Shown here piece by piece: positions 1 to 64,000 of a stretch of 64,000 nucleotides of DNA. The DNA lies in NCBI RefSeq assembly GCF_014204975.1, contig NZ_JACHMM010000001.1, forward strand, positions 2,480,001 to 2,544,000. The letters are read 5' to 3'. Within the stretch, counting starts at the first letter, position 1; every line of letters begins with the position of its first letter. The notes below the pieces were generated by a model, which worked only from the letters and a program-made list of their open reading frames with translations, was not told where the DNA came from and did not search any database. This stretch comes from Jiangella mangrovi (lineage in GTDB: Bacteria; Actinomycetota; Actinomycetes; Jiangellales; Jiangellaceae). The translations under genes were made by a program, and so were the position numbers.

Positions 1-355
1 CGGCCGGCTTGTGCACCAGTGCCTTCACGGGCGCGACGGCGTACTCGGCGAAGCCGCCCATCAGCGCCAGGTTGTCGCCGTAGACCTCGTCGCCCGGGGC
101 GAAGGCGGTGACGCCGGGGCCGACCGCCTCGATACGCCCGGCGATGTCGGACCCGAGGACCCGCTGGCGCGGCCGGCGCGGCCCGTTGATCCGTGCGTAG
201 GCCGGGCTCCCGCGCAACCCTTCCCAGTCGGACAGGTTGATCGACGTCGCGAGGACCCGCACCAGCACCTGCCCGGGACCCGGCGACGGCACCGGCAGCT
301 CCTCGACCCGCAGAACGTCCGGCAGGCCGTATCGGTCGCGGACGACGGCTCTCAT
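1..355 (-). CDS. Quinone oxidoreductase / zinc-type alcohol dehydrogenase family, N-terminal part
   Basis: Partial gene: the reverse-strand reading opens with ATG at 355 and leaves the window after 118 codons. The protein starts MRAVVRDRYGLPDVL and has GSDIAGRIEAVG, GDEVYGDN and GGFAEYAV, the hallmarks of the GroES-like N-terminal domain of medium-chain NAD(P)H-dependent dehydrogenases. The segment around SDWEGLRGS lacks the cysteine expected for a catalytic zinc ligand, which favours the zinc-free quinone oxidoreductase (CurA/QorA) type. The cofactor-binding half lies outside the window, so substrate cannot be inferred. It is divergent from the acetyltransferase at 434, with 78 bp between them for two promoters. 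Confidence 0.85.
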   Translation of the reverse strand, partial: MRAVVRDRYGLPDVLRVEELPVPSPGPGQVLVRVLATSINLSDWEGLRGSPAYARINGPRRPRQRVLGSDIAGRIEAVGPGVTAFAPGDEVYGDNLALMGGFAEYAVAPVKALVHKPA

Positions 356-433
356 ACCAGCCTCCTCGGCGGGTCACCCCGGGTCCAGACTCGCCGCTCG
401 GCGGGTCGCCCCCACCGTAAGCGACATGCCAGC

Positions 434-964
434 ATGACGCGTGTGCGCGTTCTGGACGGCTTGGAGACCGATCGGCTCATCCTTCGGCGGACCAGCGTGG
501 GGGATGCCGCGGTCTATCGCCAGATGTGGACCGAGCGGGACCCGCGGGTCCCGCCGCATCGGCAGATCGATCCCGAGGGCCGACCCACCGTGGAGGACAT
601 CGCCGCGCAGCTACGTGCCGCACGTGAGGAGTCGAGGCCAGGGATTCTGACGGTAGAGCGGAAGGACACGGCCGACGTCATCGGGTACTGCGGGCTGACC
701 CCTTATGGGAACGGATCGCTCGACGAGCCCGAGTTGGCCTTCGAGTTGCTGCGTGCGGCGCACGGCTGCGGTTACGCCACTGAGTCAGGCCGGGCCGTGG
801 TGACGTGGGCGCATCAGTTGGGCTACCGGCGGCTGTGGGCAGGGGTCTGGAACTGGAATGTCGCATCGCGACGGGTCCTGGAGAAGCTCGGTTTCCGGGA
901 AACGGGCCGGGTGGAGCCCGTCTCTGTCCACGGCTACAGCCTTCTGACCGTGCGAGAGTTCTGA
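434..964 (+). CDS. GNAT family N-acetyltransferase (RimJ/RimL-like)
   Basis: 176 residues. LETDRLILRR near the N-terminus, GYATESGRAVVTWA in the acetyl-CoA binding region and NWNVASRRVLEKLGF near the C-terminus are the standard RimJ/RimL signature, so it should transfer an acetyl group from acetyl-CoA to an amine (ribosomal protein or small molecule; substrate unknown). The reading frame is open further upstream, but a longer protein would overlap the divergent dehydrogenase gene, and the family begins just before the LETDRL motif. The ATG at 434 was therefore chosen. It converges on the two tRNA genes. Confidence 0.85.
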   Translation: MTRVRVLDGLETDRLILRRTSVGDAAVYRQMWTERDPRVPPHRQIDPEGRPTVEDIAAQLRAAREESRPGILTVERKDTADVIGYCGLTPYGNGSLDEPELAFELLRAAHGCGYATESGRAVVTWAHQLGYRRLWAGVWNWNVASRRVLEKLGFRETGRVEPVSVHGYSLLTVREF

Positions 965-978
965 CCGGGTCCGGATAT

Positions 979-1010
979 GAAAACAGCTCAGAGGATGGCC
1001 TCTGAGCTGT
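979..1010 (-). terminator. Intrinsic terminator of the tRNA-Glu/tRNA-Asp unit
   Basis: An 11-bp perfect inverted repeat (984-994 and 999-1009, extended by an A-T pair) with a 4-nt loop. On the reverse strand it is followed by four T residues. It lies 13 bp past the 3' end of tRNA-Asp and just after the stop of the convergent acetyltransferase, so it could serve both. Confidence 0.8.
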
Positions 1011-1022
1011 GGGTGTTGCTGG

Positions 1023-1097
1023 CGGTCCTGACGGGACTTGAACCCGCGACCTCCGCCTTGACAGGGCGGCGAGCACTCCGAGCTGCTCCACAGGACC
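1023..1097 (-). tRNA. tRNA-Asp (anticodon GTC)
   Basis: Complete 75-nt cloverleaf on the reverse strand: acceptor GGTCCTG pairs with CAGGACC, discriminator G, anticodon stem CCGCC/GGCGG enclosing loop CTGTCAA (anticodon GTC), and T-arm GCGGG-TTCAAGT-CCCGT. No CCA is encoded. It is the promoter-distal member of a two-tRNA unit with tRNA-Glu. Confidence 0.93.
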
Positions 1098-1153
1098 TTG
1101 CTGGTACTACTGCCGTGCTGTCTTGCCCGGTTTCCTGCCGAAGCAGGGCACCG

Positions 1154-1226
1154 CATCCCCAACGGGATTCGAACCCGCGTTGCCGCCTTGAAAGGGCGGA
1201 GTCCTAGGCCGCTAGACGATGGGGAC
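1154..1226 (-). tRNA. tRNA-Glu (anticodon TTC)
   Basis: 73-nt cloverleaf on the reverse strand: acceptor GTCCCCA pairs with TGGGGAT (terminal G-T wobble), D-arm region TCGTCTAGCGGCCTAGGAC, anticodon stem CCGCC/GGCGG with loop CTTTCAA (anticodon TTC), T-arm CGGG-TTCGAAT-CCCG. No CCA is encoded. The 56-bp spacer to tRNA-Asp has no terminator, so the two are probably co-transcribed. Confidence 0.93.
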
Positions 1227-1295
1227 CAGATCGAGTGACGACATGGGCCCATGGCTCGTCGCCGTTCGGGACGTTGAAAGCATAGAAGGACGCGC

Positions 1296-2843
1296 TCAGT
1301 TCTCCAAATCGGGAGCTTGCGAGGGGTCTGCGGGTCCCTGAGCGGCGCCGTCGTCCTCGCCGACCTGGTGCCGGTCGATCTCCGCGCTGGTCTGGCCGAG
1401 GCCGCCGAGGGTGAGGTCGTCCCAGGCCACGAGCGCTTTCGTCTCCGGATCGAAGTACAGGACCGAGAGATCGACCGGAGTGGGATCTTCGTCACGTAGG
1501 CCACGCAGCCCGGCGCCGCCGGTGGAGCCCTGGACCATGACCCGGGTGCCCTCGTCGAGGACGTAGGTGTCGCGTTTGTGCGCGTGACCCGAGAGCACCA
1601 GTGGCGCGATCCCGTCGAACAGCTCGGCGTTGCTGGGGTCGTGGAAGACGATGACGTCCGGGGGCGGATCGAGCGCGGCCGCCTCGTCGGCGAACTCCTC
1701 GGTGCCCTCCTGGAGCTGCTCGTCGAAGACGCCGCGGACGGACTTGTCCGGGGTGAAGCGCGGGTCCGGTGCGCCCATGAACCGCAGCCCGCCCACCTCG
1801 GCGGGCTCGCCGTCCAGGACGACGGCGTTGGGTGCGGCGGCGACGGCGGCGGCGGTGGCGACGGAGTCGTGGTTGCCCTTGACGAACACGTAGGGCCGGC
1901 CGAGGTCGGCGATGGGCCGCACGTAGGAGTTCTCCAGCGGCGTGCCCTGGTCGACGATGTCGCCGCTGTCGACGATGACGTCGACGTCGTACTGGTCGGC
2001 GACGGAGTCGATGACGTCCCAGGCGGCCGGATTGAGGTGCAGGTCCGACACGTGCAGGACGCGGATGGTGCCGTCGGTGGGCTGGAACGTCTGCAGGTTG
2101 AGGGTGGTGTCGTAGACGGCGGCCACGTTGGCGACGAACCCGGCCAGCTGGTCGGCGTAGGCGTCGAAGTTGGTCGCGATGTCCTCGGCGTTGCCGATCA
2201 GCTGCGGCGCCGCCGCCAGCGGCCCGGTGTAGGCGGGCTCGCGGACGGACTCGGGGTCGTACGTCAGGGCCGCCAGCCCGTACGAGCCCAGCACGGCCCC
2301 CGTCGCGACGCCGGCCGCCAGCAGCGTCCGCCGCACCGACCGCAGCACCAGCGCCGCGGCCAGCGCGCCCCCGATGACGGCGGTGAGCGCCGCCCGCACG
2401 GCGGCGTCGACCAGGACGTCCTGGATGCCGTTGGTGATCTGGTCGTCCAGGCTCGACAGCGAGTACGGGTCGGCGACGTAGCCGCTGAGCCCGTCGAGGT
2501 CGACCTGGCGGACCGAGATGTCCAGCGTCACCGGCCCGGAGTGGGTGTCGAGGACGACGGCGCCGACGGGGTCGAGATGGATGACCGACTCGCCGGTGAA
2601 CGCCGGCCGGAAGGCGACGTCGATGGCCAGCGGCCCGACGTAGGCCTGTGTGGTGCCGGCGACCATGAGCGCGACCCACGCGCCGGCCAGCGCCAGCACG
2701 ACCGGACTCGCCCAGGTGAAGAGCCGGCGCAGCCACGACGGCCACGTGGCGGGACGCGTGAGGTCCCGCCACGTGTGCCGCCGCACCGGTTCGCCCGGCG
2801 GGCTCGTCTCCGTCACCACGTCCACGCTTCGTTGGTAACACAT
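1296..2843 (-). CDS. Membrane-anchored metallophosphoesterase
   Basis: 515 residues if started at 2843. A start at the GTG nine codons later is also possible. Hydrophobic segments lie near residues 46-64, 150-168 and 171-193. A calcineurin-like phosphoesterase domain follows, with all metal-binding blocks: HVSDLH (264-269), GDIVD (294-298), GNHD (323-326) and GHAH (419-422). It should be a two-metal phosphodiesterase or phosphatase held at the membrane; substrate unknown. The acidic C-terminal 35 residues look disordered. It is divergent from the small zincin gene, with about 50 bp between the starts, and lies upstream of the tRNA unit on the same strand. Confidence 0.88.
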   Translation of the reverse strand: MCYQRSVDVVTETSPPGEPVRRHTWRDLTRPATWPSWLRRLFTWASPVVLALAGAWVALMVAGTTQAYVGPLAIDVAFRPAFTGESVIHLDPVGAVVLDTHSGPVTLDISVRQVDLDGLSGYVADPYSLSSLDDQITNGIQDVLVDAAVRAALTAVIGGALAAALVLRSVRRTLLAAGVATGAVLGSYGLAALTYDPESVREPAYTGPLAAAPQLIGNAEDIATNFDAYADQLAGFVANVAAVYDTTLNLQTFQPTDGTIRVLHVSDLHLNPAAWDVIDSVADQYDVDVIVDSGDIVDQGTPLENSYVRPIADLGRPYVFVKGNHDSVATAAAVAAAPNAVVLDGEPAEVGGLRFMGAPDPRFTPDKSVRGVFDEQLQEGTEEFADEAAALDPPPDVIVFHDPSNAELFDGIAPLVLSGHAHKRDTYVLDEGTRVMVQGSTGGAGLRGLRDEDPTPVDLSVLYFDPETKALVAWDDLTLGGLGQTSAEIDRHQVGEDDGAAQGPADPSQAPDLEN

Positions 2844-2893
2844 TTCCCGGACCTGAATCGGCCCGTCCCGGTTCGGCAGGCGAGACTGGACCC

Positions 2894-3244
2894 GTGCTGG
2901 AGCTGACCGAGACGGAGTTCGAACGGCTGGTGTCCGAGGCGATCGACGAGATCCCGCCGGAGCTCGCCCAGATGATGGACAACGTGGTGATCCTGATCGA
3001 GGACGAGGCTCCGGACGACGCGCCGGAGGTGCTCGGGCTCTACGAGGGCACCCCGCTGACCGAGCGCGGCGAGTGGTACACCGGCGTGCTGCCGGACACC
3101 ATCAGGCTGTTCCGGCTGCCGATCCTGCGCATCTGCGACACGCCCGACGACGCCGTCGAGGAGGTGCTGATCACGGTCGTGCACGAGGTGGCGCACCACT
3201 TCGGCATCGATGACGACCGCCTGCACGAGCTGGGGTGGTCGTGA
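2894..3244 (+). CDS. Small zincin-like metallopeptidase family protein
   Basis: 116 residues, GTG start. The sequence ends in VVHEVAHHFGIDDDRLHELGW, an HExxH zinc site followed by the conserved GIDDDRL block. This is the signature of the widespread bacterial metallopeptidase family of about 110-120 residues (PF06262-type zincin). The acidic N-terminal half (LIEDEAPDDAPEVLGLYEG) also fits that family. It is probably a cytoplasmic soluble protein; the physiological substrate of this family is not known. It is divergent from the metallophosphoesterase. Confidence 0.85.
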   Translation: MLELTETEFERLVSEAIDEIPPELAQMMDNVVILIEDEAPDDAPEVLGLYEGTPLTERGEWYTGVLPDTIRLFRLPILRICDTPDDAVEEVLITVVHEVAHHFGIDDDRLHELGWS

Positions 3245-3467
3245 CGTGCTCGTCCGATGGACGAGGCTGGGGGTGGTTCGGGCAACGGGCCGGGAACGCC
3301 TCTCGGCGCAACGGCCGCTCGTAGCGGCTATAAGTGGGACCCGGGGTTACCACGGCCCGCCGCCCAGCGAGAGCCCCGAAGGGCCGTCGCCAGTACCTGA
3401 AACTACCTGATGTCCGTGGTTGTTCCCAGCCTTCTCGCGTGGGAAGGATCACCTTGACGATCACCGG
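3245..3467. other. Intergenic region between two convergent genes
   Basis: 223 bp between the zincin gene (forward) and the FetB-type permease (reverse). It has no credible ORF. Small inverted repeats are visible, such as GGCCGCTCGTAGCGGC around 3321 and TTCCCA/TGGGAA around 3423-3447, the latter possibly part of the permease terminator. Nothing else recognised. Confidence 0.5.
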
Positions 3468-4211
3468 TCAGGGCCGGACGATCACGCCCCGGGCCACCAG
3501 CTCGATGGTCAGGGCGACGGCGATCGCCTCGATGGCCAGCAGCGCGACCAGCACGAACAGCTGGACGGCGCCCGCCTGGATCGGGTCGGCGCCGCCGATG
3601 AGCATGCCGACGAACGCGCCCGGCAGGACCACCAGCCCGACCGTGCGGGTCTGGTCGAGGACGGGGATCAGCGCGGTCGCCGCCTGGGGCCGGCCGATCT
3701 CCAGGGCGGCGTCGCGGGGCAGCAGGCCGACCGACAGCGCGGCCTCTACCTCACCCCGCCGGGCCGCCAGCTCGTCCAGTGCCCGCCGCCCGGCCAGGGC
3801 CGCCGACGTCATGGCGCCACCGATGAGGATCCCGGCGACGGCGATGACGGCCAGCGGCGTCGTGGGCAGCACTCCCACCGCCAGCAGCGCCGTCACGACC
3901 AGCAGCGGCCCGCTCGCCACGGGCACGGCCGCCCACCGCCAGGACCGGTCGCGCGTCATCCGCCGCCCGGCCGTCACGGTCGCCGTCGCCAGCATCACCA
4001 GCAGGAACGCGGCCACCAGCGGCTCGACCTCGACGACGGCGGCGAGCACCAGCGCGACGCCGGTGAGCTGGACCACCGCCCGCAGCGCGGCCGTGACGAC
4101 GGCGCGGTCGTGCCCGAGCCGGGCCGCGACGCTCACCGCGACGGCGACCACCACGAGGACCGCCATCGCGACACCCAGGGCCGGCCCGACCGGCAGCAGC
4201 GTCGACGACAT
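3468..4211 (-). CDS. fetB: FetB/YbbM-type ABC transporter permease (UPF0014)
   Basis: About 247 residues from the ATG at 4211; an in-frame ATG at 4223 is an alternative and neither has a clear Shine-Dalgarno. It is extremely hydrophobic, with about seven predicted membrane segments. GRRALDELAARRGEVEAALSVG, LLPRDAALEIGRPQAATALIP and the segment TVGLVVLPGAFVGMLIGG are the conserved cytoplasmic loop and following helix of FetB, an inner-membrane protein linked in E. coli to iron export and oxidative-stress resistance. The partner ATPase FetA is not adjacent. It is divergent from the cobalamin adenosyltransferase, with only 33 bp between starts. Confidence 0.82.
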   Translation of the reverse strand: MSSTLLPVGPALGVAMAVLVVVAVAVSVAARLGHDRAVVTAALRAVVQLTGVALVLAAVVEVEPLVAAFLLVMLATATVTAGRRMTRDRSWRWAAVPVASGPLLVVTALLAVGVLPTTPLAVIAVAGILIGGAMTSAALAGRRALDELAARRGEVEAALSVGLLPRDAALEIGRPQAATALIPVLDQTRTVGLVVLPGAFVGMLIGGADPIQAGAVQLFVLVALLAIEAIAVALTIELVARGVIVRP

Positions 4212-4244
4212 CCTGCCGAGCATCCCACCCCGTAGGGTGGAGAC

Positions 4245-4871
4245 GTGGTCAGGCTGACGAGGATCTACACCCGCACCGGCGACGACGGCACCACCGGGCT
4301 GGGCGACTTCAGCCGCACCCGCAAGACCGACCCGCGGCTGGCCGCCTACGCCGACGCCAACGAGGCCAACGCGGCCATCGGGGTCGCCGTCGCCCTCGAG
4401 CGCGGCGGCACCGGCGGCGCCGGGCTGGAGCCCGATGTCCTCGGCGTCCTGCAGCGGGTCCAGAACGACCTCTTCGACGTCGGCGCCGACCTCTGCGTGC
4501 CGCTGAAGCCCGAGTACGAGTACCCGCCGCTGCGGGTCCAGGCCGGCTGGATCGAGGAGCTCGAGGCCGACTGCGACCGCTACAACGCCGAGGTCCCCAA
4601 GCTGACCTCGTTCATCCTGCCCGGCGGCAGCCTCACCGCCGCCCAGCTGCACGTCGCCACCACCGGCGTGCGACGGGCCGAGCGGTCGGCCTGGCGGGCC
4701 ATCGAGGAATACGGCACGGGCGACGACGGCGGCGTCAACCCGCTCACCGCGACCTACCTGAACCGGCTCTCGGACCTGCTGTTCATCCTGTCCCGCTACG
4801 CCAACCGCGCCGACGGCGACGTCCTCTGGCAGCCGGGCGGCGGACGCGCGGAACCGCCGCGGGAGCGCTAG
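4245..4871 (+). CDS. mmaB: Cob(I)yrinic acid a,c-diamide adenosyltransferase, PduO type
   Basis: 208 residues, GTG start behind AGGGTGGAG. TRIYTRTGDDGTTGLGDF at the N-terminus is the ATP-binding signature of PduO/MmaB adenosyltransferases. The C-terminal RRAERSAWRAIEE and NRLSDLLFILSRYAN complete the five-helix-bundle active site. The enzyme transfers the adenosyl group of ATP to cob(I)alamin, giving the cofactor of mutases such as methylmalonyl-CoA mutase. The next gene starts 10 bp after its stop, so the two are likely co-transcribed. Confidence 0.93.
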   Translation: MVRLTRIYTRTGDDGTTGLGDFSRTRKTDPRLAAYADANEANAAIGVAVALERGGTGGAGLEPDVLGVLQRVQNDLFDVGADLCVPLKPEYEYPPLRVQAGWIEELEADCDRYNAEVPKLTSFILPGGSLTAAQLHVATTGVRRAERSAWRAIEEYGTGDDGGVNPLTATYLNRLSDLLFILSRYANRADGDVLWQPGGGRAEPPRER

Positions 4872-4881
4872 CCTCGGGATC

Positions 4882-5511
4882 ATGAGGCTGACGAAGTACG
4901 AGCACTCCTGCGTCCTCGTCGAGGACGGCGACGCCCGCATCCTCATCGACCCGGGCAGCTTCTCGCGCGGGTTCGAGACGCTCACCGGGCTGACCGCCGT
5001 GCTCGTCACCCATCAGCACCCCGACCACGTCGACGTCGAGCGATTGCGGCAGGTGCTCGAGCGCAACCCCGAAGCCGTGCTGCACGCCGACGGCGGCACC
5101 GCGACCGTGCTGGCCGAGTCCGGCATCGCCGCCACGGGCGTCCAGCCGGGTGAGCGGCTGCACGTCGGCACCACGGTCGACGTGTTCGGCGGGCAGCACG
5201 CGGTGATCCACCCCGACGTGCCGGTCATCCCGAACGTCGCCTACCTGATCAGCGGCCGGTTCCTGCACCCCGGCGACTCCTACACGATCCCCGACGTCGA
5301 CGTCGAGATCCTCGGCATGCCCACCAACGCGCCGTGGTCGAAGGCCAGCGAGGTCATCGACTACGTCCGGGCCCTCACGCCGGACGTCGCCATCCCCATC
5401 CACGACGCCCTGCTGGCCATCCCCGACCTCTACTTCGCCCTGTACGACCGGCTGACGCCCGACGAGACGGAGCTGCGGGTCCTGGCGCCGGGCGACACGT
5501 TCGAGGCCTGA
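4882..5511 (+). CDS. MBL-fold metal-dependent hydrolase
   Basis: 209 residues. KYEHSCVLVEDGDARILIDPG at the start and THQHPDHVDV (residues 43-52) give the two-metal HxHxDH motif of the metallo-beta-lactamase fold. FLHPGDSYTIP and PIHDALLAIPD supply the later Asp and His ligands. The arrangement matches the short UPF0173/UlaG-like subfamily. The substrate is not predictable. It is co-directional with the adenosyltransferase upstream and the conserved hypothetical downstream. Confidence 0.85.
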   Translation: MRLTKYEHSCVLVEDGDARILIDPGSFSRGFETLTGLTAVLVTHQHPDHVDVERLRQVLERNPEAVLHADGGTATVLAESGIAATGVQPGERLHVGTTVDVFGGQHAVIHPDVPVIPNVAYLISGRFLHPGDSYTIPDVDVEILGMPTNAPWSKASEVIDYVRALTPDVAIPIHDALLAIPDLYFALYDRLTPDETELRVLAPGDTFEA

Positions 5512-5548
5512 GTCGCGGGCCGCTGCGCACACAAGGGACAATGGAGAC

Positions 5549-6172
5549 GTGACCGAAGGCAGATCCGAGCGCCACCACCACCGGCGACCGCAGCTGCGCT
5601 CCGAGCTGCCCGATCTGCTCGGCGACCCCGACCCCGCCGACCGCACCGCCGTCGCGCACGCCACCGCAGCCGCCGTCCTGCAGGCCGCCCGGGCCGAGCC
5701 CGGCACCACACCCCGCCTCCTCGAGCTCGCCGACCGCATCGGCCTCGACGAGATCGCCGAACTCTGGCGCGGCTCCGGCCCCGGCACCCTGCCCGGCACG
5801 CTCTGGTCGCTCTACCTGCTGCGCAGCTGGGTGCACCGCAACGGCGCCGAGGCCGCGCGCGTCTTCGCCGTGGGCGAGCGCGTCGCAGAGGTCTCGACGG
5901 CGGTCGCAGGAGTCGCGCACCCGCCCGGCCCGGACGAAGTCGCCGCCCTCGGCGACGCCGTCCTCACCAGCGCCTTCACCGGCGACTTCGCCGTCGCCCT
6001 CGAACGCGCCGGCGCCTTCTGCCGCGTCGTCGCCGCCGGCCGCGCCCACTCCGCCGACGACCTCCCCGAAGAGGAAGGACGGCGGCAGACCCGGCTGGCG
6101 AAGGGGAACCTCCGCATGGCGGAAGAGCTCGAGCACGCCGCGGGGCTATGGCGTCGGGACGAACTTCACTAG
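5549..6172 (+). CDS. Conserved actinobacterial protein of unknown function
   Basis: 207 residues, GTG start. Helix-rich, with no signal peptide or membrane segment. The block LWSLYLLRSWVHRNG, then AHPPGPDEVAALGDAVLTSAFTGDFAVALERAGAFCRVVAAGRA, belongs to a family seen in many actinobacteria, sometimes mislabelled as an RNA polymerase subunit. I do not know its role. The N-terminal 15 residues are rich in Arg and His. It ends 8 bp before the hairpin element at 6181. Confidence 0.75.
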   Translation: MTEGRSERHHHRRPQLRSELPDLLGDPDPADRTAVAHATAAAVLQAARAEPGTTPRLLELADRIGLDEIAELWRGSGPGTLPGTLWSLYLLRSWVHRNGAEAARVFAVGERVAEVSTAVAGVAHPPGPDEVAALGDAVLTSAFTGDFAVALERAGAFCRVVAAGRAHSADDLPEEEGRRQTRLAKGNLRMAEELEHAAGLWRRDELH

Positions 6173-6180
6173 GCCTGAGT

Positions 6181-6281
6181 GGGTGGGTGCGGCCGGAAGG
6201 CTGCGCCGGCTCCGCTTCGCGGCGGTGAAGCATGCCGCGTGCGCTCTTGACGCCGGCTCCGCCTTCCGGCCGCACCCACCC
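6181..6281. repeat. Hairpin element with conserved 60-nt core, copy 1
   Basis: A perfect 20-bp inverted repeat (6181-6200 and 6262-6281) encloses a 60-nt core at 6201-6260. That core is identical, base for base, to 47081-47140. The stem here (GGGTGGGTGCGGCCGGAAGG) has no similarity to the stem of the other copy. Inside the core a 10-bp direct repeat CGCCGGCTCC occurs at 6204-6213 and 6251-6260. The element fills the gap between two convergent genes and could act as a bidirectional terminator. Confidence 0.9.
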
Positions 6282-6322
6282 CGCGGCTCGGCTCGTGCGG
6301 CGCTCTGTCGCTCCGGGGCGGC

Positions 6323-8098
6323 TCAGTGGGGGAAGTGTGGGGAGAGGGGGTTGGGGACGGTGCCTTGGGCTTGGATGACGGGGCGTTCGGGGTCGTCGGC
6401 GTAGCCGCGTTCGAAGAGGCGCAGGCGGTTCAAGCAGAGTTTCGGGAAGGTGGGGGACTCGAGGTCGAAGATGGGGAAGCGGTCGGAGAGTTCTCCGCGG
6501 AATCTGTTCTGGTAGGTGGTCAGCACTGTGCGTGCTGAGGTCCAGAAGTCGCGTTCTGACAAGCCCATGCGGTCGGTGAGGAGTTCGGCGAGGTAGCGGT
6601 AGACGCAGATCAGCAGGCCGTTCTGGAGGTACTTGCGCAGCGTCTTGCCGTCGAGGATCACGTCGGCCAGGGCGGCGCGGACGGCGGGGGTCAGGCCGGC
6701 GTGCTCGGGGATCGACTCGGAACAGATCGCGAGGTCGTCGACGAAGTCCTTGACGACCAGCCGGGTCGGGACGCCGTCGCGGTGGACGATCATGCAGTTC
6801 TGGCCGTGCGGCGAGAACATCGCGCCGTACTTGTAGAGCACGTGCAGCAGCGGCGGCAGGACCGCCTGATGGAGCCGCTCGACCCACTCGGCCGCCGTCA
6901 GCCCGCTGCGCTCGACCAGGGCGCCCGCGAACGTCCCGCCGGACGGGTCGACGTGCATCAGGGCGGCCAGCGAGACCGCCTGCTCGCCGTCGCGCAGGTA
7001 CGGCTGCACCGGCTCGCGCCAGATGGCCCCGAGCAGCTCGGTGTACTGGTACGGCGCCCCCGCCATGGTGGAGTACACCGGGTGCGCCACGCTGACCCCG
7101 GCCACCTCGCCGAGCAGGATCAGCCCGGTCTCGCGCAGGAAGTCGTCGCCGTCGACCACCGACGACAGCCAGGACGTCAGCGCCGGCGCGGCCAGCGTCC
7201 GCTCGCGCGGCAGCCCGCGGTAGACCGACGTGTTGAGGATCGACAGCGGCAGCTTGAGGTAGCGCCGCGTGGGGTCGTCGAGGTCGGTCATGGTGCGGAT
7301 CGCCAGCTGCGGGCGGTACCGCGCCGGGCCCTCGCCGCGGAAGACCAGCTCGCCCCGGGCCAGCTGCGCCGCGTGCAGCGGCAGGATCCGGTGCGCCCAC
7401 TGCCACGGATGCACGGGCACGAAGACGCACGTCGACGGGTCCAGCCCGCCCAGCTGCGCCCCCGCCCGCAGCGCCTCGAACGCCGCGTCGCCGACCTGCT
7501 CGCGTACGACGGCGTGATGGTCCAGCCCGTCGACGGTGACGGCGTCGGCCACGGAGGGCGACGCGGCCAGCCAGAGCAGCCGGACGTCGGCCCGGGCCTC
7601 GGGCGGGTAGGCGAGCAGGTCGTCGGCGCCGAAGCCGACCCGGCCCTTGTTGGCGACGATCCACGGGTGCCCGGTCAGCTCGGCCTCGACCAGCACCGGT
7701 TCGAGGTCGACGAGCTCGGCCGCCGGACGCGCCGTCGCCAGTTGCCGCGCGTCGGTCAGCAGCGTCGAGGACAGCTCCGAGACGGCCCCGGCGACGGTGG
7801 ACGGCTCGGCGCCCGCCGCGGTCAGCACCGCCGTGAACACCTCGACGGCATCGGGCAGCGCCCCGCCGTCGGTGGCTCCGCCACCGGACCAGGACAGCGA
7901 CTCGGGGAGCACCCGCCACCAGTCCAGCGCCCGCCGCACCGCTCGCCCCGTCAGGGTCCCGCCCGGCAACTCCACCGCGAACGCTCCGGACGCGGAGATC
8001 GCCGGCGCGATGATCTCTTCGTAGCGGAACTCGGTGAGCAGCTTCGCGATCAGCTCGCGGCTGGCTCGCTCCCACTGCTCCAGGTCAGGGGTGGTCAT
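6323..8098 (-). CDS. IucA/IucC-family siderophore synthetase (RhbF-like)
   Basis: 591 residues. NRPS-independent synthetase motifs in order: EAELTGHPWIVANKGRVGF (138-156), PVHPWQW (228-234), KLPLSILNTS (about 282), FSPHGQNCMIV (428-438) and VVKDF (448-452). These bind ATP and activate a carboxylate for amide formation. By position in the rhb-type order it should perform the second condensation, joining a hydroxamate-bearing diaminopropane arm to the citrate half made by the synthetase at 10118-11923. Its ATG overlaps the hydroxylase gene by 14 bp, so translation is coupled. It is the last gene of the operon; the hairpin at 6181-6281 lies 42 bp downstream. Confidence 0.93.
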   Translation of the reverse strand: MTTPDLEQWERASRELIAKLLTEFRYEEIIAPAISASGAFAVELPGGTLTGRAVRRALDWWRVLPESLSWSGGGATDGGALPDAVEVFTAVLTAAGAEPSTVAGAVSELSSTLLTDARQLATARPAAELVDLEPVLVEAELTGHPWIVANKGRVGFGADDLLAYPPEARADVRLLWLAASPSVADAVTVDGLDHHAVVREQVGDAAFEALRAGAQLGGLDPSTCVFVPVHPWQWAHRILPLHAAQLARGELVFRGEGPARYRPQLAIRTMTDLDDPTRRYLKLPLSILNTSVYRGLPRERTLAAPALTSWLSSVVDGDDFLRETGLILLGEVAGVSVAHPVYSTMAGAPYQYTELLGAIWREPVQPYLRDGEQAVSLAALMHVDPSGGTFAGALVERSGLTAAEWVERLHQAVLPPLLHVLYKYGAMFSPHGQNCMIVHRDGVPTRLVVKDFVDDLAICSESIPEHAGLTPAVRAALADVILDGKTLRKYLQNGLLICVYRYLAELLTDRMGLSERDFWTSARTVLTTYQNRFRGELSDRFPIFDLESPTFPKLCLNRLRLFERGYADDPERPVIQAQGTVPNPLSPHFPH

Positions 8099-9407
8099 GG
8101 GGACGGGCCTCCTCGGGGACGCCGAAGCTCTGGTAGACGGTGCGGTCGGGGACGGCGTAGACCTGCCGACCGGCCAGCTGGTTGACGATGACGGCGTTGC
8201 GGTGCGCGCCGAGCCCGAGGTCGGGGGCGCCGACGCCGTGGGTGTGCAGCTCGGCGTTCTGGGCGAACAGCGTCGACGGCGCGCCGGACGCCAGCGTGAG
8301 CCGGTAGTCCAGCGAGACCTCGGGCCGGCCCAGCGCGTCGAGCGCGACCAGCCCGGACTCCACCGGCAGCGGCGCCGGCTCGTGCCCCGTCCCCAGCACC
8401 ACGACGTCGGTGTCGCGGGTGAACGTGCGGTCCTGGTCGCGCTGCCGCCAGGTGAGCCGCCACCGCCGTCCGGGCACCGGCGACGGATCGATCGCCAGCA
8501 GCTCGCAGGAACCCGCGTACGCCACCGGCGGGTCGTCGCGATCGACCGTCGCCTCGTAGAGCAGGTCGTAGATGCGCTCGCTGGTCTCGGCCGACAGGCC
8601 CTTGTAGAGCAGGTCCTGGCCGGCCCGGAGCTCGTCGCGCCGCGCCGGCGGCAGCCCGTGGAAGTACGCGGTGTACTCGGGCGTGAAGTGCTCGAGCCCG
8701 AGCTTGGAGTACTCCATGGGCAGGAAGCCGCGCGAGCGCGTGAACCAGTCGAGTGTCAGCCCGCTGGGCAGCCCGGCGTCGAGTAGGTCGGCGACCACCT
8801 CGCCGGCGCTCTGCCCGGACCCGACGACGGTGACGGCGGACGCCGTGACCGCCTTCTCGCGATAGGTCAGGTAGTCCTCGGTGTGGAAGACGTCCTCGCC
8901 CAGCACCTCGCGGGCCATCTGCGGCACGAACGGCCGGCTGCCGACGCCGAACACCACCGACCGCGCGGTGTGCTCCTCGGCCGACCCGTCCGCCGTCACG
9001 ACGGCGACCCGCCAGCCGCCGTCCGGCCCGCCGAGCGGCGTCACCGACGACACCCGGGCGCCGAACCGGCAGGACGGCAGCGACTCGGCGACCCAGCGCG
9101 CGTAGGCGTCGAACTCCGCCCGCGGCACGTGGAACCGCTCGTAGAAGTAGAACCGGTACAGCCGCCCGCGCTGGTGCAGGTAGTTGAGGAAGGACCAGCG
9201 GCTGGTCGGGTCGGCCAGCGTCACCAGGTCGGCCAGGAACGGCACCTGCAGCGTCGTGCCGGGCAGCATGAGCCCGGGGTGCCAGGCGAACCGGGGCGAC
9301 GCCTCGAAGAAGACGGCGTCGACGTCCACCGGCGAGAGCAGCGCGGCCAGCCCCAGGTTGAACGGTCCCAGCCCGACCCCGATGACGTCGTGCTCGTACC
9401 CACTCAC
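8085..9407 (-). CDS. Lysine/ornithine N-monooxygenase family; amine N-hydroxylase (RhbE-like)
   Basis: 440 residues from GTG at 9407, whose GTGA overlaps the stop of the acetyltransferase gene. VIGVGLGPFN (8-17) is the FAD-binding motif. LMLPGTTLQVPFLADLVTLADP (about 47-68) is the IucD-family signature. VVGSGQSAGE (194-203) binds NADPH, and the C-terminal AQNAELHTHGVG/LGLGAHR blocks are typical. In a pathway with diaminobutyrate aminotransferase and decarboxylase, the likely substrate is 1,3-diaminopropane, hydroxylated at one nitrogen before acetylation. Length and motifs are intact. Confidence 0.92.
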   Translation of the reverse strand: MSGYEHDVIGVGLGPFNLGLAALLSPVDVDAVFFEASPRFAWHPGLMLPGTTLQVPFLADLVTLADPTSRWSFLNYLHQRGRLYRFYFYERFHVPRAEFDAYARWVAESLPSCRFGARVSSVTPLGGPDGGWRVAVVTADGSAEEHTARSVVFGVGSRPFVPQMAREVLGEDVFHTEDYLTYREKAVTASAVTVVGSGQSAGEVVADLLDAGLPSGLTLDWFTRSRGFLPMEYSKLGLEHFTPEYTAYFHGLPPARRDELRAGQDLLYKGLSAETSERIYDLLYEATVDRDDPPVAYAGSCELLAIDPSPVPGRRWRLTWRQRDQDRTFTRDTDVVVLGTGHEPAPLPVESGLVALDALGRPEVSLDYRLTLASGAPSTLFAQNAELHTHGVGAPDLGLGAHRNAVIVNQLAGRQVYAVPDRTVYQSFGVPEEARPHDHP

Positions 9408-10012
9408 GAGACCGCCCCCGCAGCAGACGCCGTCGCCACTGCTGCGCGGTCGCCGGGCCAGCGCGCGTCGAACTCGGCCCGCGTGCAGGCCAGCACCGCC
9501 GCCCGCTTCTCCGGCAGGTCGACCTCGCCCAGCGACGAGAGCCCGAGCCGGTCGCAGTAGGCCAGCATGCGGCCGTTGCGCACGTCGGGCTCGCAGACGG
9601 CGCGGTCGCCGCGGTTCAGCGACCACGCCAGGACGGCCCGGCCCATGAGCCGAGGCACCCCGGTGCCGAGCATGGACAGCGGCCCGACCAGGAGGTGGAA
9701 CCCCTGGTCGCCCGCCTGCGCGGGGTAGTACCCGACCAGCGGATCGTCGGCGACGACATAGGTCTCGACGTAGCCGAACGGCACTCCGTGCGCCGACACC
9801 AGCCACGGCCGCAGGTGCGTCAGCTCGGTCAGATACGACCGGATCTCGTCGAGCGACACCCCGAGCTGCCACCACGGCACCACGTGCGACCGGTTCATCC
9901 AGTCGTGGACCAGCTCGGCGTCCTCGGCCGCCCGCACCGGCGCGAATGTCAGCTCCTCCGTCGTGCCGGGCAGCGTGACCGACCAGGCCACAACATCAGT
10001 CGATCGGCTCAT
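9404..10012 (-). CDS. GNAT acetyltransferase of hydroxamate siderophore synthesis (RhbD/IucB-like)
   Basis: 202 residues. ATG at 10012 is preferred because GAGGAATTGCCGC places a ribosome-binding site just upstream; a GTG five codons earlier is possible. MNRSHVVPWW, SAHGVPFGYVETYVV, GTGVPRLMGRAVLAW and VCEPDVRNGRMLAYCDRLGL match the acyltransferase domain of IucB/RhbD/AlcB, which acylates N-hydroxylated amines to give the hydroxamate. The first seven residues, MSRSTDV, are identical to those of the unrelated synthetase at 11923, because both starts lie in copies of a 118-bp repeat. Confidence 0.9.
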   Translation of the reverse strand: MSRSTDVVAWSVTLPGTTEELTFAPVRAAEDAELVHDWMNRSHVVPWWQLGVSLDEIRSYLTELTHLRPWLVSAHGVPFGYVETYVVADDPLVGYYPAQAGDQGFHLLVGPLSMLGTGVPRLMGRAVLAWSLNRGDRAVCEPDVRNGRMLAYCDRLGLSSLGEVDLPEKRAAVLACTRAEFDARWPGDRAAVATASAAGAVS

Positions 10013-10110
10013 GCGGCAATTCCTCACTCAAACCGTTCGACGGCCGGGTTCGACCAACGACTCGGCGGGACCTCCGGCCCCGCGTCGCCGTCGGTGCCGC
10101 ATGAGCCTCC
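9993..10110. repeat. 118-bp intra-operon junction repeat, copy 1
   Basis: Aligns without gaps to 11904-12021: 102 of 118 positions are identical by my count. On the plus strand the first 20 and last 38 bases, plus the ten bases before that last block, are unchanged. On the coding strand it covers most of the 41-codon small ORF, the ribosome-binding site, and the first seven codons of the acetyltransferase gene. Confidence 0.9.
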
Positions 10111-10121
10111 CTGGGCGTCAT
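9996..10121 (-). CDS. Small ORF (41 aa) between synthetase and acetyltransferase genes
   Basis: ATG at 10121 overlaps the synthetase stop as ATGA, and the stop at 9996-9998 lies 17 bp inside the acetyltransferase gene, so the ORF is translationally linked on both sides. The peptide MTPREAHAAPTATRGRRSRR... is strongly basic in its first half and ends HEPID. A homologous stretch (EAHAAPTATRGRRSRR..., ending YEPID) forms the C-terminal tail of the decarboxylase in the other repeat copy. It has no recognisable domain. It could be a real small protein, a translated coupling device, or a by-product of a dispersed repeat that happens to be open. A second frame (MRHRRRRGAGGPAE...) is also open for 24 codons here. 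Confidence 0.5.
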   Translation of the reverse strand: MTPREAHAAPTATRGRRSRRVVGRTRPSNGLSEELPHEPID

Positions 10122-11923
10122 GTCCCCACCACCCCCAGCAGCGGGTTCGGCAGCGTCACGTACACCGACTGCGTCGCGATGTCGCCGACCAGCTCGTCCA
10201 TGTCGTGCGCCCGGGTCAGGAGGTTGGCCTTGCAGGGCCAGCGGTCGTCGTCGAGCAGCCGGTCGAGCAGCGTGGCCGGGTAGCGCCCGCCGCGCGTGCG
10301 TTCTTCGGTCAGCACCCGGCGCAGGTCGCCCAGCAGCACCGACTCGTCGATCGACGGCCCGAGCGCGTTGACGACGCCGAGGGTGAGGTTGACGAACAGG
10401 TAGTAGACCAGCCGCTCGTCGGCCAGCTCCTCGGGGAAGATCGACTCGGTGACCTCGCCGAGCCCGGGCACGACGGCGACGAGGTCGCCATGGGCGGCCT
10501 CGCGGTGGAAGTAGCCCTGGCTGTCGCGGTAGACACCGCGCACCGGCCAGCCGTCCTCGAGCTCGACCAGCGTGTTCTGCTGGTGCGCCTCGAAGCACAG
10601 CCCGACGTCGAGGTAGAGCCGGGCCAGCGAGCGCACGACGACGTCGCAGAACCGGCCGAACCACTCGCGGGCGACGGCGTCCTCGGTGCGTCCCTCGCGG
10701 GCCGCGATGCCCGCGACGATGGCCCCGAGCCGGCTGCGTCCGCCGTAGGGGTGGTCCTGGCAGAGCGTGGTGAGCGCGCTGACGTCGCGCGAGCCGCCCG
10801 GCCCCCACCGGTTCGCCCTGAACAGCACGGAGAACCCGTTCAGTACTGCGCCGTCGCGGGCCACCGTCAGGTAGGCGGGGTCCTGGACGAGGGAGAAGTG
10901 CGGCGCGGCCGCCCGTGTCCACTCGCCGACGACGGTGCGCTCCAACGCCGCCGACTCCACCGCGCGGTCGAGCTCCTTGGGCAGCGTCACCCGCATGGAG
11001 TTGGTCACGCGCACGTGCAGGCTGAACTTCAACTGCCAGGGCGCGTCGGCGCGGTACACCGTCCGCACCGAGGTGGTCGGCAGGAACGGCGACCCCCACG
11101 CGCCGAGGTCGACGACCGCGCCGGTGTCGAACAGCTCCGCCGTCTGCGGGTCGGCCGCGAGCCGGTCGGCCTCGTACGGGTGCGCCGGCAGCAGCACGCG
11201 GTCGCCGCCGACCGCGTCGAGGGTCGCCCGCAGGGACGCGAGGTCGACGGCGGGATCGCCGCGCAGCAGCGCTGCGGCCAGCTCGGGCGCCGGGGTGTCC
11301 AGTGCGCTGCCGTGCCGGACGAGCGAGCGGTCGGCCGCCAGCCAGCGCAGCGCGAACCGGCCGCCGGTCTCGGGGGAGAACCGCAGCCGCTCGACGGCGC
11401 CCAGCTCGCCCCGGCTCTTCGGCGTGGGGTGGACGAGGTGACCCAGCAGCAGCGCCTGCTCGGTCTCGATGAACGTCAGCGGCTCGGCGGACCAGAGCCG
11501 GTCGACCTCGCCCGCCCGGCCGTCGAGGTACCCGGCGACGGCGGCGGCGCTGTCGAGAACCCGGGCGAGCAGCGGCTCGGTGCGCAGGCCGGTGCCGGGC
11601 AGCGCGTCGGCGAGCAGCACGGCCAGCTGCGCCAGCCCCACCGGCCGCGGCTCGCCGTCACCGATCCGGACCAGCGCCGGCAGCTCGAGCTGGTGCCGGA
11701 ACGTCGCCGAGACGCGGCGCACGCCGACCAGCAGCCGGGCGTTCCAGTGCGGCAGCGCGACGACGATGCGCGGGCCGGCCGGGCCGCCCTCCAGCGTCCA
11801 GCCGGGAACCTCGCGCAGCCAGCAGGACAGCAGCGCGTGCGCCGTCGCGTCGTCGGCGGCCGTGGTGGGCGACGGCGCGGTCGCCTCGAGCACACCGGTC
11901 ATGACATCAGTCGATCGGCTCAT
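10118..11923 (-). CDS. IucA/IucC-family siderophore synthetase (RhbC-like)
   Basis: 601 residues from ATG at 11923, with GGGAGG in the ribosome-binding position. An earlier in-frame ATG exists within the repeat but lacks a comparable site. Family blocks: LLGHLVHPTPKSRGEL, LLPAHPYEADRL, LPTTSVRTVY, KFSLHVRVTNSMR, CFEAHQQNTLVEL and VYRDSQGYFH. In the rhb order this is the first synthetase, which should condense citrate with one N-hydroxy-N-acetyl-diaminopropane. It overlaps the decarboxylase gene by 17 bp at its start and the 41-aa ORF by 4 bp at its end. ATP-dependent, cytoplasmic. Confidence 0.92.
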   Translation of the reverse strand: MSRSTDVMTGVLEATAPSPTTAADDATAHALLSCWLREVPGWTLEGGPAGPRIVVALPHWNARLLVGVRRVSATFRHQLELPALVRIGDGEPRPVGLAQLAVLLADALPGTGLRTEPLLARVLDSAAAVAGYLDGRAGEVDRLWSAEPLTFIETEQALLLGHLVHPTPKSRGELGAVERLRFSPETGGRFALRWLAADRSLVRHGSALDTPAPELAAALLRGDPAVDLASLRATLDAVGGDRVLLPAHPYEADRLAADPQTAELFDTGAVVDLGAWGSPFLPTTSVRTVYRADAPWQLKFSLHVRVTNSMRVTLPKELDRAVESAALERTVVGEWTRAAAPHFSLVQDPAYLTVARDGAVLNGFSVLFRANRWGPGGSRDVSALTTLCQDHPYGGRSRLGAIVAGIAAREGRTEDAVAREWFGRFCDVVVRSLARLYLDVGLCFEAHQQNTLVELEDGWPVRGVYRDSQGYFHREAAHGDLVAVVPGLGEVTESIFPEELADERLVYYLFVNLTLGVVNALGPSIDESVLLGDLRRVLTEERTRGGRYPATLLDRLLDDDRWPCKANLLTRAHDMDELVGDIATQSVYVTLPNPLLGVVGT

Positions 11924-12021
11924 ACGGCGAAGCCTCCCTCGCACTGTTCGGCGTTCGGTCTCGACCGACGTTTCGGCGGGACCTCCGGCCCCGCGTCGCC
12001 GTCGGTGCCGCATGAGCCTCC
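11904..12021. repeat. 118-bp intra-operon junction repeat, copy 2
   Basis: Second copy of the repeat at 9993-10110, at a constant offset of 1911 bp. Here the segment is read through as the last 37 or so codons of the decarboxylase gene. It also carries the ribosome-binding site and the first seven codons (MSRSTDV) of the synthetase gene that follows. Confidence 0.9.
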
Positions 12022-13484
12022 TTGGCCGCCTCCTCGATGCCGGCCGACGCCTCGGCCGCGATGGCGGCGAGCAGGCCGGCGACGTCGTCGTGGGTGGTCA
12101 TGGGGTTGGTGAAAGTGATCTTGAGGACAACGCGGCCACGGTAGCGCGTGCGTCCGACAACGGCCCGGCCCGACGCCAGCAACCGCCGCTGGACCTGCGT
12201 GTTCAGCCGATCCAGCAACGCCTCGTCGACCCCGTCGGGGCGGCAGCGGAACAGCACCGTCACGGTCTGCGGCGGCGCCAGCACCTCGAGGCCCGGCACC
12301 CGCCGCGCAGCCTCGCCGGCCTTCGCCGCGAGGTCGACCAGGTGCTCGACCAGCCCCGCCATCCGCCGCCGTCCGGTGGCCCGCAGTGATACCAGGATCT
12401 TCAGCGCGTCGAACCGGCGCGAGGTGTCCAGCGACCGGTCGACCAGGTTGAGGACGTCGTCGTCCTCGGTCCGGTTGAGGTAGTCGGCCGGCTCGCGCAC
12501 GCTCCCCAACGTCGACCCGTCGCGGACCAGCAACGCGCTCGCGCCGATGGGCTGCCACCAGAGCTTGTGCAGGTCGGCCGTGATGGAGTCGGCCCGCTCC
12601 AGCCCGGCGACCAGCGGGCGCAGCCTGTCGCTGAGCACGAGCGCCGACCCCACGGCGGCGTCGACGTGGAACCAGGCCCCGGCGGCCGCGGCCCGGTCGG
12701 CCAGCGCGTTCAGGGGGTCGACGGCGCCGGTGTCGGTCGTGCCGGCGGTCCCGACGACGGCGATCGGCGCCCCTCCGGTCTGCGCCAGCTGGTCCAGGGT
12801 CCGGTCCAGCGCGGCGACGTCCATGCGGCCGTCGTCGTCGGTGGTGACGGCGACGACGGCGCCACGGCCCAGCCCGAGCACGGCGGCGGCCTGGCGGACG
12901 CTGACGTGCGCCCCGGCCGAGGCCAGGATGCGCCAGCGCCCGGCGCCGGCCGGCAGCCCGCTGAGGTTGGCCCCGCCGGCGGCGTGGTCGCGGGCGAGCA
13001 GCAGCCCGAGGAGATTGGACGCCGTCCCGCCGGAGGTCAGTACCCCCGACGCCGTCGCAAACGGCAGCCCGATCAGCTCGTTCAGCCGGCCGATGAGCCG
13101 GTCCTCGACGTAGGTCGCCATGGGCGCCTGGTCGTAGGAGTCCATGGACTGGTTCGTCGCGGCGATCGCCAGCTCCGTGGCGGCCGCGGTCAGCAGCGTC
13201 GGCGGGTGCAGGTGGGCGGCGCACCACGGGTCGGTGACGCGCGCGCCGTGCGCCAGCACCGTCCGGCCGACGTCGGCGAGCACCTCGCCGAGCGGCTCGC
13301 CGTCGTCGGGCAGCGGTTCGATGGCGCTCGCCGTCTCGCGCAGCCGGGCCGGGCCGACGGACGGGAACGGACTGTGGTTACCGGCCGGGTGGGTCGCGGC
13401 CAGGACGTCGAGCACCTCGGCGACCGCCGCCCGCAGTGCCTCGTGCGCGGCCGGGCTGCCGTCGAGGAACAGCGGCGCGCTCAC
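11907..13484 (-). CDS. L-2,4-diaminobutyrate decarboxylase, PLP-dependent (RhbB-like)
   Basis: 525 residues. GTG at 13484 overlaps the aminotransferase stop (GTGA). Group II decarboxylase features: DPWCAAHLHPPTL (85-97), TSGGTASNLLGLL (150-162), WFHVDAA with Asp275, and ADLHKLWWQP with Lys307 as the pyridoxal phosphate Schiff-base lysine. It should convert 2,4-diaminobutyrate to 1,3-diaminopropane, the arm of schizokinen-type siderophores. The enzyme fold should end near residue 485. The last 37 residues, a basic tail starting EAHAAPTATRG, come from the 118-bp repeat and have no place in the family. Confidence 0.92.
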   Translation of the reverse strand: MSAPLFLDGSPAAHEALRAAVAEVLDVLAATHPAGNHSPFPSVGPARLRETASAIEPLPDDGEPLGEVLADVGRTVLAHGARVTDPWCAAHLHPPTLLTAAATELAIAATNQSMDSYDQAPMATYVEDRLIGRLNELIGLPFATASGVLTSGGTASNLLGLLLARDHAAGGANLSGLPAGAGRWRILASAGAHVSVRQAAAVLGLGRGAVVAVTTDDDGRMDVAALDRTLDQLAQTGGAPIAVVGTAGTTDTGAVDPLNALADRAAAAGAWFHVDAAVGSALVLSDRLRPLVAGLERADSITADLHKLWWQPIGASALLVRDGSTLGSVREPADYLNRTEDDDVLNLVDRSLDTSRRFDALKILVSLRATGRRRMAGLVEHLVDLAAKAGEAARRVPGLEVLAPPQTVTVLFRCRPDGVDEALLDRLNTQVQRRLLASGRAVVGRTRYRGRVVLKITFTNPMTTHDDVAGLLAAIAAEASAGIEEAAKEAHAAPTATRGRRSRRNVGRDRTPNSAREASPYEPID

Positions 13485-14869
13485 CGCTCGGTCTCCGCGT
13501 GGACGGCGAGCAGCGCGGCGCCGAACGCGTCGACCACCCGGTCGATCTCCTCGTCGGTGATGACCAGCGGCGGCAGGAAGCGGACGACGGCGTCGTGGGA
13601 GCCGCCGACCTCGACGATGACGCCGTTCTCGAGCATCGCCCGCTGCACGCGGGCCGCGAGCCAGCCGTCCGGCACGGGCACGCCGTCGGCGTCGACGACA
13701 ACCGGGTCGACCAGCTCGGCGCCGGTCATGAGGCCGCGGCCGCGCACGTGCCCGACCCGGGGGTCGTCGGCGGCCACAGTGAGCAGGCCCTCGGTGAGCC
13801 GGCGGCCGGCCTCGCGCGCACGCTGCGCCAGTCCGGCGCGGACCACCTCGCGGATCGTCGCGGCGCCCGCGGCGAGGGCCAGCGTCTGGCCGCGGAACGT
13901 GCCCGCGTGCGAGCCGGGCTGCCAGCCGTCGAGCTCGCCCCGGTACACGACCACCGCTAGCGGCAGCCCGCCGCCGATCGCCTTCGACAGCACCAGCACG
14001 TCCGGGTCGAGCCCGATGGCGTCACCGGCCCAGAGATCGCCGGTGCGGCCGAGACCGGTCTGCACCTCGTCGGCGATGAGGACGGTGCCGGCCGCACGCG
14101 TCGCCCGGCGGACCGTCGCGGCGAACGACGCCGGCATCGGCTGCACGCCGCCCTCGCCCTGCACCGGCTCGGCGATGACGGCGGCCGGCGTGACGATGCC
14201 GCTGAGGTCGTCGGTCAGGGCCCACTCGACCAGGCGGCCGGCCATCGCGGCGCCGTCACCGGCGTCCGCCCCGAACGGGGATCGGAACGCCGTCGGGAAC
14301 GGGAGGTGGTGCACGTCGGGCAGCAGCGAGCCGAGCGGCTCCTTGACCGCCTTGCGGCCGGTGAGCGCGAGCGTGCCCTGGGTCATGCCGTGGTAGGCGC
14401 CGCCGAACGCGACCACCCCGGACCGGCCGGTGGCGGTGCGGGCCAGCTTGACGGCGGCCTCGACGGCGTCGGCCCCGGTCGGCCCGCAGAACAGGATGCG
14501 GCCGTCGCGCAGCGGCTCCGGCAGCACCTCGAAGAGCTGGGTGACGAAGCGGTCGCGGACCGGCGTCGGCAGGTCCAGCGTCGACAGCGGCGTGCCCTCG
14601 TCGAGCACGTCGCGCAGCGCCTGGACGACGACGGGGTGGTGGTGGCCGAGCGCCAGCGCACCGGCGCCAGCCAGGCAGTCGATGTAGGTGCGGCCCTGGC
14701 GGTCGCGCACGGTGCTGCCCTGGCCGGCGACCAGGGCGATCGGCAGGCGGCGCGGGTAGGAGCGGGCGGAGGATTCTCGTTCGCGTTGGCGTTCGAGCAG
14801 GTCGTCGGCGGGTTCGGTGGTTCCGGTTGCCGGTGGTTCGGCGAGCCTGACACCCTCGTGGTACGCCAC
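13481..14869 (-). CDS. Diaminobutyrate--2-oxoglutarate aminotransferase (RhbA-like)
   Basis: 462 residues, GTG start behind AAAGGACC. Class III aminotransferase: CGPTGADAVEAAVKLAR (128-144), FGGAYHGMTQGTLALTG (155-171), AEPVQGEGG, IADEVQTGLGRTG with Asp267, and VLSKAIGGGLP with Lys296 as the PLP lysine. It makes L-2,4-diaminobutyrate from aspartate semialdehyde and glutamate, feeding the decarboxylase encoded next. It is the first gene of the siderophore operon, and its leader contains the iron box at 14907-14925. Confidence 0.92.
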   Translation of the reverse strand: MAYHEGVRLAEPPATGTTEPADDLLERQRERESSARSYPRRLPIALVAGQGSTVRDRQGRTYIDCLAGAGALALGHHHPVVVQALRDVLDEGTPLSTLDLPTPVRDRFVTQLFEVLPEPLRDGRILFCGPTGADAVEAAVKLARTATGRSGVVAFGGAYHGMTQGTLALTGRKAVKEPLGSLLPDVHHLPFPTAFRSPFGADAGDGAAMAGRLVEWALTDDLSGIVTPAAVIAEPVQGEGGVQPMPASFAATVRRATRAAGTVLIADEVQTGLGRTGDLWAGDAIGLDPDVLVLSKAIGGGLPLAVVVYRGELDGWQPGSHAGTFRGQTLALAAGAATIREVVRAGLAQRAREAGRRLTEGLLTVAADDPRVGHVRGRGLMTGAELVDPVVVDADGVPVPDGWLAARVQRAMLENGVIVEVGGSHDAVVRFLPPLVITDEEIDRVVDAFGAALLAVHAETER

Positions 14870-14906
14870 GGACGCGGTCCTTTCGCGGAGAATGATCTGC
14901 AGTCAA

Positions 14907-14925
14907 CTAGGTTTGCCTAACCTAA
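14907..14925 (-). promoter_or_regulatory. Iron box (IdeR/DmdR-type operator) of the siderophore operon
   Basis: CTAGGTTTGCCTAACCTAA matches the 19-bp actinobacterial iron box TTAGGTTAGGCTAACCTAA at 16 positions. It is centred 47 bp upstream of the aminotransferase start. TGCAGT (14898-14903) and ACTGCA (14931-14936) extend the dyad on both sides. Under iron sufficiency an IdeR/DmdR1 repressor should block transcription of the six-gene operon. Confidence 0.85.
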
Positions 14926-14945
14926 CTCAGACTGCAAGTTCCCCG

Positions 14946-15839
14946 TCAGATCCCCGTCTGCTCCTTCAGGCTCCCGGTGAGTGTGCCCTCCATGGCCATG
15001 GCGATGCAGACGATCGCACGGTCCTGCGGCCACATCTCCTCCGCCGGGTACAGGTAGTGGAAGCCGATGTTCTGATCCTCGTAGGCCCGCGTCGAGTACG
15101 TGCGCAGCGCCTCCCAGCAGCGCTCGTCCGCCTGGGCGATGATGCCGTCGAGCCCGGGATAGTCGTCGCGGGTGAGCTCGAACGTCGCATACACCTCGCC
15201 CTCGTGCGGCTCGGAGCACGGGACGGCCGGCAGCGACACGACGCTGGTGTCGTCCTCGACGTCGCGCAGCCCGTTGAGGCAGTCGCCGATCTCGATGTCG
15301 TACGCCGACAGGTCGCCCTCCTCGGTGAGCTGACCGGCCTCGTCGCGCTCGGGTTCGGTGATGCTCGAGACGAGGCCGAGGCCGATCAGCCCGGCCACCC
15401 AGACACCGGCGCAGACGAGTCCCGCGACGGCCAGTCCGCGGCCCGCCTGCCGGCCGTTCGCCGTCCGTCCCAACGCGATGACGCCGAACGCGATGGCCAG
15501 CGGGATGCCGCCGATGATGCCGAACACCAGGGCCGCGACCGCGAGGCCGTTCGTCCCCGGCACGCGCTCGGGCGGCCGCTGACCTGGCCACGGGCCCGGC
15601 GGACCGTACGACGGGCCGTAGGGCGGGCCGTACTGAGGGCGCGGGTAGGCGCCGTAAGGCTGCTGCGGATGGCCGGCCTGCTGCTGGGCGGCCTGCTGTT
15701 CGCGCAGGTACTGGATGTACGGCGGGAACTGCTGCTGCTCGGACCCGGCCCGGTGCTCGCCGTACGACGGCGGCGGCGTGACCGGCGCCCGGTACGGGTC
15801 GGCCGGCGGCGTGGGCGGCTGGGCGCCGGGGTCGGACAT
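14946..15839 (-). CDS. DUF4190 / septum-formation family membrane protein
   Basis: 297 residues. The N-terminal 95 residues are rich in Pro, Gln and Tyr (PYGAYPRPQYGPPYGPSYGPP) and probably disordered. NGLAVAALVFGIIGGIPLAIAF and GLAVAGLVCAGVWVAGLIGLGLV are two membrane helices separated by a short basic turn, the DUF4190 hairpin. The C-terminal domain contains IEIGDCLN, VSLPAVPCSEPHEGEVYA, ERCWEAL and AIVCIAMA, the cysteine-bearing septum-formation domain, which is expected outside the cell. Proteins of this architecture are common in actinomycetes; their exact role is unclear. It lies upstream of the siderophore operon on the same strand, separated by the iron box. Confidence 0.82.
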   Translation of the reverse strand: MSDPGAQPPTPPADPYRAPVTPPPSYGEHRAGSEQQQFPPYIQYLREQQAAQQQAGHPQQPYGAYPRPQYGPPYGPSYGPPGPWPGQRPPERVPGTNGLAVAALVFGIIGGIPLAIAFGVIALGRTANGRQAGRGLAVAGLVCAGVWVAGLIGLGLVSSITEPERDEAGQLTEEGDLSAYDIEIGDCLNGLRDVEDDTSVVSLPAVPCSEPHEGEVYATFELTRDDYPGLDGIIAQADERCWEALRTYSTRAYEDQNIGFHYLYPAEEMWPQDRAIVCIAMAMEGTLTGSLKEQTGI

Positions 15840-15998
15840 GACCGGAAGCTACCGCACGGCCATGACTCATGCAGCGCAACGTGACATGCCATACCTCTCG
15901 TGGGAATAGTGACAAACCGATAACCTTCGGGTCAGGCCGGACGATCTTGGCCGGCCCCGCTCAGCCCCCCTGTCGGTTCTGCGGAGAGGAATGCGTTC

Positions 15999-17372
15999 AT
16001 GAGGCGTACTGATCACTCCCGTCCGAGGCGTCGCACCCTGGTCCTGGCGGCCGCCGCCGTCCTGGCGGTCCCCGCGGTCGCCGTCCCCGCCGCCGTCGCG
16101 ACCGAGCCATCGCCGTCGTCGGCCGATGCCGAGGCCGCGGGGCTGCCGTCCGGCAACACCGCGTACCGGACGCTCGCCGACTACGAGGCCGACATGGCCG
16201 CCCTGGTCGCCGAGCACCCGGACCTGGTCAAGCCGGTCACGCTGCCCTACCCGACGACGTCCGGCCGCACGGTCCGCGGCATCGAGATCAGTACGAACGT
16301 GCAGGCCGACGACGGCAAGCCGGTCTTCGTCGACGTCGGCATGCACCACGGCAACGAGTTCCCCAGCGGCGAGCTGACCATGGAATACGCCATCGACCTC
16401 GTCGAGAGCGCCGCGGCCGGCGACCGGTACGTCACCCGCCTGCTCGACCGCGCGCGGGTCGTCGTCGTGCCGATCGTGAACGTCGACGGGTTCGTCCGCG
16501 GCCGCCGTCAGACCGACACCAACACCGACATGAACCGCAACTACGGCATGGGCTGGCTGCCCATCTCGACCGGCGGCGCGGCGCCGTGGTCGGAGCCCGA
16601 GACGCGCAACATCGAGTGGCTGCTGTCGACCCGCCAGGCGGTCGTGTTCAACACCCAGCACACCTGCATCCAGGTCGTGCTGTACCCGCCGCTGCAGCTC
16701 GCCGCCGGCCCCGCCCAGGACGTCGGCCGGCTGCACGCGCTGGCGTCCGAGATCGCCGCCATCTACGGCCCGGGCTACGACGCGCTGCCCTCGGCCGAGG
16801 ACTACGAGACCACCGGCGAGGCGATCGACTGGGCCTACTACGCGACGCGCGGGCTGTCGATCACGACCGAGACCTGCCCCGACTCCGGCGTCGCCCGGAC
16901 CTACCAGACCCAGGTGCTGGACGTGTACGACGAGCACCGCGAGGCGATGTTCACCGCCCTCGAGACCGCCGCGGACCCCGGCCAGTACGCCGTCATCGAC
17001 GGCAAGGGCCCCAAGGGCGCCGTCCTGCGCATCACCAAGGCGTTCGACATGTACACCAGCCCCTACCTGCAGCCCGACGGCAGCACCCGGCCCACGTCGT
17101 TCACCACCACGCTCGAGTCGGACCTGACCATCGACAGCCGCAACGGCAAGTTCGAGTGGGCCGTGAACCCGTCGTACCGTCCCATCCCGGCCTACCAGGA
17201 GGACGGCGTGCACGGGTTCCAGACCGGGTTCTACGAGGAGCCGTGGATCCTCACCTGCGAGCTGCCCGACGGCACCGTCCTGCAGACCGTCCCCGTGAAC
17301 GTGAACCTCGGCGAGACCGCGACCGTCGACCTCAAGGAGTGCCGCCGCGAGTTCCACCAGGCGCGCCCGTAA
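15999..17372 (+). CDS. Secreted M14-family zinc carboxypeptidase
   Basis: 457 residues behind GGAGAGGA. The basic N-terminus plus LVLAAAAVLAVPAVAVPAAV ending near residue 35 is a secretory signal peptide. The peptidase M14 active site is present: H117-G-N-E120 zinc ligands (GMHHGNEFPSGE), the NRNYG motif at 179-183, third zinc ligand His221 (NTQHTC), and the general-base glutamate E291 in ITTETCPDSG. It should remove C-terminal residues from peptides outside the cell. The C-terminal 100 residues form an extra beta-rich domain. Its 3' end overlaps the convergent SRPBCC gene by 41 bp. Confidence 0.92.
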   Translation: MRRTDHSRPRRRTLVLAAAAVLAVPAVAVPAAVATEPSPSSADAEAAGLPSGNTAYRTLADYEADMAALVAEHPDLVKPVTLPYPTTSGRTVRGIEISTNVQADDGKPVFVDVGMHHGNEFPSGELTMEYAIDLVESAAAGDRYVTRLLDRARVVVVPIVNVDGFVRGRRQTDTNTDMNRNYGMGWLPISTGGAAPWSEPETRNIEWLLSTRQAVVFNTQHTCIQVVLYPPLQLAAGPAQDVGRLHALASEIAAIYGPGYDALPSAEDYETTGEAIDWAYYATRGLSITTETCPDSGVARTYQTQVLDVYDEHREAMFTALETAADPGQYAVIDGKGPKGAVLRITKAFDMYTSPYLQPDGSTRPTSFTTTLESDLTIDSRNGKFEWAVNPSYRPIPAYQEDGVHGFQTGFYEEPWILTCELPDGTVLQTVPVNVNLGETATVDLKECRREFHQARP

Positions 17373-17790
17373 CCGCGTGCCTGAACGCGTCGAGCTGGCC
17401 GCCGTCGGCCCGCCGGATCGCCGCCCGGAGCAGTGGGCCGAACATGGTCCACCAGCCGCGGGTGCGGACGTCGGCGGCCAGCATGACCGTGGTGCTCTCG
17501 CTGGTGTCGCCGGCGCTCGGCTCGACGGTGTACGCGTAGTCGGCGGTGACGCCGCCCTGCACGGACGTGAGGGTGAGCGAGCGGCCGGGGTCCAGCGCGG
17601 TGATCGTGCTGGTGCGGTCCTTGCCGCGGGCGCGCACGGTCAGCTCGGTGCCGACGGCGGTCGCCCCGCCGGCCTGCACGGCCTCGACGCCGGGCATCCA
17701 GTCGGCTGCTCGGGACCAGTCGGTGAGCGCCGTCCACACGGCGTCGGCGGGCTGGTCGATGACGGTGGTGGCGTGGAAGGCCTCGGTCAC
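17332..17790 (-). CDS. SRPBCC-family (polyketide cyclase/START-like) protein
   Basis: 152 residues. It opens with FHATTVIDQPADAVWTALTDW, the first strand and helix of the START/SRPBCC fold. YAYTVEPSAGDTSESTTVML and WTMFGPLLRAAIRRADGGQLDAFRHAV provide the long C-terminal helix that closes the ligand cavity. Ligand unknown. The last 13 codons are antisense to the end of the M14 peptidase gene. Confidence 0.82.
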   Translation of the reverse strand: MTEAFHATTVIDQPADAVWTALTDWSRAADWMPGVEAVQAGGATAVGTELTVRARGKDRTSTITALDPGRSLTLTSVQGGVTADYAYTVEPSAGDTSESTTVMLAADVRTRGWWTMFGPLLRAAIRRADGGQLDAFRHAVTGAPGGTRGGTP

Positions 17791-17863
17791 GGGCCTACCG
17801 TGCTCCGGCCGGGTGGCGGCGGTCTTGTACGGATTTCACCTGGCGGTCAGAGGCGGGACCCGG

Positions 17864-18780
17864 TCAGCGGCGGGGAACGAAGCCGGGTGCCGCCTGGTCG
17901 GGGGTGAAGCTGCCGCGCTGGGCCGCGACGTACTCCGACGGCGTCACGCCGGTGTGCCGCTTGAAGTCGCGGATGAAGTGGCTCTGGTCGAACCAGCCCA
18001 GCTCCGCCGCCAGCGCCGGCCACGGCACCGGCGCGTAGACGTCGAGCCGGGCGAGCAACACCCGCAGCCGCAGGATCCGGGCCAGTACCCGCGGACTCAG
18101 CCCGACGACCTCGGTGAACTCGCGGTCCAGGTGACCGTGCGACACCCCGAGCTCCGCGGCGAGCGCGCCAATCGCGCGGGCCGGGTCCGCTTCGAGGGCG
18201 GCGACCGCTCGTTCGCAGCGCTCGAGTCCTGGTCTGGTTGGGTGCGGGAGGGGGAGGGGTCTCGCTCGGAGGGTGTCGCCTCCTGGCTGCGTCCCGTCCC
18301 GCTCCTGTGCGCGGCGTTCGGAGCCCGTGGTCAGGGTCGTGGTGAGGGCGTCGAGCAGGGAGTCGGGGCCGGCGCCGGAGCGTCGAGGTGCAGGAGTCGT
18401 CGTCGCAGCGGCGTGGCCGCCGGCCAGGCCGTCAGGAGGTCCACGACCCGGCCGCGGATCGTCGCCGGCCGGATCCCGAACACCGCCTCGCAGCCCACCG
18501 GCGTCGTCACGATCCCCACGCAGTGGGTCTCGCCCAGCGGCTCGTTGACGACCGGGCGGTCGTGCGGTCCGAGGAGGAACCCGGTGCCGGTGACCAGCGG
18601 CTCGCCGGCGCCGTCGGCCGGGGTCTCGCGGATCGGGTCCCCCAGCACCACGACCGCGACCGTCGAGCCGGTCGGCGCGATCCGCTCGTCGGGGTAGTCG
18701 ATGCGCCCGCGCGCGAACCAGATCGACTCCACGAAGCGCTCCAGCCCCTCCGGCCGGCGCGAGACGAAGCGGAACTCCAT
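17864..18780 (-). pseudogene. AraC-family transcriptional regulator with a frameshift
   Basis: Two reading frames encode one protein. From ATG at 18780 comes the sensor half (MEFRFVSRRPEGLERFVESIWFA... to HLDAPAPAP). The reading then shifts near the G4 run at 18365-18368 to a second frame that continues DSLLDALTTTLTTG... into ELGVSHGHLDREFTEVVGLSP and GWFDQSHFIRDFKRHTGVTPSEY, the paired helix-turn-helix of AraC proteins. Adding one base to the C run (coding strand) restores 306 in-frame codons over the full interval. Either the gene is inactive, or this is a sequencing error in a GC-rich homopolymer. No transposon scar is visible. Confidence 0.85.
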
Positions 18781-18808
18781 GGGGCCAGTGTCGCGCCCCG
18801 GCCGCGGA

Positions 18809-19363
18809 TCAGGGGGTCGTGTGCGCCTCGTAGTAGCGGCGGGCCTTGTCGCGGCTGCCGCACGTGGCCATGCTGCACCACCGTCGCCGGCCGTTCTTGC
18901 TGGTGTCGAGGAACACCCAGCGGCACGACGGGCACTCGCCCAGCCGGTCGAGCGGACCCGCGCTGAGCAGCGCGACCGCCGAGGCCGCGACCTCCCAGAG
19001 CAGGACGCGCATCGTCTGCGGCGCCGCCCACGAGAGCCGGAAGCCTGCGCCGTCGTCGATGAACCGGGCGTGCGCGACCCCCTCGGCGTGCACCGCGTGG
19101 AGGTCCTCGACGTCGTCGGTGGCGGGGCGCTCGCCGTGCGCGAGCGGCCGGAACGTCCGGTAGACCGTCTCGCGCAGGTCGCGGGCCGCCGGCAGCGTGT
19201 AGTCGAGGCTCGGGTCGCCGTCGACGGGGTGCCCCACTGCGCGGGCCCAGGTGAGTGCCTGCTCGGGCGTCGCCAGCCAGTCGCGCGTGGCGACCGGGCG
19301 CGCGTTGACGGTGTTCGCGAAGTCGAGGCAGAGCGCGTTGCCGACCAGTTCGACGTCGGTCAT
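18809..19363 (-). CDS. CGNR zinc-finger / ABATE-domain transcriptional regulator
   Basis: 184 residues. VELVGNALCLDFANTVNAR is the start of the ABATE domain. The C-terminal module CPSCRWVFLDTSKNGRRRWCSMATCGSRDKARRYY holds four Cys ligands and is the CGNR zinc finger, here with CGSR in place of CGNR. Proteins of this type are putative stress-linked DNA-binding regulators. It is divergent from the MFS transporter at 19462, with about 100 bp between them. TTGACA at 19396-19401 is a possible -35 element for the transporter. Confidence 0.88.
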   Translation of the reverse strand: MTDVELVGNALCLDFANTVNARPVATRDWLATPEQALTWARAVGHPVDGDPSLDYTLPAARDLRETVYRTFRPLAHGERPATDDVEDLHAVHAEGVAHARFIDDGAGFRLSWAAPQTMRVLLWEVAASAVALLSAGPLDRLGECPSCRWVFLDTSKNGRRRWCSMATCGSRDKARRYYEAHTTP

Positions 19364-19461
19364 GCCGTCGAGGGTATCTCACCATTCATCGCGTGTTGAC
19401 AGGTGAGGTTGATTCATGGGACTACTTGACCAGTGAAACGCTGATGAAGGGTGAGAATCCG

Positions 19462-20727
19462 ATGCGCGTGCTGCCGGTGTCGCTGGGCCGGTCGTTCAAC
19501 GGGCTGTGGTTCGGGACGGGCGCGGCCAACCTCGGCGACGGCATGGCGCTGTTCGTGCTGCCGCTCCTGGCCATCGCCGTCGGCGCGTCGGCCGGCGGGG
19601 TCGCGGCGGTGACGGCGGCGCTCACCCTGGCCTGGCCGGTGTTCGGGCTGCACGCCGGCTGGATCGTCGACCGCGTCGACCGGCGCACGCTGCTGGCGGT
19701 GGTCAGCGCCGTGCGCGGGCTGCTGCTGGCCGGCGTCACCGCGGCGTTCGTGACCGACGTGCTGTCGCTGCCGCTGATCCTCGTCGCCGCCGTCCTGCTG
19801 GGTGTCGCCGAGACCCTCGTCGACACCGCCTTGACGTCGACCATCCCCATGGTGGTCGAGCCGGCCGGGCGCAGCCGGGCCAACGCGCGCATCGAGGCGA
19901 CCGTCAACGTGACGAACCAGCTGGCCGGCCCGCCGCTCGCCGGGCTGCTGGCCGGGGCGACGCTGGCGCTGGCGACCGGGGCGAGCGCGGCGCTCTACGT
20001 GCTCGCCGTCGGCGGGGTGCTGGCGATGACCTCGCGGCGGACGGGAACGGAGGCGGGCGCGGGTGCCGGGGCGCGGCGGGCGAAGGGCGAGTTGGTCGCC
20101 GGGTTCCGATTCCTCTGGGGCCAGCCGGTGGTCCGCACGCTGACGCTCTTCACCGCCGCCATGAACGTCGTCTGGGCCGTGGCGACGGCGCTGCTGGTCG
20201 TCTACGCCGTCGAGCCCGGGCCGCTGGGGCTGACGGCGGCGCAGTACGGCCTGCTGCTCACGGCCATGGCGGTCGGCGGACTGCTGGCGTCGGTGCTGGT
20301 CGAGCCGCTGCGCCGGTGGGCCGGAACCACGCGGCTGATGATCGCCGACGCCGTCGGGACGGTGCTGTTCGTGCTGCCGGTCGCCGTCGGGGCCGGCATC
20401 TGGGCGGTCGCCGCGGGCGCCGTCGTCGCCGGGGCGGGGTCGAGCATCTGGCGCATCCTGGCGGCGACCGTCCGGCAGAACCTCTCGCCGCCGGAGCTGC
20501 TCGGCCGTATCTACTCGGCGTCGCGGATGATCAGCTGGGGCGTCATCCCGGCCAGTGCCGCCCTGGCCGGCATCGTGGCCGAGGTCTGGAGCCTGCGGAC
20601 GGCGTTCGTGGCGGCCTCGGTGCTGGGCGTCGTCGTGCTGGTGACGTTCGTGCGGTTCGCGCTGCGCAACGACCTCGACGCCGCCGTCCGCGGCCCCGCC
20701 GGTGACTCCCTGTCGGCGGCGGGCTAG
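19462..20727 (+). CDS. MFS transporter (drug/metabolite exporter type)
   Basis: 421 residues, about 12 membrane segments. GWIVDRVDRRTLLAV (loop 2-3 motif) and SRANARIEATVNVTNQLAGPPLAGLL are typical of the enterobactin/macrolide exporter-like MFS_3 subgroup. The start at 19462 follows GAAGGGTGAG at good distance; an in-frame ATG at 19444 has no site. The divergent CGNR regulator may control it. Substrate unknown. It ends on the remnant gene at 20724. Confidence 0.85.
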   Translation: MRVLPVSLGRSFNGLWFGTGAANLGDGMALFVLPLLAIAVGASAGGVAAVTAALTLAWPVFGLHAGWIVDRVDRRTLLAVVSAVRGLLLAGVTAAFVTDVLSLPLILVAAVLLGVAETLVDTALTSTIPMVVEPAGRSRANARIEATVNVTNQLAGPPLAGLLAGATLALATGASAALYVLAVGGVLAMTSRRTGTEAGAGAGARRAKGELVAGFRFLWGQPVVRTLTLFTAAMNVVWAVATALLVVYAVEPGPLGLTAAQYGLLLTAMAVGGLLASVLVEPLRRWAGTTRLMIADAVGTVLFVLPVAVGAGIWAVAAGAVVAGAGSSIWRILAATVRQNLSPPELLGRIYSASRMISWGVIPASAALAGIVAEVWSLRTAFVAASVLGVVVLVTFVRFALRNDLDAAVRGPAGDSLSAAG

Positions 20728-20897
20728 GGGTTCGGCCTCTGGATCGAGCCGACGACCCGGATGCCGTACTGGTCGATCACCTGGGTGACGTGGCCGTACT
20801 TGTCGGCGTGCCCGCGGGCGGCCTTCTCGGCGCTGCCGTAGGAGGCGAAGGGCCGGCCGGCCTTCTACCAGTGCCATCGCTCGGAGGCCCGAGAAGG
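20724..20897 (-). pseudogene. Remnant of an unrecognised small gene
   Basis: The reverse frame ends in TAG at 20724-20726 and reads back through GIRVVGSIQ, KYGHVTQVID and GRPFASYGSAEKAARG to an in-frame TAG at 20865-20867. Beyond that it continues RWHW and then meets TGA at 20898. The composition is protein-like and the reading is open for 46 codons, but there is no start codon, so this is the 3' part of a broken gene. The family was not identified. Confidence 0.55.
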
Positions 20898-20935
20898 TCA
20901 CGCCGTTGTCGGACCCGCGTGTGAGGATGGCCGGC

Positions 20936-21640
20936 ATGAGTGGAGGTGAGGGCGAGCAGCGGCCGCTGAGTCGGTCCGAGGCGTCGGCGGCGGTCGAGCA
21001 CCTCGGCTGGCGCTACCTGCTGGCGCGGTTCCAGACGGGTGTCGCCGTGGGCTCGCCGGCTCAGGCGGTCGACGTCGCGGCGACGGCGGTGCGCGCGGCC
21101 GGCGGGGCCGGCGCTCACCTGCGCGTCGACCTCCGGCCCGGGCGGGTGCTGCTGAGCCTGCAGGACGAGTCGATCGCCGACGTCACCGCACAGGAGGTCG
21201 CGGCGGCGGCCCGCATCACGACGGCGTTGCGCGCGGCCGGGCGCACCGCCGATCCCGCGGTCGGCGCGCCGGAACCACGCGCCGAGCAGGCACTCGAGAT
21301 CGCCGTCGACGCGCTCGACATCCCGGCGGTGCGGCCGTTCTGGAAGGCGGTCCTCGGCTACGTCGGCGAGGCCGGGCGCGACGGTCCCACCCACGCGCTG
21401 GTCGACCCGCTCGGACAGGGGCCCGCGGTCTGGTTCCAGCAGATGGTTGCGCCGCGGCCGCAGCGCAACCGCATCCACTTCGATCTCACCCTTCCGCACG
21501 ACGAGGCCGAGCGACGGCTGCGGGCCGCGGTCGACGCCGGCGGCACCGTCGTCAGCGACGGGCGGGCGCCGGCGTTCTGGGTGCTCGCCGACCCCGAGGG
21601 CAACGAGGTCTGCATCTGCACCTGGCAGGGGCGCGACTGA
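20936..21640 (+). CDS. Two-domain protein: pterin-dehydratase-like N-terminus and VOC (glyoxalase-like) C-terminus
   Basis: 234 residues from ATG at 20936 (GAGG nine bases upstream). Residues 10-100 (LSRSEASAAVEHLGWRYLL...ARFQTGV...SLQDESIADVTAQEV) resemble pterin-4a-carbinolamine dehydratase without its usual His-His-Pro catalytic block. Residues 110-234 (ALEIAVDALDIPAVRPFWKAVLGY, NRIHFDLTLPHDEAERRL, FWVLADPEGNEVCICTW) are a vicinal oxygen chelate domain. Catalytic role unknown. The arginase-like gene starts 1 bp after its stop, so the two are surely co-transcribed. Confidence 0.75.
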   Translation: MSGGEGEQRPLSRSEASAAVEHLGWRYLLARFQTGVAVGSPAQAVDVAATAVRAAGGAGAHLRVDLRPGRVLLSLQDESIADVTAQEVAAAARITTALRAAGRTADPAVGAPEPRAEQALEIAVDALDIPAVRPFWKAVLGYVGEAGRDGPTHALVDPLGQGPAVWFQQMVAPRPQRNRIHFDLTLPHDEAERRLRAAVDAGGTVVSDGRAPAFWVLADPEGNEVCICTWQGRD

Positions 21641-21641
21641 C

Positions 21642-22529
21642 ATGGCGGCGACGACGTTCGGCCTGCTCGGAGTCCCGTCCAGCGCGGCCGCGCACTGGCC
21701 CGGCATCGAGCGGGGCCCAGCCGCGCTCCGCGAGGCCGGCCTGGTCGAACTCCTGCGCGCCGCCGGCCTCGACGTCGCCGACCACGGCGACCGGCCGGCG
21801 CGCCGGTTCGCGGCGCAACGCGCGGACGGCGGGCTGAACAACCTCGCCGCCGTGCTCGACGTGCTGGCCGACACCCGTGCGGCGGTCGCCGAGGTGTTGG
21901 TCGCGGGCCGGCTGCCGTTCGTCGTCGGCGGCGAGTGCACGCTGACCATCGCGGTCCTCAGCGCGTTCGCCGACGCCGGCCGGCCTCTGGGCCTCATGTA
22001 CGTCGACGGCGGCCAGGACCTCATGAACCTCGCCGACCATCCGCACGAGCCCATCGCCGACGGCATGGGGGTCGCGCACCTGCTCGACCTCCCCGGCACC
22101 GCGCCGGAGCTGAGCTCGTTCGGCCCGCGGCGCCCGCTGCTCACCGCCGACCACGTCTGCTTCTTCGGCTACGCCGACGACGACGAGGACCTGCACGGCC
22201 GGGTCCCCAGCTGGCGCTTCCCCGCGGCGTCGGTCGCGCCCGACCCCGCCGCCTCGGCCGGGCTGGCGCTCGCCGCCCTCACCTCCGTCGCCGGCCGCTT
22301 CCTCGTCCACCTCGACATCGACGTCGTGAACTTCCTCGACCTCCCCGCCGCCGACGTCCCGCAGTACCGCGGCCTCTCCCTCGACCAGGTCATGGCGGCG
22401 GTGGCGGTCATGACTCGGCACCCCGGCTTCGCCGGCCTCGTCCTCACCGAGTTCAACCCCGACCACGGCGAGCCCGACGGCTCCACCGCCCGCCGCCTTG
22501 CCGAAGCCGTGGCCACCGCCCTCGGCTGA
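21642..22529 (+). CDS. Arginase/ureohydrolase-fold protein with altered metal-binding motifs
   Basis: 295 residues. GVPSSAAAHWPGIERGPAALREAGL, the later VHLDIDVVNFLDLP and LTEFNPDHGEPDGSTARRLAEA fix the ureohydrolase fold. Canonical manganese motifs are changed: GGDHS appears as GGECT, DAHxD as DGGQD (YVDGGQDL) and DxDxxDP as DIDVVNF, so several histidine or aspartate ligands are missing. It may have a different substrate, bind one metal only, or be inactive. It is coupled to the PCD/VOC protein upstream. Confidence 0.78.
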   Translation: MAATTFGLLGVPSSAAAHWPGIERGPAALREAGLVELLRAAGLDVADHGDRPARRFAAQRADGGLNNLAAVLDVLADTRAAVAEVLVAGRLPFVVGGECTLTIAVLSAFADAGRPLGLMYVDGGQDLMNLADHPHEPIADGMGVAHLLDLPGTAPELSSFGPRRPLLTADHVCFFGYADDDEDLHGRVPSWRFPAASVAPDPAASAGLALAALTSVAGRFLVHLDIDVVNFLDLPAADVPQYRGLSLDQVMAAVAVMTRHPGFAGLVLTEFNPDHGEPDGSTARRLAEAVATALG

Positions 22530-22620
22530 CGATTATCCAAGTGTCCGGCCCTGCCGTTAGGCTCCGGCGCCGTGCAGGCGGCGCCGGAGGGCGTCGGCCG
22601 TCAGCTGGGGGGCTGAGAAC

Positions 22621-23370
22621 GTGGCTGAGACCATGCCGCAGAACGACGACGACCAGGGCGGGATCCAGGACGAGCGGACCGGCCGCCGGTGGGCCCAGCA
22701 TCCGTGGCTCAACGGGTTGATCGGGGCGGGCGGCGCGGCTGTCATCGGGGTGATCGGCACCGCGCTGCTCACGCAGTCGGACCAGATGACCGTCAACTTC
22801 GGCGACGACTCCGCCGTCGTCGCGCAGCCCGAGACCGTCACCGTCACGGAACCGGCCGAGACGGTCACCGTCACCCGAACCGTAACGCCGCGACCCACGG
22901 CGACGCCGGTGTCCGCGGAGGGCGAGGACGACGAAGGTGGCGGGCAGGTCGTCGCCGGCCGGGCCGGGCTCACCTATCTGGCCGACCTCGACCTGGCGGG
23001 CTACGACGGTGACTACGACTCTCGCGAGGCCGAGGTGCTCGGGGAGCGGATGACGCAGTCGATGGTCCAGAACCTGTCGTGCAACTACCCCACCAAGCGG
23101 ATCGAGTGGAACCTGAGCGGCGACTACAGGACGTTCACCGCTCGTGCCGGGCTCGACGCCGACTCCGCGAACAACGACGCTGTCGCTCGGTTCCGGGTGC
23201 TGGTGGACCAGGACGAGGTGCTGGCGGAGGCGGACCTCGGGCTGCGCACCATCGAGGAGTTCGAGGTCGACGTCACCGGCCGGCACCGGCTCATCCTCGA
23301 GATCGTCGCGCTGGGCGAGGACACCTGCTCCGGCGCCGCCGCGGTATGGGGGGACGCGGCGATCACCTGA
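22621..23370 (+). CDS. Single-pass membrane protein with NPCBM/NEW2-like extracellular domain
   Basis: 249 residues, GTG start. A cytoplasmic N-terminus of about 30 residues precedes one membrane helix (LIGAGGAAVIGVIGTALL, about 33-50). A Thr/Val/Pro-rich stalk follows (VTVTEPAETVTVTRTVTPRP). The C-terminal domain from about residue 118 (LADLDLAGYDGDYDSREAEVLG, SCNYPTKRIEWNLSGDYRTFTARAGLDADS, FEVDVTGRHRLILEI) matches the galactose-binding-like NPCBM fold used to bind sugars. It is probably a cell-surface protein that senses or binds carbohydrate. Confidence 0.72.
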   Translation: MAETMPQNDDDQGGIQDERTGRRWAQHPWLNGLIGAGGAAVIGVIGTALLTQSDQMTVNFGDDSAVVAQPETVTVTEPAETVTVTRTVTPRPTATPVSAEGEDDEGGGQVVAGRAGLTYLADLDLAGYDGDYDSREAEVLGERMTQSMVQNLSCNYPTKRIEWNLSGDYRTFTARAGLDADSANNDAVARFRVLVDQDEVLAEADLGLRTIEEFEVDVTGRHRLILEIVALGEDTCSGAAAVWGDAAIT

Positions 23371-23389
23371 GCCGGGGGACACTGGGTCC

Positions 23390-24424
23390 GTGACAGCCGA
23401 CCCCACGCCGGGCGACCTCATGCGGCGCATCGCGTTCCTGCTGGAGCGCGCCCGCGAACCCACGTACCGCGTGCGCGCCTTCCGGACCGCCGCCGCCACC
23501 GCCGACTCCATCGGCATCGCAGAGCTGGTCGAGCGGATCGAGGCGGGCACGCTGACCGAGCTGCCCGGCATCGGCAAGGTGACGGCGACCGTCATCACCG
23601 AGGCGCTGGGCGGCGAGGTCCCGGTGTACCTGCGCCGGCTCGAGGCGACGGGCGGGCGGCCGGTCGCCGAGGGCGGGGCCGAGATTCGTGCCGCGCTCCG
23701 CGGCGACCTGCACGTGCACTCCGACTGGTCCGACGGCGGCAGCCCGATCGAGGAGATGGTGCGGACCGCGGCCGGGCTGGGGCACGAGTACGTCGCGCTC
23801 ACCGACCACTCGCCGCGGCTCACCGTCGCCAACGGGCTGTCGCCGGAGCGGCTGCGCAAGCAGCTCGACATCGTCGACGAGCTGAACGCGAGGAACGAGC
23901 ACGGCATCCGGATCCTCACCGGCATCGAGGTCGACATCAACGAGGACGGCTCGCTCGACCAGAGCGACGAGCTGCTCGGCCGCCTCGACGTCGTCGTCGC
24001 GAGCGTGCACTCGAAGCTGCGCATGAAGTCCGACGAGCTGACCGAGCGCATGGTCACCGCCATCGCCAACCCGCACACGGACGTCCTCGGGCACTGCACC
24101 GGTCGGCTCATCACGGGCGGCCGCGGCACCCGCCCCGAGTCGACCTTCGACCCCGAGATCGTGTTCGCCGCGTGCGAGCGGTTCGGCGTCGCCGTCGAGA
24201 TCAACTCGCGGCCCGAGCGGCTCGACCCGCCCAAGCGGCTGCTCCGCCTCGCCGTCGAGGCCGGCTGCTCGTTCGCCCTCGACACCGACGCGCACGCGCC
24301 CGGCCAGCTCGACTGGCAGCCCTACGGGTGCGAGCGCGCGGCCGCGTGCGGCGTCCCTATCGAGCAGATCGTCAACACCTGGCCGGTCGACGACCTGCTG
24401 GCCTGGACCGGGCGCGGCTCGTAG
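23390..24424 (+). CDS. PHP-domain phosphoesterase with helix-hairpin-helix domain (PolX C-terminal-like)
   Basis: 344 residues from GTG at 23390. Residues 1-95 contain a HhH-type DNA-binding segment (LTELPGIGKVTATVITEAL). From residue 103 the PHP domain shows GDLHVHSDWSDGG, ALTDHS, GIEVDIN, VVASVHS and DTDAHAPGQL, which carry the metal-binding His/Asp/Glu residues. It resembles the polymerase-X PHP module without the polymerase catalytic part, and may be a DNA-repair phosphatase or nuclease. It ends before a 315-bp gene-free region. Confidence 0.82.
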   Translation: MTADPTPGDLMRRIAFLLERAREPTYRVRAFRTAAATADSIGIAELVERIEAGTLTELPGIGKVTATVITEALGGEVPVYLRRLEATGGRPVAEGGAEIRAALRGDLHVHSDWSDGGSPIEEMVRTAAGLGHEYVALTDHSPRLTVANGLSPERLRKQLDIVDELNARNEHGIRILTGIEVDINEDGSLDQSDELLGRLDVVVASVHSKLRMKSDELTERMVTAIANPHTDVLGHCTGRLITGGRGTRPESTFDPEIVFAACERFGVAVEINSRPERLDPPKRLLRLAVEAGCSFALDTDAHAPGQLDWQPYGCERAAACGVPIEQIVNTWPVDDLLAWTGRGS

Positions 24425-24739
24425 GCGAAAGGCCGAGCAGTTCCGGACCACCATCCTCGACGTTGTCCACCAGCTCGTCACCGATCCGCCCACCCCCTGC
24501 TGACGACGCCCGCCGCGCCCGCGGTCGAGGATGAATGACGTCGACATGTAGACGCTGATGCCAACAAGCTGTTGGCCTGAGCGTCTACACGCCGAACGGG
24601 TTCTCTCGCCCGGGCGGCTCGGCCGCAGCGCCCGGGCCGTCCCGCCCGCACTGACGATGACGGCGGCGGCGGTCGGGGACGGCATCTCCCCAGACCGCCA
24701 CGGAACCCGCGCCAGGCCCCAGCGCCGTCGCCAACACCG
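24425..24739. other. Gene-free region between convergent genes, with two inverted repeats
   Basis: 315 bp. The first part is open in one frame after the PHP stop (AEQFRTTILDVVHQLV, ending at TGA near 24503) and looks like the tail of a lost gene of unknown type. It then holds the hairpin at 24547-24589. A 14-bp inverted repeat (24643-24656 against 24738-24751) has its right arm covering the stop codon of the MFS gene. No complete gene is credible here. Confidence 0.55.
24547..24589. repeat. 43-bp interrupted hairpin
   Basis: TGTAGACGCT-gat-GCCAACA-agc-TGTTGGC-ctg-AGCGTCTACA: two perfectly paired segments of 10 and 7 bp, separated by symmetrical 3-nt internal loops, with a 3-nt apex. It lies between convergent genes and may be a bidirectional terminator or the end of a decayed mobile element. 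There is no flanking target duplication that I can see. Confidence 0.75.
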
Positions 24740-25939
24740 TCAGTGCGGGCGACGGACGGCGAGCGCCCCGGCGACCAGGGCGACGCCGGCGAGGACGGCG
24801 CATCCCCAGAGCGCCGCCGTCGGACCGTGACCGTCGACCAGGACGCCCAGCAGGCTGGTGGTGCCGGCGGCGATGCCGACGCTCAGCCCCAGCGCCATGC
24901 CGGCGGCCAGTCCGGCGTGCCGCGGCAGGCCGTCCTGGGCGACGATGACCAGCGGATAGAAGATGCCCTCGAGCACGAACCCGATGACGATCAGCAGCAC
25001 CACCGCGAGCACCGGCCCCGTCGCCGGCAGCACCAGCGACAGCGGGAGCAGAGCGAGCACCGACACCAGGACGACGGGACGGCGGCCGTGGCGGTCGCCG
25101 AGCGCGCCGGCGGTGTAGGTCCCGACGGCTCCGGCGAGCAGCATGGCGGTGACGGCGGCGCTGCCGAGTCCGACGCCGGAGCCGAGGGTCTGGTCGAACC
25201 AGACCGGGGCGAACGCCATGAGCCCGAACAGGACGCCCGCGGCCGCCGTCGCGCCGAGGGTCGCGAACGTGAACGTCCGCCAGTCGCTCGGCAGCACCGC
25301 GCCGGCCGCATCGGCGTCGGCGGCCGCGGAACCGGCCGGCACGTCGGACGAGATGCCGCGGCCCAGCACCAGCGCCCCGAGCAGCGGCAGGACGGCGACG
25401 GCGCCGGCCGCCTCGATGCCGTACGCCGCGCCGAGTGGGACCGCGAGCGCCGGGCCGACGGCGAAGCCGATGTTGCCGCCGAGCGCGAACACGCCCAGTG
25501 CGGCGCCGGGGCTGGCCGCGGCGGCCGCACGGGTCGCGCGGAACGCCTCGGGGTGGAAGACGGCCACGCCGAACCCGCCGATCAGCAGCGCGACGGCGAT
25601 CGCCTGGAACGACGACAGCATGGTCGCCGCGAGCAGCCCGAACCCGGCCAGCAGCAGCCCGAGCGGCTGCAGCCAGGCGGCGCGGACGCGGTCGCCGATG
25701 ACGCCGGCCAGCGGCTGCATGACCGACGACGCGAGGCTGCCGGCCAGGACGAGCAGCCCGGCGTCGGCGTAGGACATGCCCCGTTCGGCGACGAAGAACG
25801 GGATCAGCGCGGGCACGGCCGCCTGGAACAGGTCGGCGCCGGCGTGGGCGACGGTGAGCCGGGCGACCCGGCCGCGGTGCACGCCCTCGCCCGGGATCAC
25901 CCGCTCGAGCACGGACGTCACAGCGGTCGCGGCGCTCAC
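24740..25939 (-). CDS. MFS transporter (fosmidomycin-resistance-like)
   Basis: 399 residues from GTG at 25939, whose GTGA overlaps the stop of the TetR gene. About 12 membrane helices. LTVAHAGADLFQAAVPALIPFF at the start, GVAVFHPEAFRATRAAA in helix 4-5 and DRHGRRPVVLVSVLALLPL in the second half match the fosmidomycin-resistance (Fsr) branch of the major facilitator superfamily. It is translationally coupled to a TetR repressor, so it is probably an inducible exporter. Confidence 0.86.
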   Translation of the reverse strand: MSAATAVTSVLERVIPGEGVHRGRVARLTVAHAGADLFQAAVPALIPFFVAERGMSYADAGLLVLAGSLASSVMQPLAGVIGDRVRAAWLQPLGLLLAGFGLLAATMLSSFQAIAVALLIGGFGVAVFHPEAFRATRAAAAASPGAALGVFALGGNIGFAVGPALAVPLGAAYGIEAAGAVAVLPLLGALVLGRGISSDVPAGSAAADADAAGAVLPSDWRTFTFATLGATAAAGVLFGLMAFAPVWFDQTLGSGVGLGSAAVTAMLLAGAVGTYTAGALGDRHGRRPVVLVSVLALLPLSLVLPATGPVLAVVLLIVIGFVLEGIFYPLVIVAQDGLPRHAGLAAGMALGLSVGIAAGTTSLLGVLVDGHGPTAALWGCAVLAGVALVAGALAVRRPH

Positions 25940-26511
25940 GGCAGCAGCCCGTGCAGCGTGAGGTCGAGGACGGCGCCGGTCGAGCGCTCGGCGGACCACC
26001 GGTGCTCGCGGCGCAGGTGCAGGTAGGTCTCGGTGACCTGGACGTACAGCACGGTCGCGGCCTCCTCGGGATCGGCGAACGCGCGCAGCGAGCCGTCCAG
26101 CGCGCCGTCGCGCAGCAGCCGGACGATCGGCGCGGTGAACTCGGAGCGGGTCAGGGAGTCGTCGCCGGGGTCGTGGTAGATCGCGTTCAGCGTGGGGTCG
26201 TCGAGCCCGGTGAGCAGGTCCGACCGCTCGTCGGTGATGACGCAGATCGCCTCGAACGCCGCGGTCAGCCGGGTGCGTGCGTCGCCGTCGCCGGCGAGGA
26301 CCGGGAGCAGCCGCTCGCGCTCCTCGCGGGCGAGCTCGTCGCGCAGCGCCACGAGGATGGCGGTGCGCGTCTCGCCGCGGCGGTACAGGGTGACGCGGGT
26401 GATGCCGGCCTCCTTGGCGATGTCGGCCATGGAGGCGCCGGCCAGCTCCTGCCGCTCGGCCAGCCGTTTGGCCGCCGCGAGCACGTCGTGAGACACCCTG
26501 ACATCATTCAC
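25936..26511 (-). CDS. TetR-family transcriptional regulator
   Basis: 191 residues from GTG at 26511; a GTG at 26496 is the alternative. AAAKRLAERQELAGASMADIAKEAGITRVTLYRR is the N-terminal helix-turn-helix, followed by a helical ligand domain of normal length. It is the first gene of a two-gene unit with the MFS exporter. The 15-bp palindrome at 26512-26526 touches the start codon, which suggests autorepression. Confidence 0.87.
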   Translation of the reverse strand: MNDVRVSHDVLAAAKRLAERQELAGASMADIAKEAGITRVTLYRRGETRTAILVALRDELAREERERLLPVLAGDGDARTRLTAAFEAICVITDERSDLLTGLDDPTLNAIYHDPGDDSLTRSEFTAPIVRLLRDGALDGSLRAFADPEEAATVLYVQVTETYLHLRREHRWSAERSTGAVLDLTLHGLLP

Positions 26512-26526
26512 GATACAAGGTGTATC
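26512..26526. promoter_or_regulatory. Putative TetR operator
   Basis: GATACA-AGG-TGTATC is a perfect 6-bp inverted repeat with a 3-bp centre, directly abutting the GTG start of the TetR gene. Size and position fit a TetR autoregulatory site controlling regulator and exporter. Confidence 0.7.
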
Positions 26527-26564
26527 ACGACGCAGCTCACAGCGTCTAGAGGTGATCCAACGGC

Positions 26565-29500
26565 TCAGTCCAGCGGGTAGGCGCGGATCACCTCCTGCTC
26601 GAGCCGGGTCCCGTCGCCCTCGGCATCGATGCGCAGCGACACGTGCTCGGCGTCCTTCGGGTGCTTGACGGTGACGGCGTACGTCCCGCTCCCGGCGGGG
26701 CCGCTGGGCCGGACCACGGCGGGCCGCCAGCTGTCGCCGTCGTCGAACGACACCTCGACGCGGACCCGGCGCAGCGACGGCGGCGGCGCGCCCACCTGCC
26801 CGCCCACGGTGAGGTCGAACTGGAACGTGCGGCCCGACGGGGCATGGTTCAGCGAGTCCAGCGCCACGTCGTACGACGCGAACAGCAGCGGCACGAACGC
26901 GCAGTTGCGGTGGCCGCCGTCGGTGCAGCGGTACCAGTCCGGCAACGCGCCCATCCCCGAGGACGGGGCCGCCGACCGGAACGTCCACGCCGTCGTCGAC
27001 CGGGTCCCCCAGCTCCACGGCGCGTCGGACCAGGCGTCGATCTCGAGCCGGTACTCCGAGTCCGCCGCGACCGCCGGCAGCACGCCGCGGCCGGTCCGAC
27101 GGCTGACCACCAGCTCGTCGTCGCGGTAGAGGCGGGTCGCCGAGTTCTCCCACCGGGTGTCCCAGGCGCCGTAGTGGCCGTCACCGGAGTCGGCGAAGTC
27201 CTCGATCCAGAGGAACAGCTCGTCGGCGTCGCGGCAGGCCGGGCAGGGGATGCCCATGCGGTCCTGGTCGAGCACCTCGCGTCGCGGCGACGGCACGAAC
27301 GGCCCGCCGAACCAGGTGTCCTCGACCTCGTCGCCGGCCGACAGGTACCGCAGCCGGTCGCGCATCATCCGGCTGAGGATCACGTCGGCGGTCTCGTAGC
27401 CGGCGACCTGCTTCAGCCAGAGCATGCCGGGTGACGCCGTCACGTACTCGGTCCGCTCGACGGGCGCGCGGAAGTAGCGGAAGGAGTCGAAGGACCAGTC
27501 CTGCCAGGGCGCGAACGAGGCGTTGACGTCGGCGACCGAGCGCTCCGGCGCGTCGGAGTGGTAGGTCGACGAAACGGTGGCGAGGTCGTCCGGCCCAACC
27601 ACCTGCGACAGGTCGGTCCCGACCCCGCCGTCCGAGTCGAAGCGCAGGTCGTAGAGGTACGGACTGTCCGGCGTCGAGTGCACCGTCACGGCGGACCCGT
27701 TCCGCGCCAGCAGCGCCTCCGCCTCGCCGATGTCCAGTGCGGCGGCCGGGATGGGCAGCCCGCGCTCGACGACGCCGGCGAACGGGTAGCCGGACCGGCT
27801 GTAGAGCAGCGCGAGCTCGGCGCCGGCCTCGGCGACGGCCGTGATCTGCTCGCTCCAGAGCCCGCCGGTCGCCTCGACCAGGGCGATCTTCCCTTCGAGG
27901 TCGACGGCGGCCAGCTCGGCCGGGGTGGCCTCGCCGGCGTCGACGACGTCCCACCGGTACCGGCCCTCGGGCAGCTCCGGCGCGTAGACGAAGTACTCCG
28001 GCTCGAACGCGGGCAGTCCGGCGCCCTCGACGACGATGTCCGGCGCGGCCAGCGAGAGCGCCGAGACCAGGTGGAACCCGCCCTTCGTGACCTGCTCGGT
28101 CGGCGTCGCGTACATGTCGGTGAACGGCTCGCCGAGCAGGTAGCGGTAGTGCATCGACTCGCCGGTGACGGGGAAGCGCCAGAACTCCAGCTTCGCCGAG
28201 ACGCCCTCGGCGGGCCGGCCGACGTCGGCGGTGATCGGGACCGCCGTGCGCCCGTCCAGGACGACGCTCGCCCCGCCCGGCGCGACCTCGATCTGCGGGT
28301 CGCCGGCGAAGGTGTAGGTGTACCGGTCGTCGTCGATCTCGGTCATGATGCTCAGCGCACTGTACGTCCCCGGTGGCACGCGCACGGTCGCCTGGCCGCG
28401 CGCGTCGAGGTTCGGGAACGACAGGTGCGTCGCGGAGTCGTCGACGTTGCCGATCTGCACGGTCGCGCCGCGGTTCGGGACGCCGGTGCGGTCCAGCACG
28501 GTGACGGTCAGCTCGTAGACCTCGGGCTCCTTGTTCAACCCGAGCGGCAGCGAGACGCTCACGCCGCCGGGACCCGTGCCGGTGACGAAGCCGCTGTACA
28601 GGCCCGCGGCGCCGAGCGAGGGGTCGAGGGTGACGTCGACGGCGGCCGTGCCGTTCGCGGGGACGGTGACCGACGACGCGCCGAGCGTGATCATCCCGGC
28701 CGGCGCAGGCGTGCCCGCCGCACCGCCGACGGTGGCCGACGCCGTGAGCTGCAGCTCGACGGGCGCGGACGTCGCGTTCGAGAACGTGGCGGTGCGGACG
28801 ATCGGCTCCAGCTCGGTCTGCGGGTACGGCAGGTAGCCGAAGTTCAGCGGCGCCGGCCCGGCGAACACGCCCTGGGCGACGGCGGTCGCGACGTCCAGCC
28901 GACCGCCGCCCTGCTGGTAGACGGTGAGGCCGTCGCGCGGGATCGCCGTCGACACCAGCGCGGCCTTGACCTGCTCCGGCGCCCAGTCCGGGTGCTGCTG
29001 GCGGACGATCGCGGCGGCGCCGGCGACGTGCGGCGTGGCCATCGAGGTGCCCGACGCGCTGGTGTAGAGGTCGTCGACGGGCGTGCCCATGGCGGTGCCG
29101 GCGGCCCGGGCGGCGACGATGTTCGTGCCGGGCGCGGTGATGTCCGGCTTGATCGCGTGGTCGCCGACGCGCGGGCCGCGCCCGGACGACGCCGCGAGCT
29201 CGTCGGTCTTCGTGACGTTGCCGACGGTGAGTGCGGTGTCGGCGCTGCCCGGGTTGGTCAGGGAGTAGTCGCCGGGCCCGTAGTTGCCGCCGGCGATGAC
29301 GAACAGCGCGCCGGTCTCGGCGGTCAGCTCGTTCACGGCCTGGCTGAGCGGGTCGGTGCCGTCGCTGGGGTAGCCGCCGAGGCTCATGCTGACGACGTCG
29401 GCGCCGTTCCGCGCGGCCCACTCCATGCCGGCGATGACCCACGAGTCCTGGCCGCTGCCGCCGTCGTCGAGGACCTTGCCGATCATCAGGTCCGCGCCCG

Positions 29501-30401
29501 GCGCGACGCCGCGGCGCGCGCCGTCGGACCCCGCGCCGCTGCCGGCGACCGTCGCCGCCACGTGGGTGCCGTGGCCGTGCCGGTCGACCGGGGTGCCGCC
29601 GCCGGTGAAGTCCTGCTGCTCGGAGATGCGCCCGGCGACGTCCGGGTGCTCGGCGTCGATGCCGGTGTCGAGGACGGCGACGGTGGTGCCGGTGCCGTCG
29701 AACCCCGCGTCCCAGGCCTCCGGTGCGCCGATCATCGGGACGCTGACGTCGAGCGTGGCGGCGACGGTGCCGTCGAGCCAGACGGCGTCGACGGCGGGGT
29801 CGGCCCAGATCGCGGACCAGAAGTCGTCGGCCGCGTCCTTGTCGACGTCCACCGCGGCGCCGTCGATGCTCGGCAGCGGCAGGGTGGCGTCGCTCGCGGG
29901 CAGTGCCTCGGCCCTGGTCGCGACCGTCGTGGCCGACCGGGCCGCGGCGCCGTCGTAGGTGACGATGACCGGCAGCTCGGTGGCAGCGTCGTCGGCATAG
30001 CCGCTCTCGATCAGCCGTGTCACGTTGAACAGCTGGTCGTCGACCGTGCCGGCGCGAACCTGAGGCGCAACCCTGGTGGGGACGACGTAGGTGTCGCCGT
30101 CCAGCTCGTAGGCCTCGACGGCGCCCCCGTCCGTGGCGTCGACGGCGACCGACGTCTTCCCGCCGGTGGTGGTGACGTGGACGACGTCGCCGGTGACGAG
30201 GGTGACCCGGGTGGCGTTCTCGGCGGTGGCCGGCGCTGTCGTGGGGACGGCGTCGGCCTGCGGTTCCGCCGTGGTCGCGGACGTCGCCGGTGCCGCCCCG
30301 GTGGTCAGGGTGGTGGTCAGGGCGACGGCCAGCGCGGCGGCGGACCAGGAGACCCGTCGTCGGCGGGAGCGGGAACGGGACACGGGCGCAATCGGGGGCA
30401 T
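26565..30401 (-). CDS. Large secreted subtilase (S8 peptidase), paralogue 2
   Basis: 1278 residues from ATG at 30401 behind GAGAGGACC. A signal peptide lies within residues 1-42. Residues 60-215 form a propeptide-like region. The catalytic domain has Asp245 (VAVLDTGID), His277 (RHGHGTHVA), oxyanion Asn373 (IAGGN) and Ser453 (SGTSMATPHVAG). The following beta-rich domains include FEPEYFVYAPELPEG and a PA-like segment (LEGKIALVEATGG). A CPACRD cysteine pair lies near residue 1055. It is an extracellular serine protease or a similar cell-surface enzyme. The upstream paralogue's stop lies 56 bp away, so the two are probably one transcription unit. Confidence 0.92.
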   Translation of the reverse strand: MPPIAPVSRSRSRRRRVSWSAAALAVALTTTLTTGAAPATSATTAEPQADAVPTTAPATAENATRVTLVTGDVVHVTTTGGKTSVAVDATDGGAVEAYELDGDTYVVPTRVAPQVRAGTVDDQLFNVTRLIESGYADDAATELPVIVTYDGAAARSATTVATRAEALPASDATLPLPSIDGAAVDVDKDAADDFWSAIWADPAVDAVWLDGTVAATLDVSVPMIGAPEAWDAGFDGTGTTVAVLDTGIDAEHPDVAGRISEQQDFTGGGTPVDRHGHGTHVAATVAGSGAGSDGARRGVAPGADLMIGKVLDDGGSGQDSWVIAGMEWAARNGADVVSMSLGGYPSDGTDPLSQAVNELTAETGALFVIAGGNYGPGDYSLTNPGSADTALTVGNVTKTDELAASSGRGPRVGDHAIKPDITAPGTNIVAARAAGTAMGTPVDDLYTSASGTSMATPHVAGAAAIVRQQHPDWAPEQVKAALVSTAIPRDGLTVYQQGGGRLDVATAVAQGVFAGPAPLNFGYLPYPQTELEPIVRTATFSNATSAPVELQLTASATVGGAAGTPAPAGMITLGASSVTVPANGTAAVDVTLDPSLGAAGLYSGFVTGTGPGGVSVSLPLGLNKEPEVYELTVTVLDRTGVPNRGATVQIGNVDDSATHLSFPNLDARGQATVRVPPGTYSALSIMTEIDDDRYTYTFAGDPQIEVAPGGASVVLDGRTAVPITADVGRPAEGVSAKLEFWRFPVTGESMHYRYLLGEPFTDMYATPTEQVTKGGFHLVSALSLAAPDIVVEGAGLPAFEPEYFVYAPELPEGRYRWDVVDAGEATPAELAAVDLEGKIALVEATGGLWSEQITAVAEAGAELALLYSRSGYPFAGVVERGLPIPAAALDIGEAEALLARNGSAVTVHSTPDSPYLYDLRFDSDGGVGTDLSQVVGPDDLATVSSTYHSDAPERSVADVNASFAPWQDWSFDSFRYFRAPVERTEYVTASPGMLWLKQVAGYETADVILSRMMRDRLRYLSAGDEVEDTWFGGPFVPSPRREVLDQDRMGIPCPACRDADELFLWIEDFADSGDGHYGAWDTRWENSATRLYRDDELVVSRRTGRGVLPAVAADSEYRLEIDAWSDAPWSWGTRSTTAWTFRSAAPSSGMGALPDWYRCTDGGHRNCAFVPLLFASYDVALDSLNHAPSGRTFQFDLTVGGQVGAPPPSLRRVRVEVSFDDGDSWRPAVVRPSGPAGSGTYAVTVKHPKDAEHVSLRIDAEGDGTRLEQEVIRAYPLD

Positions 30402-30457
30402 CGCGTGGTCCTCTCGGCGGGGGCGGGGTGCTGCGGCGGTGCGGTGCTGCGGCGTGG

Positions 30458-33400
30458 TCAGCTGGTGAGCCGGTAGGCGCGCTCGATCGTCTGGACGACG
30501 GAGTCGCCGGCGGCCGTCCACGCCTCGGTGCGCAGCCAGACGTGGCCGTTGGTCGCGTCGAGGTCCGGGTGCGGGACGGTGACCCGGTAGTCGCCGCTGG
30601 CGCGGCGGCCGTCGGGCCGGACCTGGGTGGGCCGCCAGCTGGCGCCGTCGTCGACGGAGAACCAGACCCGCAGCCGGTCGGCGGCCGGACCGCCGCCGGG
30701 TGCCGCGGCGTGCAGTCCGATGGTGTGTCGCCGGCCGGCCGGTGCGCTGTTGACCAGGTCGAGGCCGAGGTCCCACCGCAACTGCACGAGCGGCTGGAAC
30801 GCGCACGGGTCGGTGAGCGCCGCGACCGGGCACTCGTAGGCCTCCGGCAGCTGTCCGGCCGTCGGCGGCGTGGACGTGAACTCCCATTCCGTCGCGATCC
30901 GGGTGGCGAGGCCGTCGGGCGGGCCGGGCTGGACGTAGTCCATGGTCAGCCGGTAGTCGCCGGTGCCGGGCGGCAGCTGGAACGACTGGTTGGTCGAGCC
31001 GCGGACCGGGAGCTCCTCGTCGCCGCGGAACAGCCGGACGGCCGGCTGGTCGAACCAGGCGTGCTGGTAGTGCCCGCCGCCGTCGAGGCGGTACTGGCCG
31101 GTGACGAACCGGTCGCCCTGGCGGCAGAACGTACAGCGCAGCGCGGTCGGGTAGGCGCCGGCGACGTCCAGTGCGCCGTAGTGGACCGGCGACTCGAACC
31201 AGCGCTCGGCCGGCAGCCGCTCGCCGGGCTCGAACACGTTCCACGACCGCAGCGCGGCGCCCTCCAGCGTCGTCTCGCGTAGCCAGCGCAGCGACGGGCC
31301 GGTGGCGCCGACCAGCTCGGTGCGCGCGCTGCCGCCCCAGAGGCCGAGCGCGAGCTGCGTGCTGTCCGGCATGACGGGGCTGAACGCGAACCAGGCGTGC
31401 GTGCCCTCGTGGCCGGGCGTGTCGGTGTGGTAGCGGCTGGTCAGAGTGGTGAGGTCGGCGTCGTCGATGACGGCGGGGCCGTCGGCCGGGAAGCCGCCCT
31501 CGTGGCCGAGCCGCAGGTGGTAGACGCGCTCCGGCGAGCGCTGCGCGTCGAGGTCGAGCCGGCTGACCCGACCGGCCGCGATCGCCTGCCGCAGCGCGTC
31601 GCCGTCGGCCTGGCTGAGACCGAGCTGCAGCACCGGTGTCGCCTGCAGCTGGATGCCCAGCGCGCCCGGGGTGTCGGCGTAGAAGAGGAGGCCCGCGACG
31701 CCGGCCTCCGCGGCCGCCGTCGTGACCCGCTGGATCTCGTTGAGCGCGTAGGCGTAGCCGAACGGCTCGCCGGCGGGGATCCGGATCCGGACCAGCGCCA
31801 GGGCGTCGCGGGCGCTCTCGAGGTCGGGGGACGTCCCGTCGCCCGAGTCGCCGGCGTCGACGACGGGCAGCCTGCGGTCGCCGTCGAGCGCGGGGCCCGC
31901 GAGGTGCGGCCAGTACTCGGGCGTGGCCGCGAACCCGGGTCCGCGCAGCTCGGCCAGCGTCGAGCCGAGCGTCCACTTGGTGTACGACTCGGTCCGGCCC
32001 AGCTGCGGAGCGGGGGTCGGGGTCGTGTAGAGCGTCCACTCGCTGGACTGGTCGAACAGCGCGCCGACGCCGAACAGCCGGCCGTCGGGGGTACTGCGGA
32101 GCACGCCGATCTCGCCCATGAGCAGGTCCACCGGCTCGCCGACGTCGGGGTTGCGCAGGACGGCGTCGCGGGCGTCGAGGTGGGTGGCGGTGTCGGCGTG
32201 GACGTCGAGCTCGCTGGCGACGGCGACGGTCGACTCCGTCGCCTGCAGGTCCCACGTCGTGATCTGCGCGTACACGTCGTAGACGCCCTCGGCGACGTCG
32301 AGGCTGGCGCGGCCCTCGGAGTCGGTCCAGGCGAAGTGGTTCCAGGTGCGGAACGGGTCGTTGGCGACGAAGCCGGGGTCGACCTTGACCACCCAGACCG
32401 GCAGGCCGGGGTCGGCCGGGGCGCCGCGGCGGTTCGTCGCCGCGACGTCGAGCGTATGGGTGACGCCTGCCTCGTAGAGGCTCCACGGGCTCCGCACGCT
32501 CACGCCGTCGTCGCTGGTGGCGGTCACGACGCCGGAGTAGACGCCCGCGTCGAGGACGGTCGGGTCGGCGGTGAGGTCGACGGTGGCGGTGCCGTTCGCG
32601 GGGACGATGAGCTGGGTGGCACCGAGCCGGACGTCGCCGGCCGCGACCGTGCGGCCGTCCCAGCCCTGTCCGGTGACCGCGAGGTCCAGGGCGACGGGCG
32701 AGGCGGTGGCGTTGCGGTAGGTCAGGGTGCGGGTGACCGGCGCCGTGGCCGGGTCCGGGATGCGGCCGAAGTCGAGGCTCGCGGGTCCGTACACGCCCTG
32801 CTCGACCGCGCGGGCGACGTCGACCCGGCCGGCGCCCTGCTGGAACGGGGTATACGCGCCGGGCGCGGCCGTCGAGGCGAGCGCGTCCCTCAGCTCGGCG
32901 TAGCCCCAGTCGGGGTGCGCCTGGGCGAGCAGCGCGGCGGCGCCGGCGACGTGCGGCGTGGCCATCGAGGTCCCGTTGGCGCTGGTGTGCAGGTCGCTGA
33001 CCGGCGTGCCCATGCTGGTGCCGGCCGCGCGGGCGGCGACGATGCCGACGCCCGGCGCGGTGAGGTTGGGCTTGATCGCGGCGTCGCCCCGGCGCGGGCC
33101 GCGGTTGCTGAAGTCGGCGAGTGTGTCGGTGTCGTCGACGGCGCCGACGGTGAGCGCGCTGGTGGCGGCGCCGGGTGTGCCGACGGCGGCGTCGCTGTAG
33201 TCGTTGCCCGCCGCGACGACGAAGAGCGTGCCGGTCTCGGCGGACAGCGCGTCGACGGCGAGGCTGCCGGGGTCGGTGCCGTCGGTCGCGGGCGCGCTGA
33301 GGCTGAGGTTGACCACGTCGGCGCCGTTCTGCGCGGCCCACTCCATGCCGTCGATGGCCCACGACAGCTGGCCGGTGCCCCCGCTGGTCAGGACCTTGCC

Positions 33401-34279
33401 GATCATGAGGTCGGCGCCGGGCGCGACGCCGGGACTCCCGCCGGGCGCGGCGCCGGTGCCCGCGACCGTCGCGGCGACGTGGGTGCCGTGCCCGTGGCCG
33501 TCGACGGCGTCCGCGTCGGTCGTGAAGTTCCGCGTCGCGGTGATCCGGCCGGCTAGGTCCGGGTGCCCGGCGTCGACCCCGGTGTCGAGGACCGCCACGG
33601 TGACGCCATCGCCGTCGTAGCCCGCTTCCCATGCCTCCGGGGCGCCGATGTGCGGGACGCTGACGTCGAGGTCGGCCCGGATCGTCGCGTCCAGCCAGAC
33701 GTTCGCGACGCCGCCGGTCAGCGAGGCGGCGCGGGAGCCCGTCGCGTCGGCCGCCGGCTCGGTGAGGTCGGCCCAGAGCCCGCTCGCATCGGCGGGGTCC
33801 AGGGCGACGGCGTCGATCGACTCGAGCGTCCGCACGACCGGCGTGCTGCGCAGCCGGGCCCTCACGCCGTCGTACCGGACGATGACCGGCGGCGGCCCGC
33901 CCGGCTCCAGCTGCGCGACGTCGAACAGCCGCCGGTCCACCGTCCCGCTCGCGACCAGCCCGAACGCGTCCGAGGGCAGCACGTAGTGGCTGTCGCCGTC
34001 GGACACGCTGGTGAACGTGACCGGGCGGCCGTCCTCGCGCGGGGCCGGGGTGACGGCGTAGGTCCGCTCGCCGCCCGGCTCCTGCGCGACGGTGACGACG
34101 TCGCCGGTGAGGAGGGTGACGACGGTGGGCGCTTCAGCGCCGGTCGTGGCGGGAGCGGTCGCGGGGGCGCTGGTGGCCGGGGTGCTCGCCGCGGCCGGCA
34201 GCAGGGCGGCGACCACCACGGCGACGGCGGTTCCGGTCACGACGAGGTGGCGGGGACGGCTCGGGCGGCGAGGTCGCAC
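30458..34279 (-). CDS. Large secreted subtilase (S8 peptidase), paralogue 1
   Basis: 1273 residues, GTG start behind the strong site AGGAGG. The signal peptide is LVVTGTAVAVVVAALLPAAAST. The same architecture as the downstream gene is easily followed: TLLTGDVVTV, catalytic Asp232 (VAVLDTGVD), His264 (GHGHGTHVA), Asn359 (VAAGND) and Ser438 (NGTSMATPHVAG). A long C-terminal half carries a cysteine pair (CTFCRQGD), SFQLPPGTGDYRLTMDY and VRVWFSVDDGASW-like modules. The pair arose by tandem duplication. The dyad at 34305-34337 sits 26-58 bp upstream of the start. Confidence 0.92.
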   Translation of the reverse strand: MRPRRPSRPRHLVVTGTAVAVVVAALLPAAASTPATSAPATAPATTGAEAPTVVTLLTGDVVTVAQEPGGERTYAVTPAPREDGRPVTFTSVSDGDSHYVLPSDAFGLVASGTVDRRLFDVAQLEPGGPPPVIVRYDGVRARLRSTPVVRTLESIDAVALDPADASGLWADLTEPAADATGSRAASLTGGVANVWLDATIRADLDVSVPHIGAPEAWEAGYDGDGVTVAVLDTGVDAGHPDLAGRITATRNFTTDADAVDGHGHGTHVAATVAGTGAAPGGSPGVAPGADLMIGKVLTSGGTGQLSWAIDGMEWAAQNGADVVNLSLSAPATDGTDPGSLAVDALSAETGTLFVVAAGNDYSDAAVGTPGAATSALTVGAVDDTDTLADFSNRGPRRGDAAIKPNLTAPGVGIVAARAAGTSMGTPVSDLHTSANGTSMATPHVAGAAALLAQAHPDWGYAELRDALASTAAPGAYTPFQQGAGRVDVARAVEQGVYGPASLDFGRIPDPATAPVTRTLTYRNATASPVALDLAVTGQGWDGRTVAAGDVRLGATQLIVPANGTATVDLTADPTVLDAGVYSGVVTATSDDGVSVRSPWSLYEAGVTHTLDVAATNRRGAPADPGLPVWVVKVDPGFVANDPFRTWNHFAWTDSEGRASLDVAEGVYDVYAQITTWDLQATESTVAVASELDVHADTATHLDARDAVLRNPDVGEPVDLLMGEIGVLRSTPDGRLFGVGALFDQSSEWTLYTTPTPAPQLGRTESYTKWTLGSTLAELRGPGFAATPEYWPHLAGPALDGDRRLPVVDAGDSGDGTSPDLESARDALALVRIRIPAGEPFGYAYALNEIQRVTTAAAEAGVAGLLFYADTPGALGIQLQATPVLQLGLSQADGDALRQAIAAGRVSRLDLDAQRSPERVYHLRLGHEGGFPADGPAVIDDADLTTLTSRYHTDTPGHEGTHAWFAFSPVMPDSTQLALGLWGGSARTELVGATGPSLRWLRETTLEGAALRSWNVFEPGERLPAERWFESPVHYGALDVAGAYPTALRCTFCRQGDRFVTGQYRLDGGGHYQHAWFDQPAVRLFRGDEELPVRGSTNQSFQLPPGTGDYRLTMDYVQPGPPDGLATRIATEWEFTSTPPTAGQLPEAYECPVAALTDPCAFQPLVQLRWDLGLDLVNSAPAGRRHTIGLHAAAPGGGPAADRLRVWFSVDDGASWRPTQVRPDGRRASGDYRVTVPHPDLDATNGHVWLRTEAWTAAGDSVVQTIERAYRLTS

Positions 34280-34304
34280 GGCTCCTCCTGCAGGGTGAGA
34301 CGTG

Positions 34305-34337
34305 GTGCCGGGATGTCCGGTCCGGACAATCTGGCAC
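34305..34337. promoter_or_regulatory. 33-bp dyad upstream of the subtilase operon
   Basis: GTGCC-N4-TGTCCGGTCCGGACA-N4-GGCAC: a perfect 15-bp inner palindrome (34314-34328) and 5-bp outer arms placed symmetrically. The position near the start of the first subtilase gene suits a repressor operator. No cognate regulator is evident among neighbours. Confidence 0.65.
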
Positions 34338-34454
34338 CGCCACGACCCGGCGCGGAAGGACTATCCGTGGCAGATAGGCGTCATTGACGCAAAGAGGACG
34401 CCGTCCCGCTGTAGTAGACATGGACGTCGACGTGACGGTCGAGCGAGGAGCGGA

Positions 34455-34961
34455 ATGCGGATGGAACCGCTCGTGTACCGCGCGCCGCTGCGGTCCCGGC
34501 GGCCGGACGTGCCCGACGGCGCCGGGGTCGAGCGGGCACTGGCGGCGGGCGTGTGCGGGCTGGGAGGTGAGCTGCCGCCGTCGTCGGCGCCCGGCTCGGT
34601 CCTTGCGGCGGCCGCGGCGCTGGAGCGGGTCGACGGCGAGCGTGCGGCTCGGCGGCTGCTGCGGTTCGCGGCCGTGCCCGACGGCGCCTTCGCCTGGACC
34701 CGCGACGTCGACGGCGCCTACCTGCTCGGGAGGCTCGACGGGCCGTACCGCTACGACGCGAGCGCGCCGGCCCGGGCGGCCGACCTGGTGCACGTGCGGC
34801 CGTGCCGCTGGCTGCCCGCGCCCGTCGACGCTGCGCGGGTGCCGGCCGCGGTGGTGGCGACGTTCGGGCGGGGCGGGCGGAACCTCCAGCGGATCCGCGA
34901 CGCCGCCGTCGGTGCGCAGACGGCGGAGCTCTGGTCAGGCGGCGGGGCCGGCGTCGAGTAG
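34455..34961 (+). CDS. Conserved actinobacterial protein of unknown function
   Basis: 168 residues from ATG at 34455 behind GCGAGGAGCGG. FAWTRDVDGAYLLGRLDGPYRYD, ADLVHVRPCRWLPAPVDAARVPAAVVATFGRGGRNLQRI is a conserved core seen in actinomycetes: a small beta-barrel-like module with several Trp and Arg residues. The function is not known to me. It has no signal peptide or membrane helix. Its last 27 bp overlap the convergent WYL regulator gene. Confidence 0.72.
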   Translation: MRMEPLVYRAPLRSRRPDVPDGAGVERALAAGVCGLGGELPPSSAPGSVLAAAAALERVDGERAARRLLRFAAVPDGAFAWTRDVDGAYLLGRLDGPYRYDASAPARAADLVHVRPCRWLPAPVDAARVPAAVVATFGRGGRNLQRIRDAAVGAQTAELWSGGGAGVE

Positions 34962-35924
34962 TCGCTGCGCCAGCTCGCGACTGCGGGTCGCCAGCTCAGG
35001 CGGGTCGAGGACCTCGAACGCGTGCCCCAGCAACAGCACGTGCATGAGCACGAGGTCGAGGTTCGCGGCGCCGCTGAGCACCTCGCAGCGCTCGCCGTCG
35101 AGCGGCCGGACGACCGCCGCCGACGCCGGGACCTGGGCGCGCACCGTCGTCGCCGGCGCGTGCACGAGGAAGCGGGCCTGACGCGGATAGACCCGGCTCG
35201 CGACGCTCTCCTGCACGAACGTGGCCGCGTCGGGCGCCTCGCGCGGGCGGAACCGCCAGGTGCGCGCCGTCACGTCCGTCATCCGGTCGACGCGGAAGCT
35301 GCGCCAGTCGTCGCGGTCGAGGTCGTACGCGAGCAGGTACCAGCGCCGGTCGGAGGCGACCAGCCGGTACGGCTCGACCCGGCGCCGTCGCGCCTCGCTC
35401 CCGGACCGCCCGGCCGGGTAGTCGAACCCGGTCTCGACCTCGTCGCGGCAGGCCCGGGCCAGCGTCATCAGCAGGCCGGGGTCGACCGGCGCGCGGCCGC
35501 CGCCGAAGGACTCGACCGAGCCGGAGAGCGCGCGCACCTCGCGCTGCAGGCGGGCGGGCAGTACCCGGTCGAGCTTGGTCAGCGCCCGCAGCGCGGCGTC
35601 GCCCGCTCCGGCGACGGCGCCACCCGCGCCGCCCGCGCCCGCGGTCGCGAGGAGGGAGAGGGTCGTCGCGATCGCCTCCTCGTCGTCCAACAGCAGCGGC
35701 GGCAGGTCCTGTCCCGCGCCGAGCTGGTACCCACCGCCGACGCCCTGGCTCGCGTGCACCGGGTAGCCGAGCGCGCGCAGCCGCTCGACGTCGCGCCGCA
35801 CCGTCCGCGGCGTGACGTTCAGTCGCTCGGCCAGCTCGGGCCCGGTCCAGACCTGGCGCTGCTGCAGCAGCCCGAGCAGGGTCAGCACCCGCTCCGTCGT
35901 CCCCCGCTCCGCGTCGGCCGTCAC
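34935..35924 (-). CDS. WYL-domain (YafY-type) transcriptional regulator
   Basis: 329 residues, GTG start. Residues 10-65 form a DeoR/HTH_11 helix-turn-helix (VWTGPELAERLNVTPRTVRRDVERLRALGYPV). The WYL domain (RRVEPYRLVASDRRWYLLAYDLDRDDWRSFRVDRM, about 185-220) senses small molecules or nucleic acids, and the C-terminal WCX-type extension completes the architecture. It is divergent from the three-gene alarmone-type operon, with 38 bp between the starts. It is therefore the obvious candidate regulator of that operon as well as itself. Confidence 0.9.
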   Translation of the reverse strand: MTADAERGTTERVLTLLGLLQQRQVWTGPELAERLNVTPRTVRRDVERLRALGYPVHASQGVGGGYQLGAGQDLPPLLLDDEEAIATTLSLLATAGAGGAGGAVAGAGDAALRALTKLDRVLPARLQREVRALSGSVESFGGGRAPVDPGLLMTLARACRDEVETGFDYPAGRSGSEARRRRVEPYRLVASDRRWYLLAYDLDRDDWRSFRVDRMTDVTARTWRFRPREAPDAATFVQESVASRVYPRQARFLVHAPATTVRAQVPASAAVVRPLDGERCEVLSGAANLDLVLMHVLLLGHAFEVLDPPELATRSRELAQRLLDAGPAA

Positions 35925-35962
35925 GGCCCCTACTGTGGCAGGCGACGGCTAGGTTGGACCTC

Positions 35963-37225
35963 ATGCCGGACAGCGACGGTGGCAGCGACCGGCCCATCGC
36001 GGACGGCGTCGAGGGCCTCCGTGCGCTGGCCGGCCACGAGGTCCCGGCCGGCGTCGACGCTGTGGGTGACGGCGTCGCGGGCCGGCTGGAGGGGCTACGG
36101 CGACAGCTCGCTTCCGTCGATGGGTCGCCCGCCCTCGACGACGCGGAACGGCGGATGCGCGGCGATCTCGACCGGCTGCGCGGCGAGGTCTCGGCCGCGC
36201 TGTCCGCCGTCGCCGACGAGCTGGACGAGCTGCGGCGACCGGACCCGGGCGGGCCGGGGGGATCGGGTGCGCCGGTCGCGTTCTCGGCGCCGACGGCGGC
36301 GGCCTCGGCCGGTGTCCATCCCGAGGTCGCCGCCGTCGTGGCCAGGCTCGTGGCCGACACGGCGCATCCGCTCGACCTGACCCGTGCGCTCGCCGACCCG
36401 CGCCGGCGCGACGCCACGCTGGCGATCCTCGCCGAGCTCGCCGAAGGACGGCTCCTGTCGGGCGGGACGCTCGAGGAGTACCGCGCCGAGCACCCCGGCC
36501 GCGGCCCGCTGTTCACTCCCGTGCCGGCGTCGGCTCTGACCGACGCGCAGGGCCGCAACCGCCTCGCGGTCTTCCTCGACGCCGCCCGCCGCCTGGACCC
36601 GGCGCGTGACGTCGGCGCCGATCCCACGCCGTCGCAGCTGGCACTCCTCGACGACTACGGCCGGCGTCTGGTCGAGGAGGTCGAGCCGCACGTGCGGGCC
36701 GAGGTCGAGGCGCTGGCCGCCCCCTTCGCGGACGCCGCCGTCAGCCTGCGGGTCAAGGGCCCGCGCTCGATCCTCGAGAAGGTGACCCGCATGTCTGCCG
36801 GCCGCGAGCACCGTCCGGCCCGCCCCGGCTACCACGCGGGCGCGGTGGTCGACGCCGTCGGCGCCCGCATCACCGTCGACGGGACCGCCGCGTTGGCGAC
36901 CCTCTGTGCCGCCGTGACCAGCCATTTCGGGATCGGCGACGGTGGCCGCGTGCTGGATCTGGAGAACCGCTACACCGATCCCAAGCCGCACAACCCCGCC
37001 TACCGCGTCGTGCCGCTCATCGTCGCGGTGGACGTCGGCGGGCTGGCGTACACGTGCGAACTACAGTTGAGTACTCGCCGGGCGTCGGTCGCGGCCGACC
37101 TCGAGCACAACACCGTCTACAAGCCGTACGTGGCCGTCACCGAGCGCGAGCAGGCGCGGGTGCTGGCCATGCAGGCCGAGGCGGCCGCCCTCGACCAGGA
37201 CGAGACCAGGAGCGATGCGCGGTGA
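35963..37225 (+). CDS. RelA/SpoT synthetase-like protein with long N-terminal extension
   Basis: 420 residues from ATG at 35963. Residues about 235-392 align with the RelA/SpoT nucleotidyl (pyrophosphokinase) domain: R263-V-K265-x3-S269-I-x2-K273, Asp297 in VVDAVGAR, a G-loop-like RYTDPKPHNPAYR with Tyr347, Glu366 in CELQLST, and LEHNTVYKPY. The residues needed for ATP and metal binding are present, though the usual H after the G-loop is replaced. Residues 55-95 look coiled-coil, and the region up to 230 matches nothing I know. If active it would make (p)ppGpp or a related alarmone, or pyrophosphorylate another target. The stop overlaps the next start (GTGA). Confidence 0.75.
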   Translation: MPDSDGGSDRPIADGVEGLRALAGHEVPAGVDAVGDGVAGRLEGLRRQLASVDGSPALDDAERRMRGDLDRLRGEVSAALSAVADELDELRRPDPGGPGGSGAPVAFSAPTAAASAGVHPEVAAVVARLVADTAHPLDLTRALADPRRRDATLAILAELAEGRLLSGGTLEEYRAEHPGRGPLFTPVPASALTDAQGRNRLAVFLDAARRLDPARDVGADPTPSQLALLDDYGRRLVEEVEPHVRAEVEALAAPFADAAVSLRVKGPRSILEKVTRMSAGREHRPARPGYHAGAVVDAVGARITVDGTAALATLCAAVTSHFGIGDGGRVLDLENRYTDPKPHNPAYRVVPLIVAVDVGGLAYTCELQLSTRRASVAADLEHNTVYKPYVAVTEREQARVLAMQAEAAALDQDETRSDAR

Positions 37226-37485
37226 CCGATACGAACCACGCGTGGATCTGGATCGGGCACGTGGCCGGCGCCGACGGCGAGCTCGCCGCGGCCTTCGTCA
37301 TCGACGAGCGGCAGCACGCCGACGCCCAGGCCGCGCAGGCCGCCGTCACGGCCGCCGCCGAGGAACTGCGCCGTCGCGGCATCGCGCACGAGCTCGAGCA
37401 CGTGCGGGTCCGCCTCGACGAGCCCGCCCAGCCGTTGCCCAGCTGGACCGACTACCAGGCGTCCCTGCCCGCCGAGGACGCATGA
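37222..37485 (+). CDS. Small protein (87 aa) between synthetase-like and hydrolase genes
   Basis: GTG at 37222 overlaps the upstream stop, and its own stop overlaps the HD gene start (ATGA). The sequence opens WIWIGHVAGADGELAAAFVID, then an Ala/Gln-rich helix (HADAQAAQAAVTAAAEELRRRG), then a short acidic end LPSWTDYQASLP. No family recognised and no membrane segment. Its position inside a coupled synthetase-hydrolase operon suggests a regulatory or complex-forming role. Confidence 0.7.
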   Translation: MTDTNHAWIWIGHVAGADGELAAAFVIDERQHADAQAAQAAVTAAAEELRRRGIAHELEHVRVRLDEPAQPLPSWTDYQASLPAEDA

Positions 37486-38087
37486 GGACGTTCGGCGCCT
37501 GGGCGTCGTTCGACGATGCGCGGGTCGCGTTGACCGGACGGTTGCCCGACGGCGACCTCGACCGGCTGGGCGCGGTGTACGCGTTCGCGGCCGAGCGGCA
37601 TGCGGACCAGACCCGGCCGGCCGGCGAGCCTTACACTCGGCACCTGCTCGAGGCCATGGAGATCCTGGCAGTCGCGCTGGACGTCGACGACGCCGACCTG
37701 CTCGCCGCCGCCCTGTTGCACGACGCCGTCGAGGACACCCCCACGACGTCGGCGGAGGTCGAGGAGCGCTTCGGCCCCCGCGTCGCCGAACTGGTCGCCC
37801 ACGTCACCAAGCCGCCGTCGTCTCCGTCGGCGCCCGACGAGGACCGCGCCGCCGTTCGGGAGGGCTATCTCAGCGGGCTGCGTGACCTGCCCGCCGACGC
37901 GCTGCTGCTCAAACTGGCCGACCGCTACAGCAACGTCCAGCGCCTGCACACCCACCCGCGGCCGGCGAAACAGCGCGCCTACTACGCCGAGACCCGCCGC
38001 TACCTCGTCCCGCTGGCCGCCGTCGACCCGCGGCTGGAGGCGCTCTTCGCCGACTGGGAGCGCACGTACGAGTACCTCAGTCGGTGA
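37482..38087 (+). CDS. RelA/SpoT-type HD-domain (p)ppGpp hydrolase, stand-alone
   Basis: 201 residues. YTRHLLEAMEIL (His54), ALLHDAVEDTPTT (His80-Asp81, Glu84-Asp85), RFGPRVAELVAHVTK and LLKLADRYSNVQRL (Asp147, Asn151) are the complete manganese-binding and catalytic set of the RelA/SpoT hydrolase domain, in a protein with no synthetase domain. It should remove the 3' pyrophosphate from guanosine (or adenosine) alarmones. The length matches small alarmone hydrolases. It is coupled to the two upstream genes and overlaps the convergent gene by 11 bp. Confidence 0.88.
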   Translation: MRTFGAWASFDDARVALTGRLPDGDLDRLGAVYAFAAERHADQTRPAGEPYTRHLLEAMEILAVALDVDDADLLAAALLHDAVEDTPTTSAEVEERFGPRVAELVAHVTKPPSSPSAPDEDRAAVREGYLSGLRDLPADALLLKLADRYSNVQRLHTHPRPAKQRAYYAETRRYLVPLAAVDPRLEALFADWERTYEYLSR

Positions 38088-38853
38088 CCCAGTCCATCTG
38101 CTCGATCCAGCGGTCGAACAGGGTGCGATCGCCCTGCACATCGAGGCCGGGGGCCGCGCTCAGCGGGCGGCGACGGCTGATCACGAGCATGAGGTCGGTG
38201 GCCGGGCCGCTGACCGTGACGTCCGCCTCCGCGTGCACGCGTTCCAGGACGACGTTCTCCGGCTCGCGGCGGGCCAGCCACTCCCCGGGCGCGTCGGTGG
38301 CGTGGAAGTGCAGGGTCTGCCCGGTGCCGCGCATCGCTGCGGCGTAGTCGGGCCGGTTCTCCAGATAGCCCTGGGACGTCATGGTGTCCAGCCAGTCCTC
38401 GAGCGCCCCGACAGCGGACGACGGCGCCAGCTCGTACCGCGTGCCGAGCGCCGACGCCGCGTCCGCGCGGTGGATGCAGGCCTCGCCGAACAGCCGGCGC
38501 GACCAGAACCGCACGCCCGCGTCGTCGCCGGACGGATCCCACACCGGCGTGTCGTCGGTGACCGACGCGAACGCGTCCCTCGCCTCGGCCGCGCTCTCGT
38601 TCAGCCAGTCGCGCCACTGTCCCGGGTCGGCCGGCCCGGGGACGTAGCGGGCGTACGCGTCGTCGGGCGCGGTCATCCGCTCGCCGACGAGCATGGTCAC
38701 CATGCGCTGCGTCGAGCCGACGTGGTCGACGAGATCGGCCAGGGTCCACTTCGGGGTCGTGGGCACCGGCGCGGCTGGATCCTTCCCGTGCACCCACTCG
38801 GCCAGCGTGCCCGTCTGCTCGACGACGACGTTCAAGTATGCGGAGGTGTCCAT
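38077..38853 (-). CDS. Maleylpyruvate isomerase family mycothiol-dependent enzyme (DinB-like)
   Basis: 258 residues from ATG at 38853. WTLADLVDHVGSTQRMVTMLV and FWSRRLFGEACIHRADAASALG carry the His residues that form the metal site in this four-helix DinB/MDMPI fold. TRYELAPSSAVGALEDWLDTM and a C-terminal VSGPATDLMLVISRRRPL domain follow. The family uses mycothiol as thiol cofactor or substrate in isomerisation and detoxification; the exact reaction is unknown here. Longer upstream reading lacks family similarity. Confidence 0.86.
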   Translation of the reverse strand: MDTSAYLNVVVEQTGTLAEWVHGKDPAAPVPTTPKWTLADLVDHVGSTQRMVTMLVGERMTAPDDAYARYVPGPADPGQWRDWLNESAAEARDAFASVTDDTPVWDPSGDDAGVRFWSRRLFGEACIHRADAASALGTRYELAPSSAVGALEDWLDTMTSQGYLENRPDYAAAMRGTGQTLHFHATDAPGEWLARREPENVVLERVHAEADVTVSGPATDLMLVISRRRPLSAAPGLDVQGDRTLFDRWIEQMDWVTD

Positions 38854-38951
38854 GCCGGCGATGCTAGGAGCGGGCTCGGGCCGACCGCATCTGTCGAATG
38901 ACTGGCGCCGACACCGTCGACGGATACCGGAACGAGGCGCACAATCAGGGC

Positions 38952-39095
38952 ATGGGGAAGTCCCTGCTGTGCCGCCTCGGCTGGCACCAGTGGCAGCGGC
39001 TGTCCACCGAGGACGGCCAGCGCTACGTCGCGTGCCGTCGCTGCGGCAAAGAGGGCGAGGTCGGCCCGATGATCGGCGGCGACGGCCCGGCCTGA
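38952..39095 (+). CDS. Small zinc-ribbon-like protein (47 aa)
   Basis: MGKSLLCRLGWHQWQRL followed by RYVACRRCGKEGEVGP. Cys7 and His12, together with the CRRC pair, give four potential zinc ligands. Similar miniature proteins are common in actinobacteria. The start at 38952 was preferred over the upstream in-frame ATG at 38898 because the conserved part begins there; no strong ribosome site is visible. Function unknown. Confidence 0.6.
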   Translation: MGKSLLCRLGWHQWQRLSTEDGQRYVACRRCGKEGEVGPMIGGDGPA

Positions 39096-39119
39096 GGGCT
39101 CTGCCGCCGGTCAAAGGGG

Positions 39120-39138
39120 CCCAGGGGATCGAACCCTG
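39120..39138. repeat. 19-bp copy of the tRNA-Lys T-arm (att-like repeat)
   Basis: CCCAGGGGATCGAACCCTG is identical to 40788-40806 inside the tRNA-Lys gene and lies in the same orientation. The two copies bracket 1.65 kb containing two genes. Duplicated tRNA 3' segments usually mark site-specific integration. Confidence 0.7.
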
Positions 39139-39165
39139 CCGTGCTGGGGCGTGAGGTGGCCGGGT

Positions 39166-39795
39166 TCAGCGACGGACCGTGAACCGAAGATGCAGCACGC
39201 GGTCACCCTGGATGACCACGTGTGGGTCGTCGAGCAGGTGTTGGCGGTCGATGTCTCCGAAGTAGCGCCTACCCGACCCGAAGACCACGGGCACCACGTC
39301 CATCGCCACCTCGTCGACGAGTCCGGCGGCGAGGGCCTGGCCTCCGACCACCCCGGCATTCACGATGACGGTCCGGTCGCCCGCCAGTTCCTTCGCCGTG
39401 GCGACGGCTGTGGTCACGTCGTCGACGAAGTGGTAGGACGCCTCGGGATGCCATCCGTCCGGTTTGGGCCGGTGGGACACGACGACCACGTGGTCGCCTG
39501 CGGGTGGCTGACCTTCCCAGCCGTTCACGAGATCGAACAGGCGCCGGCCCATGATGCTGGCGCCGATGCCTTCCCACATGGGTCCGACGTACTCCGCCGA
39601 GGCGCCGGACACCTTGAAGTCGACACCAGCGCCGGAGTGGTCGAACTTCTCGGGCCCGTCGGGCCTCTGGTTGTTCGGCGGCGTGATCGGGGTGTCTCCG
39701 CTGAAGTACCACTCATGCAGTGGCCCGACGTCGTCGTTCTGGTCGGCGATGAACCCGTCGAGCGACACCACGTTGTGCATGATCACTTGGCCCAC
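39166..39795 (-). CDS. Dihydrofolate reductase / RibD C-terminal-like reductase
   Basis: 209 residues from GTG at 39795, with GAAGGAG five bases upstream. VIMHNVVSLDGFIAD is the opening strand of the RibD_C/DHFR fold. IGASIMGRRLFDLVNGW, VVVSHRPK, FVDDVTTAVATAKELAGDRTVIVNAGVVGGQALAAGLVDEVAMDVVPVVFGSG supply the NADPH-binding segments. Probably an NADPH-dependent reductase of unknown substrate. It is downstream of an AraC regulator, inside the islet bounded by tRNA-Lys repeats. Confidence 0.88.
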   Translation of the reverse strand: MGQVIMHNVVSLDGFIADQNDDVGPLHEWYFSGDTPITPPNNQRPDGPEKFDHSGAGVDFKVSGASAEYVGPMWEGIGASIMGRRLFDLVNGWEGQPPAGDHVVVVSHRPKPDGWHPEASYHFVDDVTTAVATAKELAGDRTVIVNAGVVGGQALAAGLVDEVAMDVVPVVFGSGRRYFGDIDRQHLLDDPHVVIQGDRVLHLRFTVRR

Positions 39796-39865
39796 AGGAT
39801 CTCCTTCGGCTGAACACGCTCGATGCTGATGCTGCCAAGGACGTGTCGTCTGGTCTTGTAGAAAA

Positions 39866-40708
39866 TCACTCGGCGGGCATCGGCCCGTTGTCCGGAGGGA
39901 AGCCCTTGTCAGCGGGGTGCCGTCGCCGAAGAGCCACGTACGCCGTCGGGGTGAGACCGGTGAACTCCTTGAACTCCTTGGCGAAGTGAGCCTGGTCGAA
40001 GAAGCCCGCGGAATCAGCCAGGCCGGACCAGTCGACCTGACGTCGGGCATCGATCGAGAGAATCAGGCGCGCGAAGCGATAGATCCGCGCCACCCGCTTC
40101 GGACCGAGCCCGGTGTGGAACTTGAACTGAGCGGCCAGCTGATTGCCGCTGGCCCCGGCCTCCTTGGTCAGCGCCCCGATCGAGACGTTGCCCCAAGCAG
40201 CCTCCACGCACCCAGCCGTCTGAGCGACCAGGTGGAGTCCACGCGAGGGTGCGGCGACGAGCCGAGAGCGCAGTTCGTCCTCGAGCACCTGCAGGGCCTC
40301 GCCGACGGTCTTGACGGCAGCGATCCGGCCGCGGATCCGGTCGACGGACCGGCCCCACACCCCGTCGACCGGGACACACCGATCCCGCAACTCAATGGAC
40401 GGCAGGTCGACGAAGGGTGACAGGCCCCACGGCTTGAAGTGCACTCCGACCATCCGCGCCGGGGACGGGAACTCGATCATGAAGCGCCGGGTCCGCATCC
40501 CCATGAACCAGCCGTCCTCGAGCACCATCGGTGGCACGTCCGGGTCCGCGTCGTAGAGACGCACAGGCCCACCCATGGTGATGAACAAGTGCGCGGACGG
40601 CATCGGTGGGACGTTGAGTCGAGGGTGGCGCGGCACCCCGCTCAGGCAGTAGATGTCATCGATGAGCCCGTCCAGCGGCGGCGCCGGCACGCGGCTCGTG
40701 TACTCCAC
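39866..40708 (-). CDS. AraC-family transcriptional regulator
   Basis: 280 residues, GTG start. The N-terminal sensor domain (LNVPPMPSAHLFITMGGPVRLYD, MVGVHFKPWGLSPFVDLPSIELRD) matches the family often found beside RibD/DHFR-like reductases. The C-terminal pair of helix-turn-helix units (SIGALTKEAGASGNQLAAQFKFHTGLGPKRVARI and GWSD-like WSGLADSAGFFDQAHFAKEFKEFTGLTPTAY) binds DNA. It probably controls the reductase gene 70 bp downstream. Confidence 0.9.
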   Translation of the reverse strand: MEYTSRVPAPPLDGLIDDIYCLSGVPRHPRLNVPPMPSAHLFITMGGPVRLYDADPDVPPMVLEDGWFMGMRTRRFMIEFPSPARMVGVHFKPWGLSPFVDLPSIELRDRCVPVDGVWGRSVDRIRGRIAAVKTVGEALQVLEDELRSRLVAAPSRGLHLVAQTAGCVEAAWGNVSIGALTKEAGASGNQLAAQFKFHTGLGPKRVARIYRFARLILSIDARRQVDWSGLADSAGFFDQAHFAKEFKEFTGLTPTAYVALRRRHPADKGFPPDNGPMPAE

Positions 40709-40778
40709 GTGGCCATTCTCCCGTGCTCGATCCAGGCCACGCCTCGAGCTGTTGGTGCGCAGCCCCGAGTTCCGCGAC

Positions 40779-40854
40779 TGGTGGGCCCCCAGGGGATCGA
40801 ACCCTGAACCCGCGGATTAAAAGTCCGCTGCTCTGCCAATTGAGCTAGAGGCCC
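40779..40854 (-). tRNA. tRNA-Lys (anticodon TTT)
   Basis: 76 nt on the reverse strand, including an encoded CCA. Acceptor GGGCCTC pairs with GGGGCCC (one T-G pair), discriminator A, D-arm GCTC...GAGC, anticodon stem GCGGA/TCCGC with loop CTTTTAA (anticodon TTT), T-arm CAGGG-TTCGATC-CCCTG. Its T-arm and acceptor contain the 19-bp sequence repeated at 39120-39138. Confidence 0.94.
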
Positions 40855-40946
40855 CGCGGGGACAGGCTACCCAGTCACACGGCCGCCCTCCACGCGACGC
40901 CGGGAGCCACGCCGCGCGACGATCGGGTGCACCTCGCCGATTGCCC

Positions 40947-40976
40947 TTGACGCCCGCGACACGGGGAGTTCATATC
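40947..40976 (+). promoter_or_regulatory. Possible promoter of the GH92 gene
   Basis: TTGACG (40947-40952) and CATATC (40971-40976) are separated by 18 bp and lie about 35 bp upstream of the GH92 start. The -10 match is weak. Confidence 0.3.
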
Positions 40977-41010
40977 GACGCTACAGATCGGTCACCTCGG
41001 GACAGGCAGA

Positions 41011-43260
41011 ATGCAGAACATACTGGACAGCGTTGATCCCTTCATCGGCACCATGGCCACGGACCTCCCCGATCCGCAGGGGCTGGCGGCGACGTGGTGG
41101 TGGCCGAAGGCGCAGGTCGGCAACACCCATCCGGGCGCGAGCTATCCGCTCGGCATGGTGTCGGCGTGCGCCTACTCGGGCGCCTACCCGACCGGGTACG
41201 GGGTCTATCGCATCAGTACCGAGGGCCAGCCGACGCCGTTGTACGACCGGCAGCAGGCGTCCGGGTTCACGCACTTCCAGCAGTCGGGGACGGGCGCGAT
41301 CCGCAAGTACTACAACTACTTCCGCGTCACCCCGATGATCGAGCCGCTCGACTCGCTGGGGACGCTCTGGCAGCTGCACGACGAGGTCGCCGAGCCGGGG
41401 TACTACGCCGCCACCCTCGACACCGGCATCAGGTGCGAGGTCACCGTCGGCGCGAAGACGGCCGTTCACCGGTACACGTTCCCCGAGGCCCGCAGCGGCC
41501 GCGTCGTGGTCGACTTCTCGTACGGCGGGCTGGCCATCGAGCACGGCCGCACCGTGCCGTTGCGCGCCCACATGCAGAGCCTCGGCCACGGCCAGGCCGA
41601 GGGCACCATCGTCATGGAGGGGGTGCCGCTCTCGGTCTTCATCGAGGCCGACACCCCTGACTGGCGGCAGCTGCTCTGGTACGACCGGCGGCTGGTCGAC
41701 GGCGGGACGCGGCTGGACTTCGACTACATCCGGCGCACGACGCTGCGGCCGTTCGGCCTGATCTTCATGGGGCCGGCGCTCGCCGGGCAGACGGTCGAGC
41801 TGAAGATGGGCTTCTCGCTGCGCGGGACGGAGCAGGCGCGCGCCAACGTCGAGGACGAGCTCGGCCTGGGCCGCACCCGGTTCGACAAGTGCCGCTCGCG
41901 CACCCGGAAGAAGTGGTCGTCCTACTTCGACCAGGTGAAGGTCGACGGCGGGACGGATGCGCGGCGGACGGTGTTCGCCACCAGCCTGTACCACTCGCTG
42001 ATCAAGCCGTGCTTCGGCGACGACGAGAGCCCCTTCTGGCCGACGTCGGGGGCGTTCGTCTTCGACATCTGCACCATGTGGGACATCTACAAGACGCAGA
42101 TCCCGCTGATCACGGCGCTGGCGCCGAAGCGGGGCGCGGCGCTGCTCGAGTCGCTGATCCGGGTGTGCGAAGAGGAGGGCAACTTCCCCATCGGCTACCG
42201 CATGGCCAAGGGCGCGGACCGGTTCTTCCGGCAGGGCAGTGCACTGGCGCACACGGCGCTGGCCGACGGGTACCTGCTCGGCCTCGACGGCATCGACTGG
42301 GACTGGGCGCTCGTGCACATGCAGGACGACCTGCGCCGGGTGTACGGCGAGGACTTCCTCGAGAAGGACATCGTCCACCCGATCACCCACACGCTCGACC
42401 TCGCCTACGGCTACCACTGCACCGCCGTCATCGCCCGCGGCCTGGGCGACCGCCGGCTCGCCGACGAGCTGGAGCAGCGGGCCCGGTACTGGGTCAACGC
42501 GTTCGAGCCGGCCAGCGGGCTGCTGAAGAAGTCGACGTACTACGAGGGCGGCCGGTGGAACTACTCGTTCCGGCTGCTGCACGACATGGCCGCGCGCATC
42601 GAGCTGGCCGGCGGCGACGACCGCTTCGTCGCGATGCTCGACAGCTTCTTCGGCTACGGCAAGGACCCGGTGCGCCAGCTCGGCACGCCACCCTTCGCCG
42701 ACGTCGACGGCAACCGTGACGGCTACGGCGAGGGCCTGGGGCTGCACCGGTTCGAGGGCCTGAACAACGAGCCGGACATGGAGGCGCCGTGGGCGTACCA
42801 CTACGCCGGCCGCCCCGACCGCACCGCTGAGATCGTCCACGCGGCGCTCACCCACCAGTTCGCGCCGACCCGCGGCGGACTGCCCGGCAACGACGACTCC
42901 GGCGCGCTGAGCTCGTGGTACGTGTGGGCGTCGCTCGGACTGTTCCCCGTCGCCGGGCAGAACCTGTTCCTGGTCAACGCGCCGGCGTTCGCGACGGCGA
43001 GCCTCGAGATCGGCGGCAACGAGTTCCTCATCGAGACCGTCGGGCACCGCGAGACCCCGATCAGCAGCGAGACGGGAACCCCGCAGGCACCGCAGTTCGT
43101 CCAATCGGCGACATTCAACGGCAAACCACTCGACGGTGGATTCATCACCGGAAACGAGCTGCACGGCGGGGGCCGCCTGCAGATCGAACTCGGACCGGAA
43201 CCCTCGGCCTGGGCGACGAAGGTGCGTCCGCCGTCGGTCTCCGATCGATCACACGGTTAG
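41011..43260 (+). CDS. GH92-family alpha-mannosidase, cytoplasmic form
   Basis: 749 residues. VDPFIGT and VGNTHPGASYPLGMVS near the N-terminus, MWDIYKTQIPL, EEEGNFPIGYRM in the middle and GGLPGNDDSGALSSWYVWASLGLFPVAGQ near the C-terminus are the signature blocks of GH92 exo-alpha-mannosidases, which are calcium-dependent. GNDDSG carries the catalytic Asp. No signal peptide, unlike most secreted members, so it probably acts on oligosaccharides inside the cell. The glycosyltransferase gene starts 20 bp downstream, so the pair may process one glycan. Confidence 0.9.
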   Translation: MQNILDSVDPFIGTMATDLPDPQGLAATWWWPKAQVGNTHPGASYPLGMVSACAYSGAYPTGYGVYRISTEGQPTPLYDRQQASGFTHFQQSGTGAIRKYYNYFRVTPMIEPLDSLGTLWQLHDEVAEPGYYAATLDTGIRCEVTVGAKTAVHRYTFPEARSGRVVVDFSYGGLAIEHGRTVPLRAHMQSLGHGQAEGTIVMEGVPLSVFIEADTPDWRQLLWYDRRLVDGGTRLDFDYIRRTTLRPFGLIFMGPALAGQTVELKMGFSLRGTEQARANVEDELGLGRTRFDKCRSRTRKKWSSYFDQVKVDGGTDARRTVFATSLYHSLIKPCFGDDESPFWPTSGAFVFDICTMWDIYKTQIPLITALAPKRGAALLESLIRVCEEEGNFPIGYRMAKGADRFFRQGSALAHTALADGYLLGLDGIDWDWALVHMQDDLRRVYGEDFLEKDIVHPITHTLDLAYGYHCTAVIARGLGDRRLADELEQRARYWVNAFEPASGLLKKSTYYEGGRWNYSFRLLHDMAARIELAGGDDRFVAMLDSFFGYGKDPVRQLGTPPFADVDGNRDGYGEGLGLHRFEGLNNEPDMEAPWAYHYAGRPDRTAEIVHAALTHQFAPTRGGLPGNDDSGALSSWYVWASLGLFPVAGQNLFLVNAPAFATASLEIGGNEFLIETVGHRETPISSETGTPQAPQFVQSATFNGKPLDGGFITGNELHGGGRLQIELGPEPSAWATKVRPPSVSDRSHG

Positions 43261-43279
43261 AAGACTCGGAGGTGTTGCC

Positions 43280-44548
43280 ATGAGCCGACCCACCCGCCGC
43301 CTGGTGATCGTCGTGCGCGCCGATCCAGTGATCTGCGGCCATTCCGGCGAGGCTCGCAACCTCGCCGAGGTCGCGCTCACCCGGGGATTCGACGACGTCC
43401 GCATCGTCACCTGGCCGATCCCCGCGCTCCAGGCGGCCGGCCTCCCGCTCAAGCCGCTGGACTCGATCCTCCCGTACAGCGAGGGCATCACCGTCGAGCG
43501 GCCGGAGCCCGTCGGCGACTACCGCGTCCCCGACGGCCGCTTCGTGCTCGGGCTGACGAGCCGGCTCTACGAGCTGTTCACCGACGGCGTCCCGACGGTG
43601 TGCATCTCGATGTACCTGACGCCGCACACGAACGCCGTCGTCGAGGCGCTGCGGGGAGCCCGGGCCAGCGGCGCCGGGTTCAACGTCACCACCATCGCCA
43701 AGGCGGTCGGCTCGGACATCACGAACATCGTCCGCACCAGCATCGCCGAGGGCCGGGCCGGGGCGGCGGCGTTCCTGCTCACGACGTTCCTGGCCAACGA
43801 CGGCTGCGTGGCGGTGTCGGACTACACCCGCGACCTCATCGTCGAGTCGGCGCGGCAGGTCGACCAGGTCTGCGGCACCCGCTTCGCCGAGGAGTGCGCC
43901 GCCCGCGTCACCGTCAGCTACCCGCCGATCGACACCGGCGCGTACCTCGACCTCGACCCGGTCGCCGCCGACGAGGCGCTGGCCCGCCGCGGCCTCGAGC
44001 GCGACGGCTACCTGCTGTTCCTGTCGCGGGTCACGCTGGCCAAGGGGGTCGACGACCTCATCGCGGCGTACCAGGCGTCGGCCGGGCGCGACCGCGTGAA
44101 GCTGGTCATCGCCGGGACGGGGCCCGAGCTGGCGCAGATGCGGGCGCTCGCCGCCGGCGACGACCGCATCGTCTTCCTCGACGACGTCAGCGACGAGGAG
44201 AAGCCGCTGCTGATGAACGGGAGCGCCGCGTTCGTGCTGCCCAGCAAGCCGCGCCCGGAGTTCGTCGAGACGTTCGGCATCGCCCTGGTCGAGGCCATGC
44301 TGTCCGGCGGCGGCCCCGTCATCACGACGACGACGGGCGGCATCCCCGAGTCGGTCGGCGACACCGCGGTCGAGATCGCCGCCGCCGACCCCGCCGGGCT
44401 CGCGGCCGCCCTCGACCGCGTCGTGCTCGAGATGACGGCGGAGGACCGGCAGACGGCGTCGCAGCGGGCCCGGGCCTACGCGCTGCGGTTCGACCGCGTC
44501 CAGGTCTTCGACCGGCTCATCGAGGACCTCGCCGTCCCCGCCGGGTGA
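43280..44548 (+). CDS. GT4-family glycosyltransferase
   Basis: 422 residues from ATG at 43280 behind CGGAGG. Residues 225-400 form the GT-B C-terminal domain: GYLLFLSRVTLAKGVDDLI, KLVIAGTGPELAQM, DDRIVFLDDVSDEEKP, and FVETFGIALVEAMLSGGGPVITTTTGGIPE, in which the EX7E-type glutamates bind the nucleotide sugar. The N-terminal acceptor domain (VVRADPVICGHSGEARNLAEVAL) is intact. It is encoded right after the GH92 mannosidase. Donor and acceptor sugars are unknown. Confidence 0.88.
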   Translation: MSRPTRRLVIVVRADPVICGHSGEARNLAEVALTRGFDDVRIVTWPIPALQAAGLPLKPLDSILPYSEGITVERPEPVGDYRVPDGRFVLGLTSRLYELFTDGVPTVCISMYLTPHTNAVVEALRGARASGAGFNVTTIAKAVGSDITNIVRTSIAEGRAGAAAFLLTTFLANDGCVAVSDYTRDLIVESARQVDQVCGTRFAEECAARVTVSYPPIDTGAYLDLDPVAADEALARRGLERDGYLLFLSRVTLAKGVDDLIAAYQASAGRDRVKLVIAGTGPELAQMRALAAGDDRIVFLDDVSDEEKPLLMNGSAAFVLPSKPRPEFVETFGIALVEAMLSGGGPVITTTTGGIPESVGDTAVEIAAADPAGLAAALDRVVLEMTAEDRQTASQRARAYALRFDRVQVFDRLIEDLAVPAG

Positions 44549-44600
44549 CGACGGAACCCCGGGCAAAGTCGGCAGGAATTCAGGCGCACTCTGTCGGTGG

Positions 44601-44666
44601 TCGAGGGTTGAATGGGACCCACGCCGGACGGGCACACCCTTTCCGGTCCGGCGTGGTGACCCTCGA
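44601..44666 (+). promoter_or_regulatory. Nested inverted repeat in the leader of the FAD oxidoreductase gene
   Basis: TCGAGGGT (44601-44608) pairs with ACCCTCGA (44659-44666), and CCACGCCGGAC (44619-44629) pairs with GTCCGGCGTGG (44646-44656). The structure ends 16 bp before the start codon at 44683, just upstream of the GAAGGAG ribosome site. It may be a terminator of the preceding operon, an operator, or a leader RNA structure. Confidence 0.55.
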
Positions 44667-44682
44667 AGGAGAACCCTGACCG

Positions 44683-46047
44683 ATGACCACCCTCGACGTC
44701 TCCGCAGTGCGCACGCGCTTCACCGGCCAGGTCATCGTGCCTGGCGACACCGACTACGACACCGCTCGCGGTCTCTTCTACGGCGGCACCGACAGCCGGC
44801 CGGCCGTCATCATCCGCCCCGTCGACCCCACCGAGGTGGCCGGCGTCGTCGCCCTCGCTCACGAGACCGGCCTCGAGCTGGCCGTGCGCTGCGGCGGCCA
44901 CAACCCGGTCGGCCTCAGCAGCGTCGACGGCGGCATCGTCCTCGACCTGCGCCAGCTGCGCGCCATCGCCATCGACGTCGACGAGCGCACGGTGTGGGCA
45001 CAGACCGGCCTGACGGCGGGCGACGTCACCAAGGCGGTCGCCGAGCATGGCCTGGCCGTCGGCTTCGGCGACAGCGCCACGGTCGGCATCGGCGGCATCA
45101 CCACCGGCGGCGGGGTCGGCTTCCTGTCCCGCAAGTACGGCATGACCATCGACAACGTGCTCGCCGCCGAGGTCGTCACCGCCGACGGCCAGATCCTGCA
45201 GGTCGACGCCGGCAGCCATCCGGACCTGTTCTGGGCCATCAGGGGCGGCGGCGGCAACTTCGGCGTCGTCACCCGGTTCAAGTACCGGCTGCACGAGGTG
45301 CCAGGCGTCACCGGCGGCCTGCTCATGCTCCCGGCCACCGCCGACGTCGTGCACGGCTTCATCACCGAGGCGGCCGCGGCGCCCGAGGAGCTGTCGGTCA
45401 TCGTCAACGTCATGCCGGCGCCGCCCATGCCGTTCGTCCCGGCCGAGCTGCACGGCTCCATGGTGGTGTTCGGGCTGGTCTGTTACGCCGGACCGGCCGA
45501 CGAGGCCGAGAAGGTGCTGGCGCCCATCCGCGCCCTCGCCGAGCCCATCGCCGACATGGTGCGGCCCATCACCTACCCCGAGATGTTCATGGAAGAGGGC
45601 GACGACGACTACCACCCGACGGCGACGGCCCGGAACCTCTTCACCGACCAGCTCGACCACGCCCTGGTCACGCAGATCCTCGAGCGCCTCGACACCGCGC
45701 CGGCGCCCATGCGCGTCACGCAGTTCCGGCCGCTCGGCGGGGCCGTCTCCCGCGTCGCCGACGACGCCACGGCCTACTCCCACCGCGGCCGGCCGTTCAT
45801 GGTCAACGTCGCCGCGTTCCTCGACGGTCCCGACACCAAGGCCGAGCGCGAGCAGTGGGTGCTCGACACCTCGGCGCTGATCGCCAACGGCGAGCCCGGG
45901 GCGTACGTCAACTTCCTCGCCGAGGACGGCGCCGAGCGGGCCCGCGAGGCCTGGCCTGCCGGCACCTGGGAACGGCTCACGCAGGTCAAGCGGCAGTACG
46001 ACCCCGGCAACCTGTTCCGCCGCAACGTCAACATCCCGCCGGCCTGA
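44683..46047 (+). CDS. FAD-linked oxidoreductase (BBE/berberine-bridge family)
   Basis: 454 residues behind GAAGGAG. PP-loop region VRCGGHNPVGLS, whose His is the usual site of covalent 8-alpha-histidyl FAD attachment. The second, cysteinyl attachment site of bicovalent members is absent: the segment reads GFGDSATVGIGGITTGGGVGFLSRKYG. The FAD_binding_4 domain is followed by a substrate domain, and the BBE signature YVNFLAEDG...YDPGNLFRRNVNIPP is at the end. It oxidises a hydroxyl or similar group with oxygen; substrate unknown. No signal peptide, so probably cytoplasmic. Confidence 0.9.
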   Translation: MTTLDVSAVRTRFTGQVIVPGDTDYDTARGLFYGGTDSRPAVIIRPVDPTEVAGVVALAHETGLELAVRCGGHNPVGLSSVDGGIVLDLRQLRAIAIDVDERTVWAQTGLTAGDVTKAVAEHGLAVGFGDSATVGIGGITTGGGVGFLSRKYGMTIDNVLAAEVVTADGQILQVDAGSHPDLFWAIRGGGGNFGVVTRFKYRLHEVPGVTGGLLMLPATADVVHGFITEAAAAPEELSVIVNVMPAPPMPFVPAELHGSMVVFGLVCYAGPADEAEKVLAPIRALAEPIADMVRPITYPEMFMEEGDDDYHPTATARNLFTDQLDHALVTQILERLDTAPAPMRVTQFRPLGGAVSRVADDATAYSHRGRPFMVNVAAFLDGPDTKAEREQWVLDTSALIANGEPGAYVNFLAEDGAERAREAWPAGTWERLTQVKRQYDPGNLFRRNVNIPPA

Positions 46048-46064
46048 CCCAGCGGGCGCCTGGC

Positions 46065-46106
46065 CGAACCTGCGCGGAAGGGTTGAGTCACCTCCGCGCA
46101 GGTTCG
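46065..46106 (+). terminator. Hairpin terminator after the FAD oxidoreductase gene
   Basis: CGAACCTGCGCGGA (46065-46078) pairs perfectly with TCCGCGCAGGTTCG (46093-46106) around a 14-nt loop, 18 bp after the stop codon. It has no T-tract, as is common for actinobacterial terminators. Confidence 0.7.
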
Positions 46107-46171
46107 GAACAGAAGCCGAGGTCAGCGTGTTCTCTCGGTAGGTGCAGTGCACCGTAGAACAGAGAGGACAC

Positions 46172-47047
46172 ATGTCCACCACACGCCGTTATCGCAACGG
46201 TCTCAAGACCGCCGTCCTGCTCGGCCTGCTCACGGGTCTCATCCTGACCGTGGGCTACTGGCTCGGCGGCATGACGGGGCTCGTCATCGCCACCGTGCTG
46301 TCGCTGGCGATGAACGCGGGCTCCTACTTCTGGTCCGACAGGCTCGCGCTGCGGGCCATGGGCGCGCGGCCGGTCACACCCGCGCAGGCGCCCGAGCTGT
46401 ACGCCATGGTGCACGAGCTGGCCACCGCGGACGGCCGGCCCATGCCGCGTCTGTATGTCAGCCCGGTGGCGCAGCCCAACGCGTTCGCCACCGGCCGCAA
46501 CCCCGAGCACGCCGCCGTCGCCGTCACCGAGGGCATCCTGCGGCTGCTCACCCCGCGTGAGCTGCGTGCCGTGCTGGCGCACGAGCTGTCGCACGTCTAC
46601 AACCGCGACATCCTCATCTCCAGTGTGGCCGCCGCACTGGCGGGCATCGTCACCGCCGTCGCCAACCTCGCCATCTTCATCCCGCTGGGCTCCGATGACG
46701 ACGACGGCCCCAACCCTCTGGCGGCGCTGCTCATGCTGTTCCTCGCGCCGTTCGCGGCCGGGCTGATCCAGCTCGCCGTCAGCCGCAGTCGCGAGTACGA
46801 GGCCGACGCCGACGGTGCGCGGCTGTCCGGTGACCCGCTCGCCCTGGCCAGCGCGCTGGCGAAGATCGAGCGCGGCGCCCGGGCGCTGCCCCTGCCCGCC
46901 GACCCGGCCATCGCCTCGAAGGCGCACCTGATGATCGCCAACCCGCTGGCCGGTGGCGGTATGGCCAGCCTGCTGCGCACCCACCCGCCGACGGCCGACC
47001 GGATCCGCCGCCTCCAGTCCATGGCAGGAACACCCGCCCTGCGCTGA
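46172..47047 (+). CDS. htpX: HtpX-type membrane metalloprotease (M48)
   Basis: 291 residues from ATG at 46172, behind GAGAGGAC. Two N-terminal membrane helices (TAVLLGLLTGLILTVGYWL, MTGLVIATVLSLAMNAGSYF). LAHELSHVYNRDIL is the HExxH zinc site, RSREYEADADGARLSGD supplies the third ligand, and two more hydrophobic segments lie between them. RLYVSPVAQPNAFATGRNPEHAAVAVTEG is the substrate-groove block of the family. It degrades damaged membrane proteins under stress. The gene ends 14 bp before the second hairpin element. Confidence 0.94.
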   Translation: MSTTRRYRNGLKTAVLLGLLTGLILTVGYWLGGMTGLVIATVLSLAMNAGSYFWSDRLALRAMGARPVTPAQAPELYAMVHELATADGRPMPRLYVSPVAQPNAFATGRNPEHAAVAVTEGILRLLTPRELRAVLAHELSHVYNRDILISSVAAALAGIVTAVANLAIFIPLGSDDDDGPNPLAALLMLFLAPFAAGLIQLAVSRSREYEADADGARLSGDPLALASALAKIERGARALPLPADPAIASKAHLMIANPLAGGGMASLLRTHPPTADRIRRLQSMAGTPALR

Positions 47048-47061
47048 TCGTCCGTGTGGTG

Positions 47062-47160
47062 CGGTGAGGGGCGGTGGATGCTGCGCCGGCTCCGCTTCGC
47101 GGCGGTGAAGCATGCCGCGTGCGCTCTTGACGCCGGCTCCACATCCACCGCCCCTCACCG
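47062..47160. repeat. Hairpin element with conserved 60-nt core, copy 2
   Basis: A perfect 19-bp inverted repeat (47062-47080, CGGTGAGGGGCGGTGGATG, against 47142-47160) encloses the core 47081-47140, identical to 6201-6260. The stem sequence differs completely from that of copy 1. The right arm covers the stop codon of the convergent TetR gene. It lies between the htpX and TetR 3' ends. Confidence 0.9.
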
Positions 47161-47775
47161 ACTTGGCCTCGCCCTGGTCGTGAGGGATGAGAGGAGCCGG
47201 CGGGCGACGTCGATCATTTCGCGGCGGGCTGCGGCGGGGTCGTCGGCCGAGGCGACATAGAGCGCGGCCTCGTCGGCGACCGCGATCAGCGCGTGCGACA
47301 GCGGCACCACCGGCTGCCGCTCGACCTCGCCCGTGGCGATGCCCTGCTCGAGCAGGGCGCGGATCAGGCCCAGCACGTGGTGCTGGCAGATCTCGCGCCA
47401 GCGGATCCAGCCCAGGACCGAGGGGCCGTCGACGAGCACGATGCGCTGGATCTCGGGTCGTTCGCAGAACTCCAGCCAGGCCTCGACCGCGGCCAGCATG
47501 GCGCCCTCGAAGCCGGCTTCGATCTGGGCGCCCGCGACCTCGGCGAGGTGCTGGGCGACGTCGCGCTCGACGTCGTCGAGCACCGCCGCGAACAGCTCGG
47601 TCTTGTCGGCGAACTGGTGGTAGAGCGCGCCGCGGCTGACCGCGGCCTCGCGGACGATCGCCTCGGTGCCGACTCCGGCGAACCCCTGGGCAGCGAAGAG
47701 CCGCCACGCCGCCTCGATCAGGGCGACGCGGGTGGTGGCGGATCGTTCCGCCTGGGTGCGACGCTTAACATTCAT
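47155..47775 (-). CDS. TetR-family transcriptional regulator
   Basis: 206 residues. RVALIEAAWRLFAAQGFAGVGTEAIVREAAVSRGALYHQFADKTELFAAVL is a classic TetR DNA-binding domain (residues 16-66); the rest is a helical ligand domain. It is divergent from the alpha/beta hydrolase, with 64 bp between the starts. The palindrome at 47773-47787 overlaps its own ATG, so it probably represses itself and the hydrolase. Confidence 0.9.
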   Translation of the reverse strand: MNVKRRTQAERSATTRVALIEAAWRLFAAQGFAGVGTEAIVREAAVSRGALYHQFADKTELFAAVLDDVERDVAQHLAEVAGAQIEAGFEGAMLAAVEAWLEFCERPEIQRIVLVDGPSVLGWIRWREICQHHVLGLIRALLEQGIATGEVERQPVVPLSHALIAVADEAALYVASADDPAAARREMIDVARRLLSSLTTRARPSR

Positions 47776-47787
47776 ACAGTCTGTATG
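47773..47787. promoter_or_regulatory. Putative TetR operator
   Basis: CATACAG-T-CTGTATG is a perfect 15-bp palindrome overlapping the ATG of the TetR gene in the divergent intergenic region. Confidence 0.7.
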
Positions 47788-47839
47788 TTACCTTCCGTGC
47801 AGCCTGTTTGTTAGTTGCGTCGAGTCTAGGAGGTCCGCC

Positions 47840-48721
47840 ATGGCCACCATCGAGCTCTCCAGCGGAACCGTGCACTACCGCGTCGCCGGCCCCGAGGAGT
47901 CCGCGGCGCCGCCCGTCGTCTTCGTCCACGCGTTCCTCACCGACAGCAGGCTGTGGTCGCGTGTGGCCGACGACCTTGCGGAGCGCGGGATCCGCTCCTA
48001 CGCGCCCGACTGGCCGCTCGGCGCGCACCCGTCGGCGATGAAGGCCGACGCCGACCTGTCGCCGCGAGGCGTCGCGCGGCTCGTCCTCGAGTTCCTCGAC
48101 ACGCTGGGCCTGGACGAGGTCACGCTGGTCGGCAACGACACCGGCGGTGCGCTGTGCCAGTTCGCCGTCGACGAGGACCCCCGGCGCATCGGCCGGCTCG
48201 TCCTGAGCAACTGCGAGGGCCTCGACGTCTTCCCACCGGCGATGTTCGCGCCGCTCTTCGCGCTGCTCCGCAGCGAGCGCCGGGTCCGCTTCCTCGCCGG
48301 GCAGATGCGCGTGCGGGCGCTGCGGCAGTCGTGGCTCGGCTTCGGCCTGCTGGCGCACGACCTGCCGGCCGACCTGACCCGCTCCTGGATCGAGCCGGCC
48401 CTGAGCGACGACGGCGTCGTCCGCGACCTGGTGCGGTTCCTGAGGGCCGTCGACTCCGACGAGCTGCTCGACGTCTCCACCCGGCTGGATCGTTTCGCGG
48501 GCCCCGTCACGCTGGCCTGGGGCACCGACGACCGCGCCTTCACGACGAAGCTCGGCCGGCGGCTGCAGCAGTGCTTCCGCGACGCCGCCTTCGTGCCGGT
48601 GCCGAAGTCGCGAACGTTCGTCCCGCTCGACGCGCCGAGGCGACTCGCCGACGAGATCGTCGCCATCGTCGCCCGGCCGAGGGTCAGGAACGAGCGAACG
48701 AATGGTGCTCATGGGCGATGA
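47840..48721 (+). CDS. Alpha/beta hydrolase, haloalkane-dehalogenase-like, missing the catalytic His
   Basis: 293 residues from ATG at 47840, behind TAGGAGG. VVFVHAFLTDSRLWSRVADDL is the oxyanion-hole region and TLVGNDTGGALCQF the nucleophile elbow, with Asp instead of Ser, as in haloalkane dehalogenases. AWGTDDRAF provides an acid. Where the His is expected (GHF...DxP) the sequence reads SRTFVPLDAPRRLADEI, with Thr. So the triad is incomplete and the reaction is uncertain. Its 3' end overlaps the convergent SnoaL-like gene by 38 bp. Confidence 0.85.
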   Translation: MATIELSSGTVHYRVAGPEESAAPPVVFVHAFLTDSRLWSRVADDLAERGIRSYAPDWPLGAHPSAMKADADLSPRGVARLVLEFLDTLGLDEVTLVGNDTGGALCQFAVDEDPRRIGRLVLSNCEGLDVFPPAMFAPLFALLRSERRVRFLAGQMRVRALRQSWLGFGLLAHDLPADLTRSWIEPALSDDGVVRDLVRFLRAVDSDELLDVSTRLDRFAGPVTLAWGTDDRAFTTKLGRRLQQCFRDAAFVPVPKSRTFVPLDAPRRLADEIVAIVARPRVRNERTNGAHGR

Positions 48722-49088
48722 GCCACTGCCCGTCCTGCTTGCGCAGCCCCACGGTGAGGCGCAGCGGGCTGCTGTCCTGGCCGAGTGCGCTCGCCGGCCC
48801 GATGTCGAGGAGCGCGTGGGCGAACGCGACGTCCGTCCCCGCTGTGACCTCGATCGACGTGATCGCGAAGACGAACCCCGTCGCCGTGGCCGACATGTCG
48901 AGGAACGGCCCCCAGATGGTCCGGTAGGCCTCGAGTCCGCGCACGCCGCCGGCCGGCGGTGACACGTCGAACATGACGGTGTCGTCCGTGTGGCCGGCGA
49001 CGATGCCGTCGAGGTCACCGGTCTGGGCGGCCGCCGCCCAGCGCTCGATGACGGAGCGGATCTCGGTCTCGGTGGTCGTGTCGTGCAT
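48684..49088 (-). CDS. SnoaL-like / SgcJ-EcaC family NTF2-fold protein
   Basis: 134 residues behind AGGAGG. EIRSVIERWAAAAQTGDLDGIVAGHTDDTVMFDVSPP and RLTVGLRKQDGQWLIAHEHHSF outline the cone-shaped NTF2 fold. A pocket ligand or hydrolase/isomerase role is possible; none is established. It is 60 bp downstream of the ECF sigma gene, whose C-terminal domain has the same fold, and may belong to its transcription unit. Confidence 0.82.
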   Translation of the reverse strand: MHDTTTETEIRSVIERWAAAAQTGDLDGIVAGHTDDTVMFDVSPPAGGVRGLEAYRTIWGPFLDMSATATGFVFAITSIEVTAGTDVAFAHALLDIGPASALGQDSSPLRLTVGLRKQDGQWLIAHEHHSFARS

Positions 49089-49148
49089 GGATCGCCTCCT
49101 GCGGTGTCGGGTCCTTCACGACCTACAACCCCGCGGGTACCGGTGAAC

Positions 49149-50165
49149 TCATCGCGCCGGCGTGATGTCGTCCGGGATCTCGGCGGGAAGGCCGAAGTCG
49201 GCGAAGAGCTCCGGCATGAGGAACGAGGTCACCTCGGCGACCCGGACGCCGTCGACGGCGAGCAGGTCCAGCGCGGCGGCCACGAAGGCGCGCCGGGACG
49301 CGTCCCACAGGTAGGTGCCGAAGGCCAGCTGGCCGTTCGCCCGTGCCGGCAGGAACCGCCAGCGGTCCGTCAACGGCCCGTCGGTCAGGAAGGTGCGGAT
49401 GTCGTCGCGGCCCGTGTACCACCGGGCGATCGGCGGCATCGAGTACCGCGCGTCGTCCGTGAGCATCGCCACGATCCCCTCGACGTCACCGGCCTCCCAC
49501 GCGGCGGCGTACCGCTCGGCGATCCGCCGGACGGCGGCATCGTCCAGCGCCGCGAGCGTTGCCTGCTGACTGCGCCCTGGCCGTCGTCCGTCGATCGCCG
49601 TCCGCGCCCGCTGCAGCGCGCTGTTGACCGACGCGACGGTCGTGTCCAGGAGGGCGGCGACCTCTCCGGCGGCGAAGCCCAGGACCTCGCGCAGCAGCAG
49701 GACCGCGCGCTGCCGTGGCGTCAGCACCTGCAGCGCGGCGACGAACGCCAGCTCCACGCCTTCGCGGGCGACCGCACGCGCCTCGGGATCCAGACCGGCG
49801 ACGTCGAGCCGGTCGTCCGGGAACGGCTCGATCCAGCGGACCTCCTCAGCGCGGGCGCCCGGGCCGAGATCGACGGGCAGCTCACGCCGTCGCCGGCGGT
49901 CCAGGGCGGTCAGGCACCGGTTGGTGGCGATCCGGTAGAGCCACGGCCGGATCGAGCCGCGGCCGTCGAACCGGTCCAGCCCGCGCCAGGCCCGGACCAG
50001 GGTGTCCTGCAGGACGTCCTCGGCGTCGTGGAACGAGCCCAGCATGCGGTAGCAGTGGGCCAGCAATTCGCCGCGGAAGGGTGCCACCAGCGCCTCGAAG
50101 GCGTGCTGGTCGCCTCGCCGGGCGTCGGCGAGCAGGCCGGCCTCGGGCTCGGTGGACCTGGACAC
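49149..50165 (-). CDS. ECF sigma factor with C-terminal SnoaL-like domain
   Basis: 338 residues. Region 2 ([41 protein letters not shown]) lies at about 22-62. Region 4 ([48 protein letters not shown]) lies at about 140-190. The remaining 130 residues are a SnoaL-like NTF2 domain ([31 protein letters not shown]), which in this class of sigma factors (TIGR02960-type) replaces a separate anti-sigma factor. It starts 37 bp after the stop of the acetamidase gene, so these genes may be co-expressed. Confidence 0.9.
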
Positions 50166-50202
50166 GTCCGGACCGTACCCGAGGCGGCCTGCGTCGGCCA
50201 GG

Positions 50203-51471
50203 TCAGCGCCGGCGGCGCGTGAAGACGCTCTTCGGGACGAAGCCGGTGACGACCTGGGTGCGGTCGACGACCTCGGCGTTGTGGTAGTTCACCGCGATCG
50301 AGGCGAACGAGTAGGCCTTCGGGACCGTCATGCCCTGGGTGGTCACCAGGAAGTCGACGGTCTTCTCGACGGCGATCCGCATGGCCCGGTCGAGGTCCCA
50401 GTGGATACCCATCATGATCCAGTGGTCGTCGGTCTCGGCCCAGGGCAGCTCGGTCACGGTGTCCTTGATCAGGGTGACGCGGAACGTGCCCGAGAGCGAG
50501 TGCTCGACGGCGGTGCCGCTGACCTCGCCGTCGCCCTGGCAGCTGTGCGGGTCGCCGATGAAGATCTGCGCCCCGGGCTGGAACACCGGCAGGTAGAGCG
50601 TCGTCCCGACGGTGAGGTCGCGGACGTCCATGTTGCCGCCGAACTTCCCGGGCGGCGTCGAGTTCTGCACCCCGGTGGCCGGCGGCGGCGCGTCCTCGGT
50701 GTTGCCGATGAACTCCCCGGTCGGCGAGGCGACGGCGATGATCCCCGGGAACTTGTGCGTCGGGATGATGACGTCGTCGGAGAAGAAGACGACCTCCTTC
50801 CCGCGGTGCATGCCGGTCCGGTAGAGGTGCGTGCGGACGTCCGGCCAGACCCCGGCCGGCAGCCCCGGCGGGATCTGGGCCGGGATGTCCAGGCCCACGT
50901 CGCCCTCGCGCCAGCCCGGGTAGAACTCGGCCATGACGCCGCCGGTCGGGGCGGTGTTGTTGAAGCCGTACGGCACCCGGGTGTCGATGTCGAGGATGTC
51001 GATGGCGACGGTGTCGCCCGGCTCGGCGCCGCGGACGTAGATCGGGCCGGTCAGGACGTGCCCGCCGTACTGCCGGTTGCTCGCCTGGCGCTCGGGCAGC
51101 GTCTCCCAGAACGCGATCCCGTCGGCCAGGATCTCGCGCGGCTTCACCCCGAACGCGCCGAAGTAGTCGCGCGGGTGGATGGCGGGGTTGGTGAACCCCT
51201 GGTGCGAGAGGGTGTCGACGCGGACGGTCTGGCCCGACCGCATGGTGACGCCCGGCTCCCAGTCGATGGGGAAGCCACCCCAGTGCAGGTTGTCAGGGGT
51301 GGACTTCAGGTGATGGTCCCACTTCGCCGGCATGGGGCCATGGCTACCATGGCCGCCGCCCCGGCTCGCCTGGGCCGGGGCGGCGGCTCCGACGGCGGCG
51401 GCGAGCGGGACGGCGAGACCGGCGGCGAGGAGGCTGCGCCGGCTGGCGGTGCTCCAGTGGTGCGTGGACAT
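50203..51471 (-). CDS. Tat-exported acetamidase/formamidase family protein
   Basis: 422 residues from ATG at 51471 behind AAGGGAG. The N-terminus [28 protein letters not shown] is a twin-arginine signal. The body matches FmdA/Amd[70 protein letters not shown] and [21 protein letters not shown]. The enzyme would hydrolyse short amides outside the membrane. Most relatives are cytoplasmic; Tat export suggests a bound metal inserted before export. The leader contains two dyads (51524-51581). Confidence 0.88.
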
Positions 51472-51523
51472 GAACGACTCCCTTCGGTACGAGGGCGTCG
51501 CGGCGGGCTGATGCATCTTGTAT

Positions 51524-51581
51524 CCGCGACCACGAGTACGGTCGCGGTCCCGTGTTGCGCGCGTGTATCGATCACGCAACA
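51524..51581. promoter_or_regulatory. Two dyads upstream of the acetamidase gene
   Basis: CCGCGACC (51524-51531) pairs with GGTCGCGG (51540-51547), and TGTTGCG (51553-51559) pairs with CGCAACA (51575-51581), the latter around a GTGTATCGATCAC core. They lie 53-110 bp upstream of the start codon, where a regulator could act. Confidence 0.5.
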
Positions 51582-51593
51582 TGGCTGTACGAG

Positions 51594-51639
51594 TGATGGC
51601 GCTCTTTCTGCTGTCAGGGCAGCAGAAAGAGCGCCATCA
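51594..51639 (-). terminator. Terminator hairpin of the sialidase gene
   Basis: A perfect 20-bp inverted repeat (51594-51613 and 51620-51639) with a 6-nt loop, starting 15 bp past the sialidase stop on the reverse strand. There is no T-tract. Confidence 0.8.
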
Positions 51640-51653
51640 GCGGCGCCGAGGGC

Positions 51654-53627
51654 TCACTCGTAGTCGGCCGCCGTCGTCCGGAAGGAGACGACGGTGCGGT
51701 TGGCGACGTCGAAGCCGAAGGTCAGGAACGAGCCGTCGTCGAGCTGGACGCTGGTCGGGTTGGCCTGGTCCTCCCAGCCGGAGTTGTACAGCGCCAGCGA
51801 CCGGTGCTCCGTCCACGGGCCCGACGGGTCGTCGAGCAGCGCGCCGTAGGTGGGCCGGCCCGGCTGCGAGTAGTCGCCGTACGTGATCAGCAGCTTGCCG
51901 TCGTCGGTCAGCAGCAGGTGCGCCGACGACGTCGGGAGGCCGGTCGGCTCCGGGGTCGTCCAGGTGACGCCGTCGTCGTAGGAGCGGACGAGGGTCGACT
52001 CGCTCTCGATCGCCAGCAGGTTGTCGTGGCGGCGGATCTGCATGACGAGCTCGCCGCTGGGCAGCCGGACGATGTTCGGCTCGCCGTTGGAGTAGCGCGC
52101 GTCGTCCTCGACGACGGTGAGCTCGTTCGACGCGGGGAAGGTGCGGGCACCGTCGGTGCTGCGCGCGACCCGGGCGCCGTAGCCGTACAGCGGCTGCAGG
52201 ATGTCGCCGCCGGGCAGCTCGACGGCGGGGCCGTGCTGCCAGGCGCCGGGCTGGGCGCTGTCGATGCGCGTGACCTCGGGGAACGTGAGCCCACCGTCGG
52301 CCGAGCGGTAGACGAAGGTACCGAGGTTGCTCTCGGGCTTGGTCGACCAGTCGGTGCGGAAGATCGTCAGCAGCACGGTCCCGTCGCTCAGCACGCTGAG
52401 CTTCGGGTCGCGGTTGTCGCCGCCCTCGGTCGCGGCCACCGTGACCGGCGCCGACCAGGTCGCGCCGCCGTCCGTCGAGCGCACCACCCGCACGATGCCG
52501 TTGGCGTTCGTGTGCCCGTCGGCCAGGTGGTACGCGACGACGATGGTGCCGTCGGCCAGCCGGACGGCGTCGGGGAAGCGCGGCTCGGCGGCGCCGGCCG
52601 GCTCCTGCGCGACGACCTGCGCGGGGATCGGCGAGTACGCCTGGATCCGCTGCTGGGTCGAGCGGGTGACGTTGGTCCGCAGGTCGGTGACGGTGACGGT
52701 CACCGGGTGCAGCCCGATGTCGTCGGCGTCGATCGCGGCGCTGACGGAAAGCCGCCCGGGCACGCCGTGCACCCGCGCGGGGAACGGGGCGGCGACGCCG
52801 TCGACGACGACCTGCGCCCGGACCTGTGCCGCCCGCAGCCCGGGCTCGTCGATGGTTGCCACGACGGTCGCCGCGGGGTGCTTCTCGGCGGTGTAGTCCG
52901 GCAGGGTCCCGACCACGGGGAGCCCGGCGGCGAGCGCCGGCCCGGCCGGGTCGATGTCGGCCAGCGCGACGTCGTCGACGTAGGCGTCCGAGCCCACGGG
53001 GGCGCTGCCGCTCGAGGCCAGCTCGATGCTCGTGATGCCACTGCCGCCCGACGCCTTCACCGTGGTGCGGAACGACATTCCGTTCACCGTCAGTACGGCC
53101 GCCTCATTGCCGGCGGCGATGCTGACGCGGCTCGCGTGGTCGCGCGCGGTGAGCATCGGGACGGTCGCGAACCGCACGTACTGTCGCCCGTCGTACACCA
53201 GGACCTGGGCGGTCGTACTGCCGCCGTAGGCGTAGACCGGCGTGATCATGAACCGGAACATGCCGAGCGCGGGGTTGTCGCCGTTGGCGTGGACGGCGAT
53301 GAACACCGGCTGCCTCGTGGAGTGCAGGGCGAGGTCGAAGTCGAACCGCCTCGCCTCCGTGACCTGCGCGGGGATGTGCAGCCGGGTCTGCAGCGTCGTG
53401 CTGGCGTCGGCGAGGTGCACCGCACGGTTGCCGGGCTCGCCGAAGGGCGCCTCGGCGACCGTGATGTCACCCTGGACGGTGTAGCCCACCGGTGGAGCGC
53501 CGAGCGGCTCGTCGTCGAAGGAGCGGACGGCGGGCGCCTCGGCCGGGACGGCGGCCGAGGCGGTCAACGGCAGGGCGGCGGCCGCCAGCAGCGTGGCGAG
53601 AGTGGCGGCGACGACGCTTCGTGGCAT
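51654..53627 (-). CDS. Secreted sialidase/BNR-repeat glycosidase
   Basis: 657 residues. Signal peptide (VVAATLATLLAAAALPLTASA). Residues 35-220 are a beta-sandwich (FDDEPLGAPPVGYTVQGDITV..., AYVDDVALADIDP) of the kind that binds sugar. The six-bladed propeller from about 340 holds Asp-box repeats RSTDGGATWSAP, RSADGGLTFPEV, RSTDGARTFPAS and RSYDDGVTWTTP. The start of the propeller, EPRFPDAVRLADGTIVVAYH, carries the expected Arg. It may cleave sialic acid or another exo-linked sugar; without a full active-site alignment the substrate is open. Regulated perhaps through the dyad at 53664-53706. Confidence 0.85.
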   Translation of the reverse strand: MPRSVVAATLATLLAAAALPLTASAAVPAEAPAVRSFDDEPLGAPPVGYTVQGDITVAEAPFGEPGNRAVHLADASTTLQTRLHIPAQVTEARRFDFDLALHSTRQPVFIAVHANGDNPALGMFRFMITPVYAYGGSTTAQVLVYDGRQYVRFATVPMLTARDHASRVSIAAGNEAAVLTVNGMSFRTTVKASGGSGITSIELASSGSAPVGSDAYVDDVALADIDPAGPALAAGLPVVGTLPDYTAEKHPAATVVATIDEPGLRAAQVRAQVVVDGVAAPFPARVHGVPGRLSVSAAIDADDIGLHPVTVTVTDLRTNVTRSTQQRIQAYSPIPAQVVAQEPAGAAEPRFPDAVRLADGTIVVAYHLADGHTNANGIVRVVRSTDGGATWSAPVTVAATEGGDNRDPKLSVLSDGTVLLTIFRTDWSTKPESNLGTFVYRSADGGLTFPEVTRIDSAQPGAWQHGPAVELPGGDILQPLYGYGARVARSTDGARTFPASNELTVVEDDARYSNGEPNIVRLPSGELVMQIRRHDNLLAIESESTLVRSYDDGVTWTTPEPTGLPTSSAHLLLTDDGKLLITYGDYSQPGRPTYGALLDDPSGPWTEHRSLALYNSGWEDQANPTSVQLDDGSFLTFGFDVANRTVVSFRTTAADYE

Positions 53628-53663
53628 GTGGGGGCACTCCTCTGCGAGACCAACCGGACCCGA

Positions 53664-53706
53664 GCATGGAACGTCGTGCCACGGTAGTCGTGCGGCCGTT
53701 CCATGC
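53664..53706. promoter_or_regulatory. Long-spaced dyad upstream of the sialidase gene
   Basis: GCATGGAAC (53664-53672) and GTTCCATGC (53698-53706) are perfect inverted copies with 25 bp between them, 37-79 bp upstream of the start. The spacing of about three helical turns between centres fits a dimeric or looping repressor. Confidence 0.55.
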
Positions 53707-53762
53707 CAAGGCTTCGTCCCGATTCGTCCCTGCCGTGGCCCGGCCGGGCCGCCACTCGCCCC

Positions 53763-54140
53763 TCAGGTGAGCCGCGCCCTCGCATACGCCGCCACCGCGT
53801 CGCGCTGGTAGGCCGCCAGCCCGGGGGTGACCCGGTCGAACAGCCGCCGGACCTGCTCGTCCTCGGCGATCAGCTGGCCCAGGCAGGTGAACAGCTCGGC
53901 CGAAGTGAGGCCGTAGCGCGTCGCCAGGTCGCGGTACCAGTCGACCTCGTCGAGCACGGCGGGGTCGTCGGCCGGGGTGTCCGCGGCCTTGAGCCGGGCC
54001 ATCCGGACCAGCCGGTCGGCGAGGTCGCTCTCCTCGGCCTCGAGGCCCTCGGGCCACGTTCCGCGGTCGCCGGCGTCGACGAGCGGCGTGGCGAACCCGT
54101 CCAGCAGGTACTCGGGCCGGTCGACTCCCGGCAGCTCCAT
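53763..54140 (-). CDS. Hypothetical helical protein, weakly TipAS-like
   Basis: 125 residues from ATG at 54140. Mostly helical and acidic: GLEAEESDLADRLVRMARLKAADTP, DEVDWYRDLATRYGLTSAELFTCLGQLIAEDEQVRRLFDRVTPGLAAYQRDAVAAYARARL. The last third resembles the C-terminal helices of TipAS ligand-binding domains, but the match is loose. It starts 14 bp after the CAP-lectin gene, so the two probably form an operon and may interact. Confidence 0.65.
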   Translation of the reverse strand: MELPGVDRPEYLLDGFATPLVDAGDRGTWPEGLEAEESDLADRLVRMARLKAADTPADDPAVLDEVDWYRDLATRYGLTSAELFTCLGQLIAEDEQVRRLFDRVTPGLAAYQRDAVAAYARARLT

Positions 54141-54154
54141 GATCGCCAACCCCC

Positions 54155-55036
54155 TCAGTACGCCCACCGCTGGTTCGCGCCGCCCCACCAGTCCCACTGC
54201 TGGACGGCGGCGCCGTCGGCCTCGGAGAAGCCGGCCACCTCGATGACCTTCCCGCTGTGCTTGGCGGTCAGCTTCAGCTCGCCGATGCCGTACACCTCGG
54301 GCAGGAACTTCTGGTTGTCGCCGCCCCACCAGTCCCACTGGATGATGCGGGCGCCGTTGTCGGTCGAGATGCCGGCGACGTCGAGCACCTTGCCGCTGTG
54401 CTGCGCCCGGATGCGGACGTAGCCGCCGCCGACGGGGTCGAAGGACCAGCGCTGGTTCCCGCCGCCCCACCAGGTCCACTGCTGCGCCGGCGCGCCGCTC
54501 GCGGTCGAGATGCCGGTGACGTCGACGACCTTCCCGCTGTGCTTGGCGAACAGCCCGCGGGTCGGCGACCGGGCGAAGGTGACGCCGTAGACCCACTCGC
54601 CGGCGGTGTTGTTGTAGGACGCCGAGAAGCCCATGTGCGTGTAGTCGGGGTCCTCGATCCGCTGCCGGTGCGGCGGGCTCACGTTGATCCACCAGTTCAC
54701 CGGGGCGTCGCCATTGAGGTTCGCGCCGCCCCAGTAGAGGATCTCGCCGGTCCTGCCGTTCTCGGGCGCCCAGCCCGCGGCGGCGGCCGCGTCGGTGATC
54801 CGCTGCTGCGCCGTCGTGTGGCCGTCCGAGCTCAGGTGCGCGTCGCGGTTGGGCGTCGTGTAGATCGCCGGGTGTGCCGCCATGTCGGACGTGTGCCGCT
54901 GTGCGGCGACCGACAGTTGCGTGTCGACGAAGACCGGCAGCCGCCCGAGCGAGGCGCGGTGCTGGTTGATGCGTTTCTGGATGCCCACCCCGGCCAGCGG
55001 AATTCCGAACAGGATGTCACCGGCGCCCACAGGCAT
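54155..55036 (-). CDS. CAP-domain protein with ricin-type beta-trefoil, no signal peptide
   Basis: 293 residues. Residues 18-155 are a CAP/SCP (PR-1-like) domain (IQKRINQHRASLGRLPVFVDTQLSVAAQRHTSDMA, PVNWWINVSPPHRQRIEDPDYTHMGFSA). Residues 158-293 hold three repeats of about 42 residues, each with an HSGKV(V/L/I) segment and a QWxWWGG(G/D/A)NQ ending, which form a beta-trefoil lectin. CAP proteins are normally secreted, yet the N-terminus MPVGAGDILFGIPLAG has no charged region or cleavable signal. Alternative export (a contractile injection system or lysis) or an unrecognised start must be considered. Confidence 0.85.
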   Translation of the reverse strand: MPVGAGDILFGIPLAGVGIQKRINQHRASLGRLPVFVDTQLSVAAQRHTSDMAAHPAIYTTPNRDAHLSSDGHTTAQQRITDAAAAAGWAPENGRTGEILYWGGANLNGDAPVNWWINVSPPHRQRIEDPDYTHMGFSASYNNTAGEWVYGVTFARSPTRGLFAKHSGKVVDVTGISTASGAPAQQWTWWGGGNQRWSFDPVGGGYVRIRAQHSGKVLDVAGISTDNGARIIQWDWWGGDNQKFLPEVYGIGELKLTAKHSGKVIEVAGFSEADGAAVQQWDWWGGANQRWAY

Positions 55037-55231
55037 GGTCAGCTCCTCCCCCCGGGGGGCTGGACCGTGGTCCTTCGAGCATTCTCCCGATCGGAGGGAC
55101 GGTCAAGAGCCGTCCGGGGTTGATGTCACGGGTGCGTGGAGAGAATCCGGCTGCGCGGTTTTCGTTATCGGGCGCGGCGTGCTCCGTCTCCTGGGTGCAC
55201 GAGTCGACACTGCGACGGAGGACGGGCGTCC

Positions 55232-57169
55232 ATGCCACACCCCATGGATCCGCCGGGCGAGGAGACGGTGGTCGCCGCGCGCGACGGCGACCCGGCGGCC
55301 TGCGACCGGCTCATCGCCGGGTACCTGCCGCTGATCTACAACATCGTCGGCCGAGCGCTCGACGGTCACGCAGACGTCGACGACGTGGTGCAGGAGACCA
55401 TGCTGCGCGCGGTCCGCGGGCTGCCGACGCTGCGCGACCCGGGCCGGTTCCGGTCCTGGCTGGTGGCGATCGCGATCCGGCAGGTCCGCGAGCGGCACCG
55501 GTCCGGCGCGACCGCCGCGACGGGCGCCGTGCCGGTGGACCAGCTGCCCGAGCCGGACCCGGGCGCGGACTTCGCCGACCTCGCGATCGCCCGGCTGGAG
55601 CTGTCCGGCCAGCGTCGCGACGTCGCCGAGGCGAGCCGCTGGCTGGACGCCGACGACCGCGAGCTGCTCTCGCTCTGGTGGCTGGAGGCGGCCGGCGAGC
55701 TCACCCGCGACGAGGTCGTCGACGCCGTCGGCGGGGAGCGGGCGCACGTCGCCGTCCGGATCCAGCGGACGAAGGCCCAGCTCGAGGCGGCCCGCGTGGT
55801 CGTGCGCGCGCTGCGCGGCCGTCCGCCGTGCCCCGACCTCCTGCTGCTGACCGCCGGGTGGGACGGCCGCCCGAGCCCGCTCTGGCGCAAGCGCCTGGCG
55901 CGCCACACCCGCGAGTGCGGCTTCTGCTCCGCGGGCTGGGCCGGGCTGGTCCCGGCCGACCAGCTGCTCGTCGGCTTGGGGCTGGTGCCCCTGCCGGTGG
56001 CGCTGCTCGGTCACGTCCTCGGGCCGGTCGCCGACGGCGTCAGCATCCCGCTGGCAGCGGGGCCGGCCGCCGCGGGCGGCGCGGGCAAGGCGGCCGCTGG
56101 CGTCACCGTCGTCCGCGGCGCCTACCGGGCGGCCAGGGCGTCGAGCCTGTGGAGCAGCAAGCCGCTGGTCGCGGCGGCGACCGCGGTGGCGCTGACCGGC
56201 GGCGGCGCGGCGGTCGTCCTCTGGCCCGACCCACCGGCGACGGCGTCGTCGTCCGTGGTCGCCGCCCCCTCGACGACGCCGGCGGCATCCCCCCTGCCGC
56301 CGGCGTCCCCCTCTCCCACGCCGACGGCGACCTCGACGCCGACCGTCACGCCGACGCCGTCGCCGACCGCCACGCTCACGCCGTCGCCCACGAAGGAGCC
56401 GCCGCCGGAACCGCCCGCACCCGCGCCCGTCGTCCGCACGGACAAGAAGGGCGTGAGCACCTGGGAGTGGCCGCACGTCGGTGCCGCGCTGGAGGACGTC
56501 GGCGCGAGCTGGTTCTACAACTGGTCCGCGTCCGACGCCGCCATGCCGGCGCCCGGCGGGGTGGAGTTCGTGCCGATGATCTGGGGCGAGGCGTCGGTCA
56601 CCGACGACACCCTCGAGACCGCGCGCCGCGAGGGCGACGTGCTGCTCGGGTTCAACGAGCCCGACCTCGGCGAGCAGGCGAACCTGAGCGTCGAGCGGGC
56701 ACTGGAGCTGTGGCCGCGGCTGGAGTCGACGGGGCTGCGTCTGGGCAGTCCGGCGGTCGCCTGGGGCGCGGACACACCGGGCGAGTGGCTCGACCAGTTC
56801 ATGACGGGTGCGGAGGAGCGCGGGCTGCGGGTCGACTTCATCACGCTGCACTGGTACGGCTCGGATTTCGGCCCGGACGCCGTCGGCCACCTGCGCAGTT
56901 ACATCGAGGCCACCCACGACCGGTACGGACTGCCGATCTGGGTCACGGAGTACGGCCTGATCGACTTCTCCGGGTCGCCGAAGTACCCCGGCGACGACCA
57001 ACTGGTCGCGTTCGTCGAGGGGTCGACGGCGATGATGGAGTCGCTGCCCTACGTCGAGCGGTACGCCTGGTTCGGGCTGCCGGCCGAGGAGGACGGCATC
57101 GGCCTCTACGCCGACGGGTCCACGCCGACGGCGGCCGGCTCGGCGTACCGGGCGGCCGGCGAGGACTAG
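55232..57169 (+). CDS. ECF sigma factor fused to a transmembrane helix and extracellular GH128-like domain
   Basis: 645 residues from ATG at 55232 behind GGAGGACGG. Sigma region 2 at about 18-82 (VDDVVQETMLRAVRGL), region 4-like at about 125-195 (LDADDRELLSLWWLEAAGELTRDEV). A Cys/His cluster RHTRECGFC (224-232) recalls zinc-binding anti-sigma domains. A membrane helix spans about 311-331 (PLVAAATAVALTGGGAAVVLW). A Pro/Thr/Ser stalk follows to about 405. The last 235 residues are a glycoside-hydrolase catalytic-core domain (GFNEPDL with Glu476, FITLHWYGSDFG, VTEYGLIDFS with Glu573). This predicts a sigma factor tethered to the membrane by an outside sugar-binding or beta-glucanase domain. Confidence 0.88.
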   Translation: MPHPMDPPGEETVVAARDGDPAACDRLIAGYLPLIYNIVGRALDGHADVDDVVQETMLRAVRGLPTLRDPGRFRSWLVAIAIRQVRERHRSGATAATGAVPVDQLPEPDPGADFADLAIARLELSGQRRDVAEASRWLDADDRELLSLWWLEAAGELTRDEVVDAVGGERAHVAVRIQRTKAQLEAARVVVRALRGRPPCPDLLLLTAGWDGRPSPLWRKRLARHTRECGFCSAGWAGLVPADQLLVGLGLVPLPVALLGHVLGPVADGVSIPLAAGPAAAGGAGKAAAGVTVVRGAYRAARASSLWSSKPLVAAATAVALTGGGAAVVLWPDPPATASSSVVAAPSTTPAASPLPPASPSPTPTATSTPTVTPTPSPTATLTPSPTKEPPPEPPAPAPVVRTDKKGVSTWEWPHVGAALEDVGASWFYNWSASDAAMPAPGGVEFVPMIWGEASVTDDTLETARREGDVLLGFNEPDLGEQANLSVERALELWPRLESTGLRLGSPAVAWGADTPGEWLDQFMTGAEERGLRVDFITLHWYGSDFGPDAVGHLRSYIEATHDRYGLPIWVTEYGLIDFSGSPKYPGDDQLVAFVEGSTAMMESLPYVERYAWFGLPAEEDGIGLYADGSTPTAAGSAYRAAGED

Positions 57170-57828
57170 CCGTCGAGGTAGGCGTGCAGCCGGCGCCGGA
57201 CGTGGTGGCGGGCCTGCCCGAGCGCCCTGCCGGCCGCGGCCGGGTCCAGCCCGGCGGCGCGGGCGGCGACGTCGGCCGGCAGACCCTGCACGTCGACCAG
57301 GTTCAGCAGTGTCGCCTGCGCGGGCGGCAGCTCGCCGAGCGCGGCGTCGACGACGCCGTAGAGCTCCTCGGTGTCGATCTCGGCGTCGGGCCCGAGGACG
57401 CGGCCACCCGCGGGCCAGGAGTTCGGGGAGTCGACCCAGTCGCCGAGGTCGGTGGTCTCCTCGTAGAACGCCGGGTAGTACAGCTCGGCCGGGCTGTCCT
57501 CGTCGGGCCCGGTGTCGGCGATCTGCGTGATGCGGTCGTCGCGGACCCGCTCGGTGTCGATGTCGCTGTCGCGGTACTGGACGGCGAGGTCGGCCAGGCG
57601 CTCGAGCACGGCCGGCAGCTCCGCCGACCCGGACCGCTCGAGGACGTCGGCGTACGCCGTCTGGACGAGGTCCTCGGCGTTGACGGGGTCGATGGCGCGG
57701 GCCAGCGCCAGCAGCTGCGGCCCGCCGGCGGCGAGGCTCTGGTCCATGCCCGCGGGGGCGTCGGTACTGCGCCGGCTGCGGAGGACGCCCAGCGTGGTGC
57801 GGAGCTGGTCGTGGTGCTCGGTCGTCAT
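57166..57828 (-). CDS. ECF-type sigma factor-like protein
   Basis: 220 residues. DPVNAEDLVQTAYADVLERSG resembles region 2.2-2.4 of sigma-70 factors. LGELPPAQATLLNLVDVQGLPADVAARAAGLDPAAAGRALGQARHHVRRRL is a region 4 helix-turn-helix. The middle acidic segment (PAELYYPAFYEETTDLGDWVDSPNSW) is characteristic of an actinobacterial sigma subgroup. It converges on the sigma-GH fusion gene with a 4-bp overlap. No adjacent anti-sigma gene is visible. Confidence 0.78.
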   Translation of the reverse strand: MTTEHHDQLRTTLGVLRSRRSTDAPAGMDQSLAAGGPQLLALARAIDPVNAEDLVQTAYADVLERSGSAELPAVLERLADLAVQYRDSDIDTERVRDDRITQIADTGPDEDSPAELYYPAFYEETTDLGDWVDSPNSWPAGGRVLGPDAEIDTEELYGVVDAALGELPPAQATLLNLVDVQGLPADVAARAAGLDPAAAGRALGQARHHVRRRLHAYLDG

Positions 57829-57859
57829 GGTCCCAGCCTATGAGGCTGCTCGGGGGCAG

Positions 57860-59260
57860 TCAGAACCATGGCGGCCCGGCCGGCGGATCGGTCCACCACG
57901 AGGTGTCCGGGACGGTGTCCTGGAGCCGGCGCAGCAGGTCCGCCTCGAAGCGGGCCGCCGACGGGTGGCGCTCGACCGCCCGCCGCCAGGCCCGCTCGGC
58001 GACGTCCGGACGGTGGTGGACCACGGCCGCCGCATGGCAGACGGCGACGAGCCGATGACCCGCGTGGTCGATCGCGGCGTCCCAGGTGGCGTCCGGGATC
58101 GGCCGGCCCTGCGCCGCCAGGTGGTCGACGAGGAAGTCGAAGACTCGCCAGCCCGACGGGGTCGGCTCCAGCAGGGCGACCGTCCGGTCGATCAGCTCGC
58201 CGGCCCACCGGACGGCCTCGTCGGCGTCCTGCGACCCGAGCGGCCGATCGGGCTGCCGGTCGTGCGGCCGGTCGTGTTCCGGCAGGTAGTGCGGGGCGAG
58301 GTCGCGCAGCACCGCCTCGGGTGCGGCGTCGAGCCCGGCCCGCCGCCAGTCGGCGGCCGCGCGGACCAGGGCCGCGGCGAGCGGATGGCTCGACTCGCCG
58401 GCGCGCAGCCGCTCGACGGCCAGCAGGGCGCCGCCGAGATATTCGCCGAGGCCATAGCGCAGCACGCCGGAGCGGAGCCGCGGATCGGCGACGGAGGCCG
58501 CCAGCCGGGCGCGCTCGTCGTCGTCGGGCCGCAGCCACACCGTCCGGAACCGCTCGAGCAGCTCCCACTGGTCGCCGCGGCCGCCGCGGTCCGGGAGGTG
58601 GCATTCGTACGGGGCGGCGCGCATCGTCGCGACGACGACATTGCGCCGGCGCAGCGCGCGGTCCAGCCACTCGACGCGGAAGTGCTCCGGACGCAGGTAG
58701 CGGTCGAGGTCGTCCAGCCAGATCACCGTGCCGACCGGACTGGCGCCGGCGCCGAACAGCTGCGCGAGGCCGGCGGGCGGCGCGGGCACGACGAGCGGCA
58801 GGTCGGCGCAGTGCCGGCGGACCACCTCGGCGCCGAGCCGCGACTTGCCGGCCCTCGGGTGCCCGAGCACCAGGACCGGCCGGCCCGCGTCGACGGCGTC
58901 GAGCACCTCGGCATGGGCGTCGCGGACCAGATACGGGATGGGGAGGTGGGAGCGGTGCACGCCGAAGGCCTCGAGCGCGGCGTCACGGGCGAGGGGCAGC
59001 GCGTCGGCGTCGAGGGCCGAGCGGACGGTGGCCTCGAGGGCGTGCTCCTGCTGGTCCCATCGCGCCGCCTGCTGGCGCAGCCACCACGCCACCGGGGTGC
59101 CGACCCCCGCGACGGCGCACAGGACGACCAGCAGCCACCACGGAACTCCGACCCAGTGCTGGGCGAGGAGAGCGCTCGACGCCACCACGGTTGTGACGAT
59201 CAGCAACCGTGCCGACTGCTGGTGCGGGGTGCTCCACCGCACGCCGCTCTCGTGCCTCAC
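57860..59260 (-). CDS. Membrane-anchored P-loop NTPase
   Basis: 466 residues, GTG start. Two membrane helices lie at about 18-35 and 40-60 (LLIVTTVVASSALLAQHWVG, WWLLVVLCAVAGVGTPVAWWL). Walker A is VLVLGHPRAGKSRL (about 130-143) and Walker B VIWLDDLDRYL (about 179-189). The architecture suggests a STAND- or KAP-like signalling ATPase. The C-terminal 200 residues are helical, possibly TPR-like repeats (HHRPDVAERAWRRAVERHPSAARFEADLLRRL). Located next to two sigma-type genes. Partner unknown. Confidence 0.78.
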   Translation of the reverse strand: MRHESGVRWSTPHQQSARLLIVTTVVASSALLAQHWVGVPWWLLVVLCAVAGVGTPVAWWLRQQAARWDQQEHALEATVRSALDADALPLARDAALEAFGVHRSHLPIPYLVRDAHAEVLDAVDAGRPVLVLGHPRAGKSRLGAEVVRRHCADLPLVVPAPPAGLAQLFGAGASPVGTVIWLDDLDRYLRPEHFRVEWLDRALRRRNVVVATMRAAPYECHLPDRGGRGDQWELLERFRTVWLRPDDDERARLAASVADPRLRSGVLRYGLGEYLGGALLAVERLRAGESSHPLAAALVRAAADWRRAGLDAAPEAVLRDLAPHYLPEHDRPHDRQPDRPLGSQDADEAVRWAGELIDRTVALLEPTPSGWRVFDFLVDHLAAQGRPIPDATWDAAIDHAGHRLVAVCHAAAVVHHRPDVAERAWRRAVERHPSAARFEADLLRRLQDTVPDTSWWTDPPAGPPWF

Positions 59261-59475
59261 GCTCGTCCCCCTGCACTACATAGGCATTATGTCCCTTCTC
59301 GTCCAGACACTGGTAGTCATCGTGATCATCAAATTTCGATCACTTCTCGGACTCGGCGCGATGACGGCCCACCGGCGGCGCGCCCGTCTGCCTTCGATGC
59401 GAACGTCCTGCGCGGACGGCGTGCCGCTCCCTACGCTGAGCACAGGCTCGTCACCGTTCGACAGGGGAGGGGACC

Positions 59476-59748
59476 ATGCCCGAAGCCGTGGTTGTCGAGG
59501 TCGTTCCGTATCCGGGAGCGGAGGTGTTCGGGGCGGGAAAGGAGAACGACTACGTGCTCCTGGTCGGCTCCGCCTTGGTATTGCGCGGCAAGAAGTACCG
59601 CGACCTCTACAAGGAGGGCCCGAGCCGGAAGTGGTCCACCGTCGACCAGGCCGCGGTCAAGGCGTTCCAGGAGGACCAGGGCTGGAAGGGCACCGACGCC
59701 GACGGCATCCCCGGCAAGCAGACGTGGGAGCGCCTCGGCCTCGGCTGA
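59476..59748 (+). CDS. Small peptidoglycan-binding-fold protein, no signal peptide
   Basis: 90 residues behind GGGGAGGGGACC. WSTVDQAAVKAFQEDQGWKGTDADGIPGKQTWERLGL is a PG_binding_1 repeat (D-x-D-G-I-x-G-x-x-T-W). The N-terminal half (VVEVVPYPGAEVFGAGKENDYVLLVGSALVLRGKKYRD) does not match. No signal peptide or membrane segment, so it may be a cargo or lysis-released protein, or act inside the cell. It is divergent from the NTPase gene. Confidence 0.8.
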   Translation: MPEAVVVEVVPYPGAEVFGAGKENDYVLLVGSALVLRGKKYRDLYKEGPSRKWSTVDQAAVKAFQEDQGWKGTDADGIPGKQTWERLGLG

Positions 59749-59778
59749 CGGGTCCCTGACATCGGCCGGCCCGGCGCC

Positions 59779-60336
59779 TCACTCGACGGTGAGGGTTGCC
59801 GGGCCGAGCCGCAGGACGCCGTCGTCGAGGGGCGTGCACCGGACGCCGCCGCGCCCGCGCAGGCCGCGGAACGCGCCCGGCGCCAGCACGACGTCCATCC
59901 AGGCGCAGGGGTTGGCCGGGCGGTGCGCCTGGAAGCGCACCGGGCCGGCGCCGGAGTCGAGCGCGAACACCGCGCCGGGGTCCGGTCTGCGGGCCGCGAG
60001 GTCGTCGACCGCGAAGCCGCGCAGGATGATGTTTCGCCTGGTCAGCAGGGGGTCGAGCGGCCGCTCCGGCGGCGTGCCGGCGTGGGTGAGTGCGGCCGCG
60101 AGCTCGTCCAGCGCGGCCGCGTCGAACACCGTCACGGCGGCGTTGCGGTGCGCCTGCCGGCCGAAGTAGCGGTCGCCCACCAGCCCGAGCCCGGCTCGCA
60201 CGGTGACCTCGGTGCGCGCGGCCGGCTCCGGATCGGGCCGAGGCCCGTCCTGCGGCCGGCCCTCGTAGGCGTGCACCGGCGAGACCAGCAGCCCGACGAC
60301 CTCGACGGGGTAGACGCCGGCGACGCGACCTCTCAC
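59779..60336 (-). CDS. MOSC-domain protein
   Basis: 185 residues, GTG start. VVGLLVSPVHAYEGRP, VRAGLGLVGDRYFG, AVTVFDAAALDELAAAL, DPLLTRRNIILRGFAVDDL and HRPANPCAWMDVVLAPGAFRGLRGRGGVRC match the MOSC domain (molybdenum cofactor sulfurase C-terminal), with the conserved Cys in NPCAW. It is a putative sulfur-carrier or metal-sulfur transfer protein. Divergent from the SRPBCC gene, with 35 bp between the starts. Confidence 0.87.
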   Translation of the reverse strand: MRGRVAGVYPVEVVGLLVSPVHAYEGRPQDGPRPDPEPAARTEVTVRAGLGLVGDRYFGRQAHRNAAVTVFDAAALDELAAALTHAGTPPERPLDPLLTRRNIILRGFAVDDLAARRPDPGAVFALDSGAGPVRFQAHRPANPCAWMDVVLAPGAFRGLRGRGGVRCTPLDDGVLRLGPATLTVE

Positions 60337-60371
60337 GCCGTCGACCCTAGTCGCGATGACACGATGGCGGG

Positions 60372-60827
60372 GTGAGCGACCACGCCGCCCCGCCCGCCCT
60401 GCCGTTCGTCGACGAGCACCGGCTGCTGGTGCCGGCGCCGCCGGACGTGGTCTGGCGGGCGCTCACCGCGCACGTCCGCACCCCCGAGCCGGCGCTGCTG
60501 CACGCCGTGCTGGCGACGCGGCCGCGGCGGGCGGCCGGGACGGGGCTGGAGCCCGGCGCCGCGGTGCCCGGATTCGCCGTGGCCGAGGTCGAGCCGGAGC
60601 GCCGGGTGCGGCTGACCGGGCGGCACCGGTTCTCCGTCTATGCGCTCACGTTCACGCTGGACCCGGCGCCGGGTGGGACGGTGGTCGGCGCGCGCACCGA
60701 AGCGGCGTTCCCCGGTCCGCACGGGCGGATCTACCGTCTACTGGTCATGACCAGTGGAGCCCACAGGGCCGCCGTCGGGCGCATCCTCCGCGACGTCCGC
60801 CGCCGGGCCGTGCCGTCATCAGGCTGA
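60372..60827 (+). CDS. SRPBCC-family protein
   Basis: 151 residues, GTG start. FVDEHRLLVPAPPDVVWRALTAHV is the first strand-helix unit of the START fold. GAAVPGFAVAEVEPERRVRLTGRHRFSVYALTFTLDPAPGGTVVGARTEAAFPG and a C-terminal amphipathic helix (GRIYRLLVMTSGAHRAAVGRIL) complete it. Ligand unknown. Confidence 0.8.
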   Translation: MSDHAAPPALPFVDEHRLLVPAPPDVVWRALTAHVRTPEPALLHAVLATRPRRAAGTGLEPGAAVPGFAVAEVEPERRVRLTGRHRFSVYALTFTLDPAPGGTVVGARTEAAFPGPHGRIYRLLVMTSGAHRAAVGRILRDVRRRAVPSSG

Positions 60828-60890
60828 AACGTCCGGTTCACACCCGCGCCCTAACCTCGGCTCGTCGGCACGCCTGAGAGGACCATCACG

Positions 60891-61346
60891 ATGAAGATCG
60901 CCGTCGACGACCTGCGCGGCCCTGAGATCGCCGCGTTCCTCGACGAGCACGTGCGCGAGATGCTCTCCATCACCCCGCCCGAGAGCAAGCACGCCCTCGA
61001 CCTCGACGGGCTGCGCCGTCCCGAGGTGACGTTCTGGGCCGTGCGCGACGGCGGCGCCGTCGTCGGATGCGGGGCGATCCAGCGCCTCGACCGGCAGCAC
61101 GCCGAGGTCAAGTCGATGCGCACCGCCGTCGCCCGCAAGCGCAGCGGCATCGCGTCGCTGGTCCTCGGGCACATCGTCGACGAGGCGCGGGTCATGGGGT
61201 ACACCCGGCTCAGCCTCGAGACCGGCTCGGACGAGTTCTTCCGCCCGGCCCGCCGGCTCTACGAGAAGTTCGGGTTCGAGTACTGCGAGCCGTTCGCCGG
61301 CTATGTCCCGGACCCGCTCAGCGTCTTCATGACCCGCACCCTGTGA
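60891..61346 (+). CDS. GNAT family N-acetyltransferase
   Basis: 151 residues behind GAGAGGACC. PEIAAFLDEHVREMLSITPPESKHALDLDGLRRPEVTFW and VKSMRTAVARKRSGIASLVLGHIVDEARVMGYTRLSLETGSDEFFRPARRLYEKFGF define the GNAT fold, the central acetyl-CoA loop being RKRSGIAS. FEYCEPFAGYVPDPLSVFM is the family's C-terminal signature. Substrate unknown. Confidence 0.87.
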   Translation: MKIAVDDLRGPEIAAFLDEHVREMLSITPPESKHALDLDGLRRPEVTFWAVRDGGAVVGCGAIQRLDRQHAEVKSMRTAVARKRSGIASLVLGHIVDEARVMGYTRLSLETGSDEFFRPARRLYEKFGFEYCEPFAGYVPDPLSVFMTRTL

Positions 61347-61503
61347 CGTGGATCACAGCGTCTGTGCGTGCTGACGGCGCCGGCCTCGGCCTCTTCACCG
61401 TGAGGGAGTGCAGCCTCCTCCGGAGGGGTCGCCGGCGAGGTGGGTCGCAAGCGAAGGGCCGGAGGAGGCGCTCGCTCCCTACGGGGAGAGGGGAGGGCGC
61501 GCC

Positions 61504-61686
61504 ATGGCGATGCCGAGGCGGGGGAGGTTCCGGGTGTCGCGCCGGCGGATCGGCGACGTGCTGACGCCGGCGTTCGCGCGGGATCTGCGGGGGACGCTGT
61601 TGCAGGTCCAGGTGGCGGCATCGGTGACGGTGGCGGTCGCGCTGCTGGGCGGGCTGCTGATCGCGGGGCTCGACGTGCGCCCGTGA
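61504..61686 (+). CDS. Small membrane protein (60 aa)
   Basis: A basic N-terminus (MAMPRRGRFRVSRRRIGD) precedes a single hydrophobic helix (VQVAASVTVAVALLGGLLIAGL, about 34-55). GGGAGAGGGGAGGG upstream could be a ribosome site. It is unlike anything known to me. The 100 bp upstream contain an inverted repeat (GCCTCCTCCGG near 61413 against CCGGAGGAGGC near 61459). Moderate confidence that it is expressed. Confidence 0.4.
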   Translation: MAMPRRGRFRVSRRRIGDVLTPAFARDLRGTLLQVQVAASVTVAVALLGGLLIAGLDVRP

Positions 61687-61687
61687 C

Positions 61688-62188
61688 CTAGCTGTCGGCG
61701 GGACGGTCGGCCTCGAGGACGGCGACCAGCTCGCGCATGGTGGTCAGCGCGCGGCGCAGGTCGTCGAGGTCCAGCTGCGAGCTGATGTGCTCGGCCCACG
61801 GGTGCTGGACCAGCGAGATGCGCCGGATGGCCCAGTAGCCGGCCTCGGTGCAGGCCAGCAGCTTGGCGCGGCGGTGTGCGGGGTTGTCGCGGTACTCGGC
61901 CAGGCCTTGCTCGACCAGCAGGTCGGCGACCCGGCGCACGCCCTGCCGCGACATGCCCATGAGCCGGCCGATGTCGGCGTGCGTCCGAGGCCGGTCGAGG
62001 ACGCCGCCGAGCACCTGCCACCACGCGGCCGTGATGCCGCCGGCCGCCGCCATGTCCTGTGCGGCCTCCATGAGCCGGGCGTTGAGCCGGAACGTCGTCA
62101 GCGCGATGTCGGTGAACACCTCGCCCGCCGGAGTGGCCGGCCCGGGCTCCGGCCACTCCGCGCGCGGCGGGACGTCGGTCGTCGTCAT
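61688..62188 (-). CDS. MarR-family transcriptional regulator
   Basis: 166 residues from ATG at 62188. ALTTFRLNARLMEAAQDMAAAGGITAAWWQVLGGVLDRPRTHADIGRLMGMSRQGVRRVADLLVEQGLAEYRDNPAHRRAKLLACTEAG is the winged helix-turn-helix (about 22-112). It lies 5 bp downstream of the DJ-1-type gene, so they form an operon. ACAACATGTTGT at 62811-62822 in front of the operon is a likely binding site for this protein. Confidence 0.9.
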   Translation of the reverse strand: MTTTDVPPRAEWPEPGPATPAGEVFTDIALTTFRLNARLMEAAQDMAAAGGITAAWWQVLGGVLDRPRTHADIGRLMGMSRQGVRRVADLLVEQGLAEYRDNPAHRRAKLLACTEAGYWAIRRISLVQHPWAEHISSQLDLDDLRRALTTMRELVAVLEADRPADS

Positions 62189-62193
62189 GGCGA

Positions 62194-62808
62194 TCAGTGT
62201 GCCTGCATGAGGACCGGGTACGCGCTGGCGTCGGCGCGATGGAAGACGTCCTCGTACGCCTGCAGCGTCTGCTCCGACGCCAGGCCGAGCCGGCTCAGCG
62301 TCGCGCGGGCGAACTGGACCGGCGAGTCCGGCCCGGCCGTCACGACGTCGCCGCCCACGACCGCCCGCGCGTCGACGTAGCGGTCCTGGCCGCCGTAGCC
62401 CGGCTGCGCCATCAGGTACTCGACCGCGGCGCTGGTGTGGTCGCGGTCGTCGAGCAGTCCGGCCCGCGCGAGGCCCGCCGTCGCGCCACAGATCGCGGCG
62501 ACCGGCACCTCCGCGTCGAGGAAGCGCTGGGCAGCATCGGTCCACGCGCTGCCGCCGCCCTCGTCCCAGTGCGCCGCGCCGGCGAGCACCAGCAGGTCGC
62601 TGTCCGCCGGGTCGAGGCCCGCGAGGACCTGGTCGGGGACGATGCGCAGCCCGCCCATGGTCGTGATCGGCTCGGCCGACTCGGCGACGGCGACGACGTT
62701 CCAGGGCGTGCCGGTGAACCGGCCGGTCCGCAGCTCGACGAGCAGGTATCCGATCTCCCAGTCGGCGAGCGTGTCGTACAGAGCGATGTGTGCTGTCTTC
62801 GTGGTCAT
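62194..62808 (-). CDS. DJ-1/PfpI family protein
   Basis: 204 residues from ATG at 62808. HIALYDTLADWEIGYLLVELR is the first strand and helix. VPVAAICGATAGLARAGLLDDRDHTS contains the nucleophilic-elbow Cys (AICGAT) and a His downstream. The family includes amidotransferase-like and chaperone/glyoxalase activities; none can be assigned. It is the first gene of a two-gene operon with a MarR regulator. Confidence 0.87.
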   Translation of the reverse strand: MTTKTAHIALYDTLADWEIGYLLVELRTGRFTGTPWNVVAVAESAEPITTMGGLRIVPDQVLAGLDPADSDLLVLAGAAHWDEGGGSAWTDAAQRFLDAEVPVAAICGATAGLARAGLLDDRDHTSAAVEYLMAQPGYGGQDRYVDARAVVGGDVVTAGPDSPVQFARATLSRLGLASEQTLQAYEDVFHRADASAYPVLMQAH

Positions 62809-62810
62809 GG

Positions 62811-62822
62811 ACAACATGTTGT
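62811..62822 (-). promoter_or_regulatory. Probable MarR operator and promoter of the DJ-1/MarR operon
   Basis: ACAACATGTTGT is a perfect 12-bp palindrome, two bases upstream of the DJ-1 start. On the reverse strand TTGACA (62838-62843) followed after 17 bp by CAACAT is a plausible -35/-10 pair, so a bound MarR protein would cover the -10 region. Confidence 0.55.
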
Positions 62823-63008
62823 CATATTGGGAATGTGTTGTCAATGGCGTGGCGGTGAGGGGCTCTGGCCCTCGGACCGTTTCGTCTCGGATCGCTCTGG
62901 TCGCTGACGGTGGGCGGGGCGTCGGCCAGCCGTGACTGGGCAACCCCAGCCAGAGGTCACCGCGAACCGAGACGCCGGGTCGGGTGGGGAGGGGCCGCGG
63001 ATGACCCC

Positions 63009-63060
63009 GTGATCATCAATGATCCAACCACCCAGAGGGGGTCGGATCATTGATGATCAC
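63009..63060 (-). terminator. Terminator hairpin of the ABC-2 permease gene
   Basis: A perfect 17-bp inverted repeat (63009-63025 GTGATCATCAATGATCC, and 63044-63060) with an 18-nt loop, starting 19 bp after the permease stop on the reverse strand. It is AT-rich compared with its surroundings. Confidence 0.75.
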
Positions 63061-63079
63061 CGGCCGGCCGCCACCCCGC

Positions 63080-63883
63080 TCAGTCGTAGCGGCGGACCAT
63101 CCGCACGTTGAGGAACAGCATCAGTGCGCCGAACGCCGCCACCACGCCGAACCCGCGGGCCAGGACGTCCCACTGCAAGTCCTGGAGGATCAGCGACCGC
63201 AGCGCCTCCATGACGTACGTGACGGGGTTGAGCGTCGCCGCGATCTCCATGGGCCGGGTGAGGAGGTCGCGCGGCACGAAGTTGGGGGTCAGGAACAGCA
63301 GCGGGAAGAAGATCAGCCCGCCGGAGTTCGTAGCCGCCGCACTGCGCGTCTTCAGGGCGATGAGCTGCATGAACCCGGCGAAGACGATGCCCCACAACGA
63401 CGTCAGCACCAGCAGCAGCACCAGCCCCACGGGCCCGCTGGCGATGGTGACGCCGAACGGCAGCGCGATGATGATCAGCGCGATGGTCAGCACCGCCGTC
63501 TTCAGGCCCTCGGCGAGCAGCCGGCCGAGCACGAGCGCGCTGCGCGAGACCGGTGCCGCCCGCAGTTTGTCGAAGTAGCCGCCCTCGATGTCCTCGACCA
63601 GATACAGCGCGGCCGAGCCGAAGGACGCCGCGAGCAGCAGCGAGCTGGGCAGCTGGAACGCGGCGTAGGTCTGCCCGTACAGGAACGGCGTGGAGTCGGA
63701 CGGGAAGATCTCTCCGGCCTGGCCGAAGTTGACGACCAGGAAGAACACCGGGATGAACAGCGTCGGAGCGAGCGCCTCGGGCGTGCGCAGCGACTCGCGG
63801 ATGGCGCGCCGGCCGAGCAGGTCGGCCTGGACCAGGCCGCTCGTCTTGTTTCTCCCTGGCGCCTGGCTGCGGGCCGCAGTCAC
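63080..63883 (-). CDS. ABC-2 type transporter permease (daunorubicin-resistance-like)
   Basis: 267 residues, GTG start overlapping the upstream ATPase stop (GTGA). About six membrane segments. LVEDIEGGYFDKLRAAPVSRSALVLGRLLAEGLKTAVLT and LTPNFVPRDLLTRPMEIAATLNPVTYVMEALRSLIL are the DrrB-type ABC2_membrane signatures. With the ATPase it forms an exporter for a hydrophobic compound; substrate unknown. Confidence 0.9.
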   Translation of the reverse strand: MTAARSQAPGRNKTSGLVQADLLGRRAIRESLRTPEALAPTLFIPVFFLVVNFGQAGEIFPSDSTPFLYGQTYAAFQLPSSLLLAASFGSAALYLVEDIEGGYFDKLRAAPVSRSALVLGRLLAEGLKTAVLTIALIIIALPFGVTIASGPVGLVLLLVLTSLWGIVFAGFMQLIALKTRSAAATNSGGLIFFPLLFLTPNFVPRDLLTRPMEIAATLNPVTYVMEALRSLILQDLQWDVLARGFGVVAAFGALMLFLNVRMVRRYD

Positions 63884-64000
63884 GCCCCCACCTCCTGGAC
63901 CTCGCCGGCCGCGCGTTCGCGGGTCCGACCGGTGGCGTCGAGGAAGACCTCGTCCAGCGTCGGGTCGGGCGCGTCGCCGGGCAGCCGGAGCCGTTCGCGC
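63880..64000 (-). CDS. ABC transporter ATP-binding protein, C-terminal end
   Basis: Only the last 40 codons are in the window: ...RLRLPGDAPDPTLDEVFLDATGRTRERAAGE... TLDEVFL.ATGR is the C-terminal signature of DrrA-type exporter ATPases. It is translationally coupled to the permease at 63883. The Walker motifs lie beyond the window edge. Confidence 0.85.
   Translation of the reverse strand, partial: RERLRLPGDAPDPTLDEVFLDATGRTRERAAGEVQEVGA

What the first reader, a model, noticed from the sequence alone, without database searches (positions are those of the whole stretch)
35963..38087. Split alarmone module: RelA/SpoT synthetase-like protein, unknown 87-aa protein and stand-alone HD hydrolase in one coupled operon
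Seen: three genes overlapping by 4 bp each, the first with the key RelA/SpoT synthetase residues (R263, K265, S269, K273, D297, Y347, E366), the last with the complete RelA/SpoT HD hydrolase set. Known: bifunctional Rel carries both domains in one chain; small alarmone synthetases with separate hydrolase antitoxins (the FaRel/ATfaRel type from actinobacteria) are toxin-antitoxin systems. Inference: this may be an alarmone-based toxin-antitoxin or defence module. The synthetase-like protein has a 230-residue N-terminal region that matches nothing I know, the central protein is unknown, and a WYL regulator is divergent, a combination I do not recognise.
Basis: partly seen in the sequence, partly recalled or inferred. 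Interest (0 to 1): 0.8.

Follow-up and report, generated by a model that had tools for sequence, protein, structure and literature searches.

The report
Alarmone-making toxin with two antidotes
Three overlapping genes of an actinobacterium most likely encode a modular toxin whose working end makes alarmone-type nucleotides, followed by two antidotes, one that probably binds the toxin and one that destroys its product; it is a new variant of a known kind of weapon, with an unexplained part at its front.

Summary
Three genes (35963-37225, 37222-37485, 37482-38087) overlap by 4 bp. Gene 1 ends in a RelA/SpoT synthetase fold with six of the seven listed residues invariant; gene 3 is a small alarmone hydrolase. 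The better reading is a polymorphic toxin with double immunity. Gene 1's front is homologous to the front of nuclease proteins that have a partner gene downstream. Its C-terminal 300 residues recur at the end of WXG100-type polymorphic toxins in other actinobacteria. A gene-2 homologue follows this domain in 16 of 16 distinct loci, gene 3 in 13 of 16. Between genera gene 2 diverges fastest, as expected of a binding immunity protein. Gene 3 persists in two genomes where gene 1 has decayed. The logic is published (Apk2/IapK/Aph1, FaRel, T7SS-linked exported synthetases), so this is a new variant of a known kind. New points: a family-restricted front domain with several different C-termini, in genomes where no EccD (T7SS) was found; the gene-2 family; an acceptor motif (VxP) matching neither the ppGpp nor the ppApp signature. 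Delivery and product are unknown; an intracellular toxin-antitoxin role is the main rival.

The parts
35963..37225 (+). Gene 1: 420-aa protein, proposed polymorphic toxin with a C-terminal alarmone-synthetase-like domain
35984..36235 (+). Gene 1 residues 8-91: N-terminal 'DRPI' domain, predicted helical hairpin, shared with nuclease proteins of the same bacterial family; proposed trafficking or targeting domain (function not shown)
   Evidence: HMM of 7 nuclease-protein N-termini: 52.8 bits against 9.9 for the best shuffle; hhalign E 1.7e-21 over residues 8-109; model helices 16-49 and 55-91 at pLDDT about 54-74
36236..36316 (+). Gene 1 residues 92-118: disordered linker
   Evidence: pLDDT under 50 over residues 90-118
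36317..36637 (+). Gene 1 residues 119-225: helical region conserved together with the synthetase domain in distant homologues
36638..37222 (+). Gene 1 residues 226-420: RelA/SpoT (SYNTH) fold, with R263, K265, K273, D297, Y347, E366 invariant; YRVxP in place of the YxSxH of guanosine enzymes
37222..37485 (+). Gene 2: 87-aa protein (pI 4.7), proposed toxin-binding immunity protein of a family without a Pfam match
   Evidence: homologue next to the synthetase domain in 16 of 16 loci
37482..38087 (+). Gene 3: 201-aa small alarmone hydrolase (HD_4), proposed product-destroying immunity enzyme
34935..35924 (-). Divergent WYL-domain regulator; not directly upstream of gene 1 in four same-genus orthologous loci, probably not part of the module

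Best explanation
A polymorphic-toxin locus with double immunity. Gene 1 is the toxin: a family-specific N-terminal helical hairpin (inferred trafficking part), a flexible linker, and a C-terminal alarmone-synthetase warhead that moves pyrophosphate from ATP onto a nucleotide (or the tRNA end) in a rival cell and stops its growth. Gene 2 binds the producer's own toxin and blocks its active site, like IapK of the Apk2 system. Gene 3 hydrolyses whatever product forms, like Aph1 or ATfaRel. Shown here: homologies, fold, conserved catalytic residues, gene order, linkage, relative divergence, decay pattern. Inferred: toxicity, binding by gene 2, hydrolysis by gene 3, export, and the nature of the acceptor.
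For: (a) The N-terminal domain of gene 1 is homologous to the N-terminus of 257-292-aa proteins ending in Endonuclea_NS_2 nuclease domains (PF13930, E 5e-22 to 7e-27 in 6 of 6 scanned), each directly upstream of a ~150-aa gene that is at best weakly YezG-like. The domain also precedes an ADP-ribosyltransferase-like end (PF03496, E 0.0022, below cut-off) and two unidentified C-termini. (b) The C-terminal domain sits at the extreme C-terminus of proteins with a WXG100_2 front and Gln_amidase domains in L043 and L045; in L044 a WXG100_2 protein and the domain share one reading frame with an in-frame stop between them. (c) A gene-2 homologue lies directly downstream in 16 of 16 distinct full-length loci and gene 3 in 13 of 16. 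(d) Mean pairwise identity over 7 loci is synthetase 55%, gene 3 57%, gene 2 39%; gene 2 is the lowest in 18 of 21 pairs, the order published for Apk2/Aph1/IapK (PMC12226406). (e) Gene 1 is reduced to fragments while gene 3 stays intact in G016 and G018, a pattern of orphan immunity. (f) A longer RelA/SpoT gene (821-aa frame), presumably the housekeeping Rel, lies elsewhere.
Against: No EccD (T7SS core) in 6 of 6 genomes of the window's family searched, while 3 of 3 other genomes in the same search had it. A contractile sheath gene was found in only 2 of 11 family genomes, the window's own among them. No secretion domain is recognised in gene 1, so the export route is unknown; a sensor or scaffold role of the front domain is not excluded. 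Gene 2 has no solved structural relative, and in the three same-genus pairs it does not diverge faster than the other genes (69/72/79, 69/69/76, 83/85/81% for synthetase/gene 2/gene 3). In the class scan only 4 of 20 clear gene-3-type hydrolases lie next to a full synthetase domain and 3 next to remnants; in the other 13, all fetched, no such domain was found, so the hydrolase alone is not diagnostic. The 16 loci are not all independent (several pairs are close relatives). No activity has been measured.
Confidence: 0.65

Rival explanations
1. An intracellular toxin-antitoxin or anti-phage module: gene 1 is held silent by gene 2 and cleaned up by gene 3, and the N-terminal hairpin is a sensor that releases the toxin on infection or stress.
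For: FaRel of Cellulomonas marina has the same three roles inside one cell (PMC11782079, passages). No EccD in 6 of 6 family genomes searched. Gene 1 lacks a recognised export domain. One Streptomyces homologue lies a few genes from an 'ABC-three component system' on a plasmid.
Against: The synthetase domain recurs in WXG100-type polymorphic toxins. The front domain is shared by several unrelated ends. PADLOC gives no match for any of the three proteins, though that library is of 2023.
Confidence: 0.25
2. A non-toxic alarmone signalling pair: a small synthetase and a small hydrolase that tune (p)ppGpp, with gene 2 as regulator.
For: Catalytic residues of both enzymes are conserved. Gene-3-like hydrolases often stand without this synthetase domain nearby (13 of 13 loci fetched).
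Against: Patchy presence (full-length orthologue in 4 of 11 other same-genus genomes), toxin-type architectures of some homologues, decay with orphan hydrolase, and an altered acceptor motif.
Confidence: 0.07
3. An exported alarmone synthetase that works outside the cell, like SaEAS of Streptomyces albidoflavus.
For: SaEAS shares the fold (8vx3, Z 12.0, 177 aligned, 3.5 A).
Against: SaEAS and most of its close relatives have a Sec signal peptide and no adjacent immunity genes (PMC12691689). I see no signal peptide at the start of gene 1 (by eye, no predictor run), and two putative immunity genes follow it.
Confidence: 0.03

Closest known systems
Apk2-IapK-Aph1 (MuF polymorphic toxins of prophages)
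   Same: Toxin with C-terminal alarmone synthetase, then a small protein that binds it, then a hydrolase of the product; the binding protein is the most divergent (PMC12226406, abstract and sections 3, 16, 17, 18 read)
   Different: No MuF match in gene 1; the acceptor motif is YRVxP here, GxN there; no similarity of gene 2 to IapK could be shown; no phage record holds the domain
T7SS-linked exported alarmone synthetases, such as AaEAS of Amycolatopsis azurea
   Same: Actinobacterial C-terminal SYNTH domain that folds with about 120 upstream residues, as the 107 residues here; small downstream gene (PMC12691689, abstract, passages and sections 9 and 10 read)
   Different: AaEAS has an LXG domain and makes (p)ppGpp only; its sequence could not be compared here. 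Gene 1 has another front domain, and no EccD was found in the window's genome
RelA/SpoT-like toxin domain of ESX polymorphic toxins (Zhang et al. 2012)
   Same: Predicted alarmone synthetase toxin domain of Gram-positive polymorphic toxins (PMC3482391, passages seen)
   Different: The passages seen do not describe the double immunity or this front domain
FaRel / ATfaRel / AT2faRel toxin-antitoxin operon (Cellulomonas marina)
   Same: Toxic synthetase with one hydrolase antidote and one specific antidote (PMC11782079, passages)
   Different: There the toxin is flanked by the antidotes; here both follow it, and the toxin carries a front domain shared with nuclease proteins
EsaD/EsaG and YeeF/YezG nuclease-immunity pairs
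   Same: The proteins sharing gene 1's front domain end in a PF13930 nuclease and precede weakly YezG-like genes; the likeness to EsaD and YeeF is recalled
   Different: Different toxin domain in gene 1; no LXG domain recognised

Membership tests
RelA/SpoT (SYNTH) alarmone synthetase superfamily | SYNTH fold | tested here: met
   Residues 226-420, 5dec Z 14.6, 179 aligned, 3.2 A; best Foldseek E 2.6e-6, 5ded
   R263, K265, K273, D297, Y347, E366 invariant in 12 of 12 rows
RelA/SpoT (SYNTH) alarmone synthetase superfamily | Pyrophosphokinase activity | not testable with these tools
   Needs an enzyme assay
Small alarmone hydrolase (HD_4, Mesh1/SAH type) | HD domain with the metal and catalytic residue set (recalled), no synthetase domain attached | tested here: met
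   PF13328 E 2.8e-23; 201 aa; H54, H80, D81, E84, D85, D147, N151 invariant in 11 of 11 rows
Classical polymorphic toxin system | Constant N-terminal domain joined to different C-terminal toxin domains | tested here: met
   Front domain with nuclease and RelA/SpoT ends (firm), an ART-like end (weak) and two unidentified ends
[quoted passage not shown]
   Window and 15 further loci; immunity activity itself not tested
Classical polymorphic toxin system | Recognised secretion or trafficking domain and its export machinery | tested here: inconclusive
   No recognised domain in gene 1; EccD in 0 of 6 family genomes, 3 of 3 others; FtsK-like ATPase next to a WXG100-like gene exists elsewhere in the genome
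Apk2/IapK/Aph1 system | MuF N-terminal domain | tested here: inconclusive
   Pfam reports no MuF match in gene 1 at E up to 1; the N-terminus was not folded and searched alone
Apk2/IapK/Aph1 system | GxN syn3 motif of adenosine enzymes | tested here: not met
   YRVxP in 12 of 12 rows; motif definition from PMC12226406
Apk2/IapK/Aph1 system | Small binding immunity protein plus hydrolase downstream | tested here: inconclusive
   Order matches; hydrolase by homology; gene 2 has no solved relative and binding was not tested
T7SS (WXG/LXG) exported alarmone synthetase | WXG/LXG domain | tested here: inconclusive
   Gene 1: predicted hairpin without a WXG100 or LXG Pfam match; L043, L044, L045 carry WXG100_2
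FaRel-type toxin-antitoxin operon | Toxin gene flanked by its two antitoxin genes | tested here: not met
   Both candidate antidotes lie downstream

The most novel reading that the evidence does not exclude
The 'DRPI' hairpin defines a family-restricted polymorphic-toxin class that reaches other cells by a route other than the known ESX (EccD-type) machinery, and its alarmone warhead, with YRVxP at the acceptor site, uses an acceptor or specificity different from both the (p)ppGpp and the (p)ppApp toxins, neutralised by a new immunity family (gene 2) plus a hydrolase.
Probability: 0.2. Interest if true: 0.72.

Novelty: new variant of a known kind. Interest (0 to 1): 0.48.

Why it matters
If true, it adds an actinobacterial branch to the alarmone toxins with a conserved pair of antidotes, one specific and one enzymatic, and gives a compact, testable three-gene unit. 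It also points to an unexplained front domain shared by nuclease and alarmone-synthetase proteins in genomes where no EccD gene was found, which would make the question of how such toxins travel directly testable. The altered acceptor motif may help to show what decides between GTP, ATP and tRNA as substrate.

Tried and rejected
Single-sequence comparison of gene 1 with solved structures gave nothing useful; the profile found YwaC (6fgk) at E 1.5e-4. PADLOC: no matches for the three proteins. Viral contigs: 138 stretches matched a pattern, none confirmed. Phage records: no match to the synthetase domain. Gene 2 fold search: no match with E under 0.001 and best Z 3.3, so no family could be named; a Tis1/IapK likeness is not excluded. 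Weak NCBIfam hits of gene 2 (elongation factor Tu among them; a sorting-domain model for the L023 homologue at E 6e-4, below cut-off) were set aside as chance. The EccB search was uninformative because no control rang; for EccD the 14 named controls were silent too, but three genomes in the same search matched. The single WXG100 hit in the window's genome is below the cut-off. I looked for relatives of AaEAS in 80 genomes of the genus of L048 (Amycolatopsis by its record title): 3 carry the domain, L048's genome included; none could be named AaEAS. I considered a WYL-regulated operon and dropped it. The front domain of the G002 orthologue is only weakly supported (18.7 bits against 9.1 for the best shuffle; E 0.057 in the background set), and its match is by construction.

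Counts: the 16 loci are the window, G002, G006 (L023 = L040), G007 (L024 = L041), G008, L042-L048, L070, L071, L162 and L163; three S. clavuligerus plasmid records were counted once; partial or other matches (L049/L065, L050/L067, L056, L057, L066) were left out. Gene 3 is missing next to the toxin in G002 (one copy elsewhere), L043 and L045 (none in their genomes at E up to 1e-35). Of the 24 front-domain matches, 12 are rows of the model itself; five are RelA/SpoT proteins, fifteen look like nuclease proteins by eye (six scanned with Pfam; some of the fifteen look split or incomplete), one is ART-like, two have unidentified ends, one (L104) gave no called gene. The gene-1 remnant in L108 was recognised by eye only.
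Full report
OBSERVATION. Codon statistics are close to those of the window's genes, least so for the first 118 codons of gene 1. The window lies in a 7.16-Mb, one-contig genome. The same-genus genomes G006 and G007 have contigs of the same lengths as Jiangella aurantiaca and J. endophytica records that hold the same locus, so the window is probably Jiangella. A longer RelA/SpoT gene (821-aa frame, presumably the housekeeping Rel) lies elsewhere (C1:3900349), so the module is not the cell's basic alarmone control.

GENE 1, C-TERMINUS. Pfam RelA_SpoT scores just under its cut-off (25.2 of 27 bits). Several homologues score above it (L043 37.4, L048 38.8, L070 48.5 bits), others below (L045 22.4, L047 26.4, L163 21.0 bits). 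The AlphaFold2 model (10 sequences, mean pLDDT 81; 90 or more in 18 of the 19 ten-residue blocks from 191 to 380) matches small alarmone synthetases over 226-420: 5dec Z 14.6 (179 aligned, 3.2 A), the exported synthetase 8vx3 Z 12.0 (177 aligned, 3.5 A), Tas1 6ox6 Z 10.1 (162 aligned, 4.1 A). R263, K265, K273, D297, Y347 and E366 are invariant in 12 of 12 rows; S269 is not. Aligned to YwaC, its GYRSLH stretch becomes (Y)RVVP, and Y-R-V-x-P is invariant in the family. According to PMC12226406, SxH marks guanosine enzymes and GxN adenosine enzymes, so VxP fits neither and the acceptor cannot be read from sequence. Residues 119-225 are conserved with this domain in distant homologues (the L044 row starts later), reminiscent of AaEAS, whose SYNTH domain folds with about 120 upstream residues (PMC12691689).

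GENE 1, N-TERMINUS. Residues 16-49 and 55-91 form a predicted helical hairpin at modest confidence (block pLDDT about 54-74; only three rows of the alignment cover it), followed by a disordered linker. The first search of relatives already gave matches of residues 6-119 to other proteins. Their loci show 257-292-aa proteins that end in Endonuclea_NS_2 nucleases (PF13930, E 5e-22 to 7e-27 in six of six scanned), each directly upstream of a ~150-aa gene. Of the three partner genes scanned, one is weakly YezG-like (PF04634 E 0.023, below cut-off, L036) and two match nothing; a 436-aa protein of similar sequence in L038 is over the cut-off. An HMM built only from seven nuclease-protein N-termini scores the window's N-terminus at 52.8 bits against 9.9 for the best of 1934 scored shuffles; among 434 called proteins it reaches E 1e-14, the best unrelated one 0.028; hhalign gives E 1.7e-21. 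A class scan found 24 matches in 11 of 393 genomes, all in two genera of the window's own family. Besides nuclease and RelA/SpoT ends, the domain occurs with an ADP-ribosyltransferase-like end (L107, PF03496 E 0.0022, below cut-off) and two unidentified ends (L108, L109). A constant front with exchangeable ends and adjacent partners is what defines polymorphic toxins.

THE SAME C-TERMINUS ELSEWHERE. The scan of genome contigs returned 11 loci, nine with most or all of the domain. In Nocardia aurantia (L043) and Jidongwangia (L045) it ends proteins of 1628 and at least 2310 aa with a WXG100_2 front and Gln_amidase domains. In Kineosporia (L044) a WXG100_2 protein and the domain share one frame interrupted by a stop. 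In Amycolatopsis (L048, L070, L071) it ends proteins with open frames of about 2130-2140 aa. In Streptomyces L042, L046 and L163 a HerA/TrwB-like ATPase gene lies upstream, overlapping by 4 bp in L163; I saw none in the 14.9-kb stretch of the S. clavuligerus plasmid, L162. It is rare: 7 of 393 class genomes at E 1e-10, two of them fragments, and 3 of 80 Amycolatopsis genomes.

GENES 2 AND 3. Of 16 distinct loci with the domain, all 16 have a gene-2 homologue directly downstream. Scores are 22-117 bits for the ten alignment members in leave-one-out tests, where the best shuffle is 6.8-12.8 bits, and 71-109 bits for six loci not in the alignment, where the best shuffle is 8.5-18.4. Close relatives are among the 16, so they are not 16 independent cases. 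Gene 3 follows in 13 of 16. Where it is missing, G002 has a copy elsewhere, and L043 and L045 have none at E 1e-35 in their genomes. In L043, L048, L070 and L071 gene 2 is part of longer proteins (342-421 aa). Mean pairwise identities over seven loci are 55% (synthetase), 39% (gene 2) and 57% (gene 3); gene 2 is the lowest in all 18 between-genus pairs but not in the three same-genus pairs. In the Apk2 system the binding immunity protein is likewise the most divergent. Gene 2 is a compact beta-beta-alpha-beta-alpha model (pLDDT 87) with no solved relative found. Gene 3 keeps the HD residues in 11 of 11 rows. In G016 and G018 the synthetase gene is reduced to fragments while the hydrolase is intact. 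Against a strict link: of 20 clear gene-3 matches in the class scan (E at or below 6.3e-43, well apart from Rel at 1e-32), 4 lie beside a full synthetase domain, 3 beside remnants, and in the other 13, all fetched, no called gene matches the domain. The hydrolase family is broader than this module.

MECHANISM. Most likely gene 1 is a delivered toxin, gene 2 its binding immunity protein and gene 3 its product-destroying immunity enzyme (0.65). The published parallels are Apk2/IapK/Aph1 (PMC12226406, abstract and four sections), FaRel with two antitoxins (PMC11782079, passages), and T7SS-linked synthetases such as AaEAS (PMC12691689); RelA/SpoT toxin domains in ESX polymorphic toxins were predicted in 2012 (PMC3482391, passages). 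A dual specific-plus-enzymatic immunity is also known for the ART toxin Bxa (PMC11699363, abstract and outline).

WHAT DOES NOT FIT. The route out of the cell is missing. EccD was found in 0 of 6 genomes of the window's family and in 3 of 3 others in the same search. A contractile sheath gene is in 2 of 11 family genomes only, the window's own included. One FtsK-like ATPase gene beside a WXG100-like gene (below cut-off) exists in the genome, far from the locus. Hence an intracellular toxin-antitoxin or defence role stays open (0.25).

NOVELTY. A new variant of a known kind. In the listings seen (25 of 32 papers, 20 of 58, 20 of 270, 8 of 11, 4 of 4) no title or abstract start describes this front domain, the gene-2 family or this locus; supplements were not searched, and subscription papers are mostly not held.

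Noticed in passing
L028:5949-7246, L036:5365-6635, L037:890-2199, L039:6052-7376, L101:2580-3820, L102:2430-3712: A family-restricted set of nuclease (PF13930) proteins with the same 'DRPI' front as gene 1 and a ~150-aa partner gene; up to six front-domain matches in one genome (G008).
   Followed up: partly
L107:2-673 (-), L108 about 2620-3950 (-), L109:3233-4980 (+): The same front domain joined to an ADP-ribosyltransferase-like end and to two unidentified ends, with possible partner genes in L108 and L109: possible new toxin domains.
   Followed up: partly
L042:2580-5018, L046:2585-5023, L163:3270-5927: A HerA/TrwB-like ATPase gene lies upstream of the synthetase protein in Streptomyces, perhaps a delivery ATPase.
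   Followed up: partly
L043:7043-8308, L048:6897-7925, L070:5137-6165, L072:5592-6359, L049:6142-6864: Large gene-2 variants carry an extra domain of no Pfam family; in L072 that domain without the gene-2 part precedes a gene-3-type hydrolase.
   Followed up: partly
L070:32-5140 and L048:532-6900: These Amycolatopsis proteins have two RelA_SpoT stretches, so a second synthetase-like domain lies upstream of the terminal one.
   Followed up: no
L110 (window genome contig 1, 138000-144500): FtsK-like ATPase (PF01580) beside a WXG100-like gene (below cut-off) although EccD was not found in this genome.
   Followed up: partly
window 26565-30401 and 30458-34240 (-): Two adjacent genes for very large proteins of 1278 and 1260 aa with subtilisin-like motifs, read by eye.
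   Followed up: no
L108:4181-4813 and L030:4929-5817: Decayed copies of gene 1 beside an intact gene 3: orphan hydrolases.
   Followed up: yes
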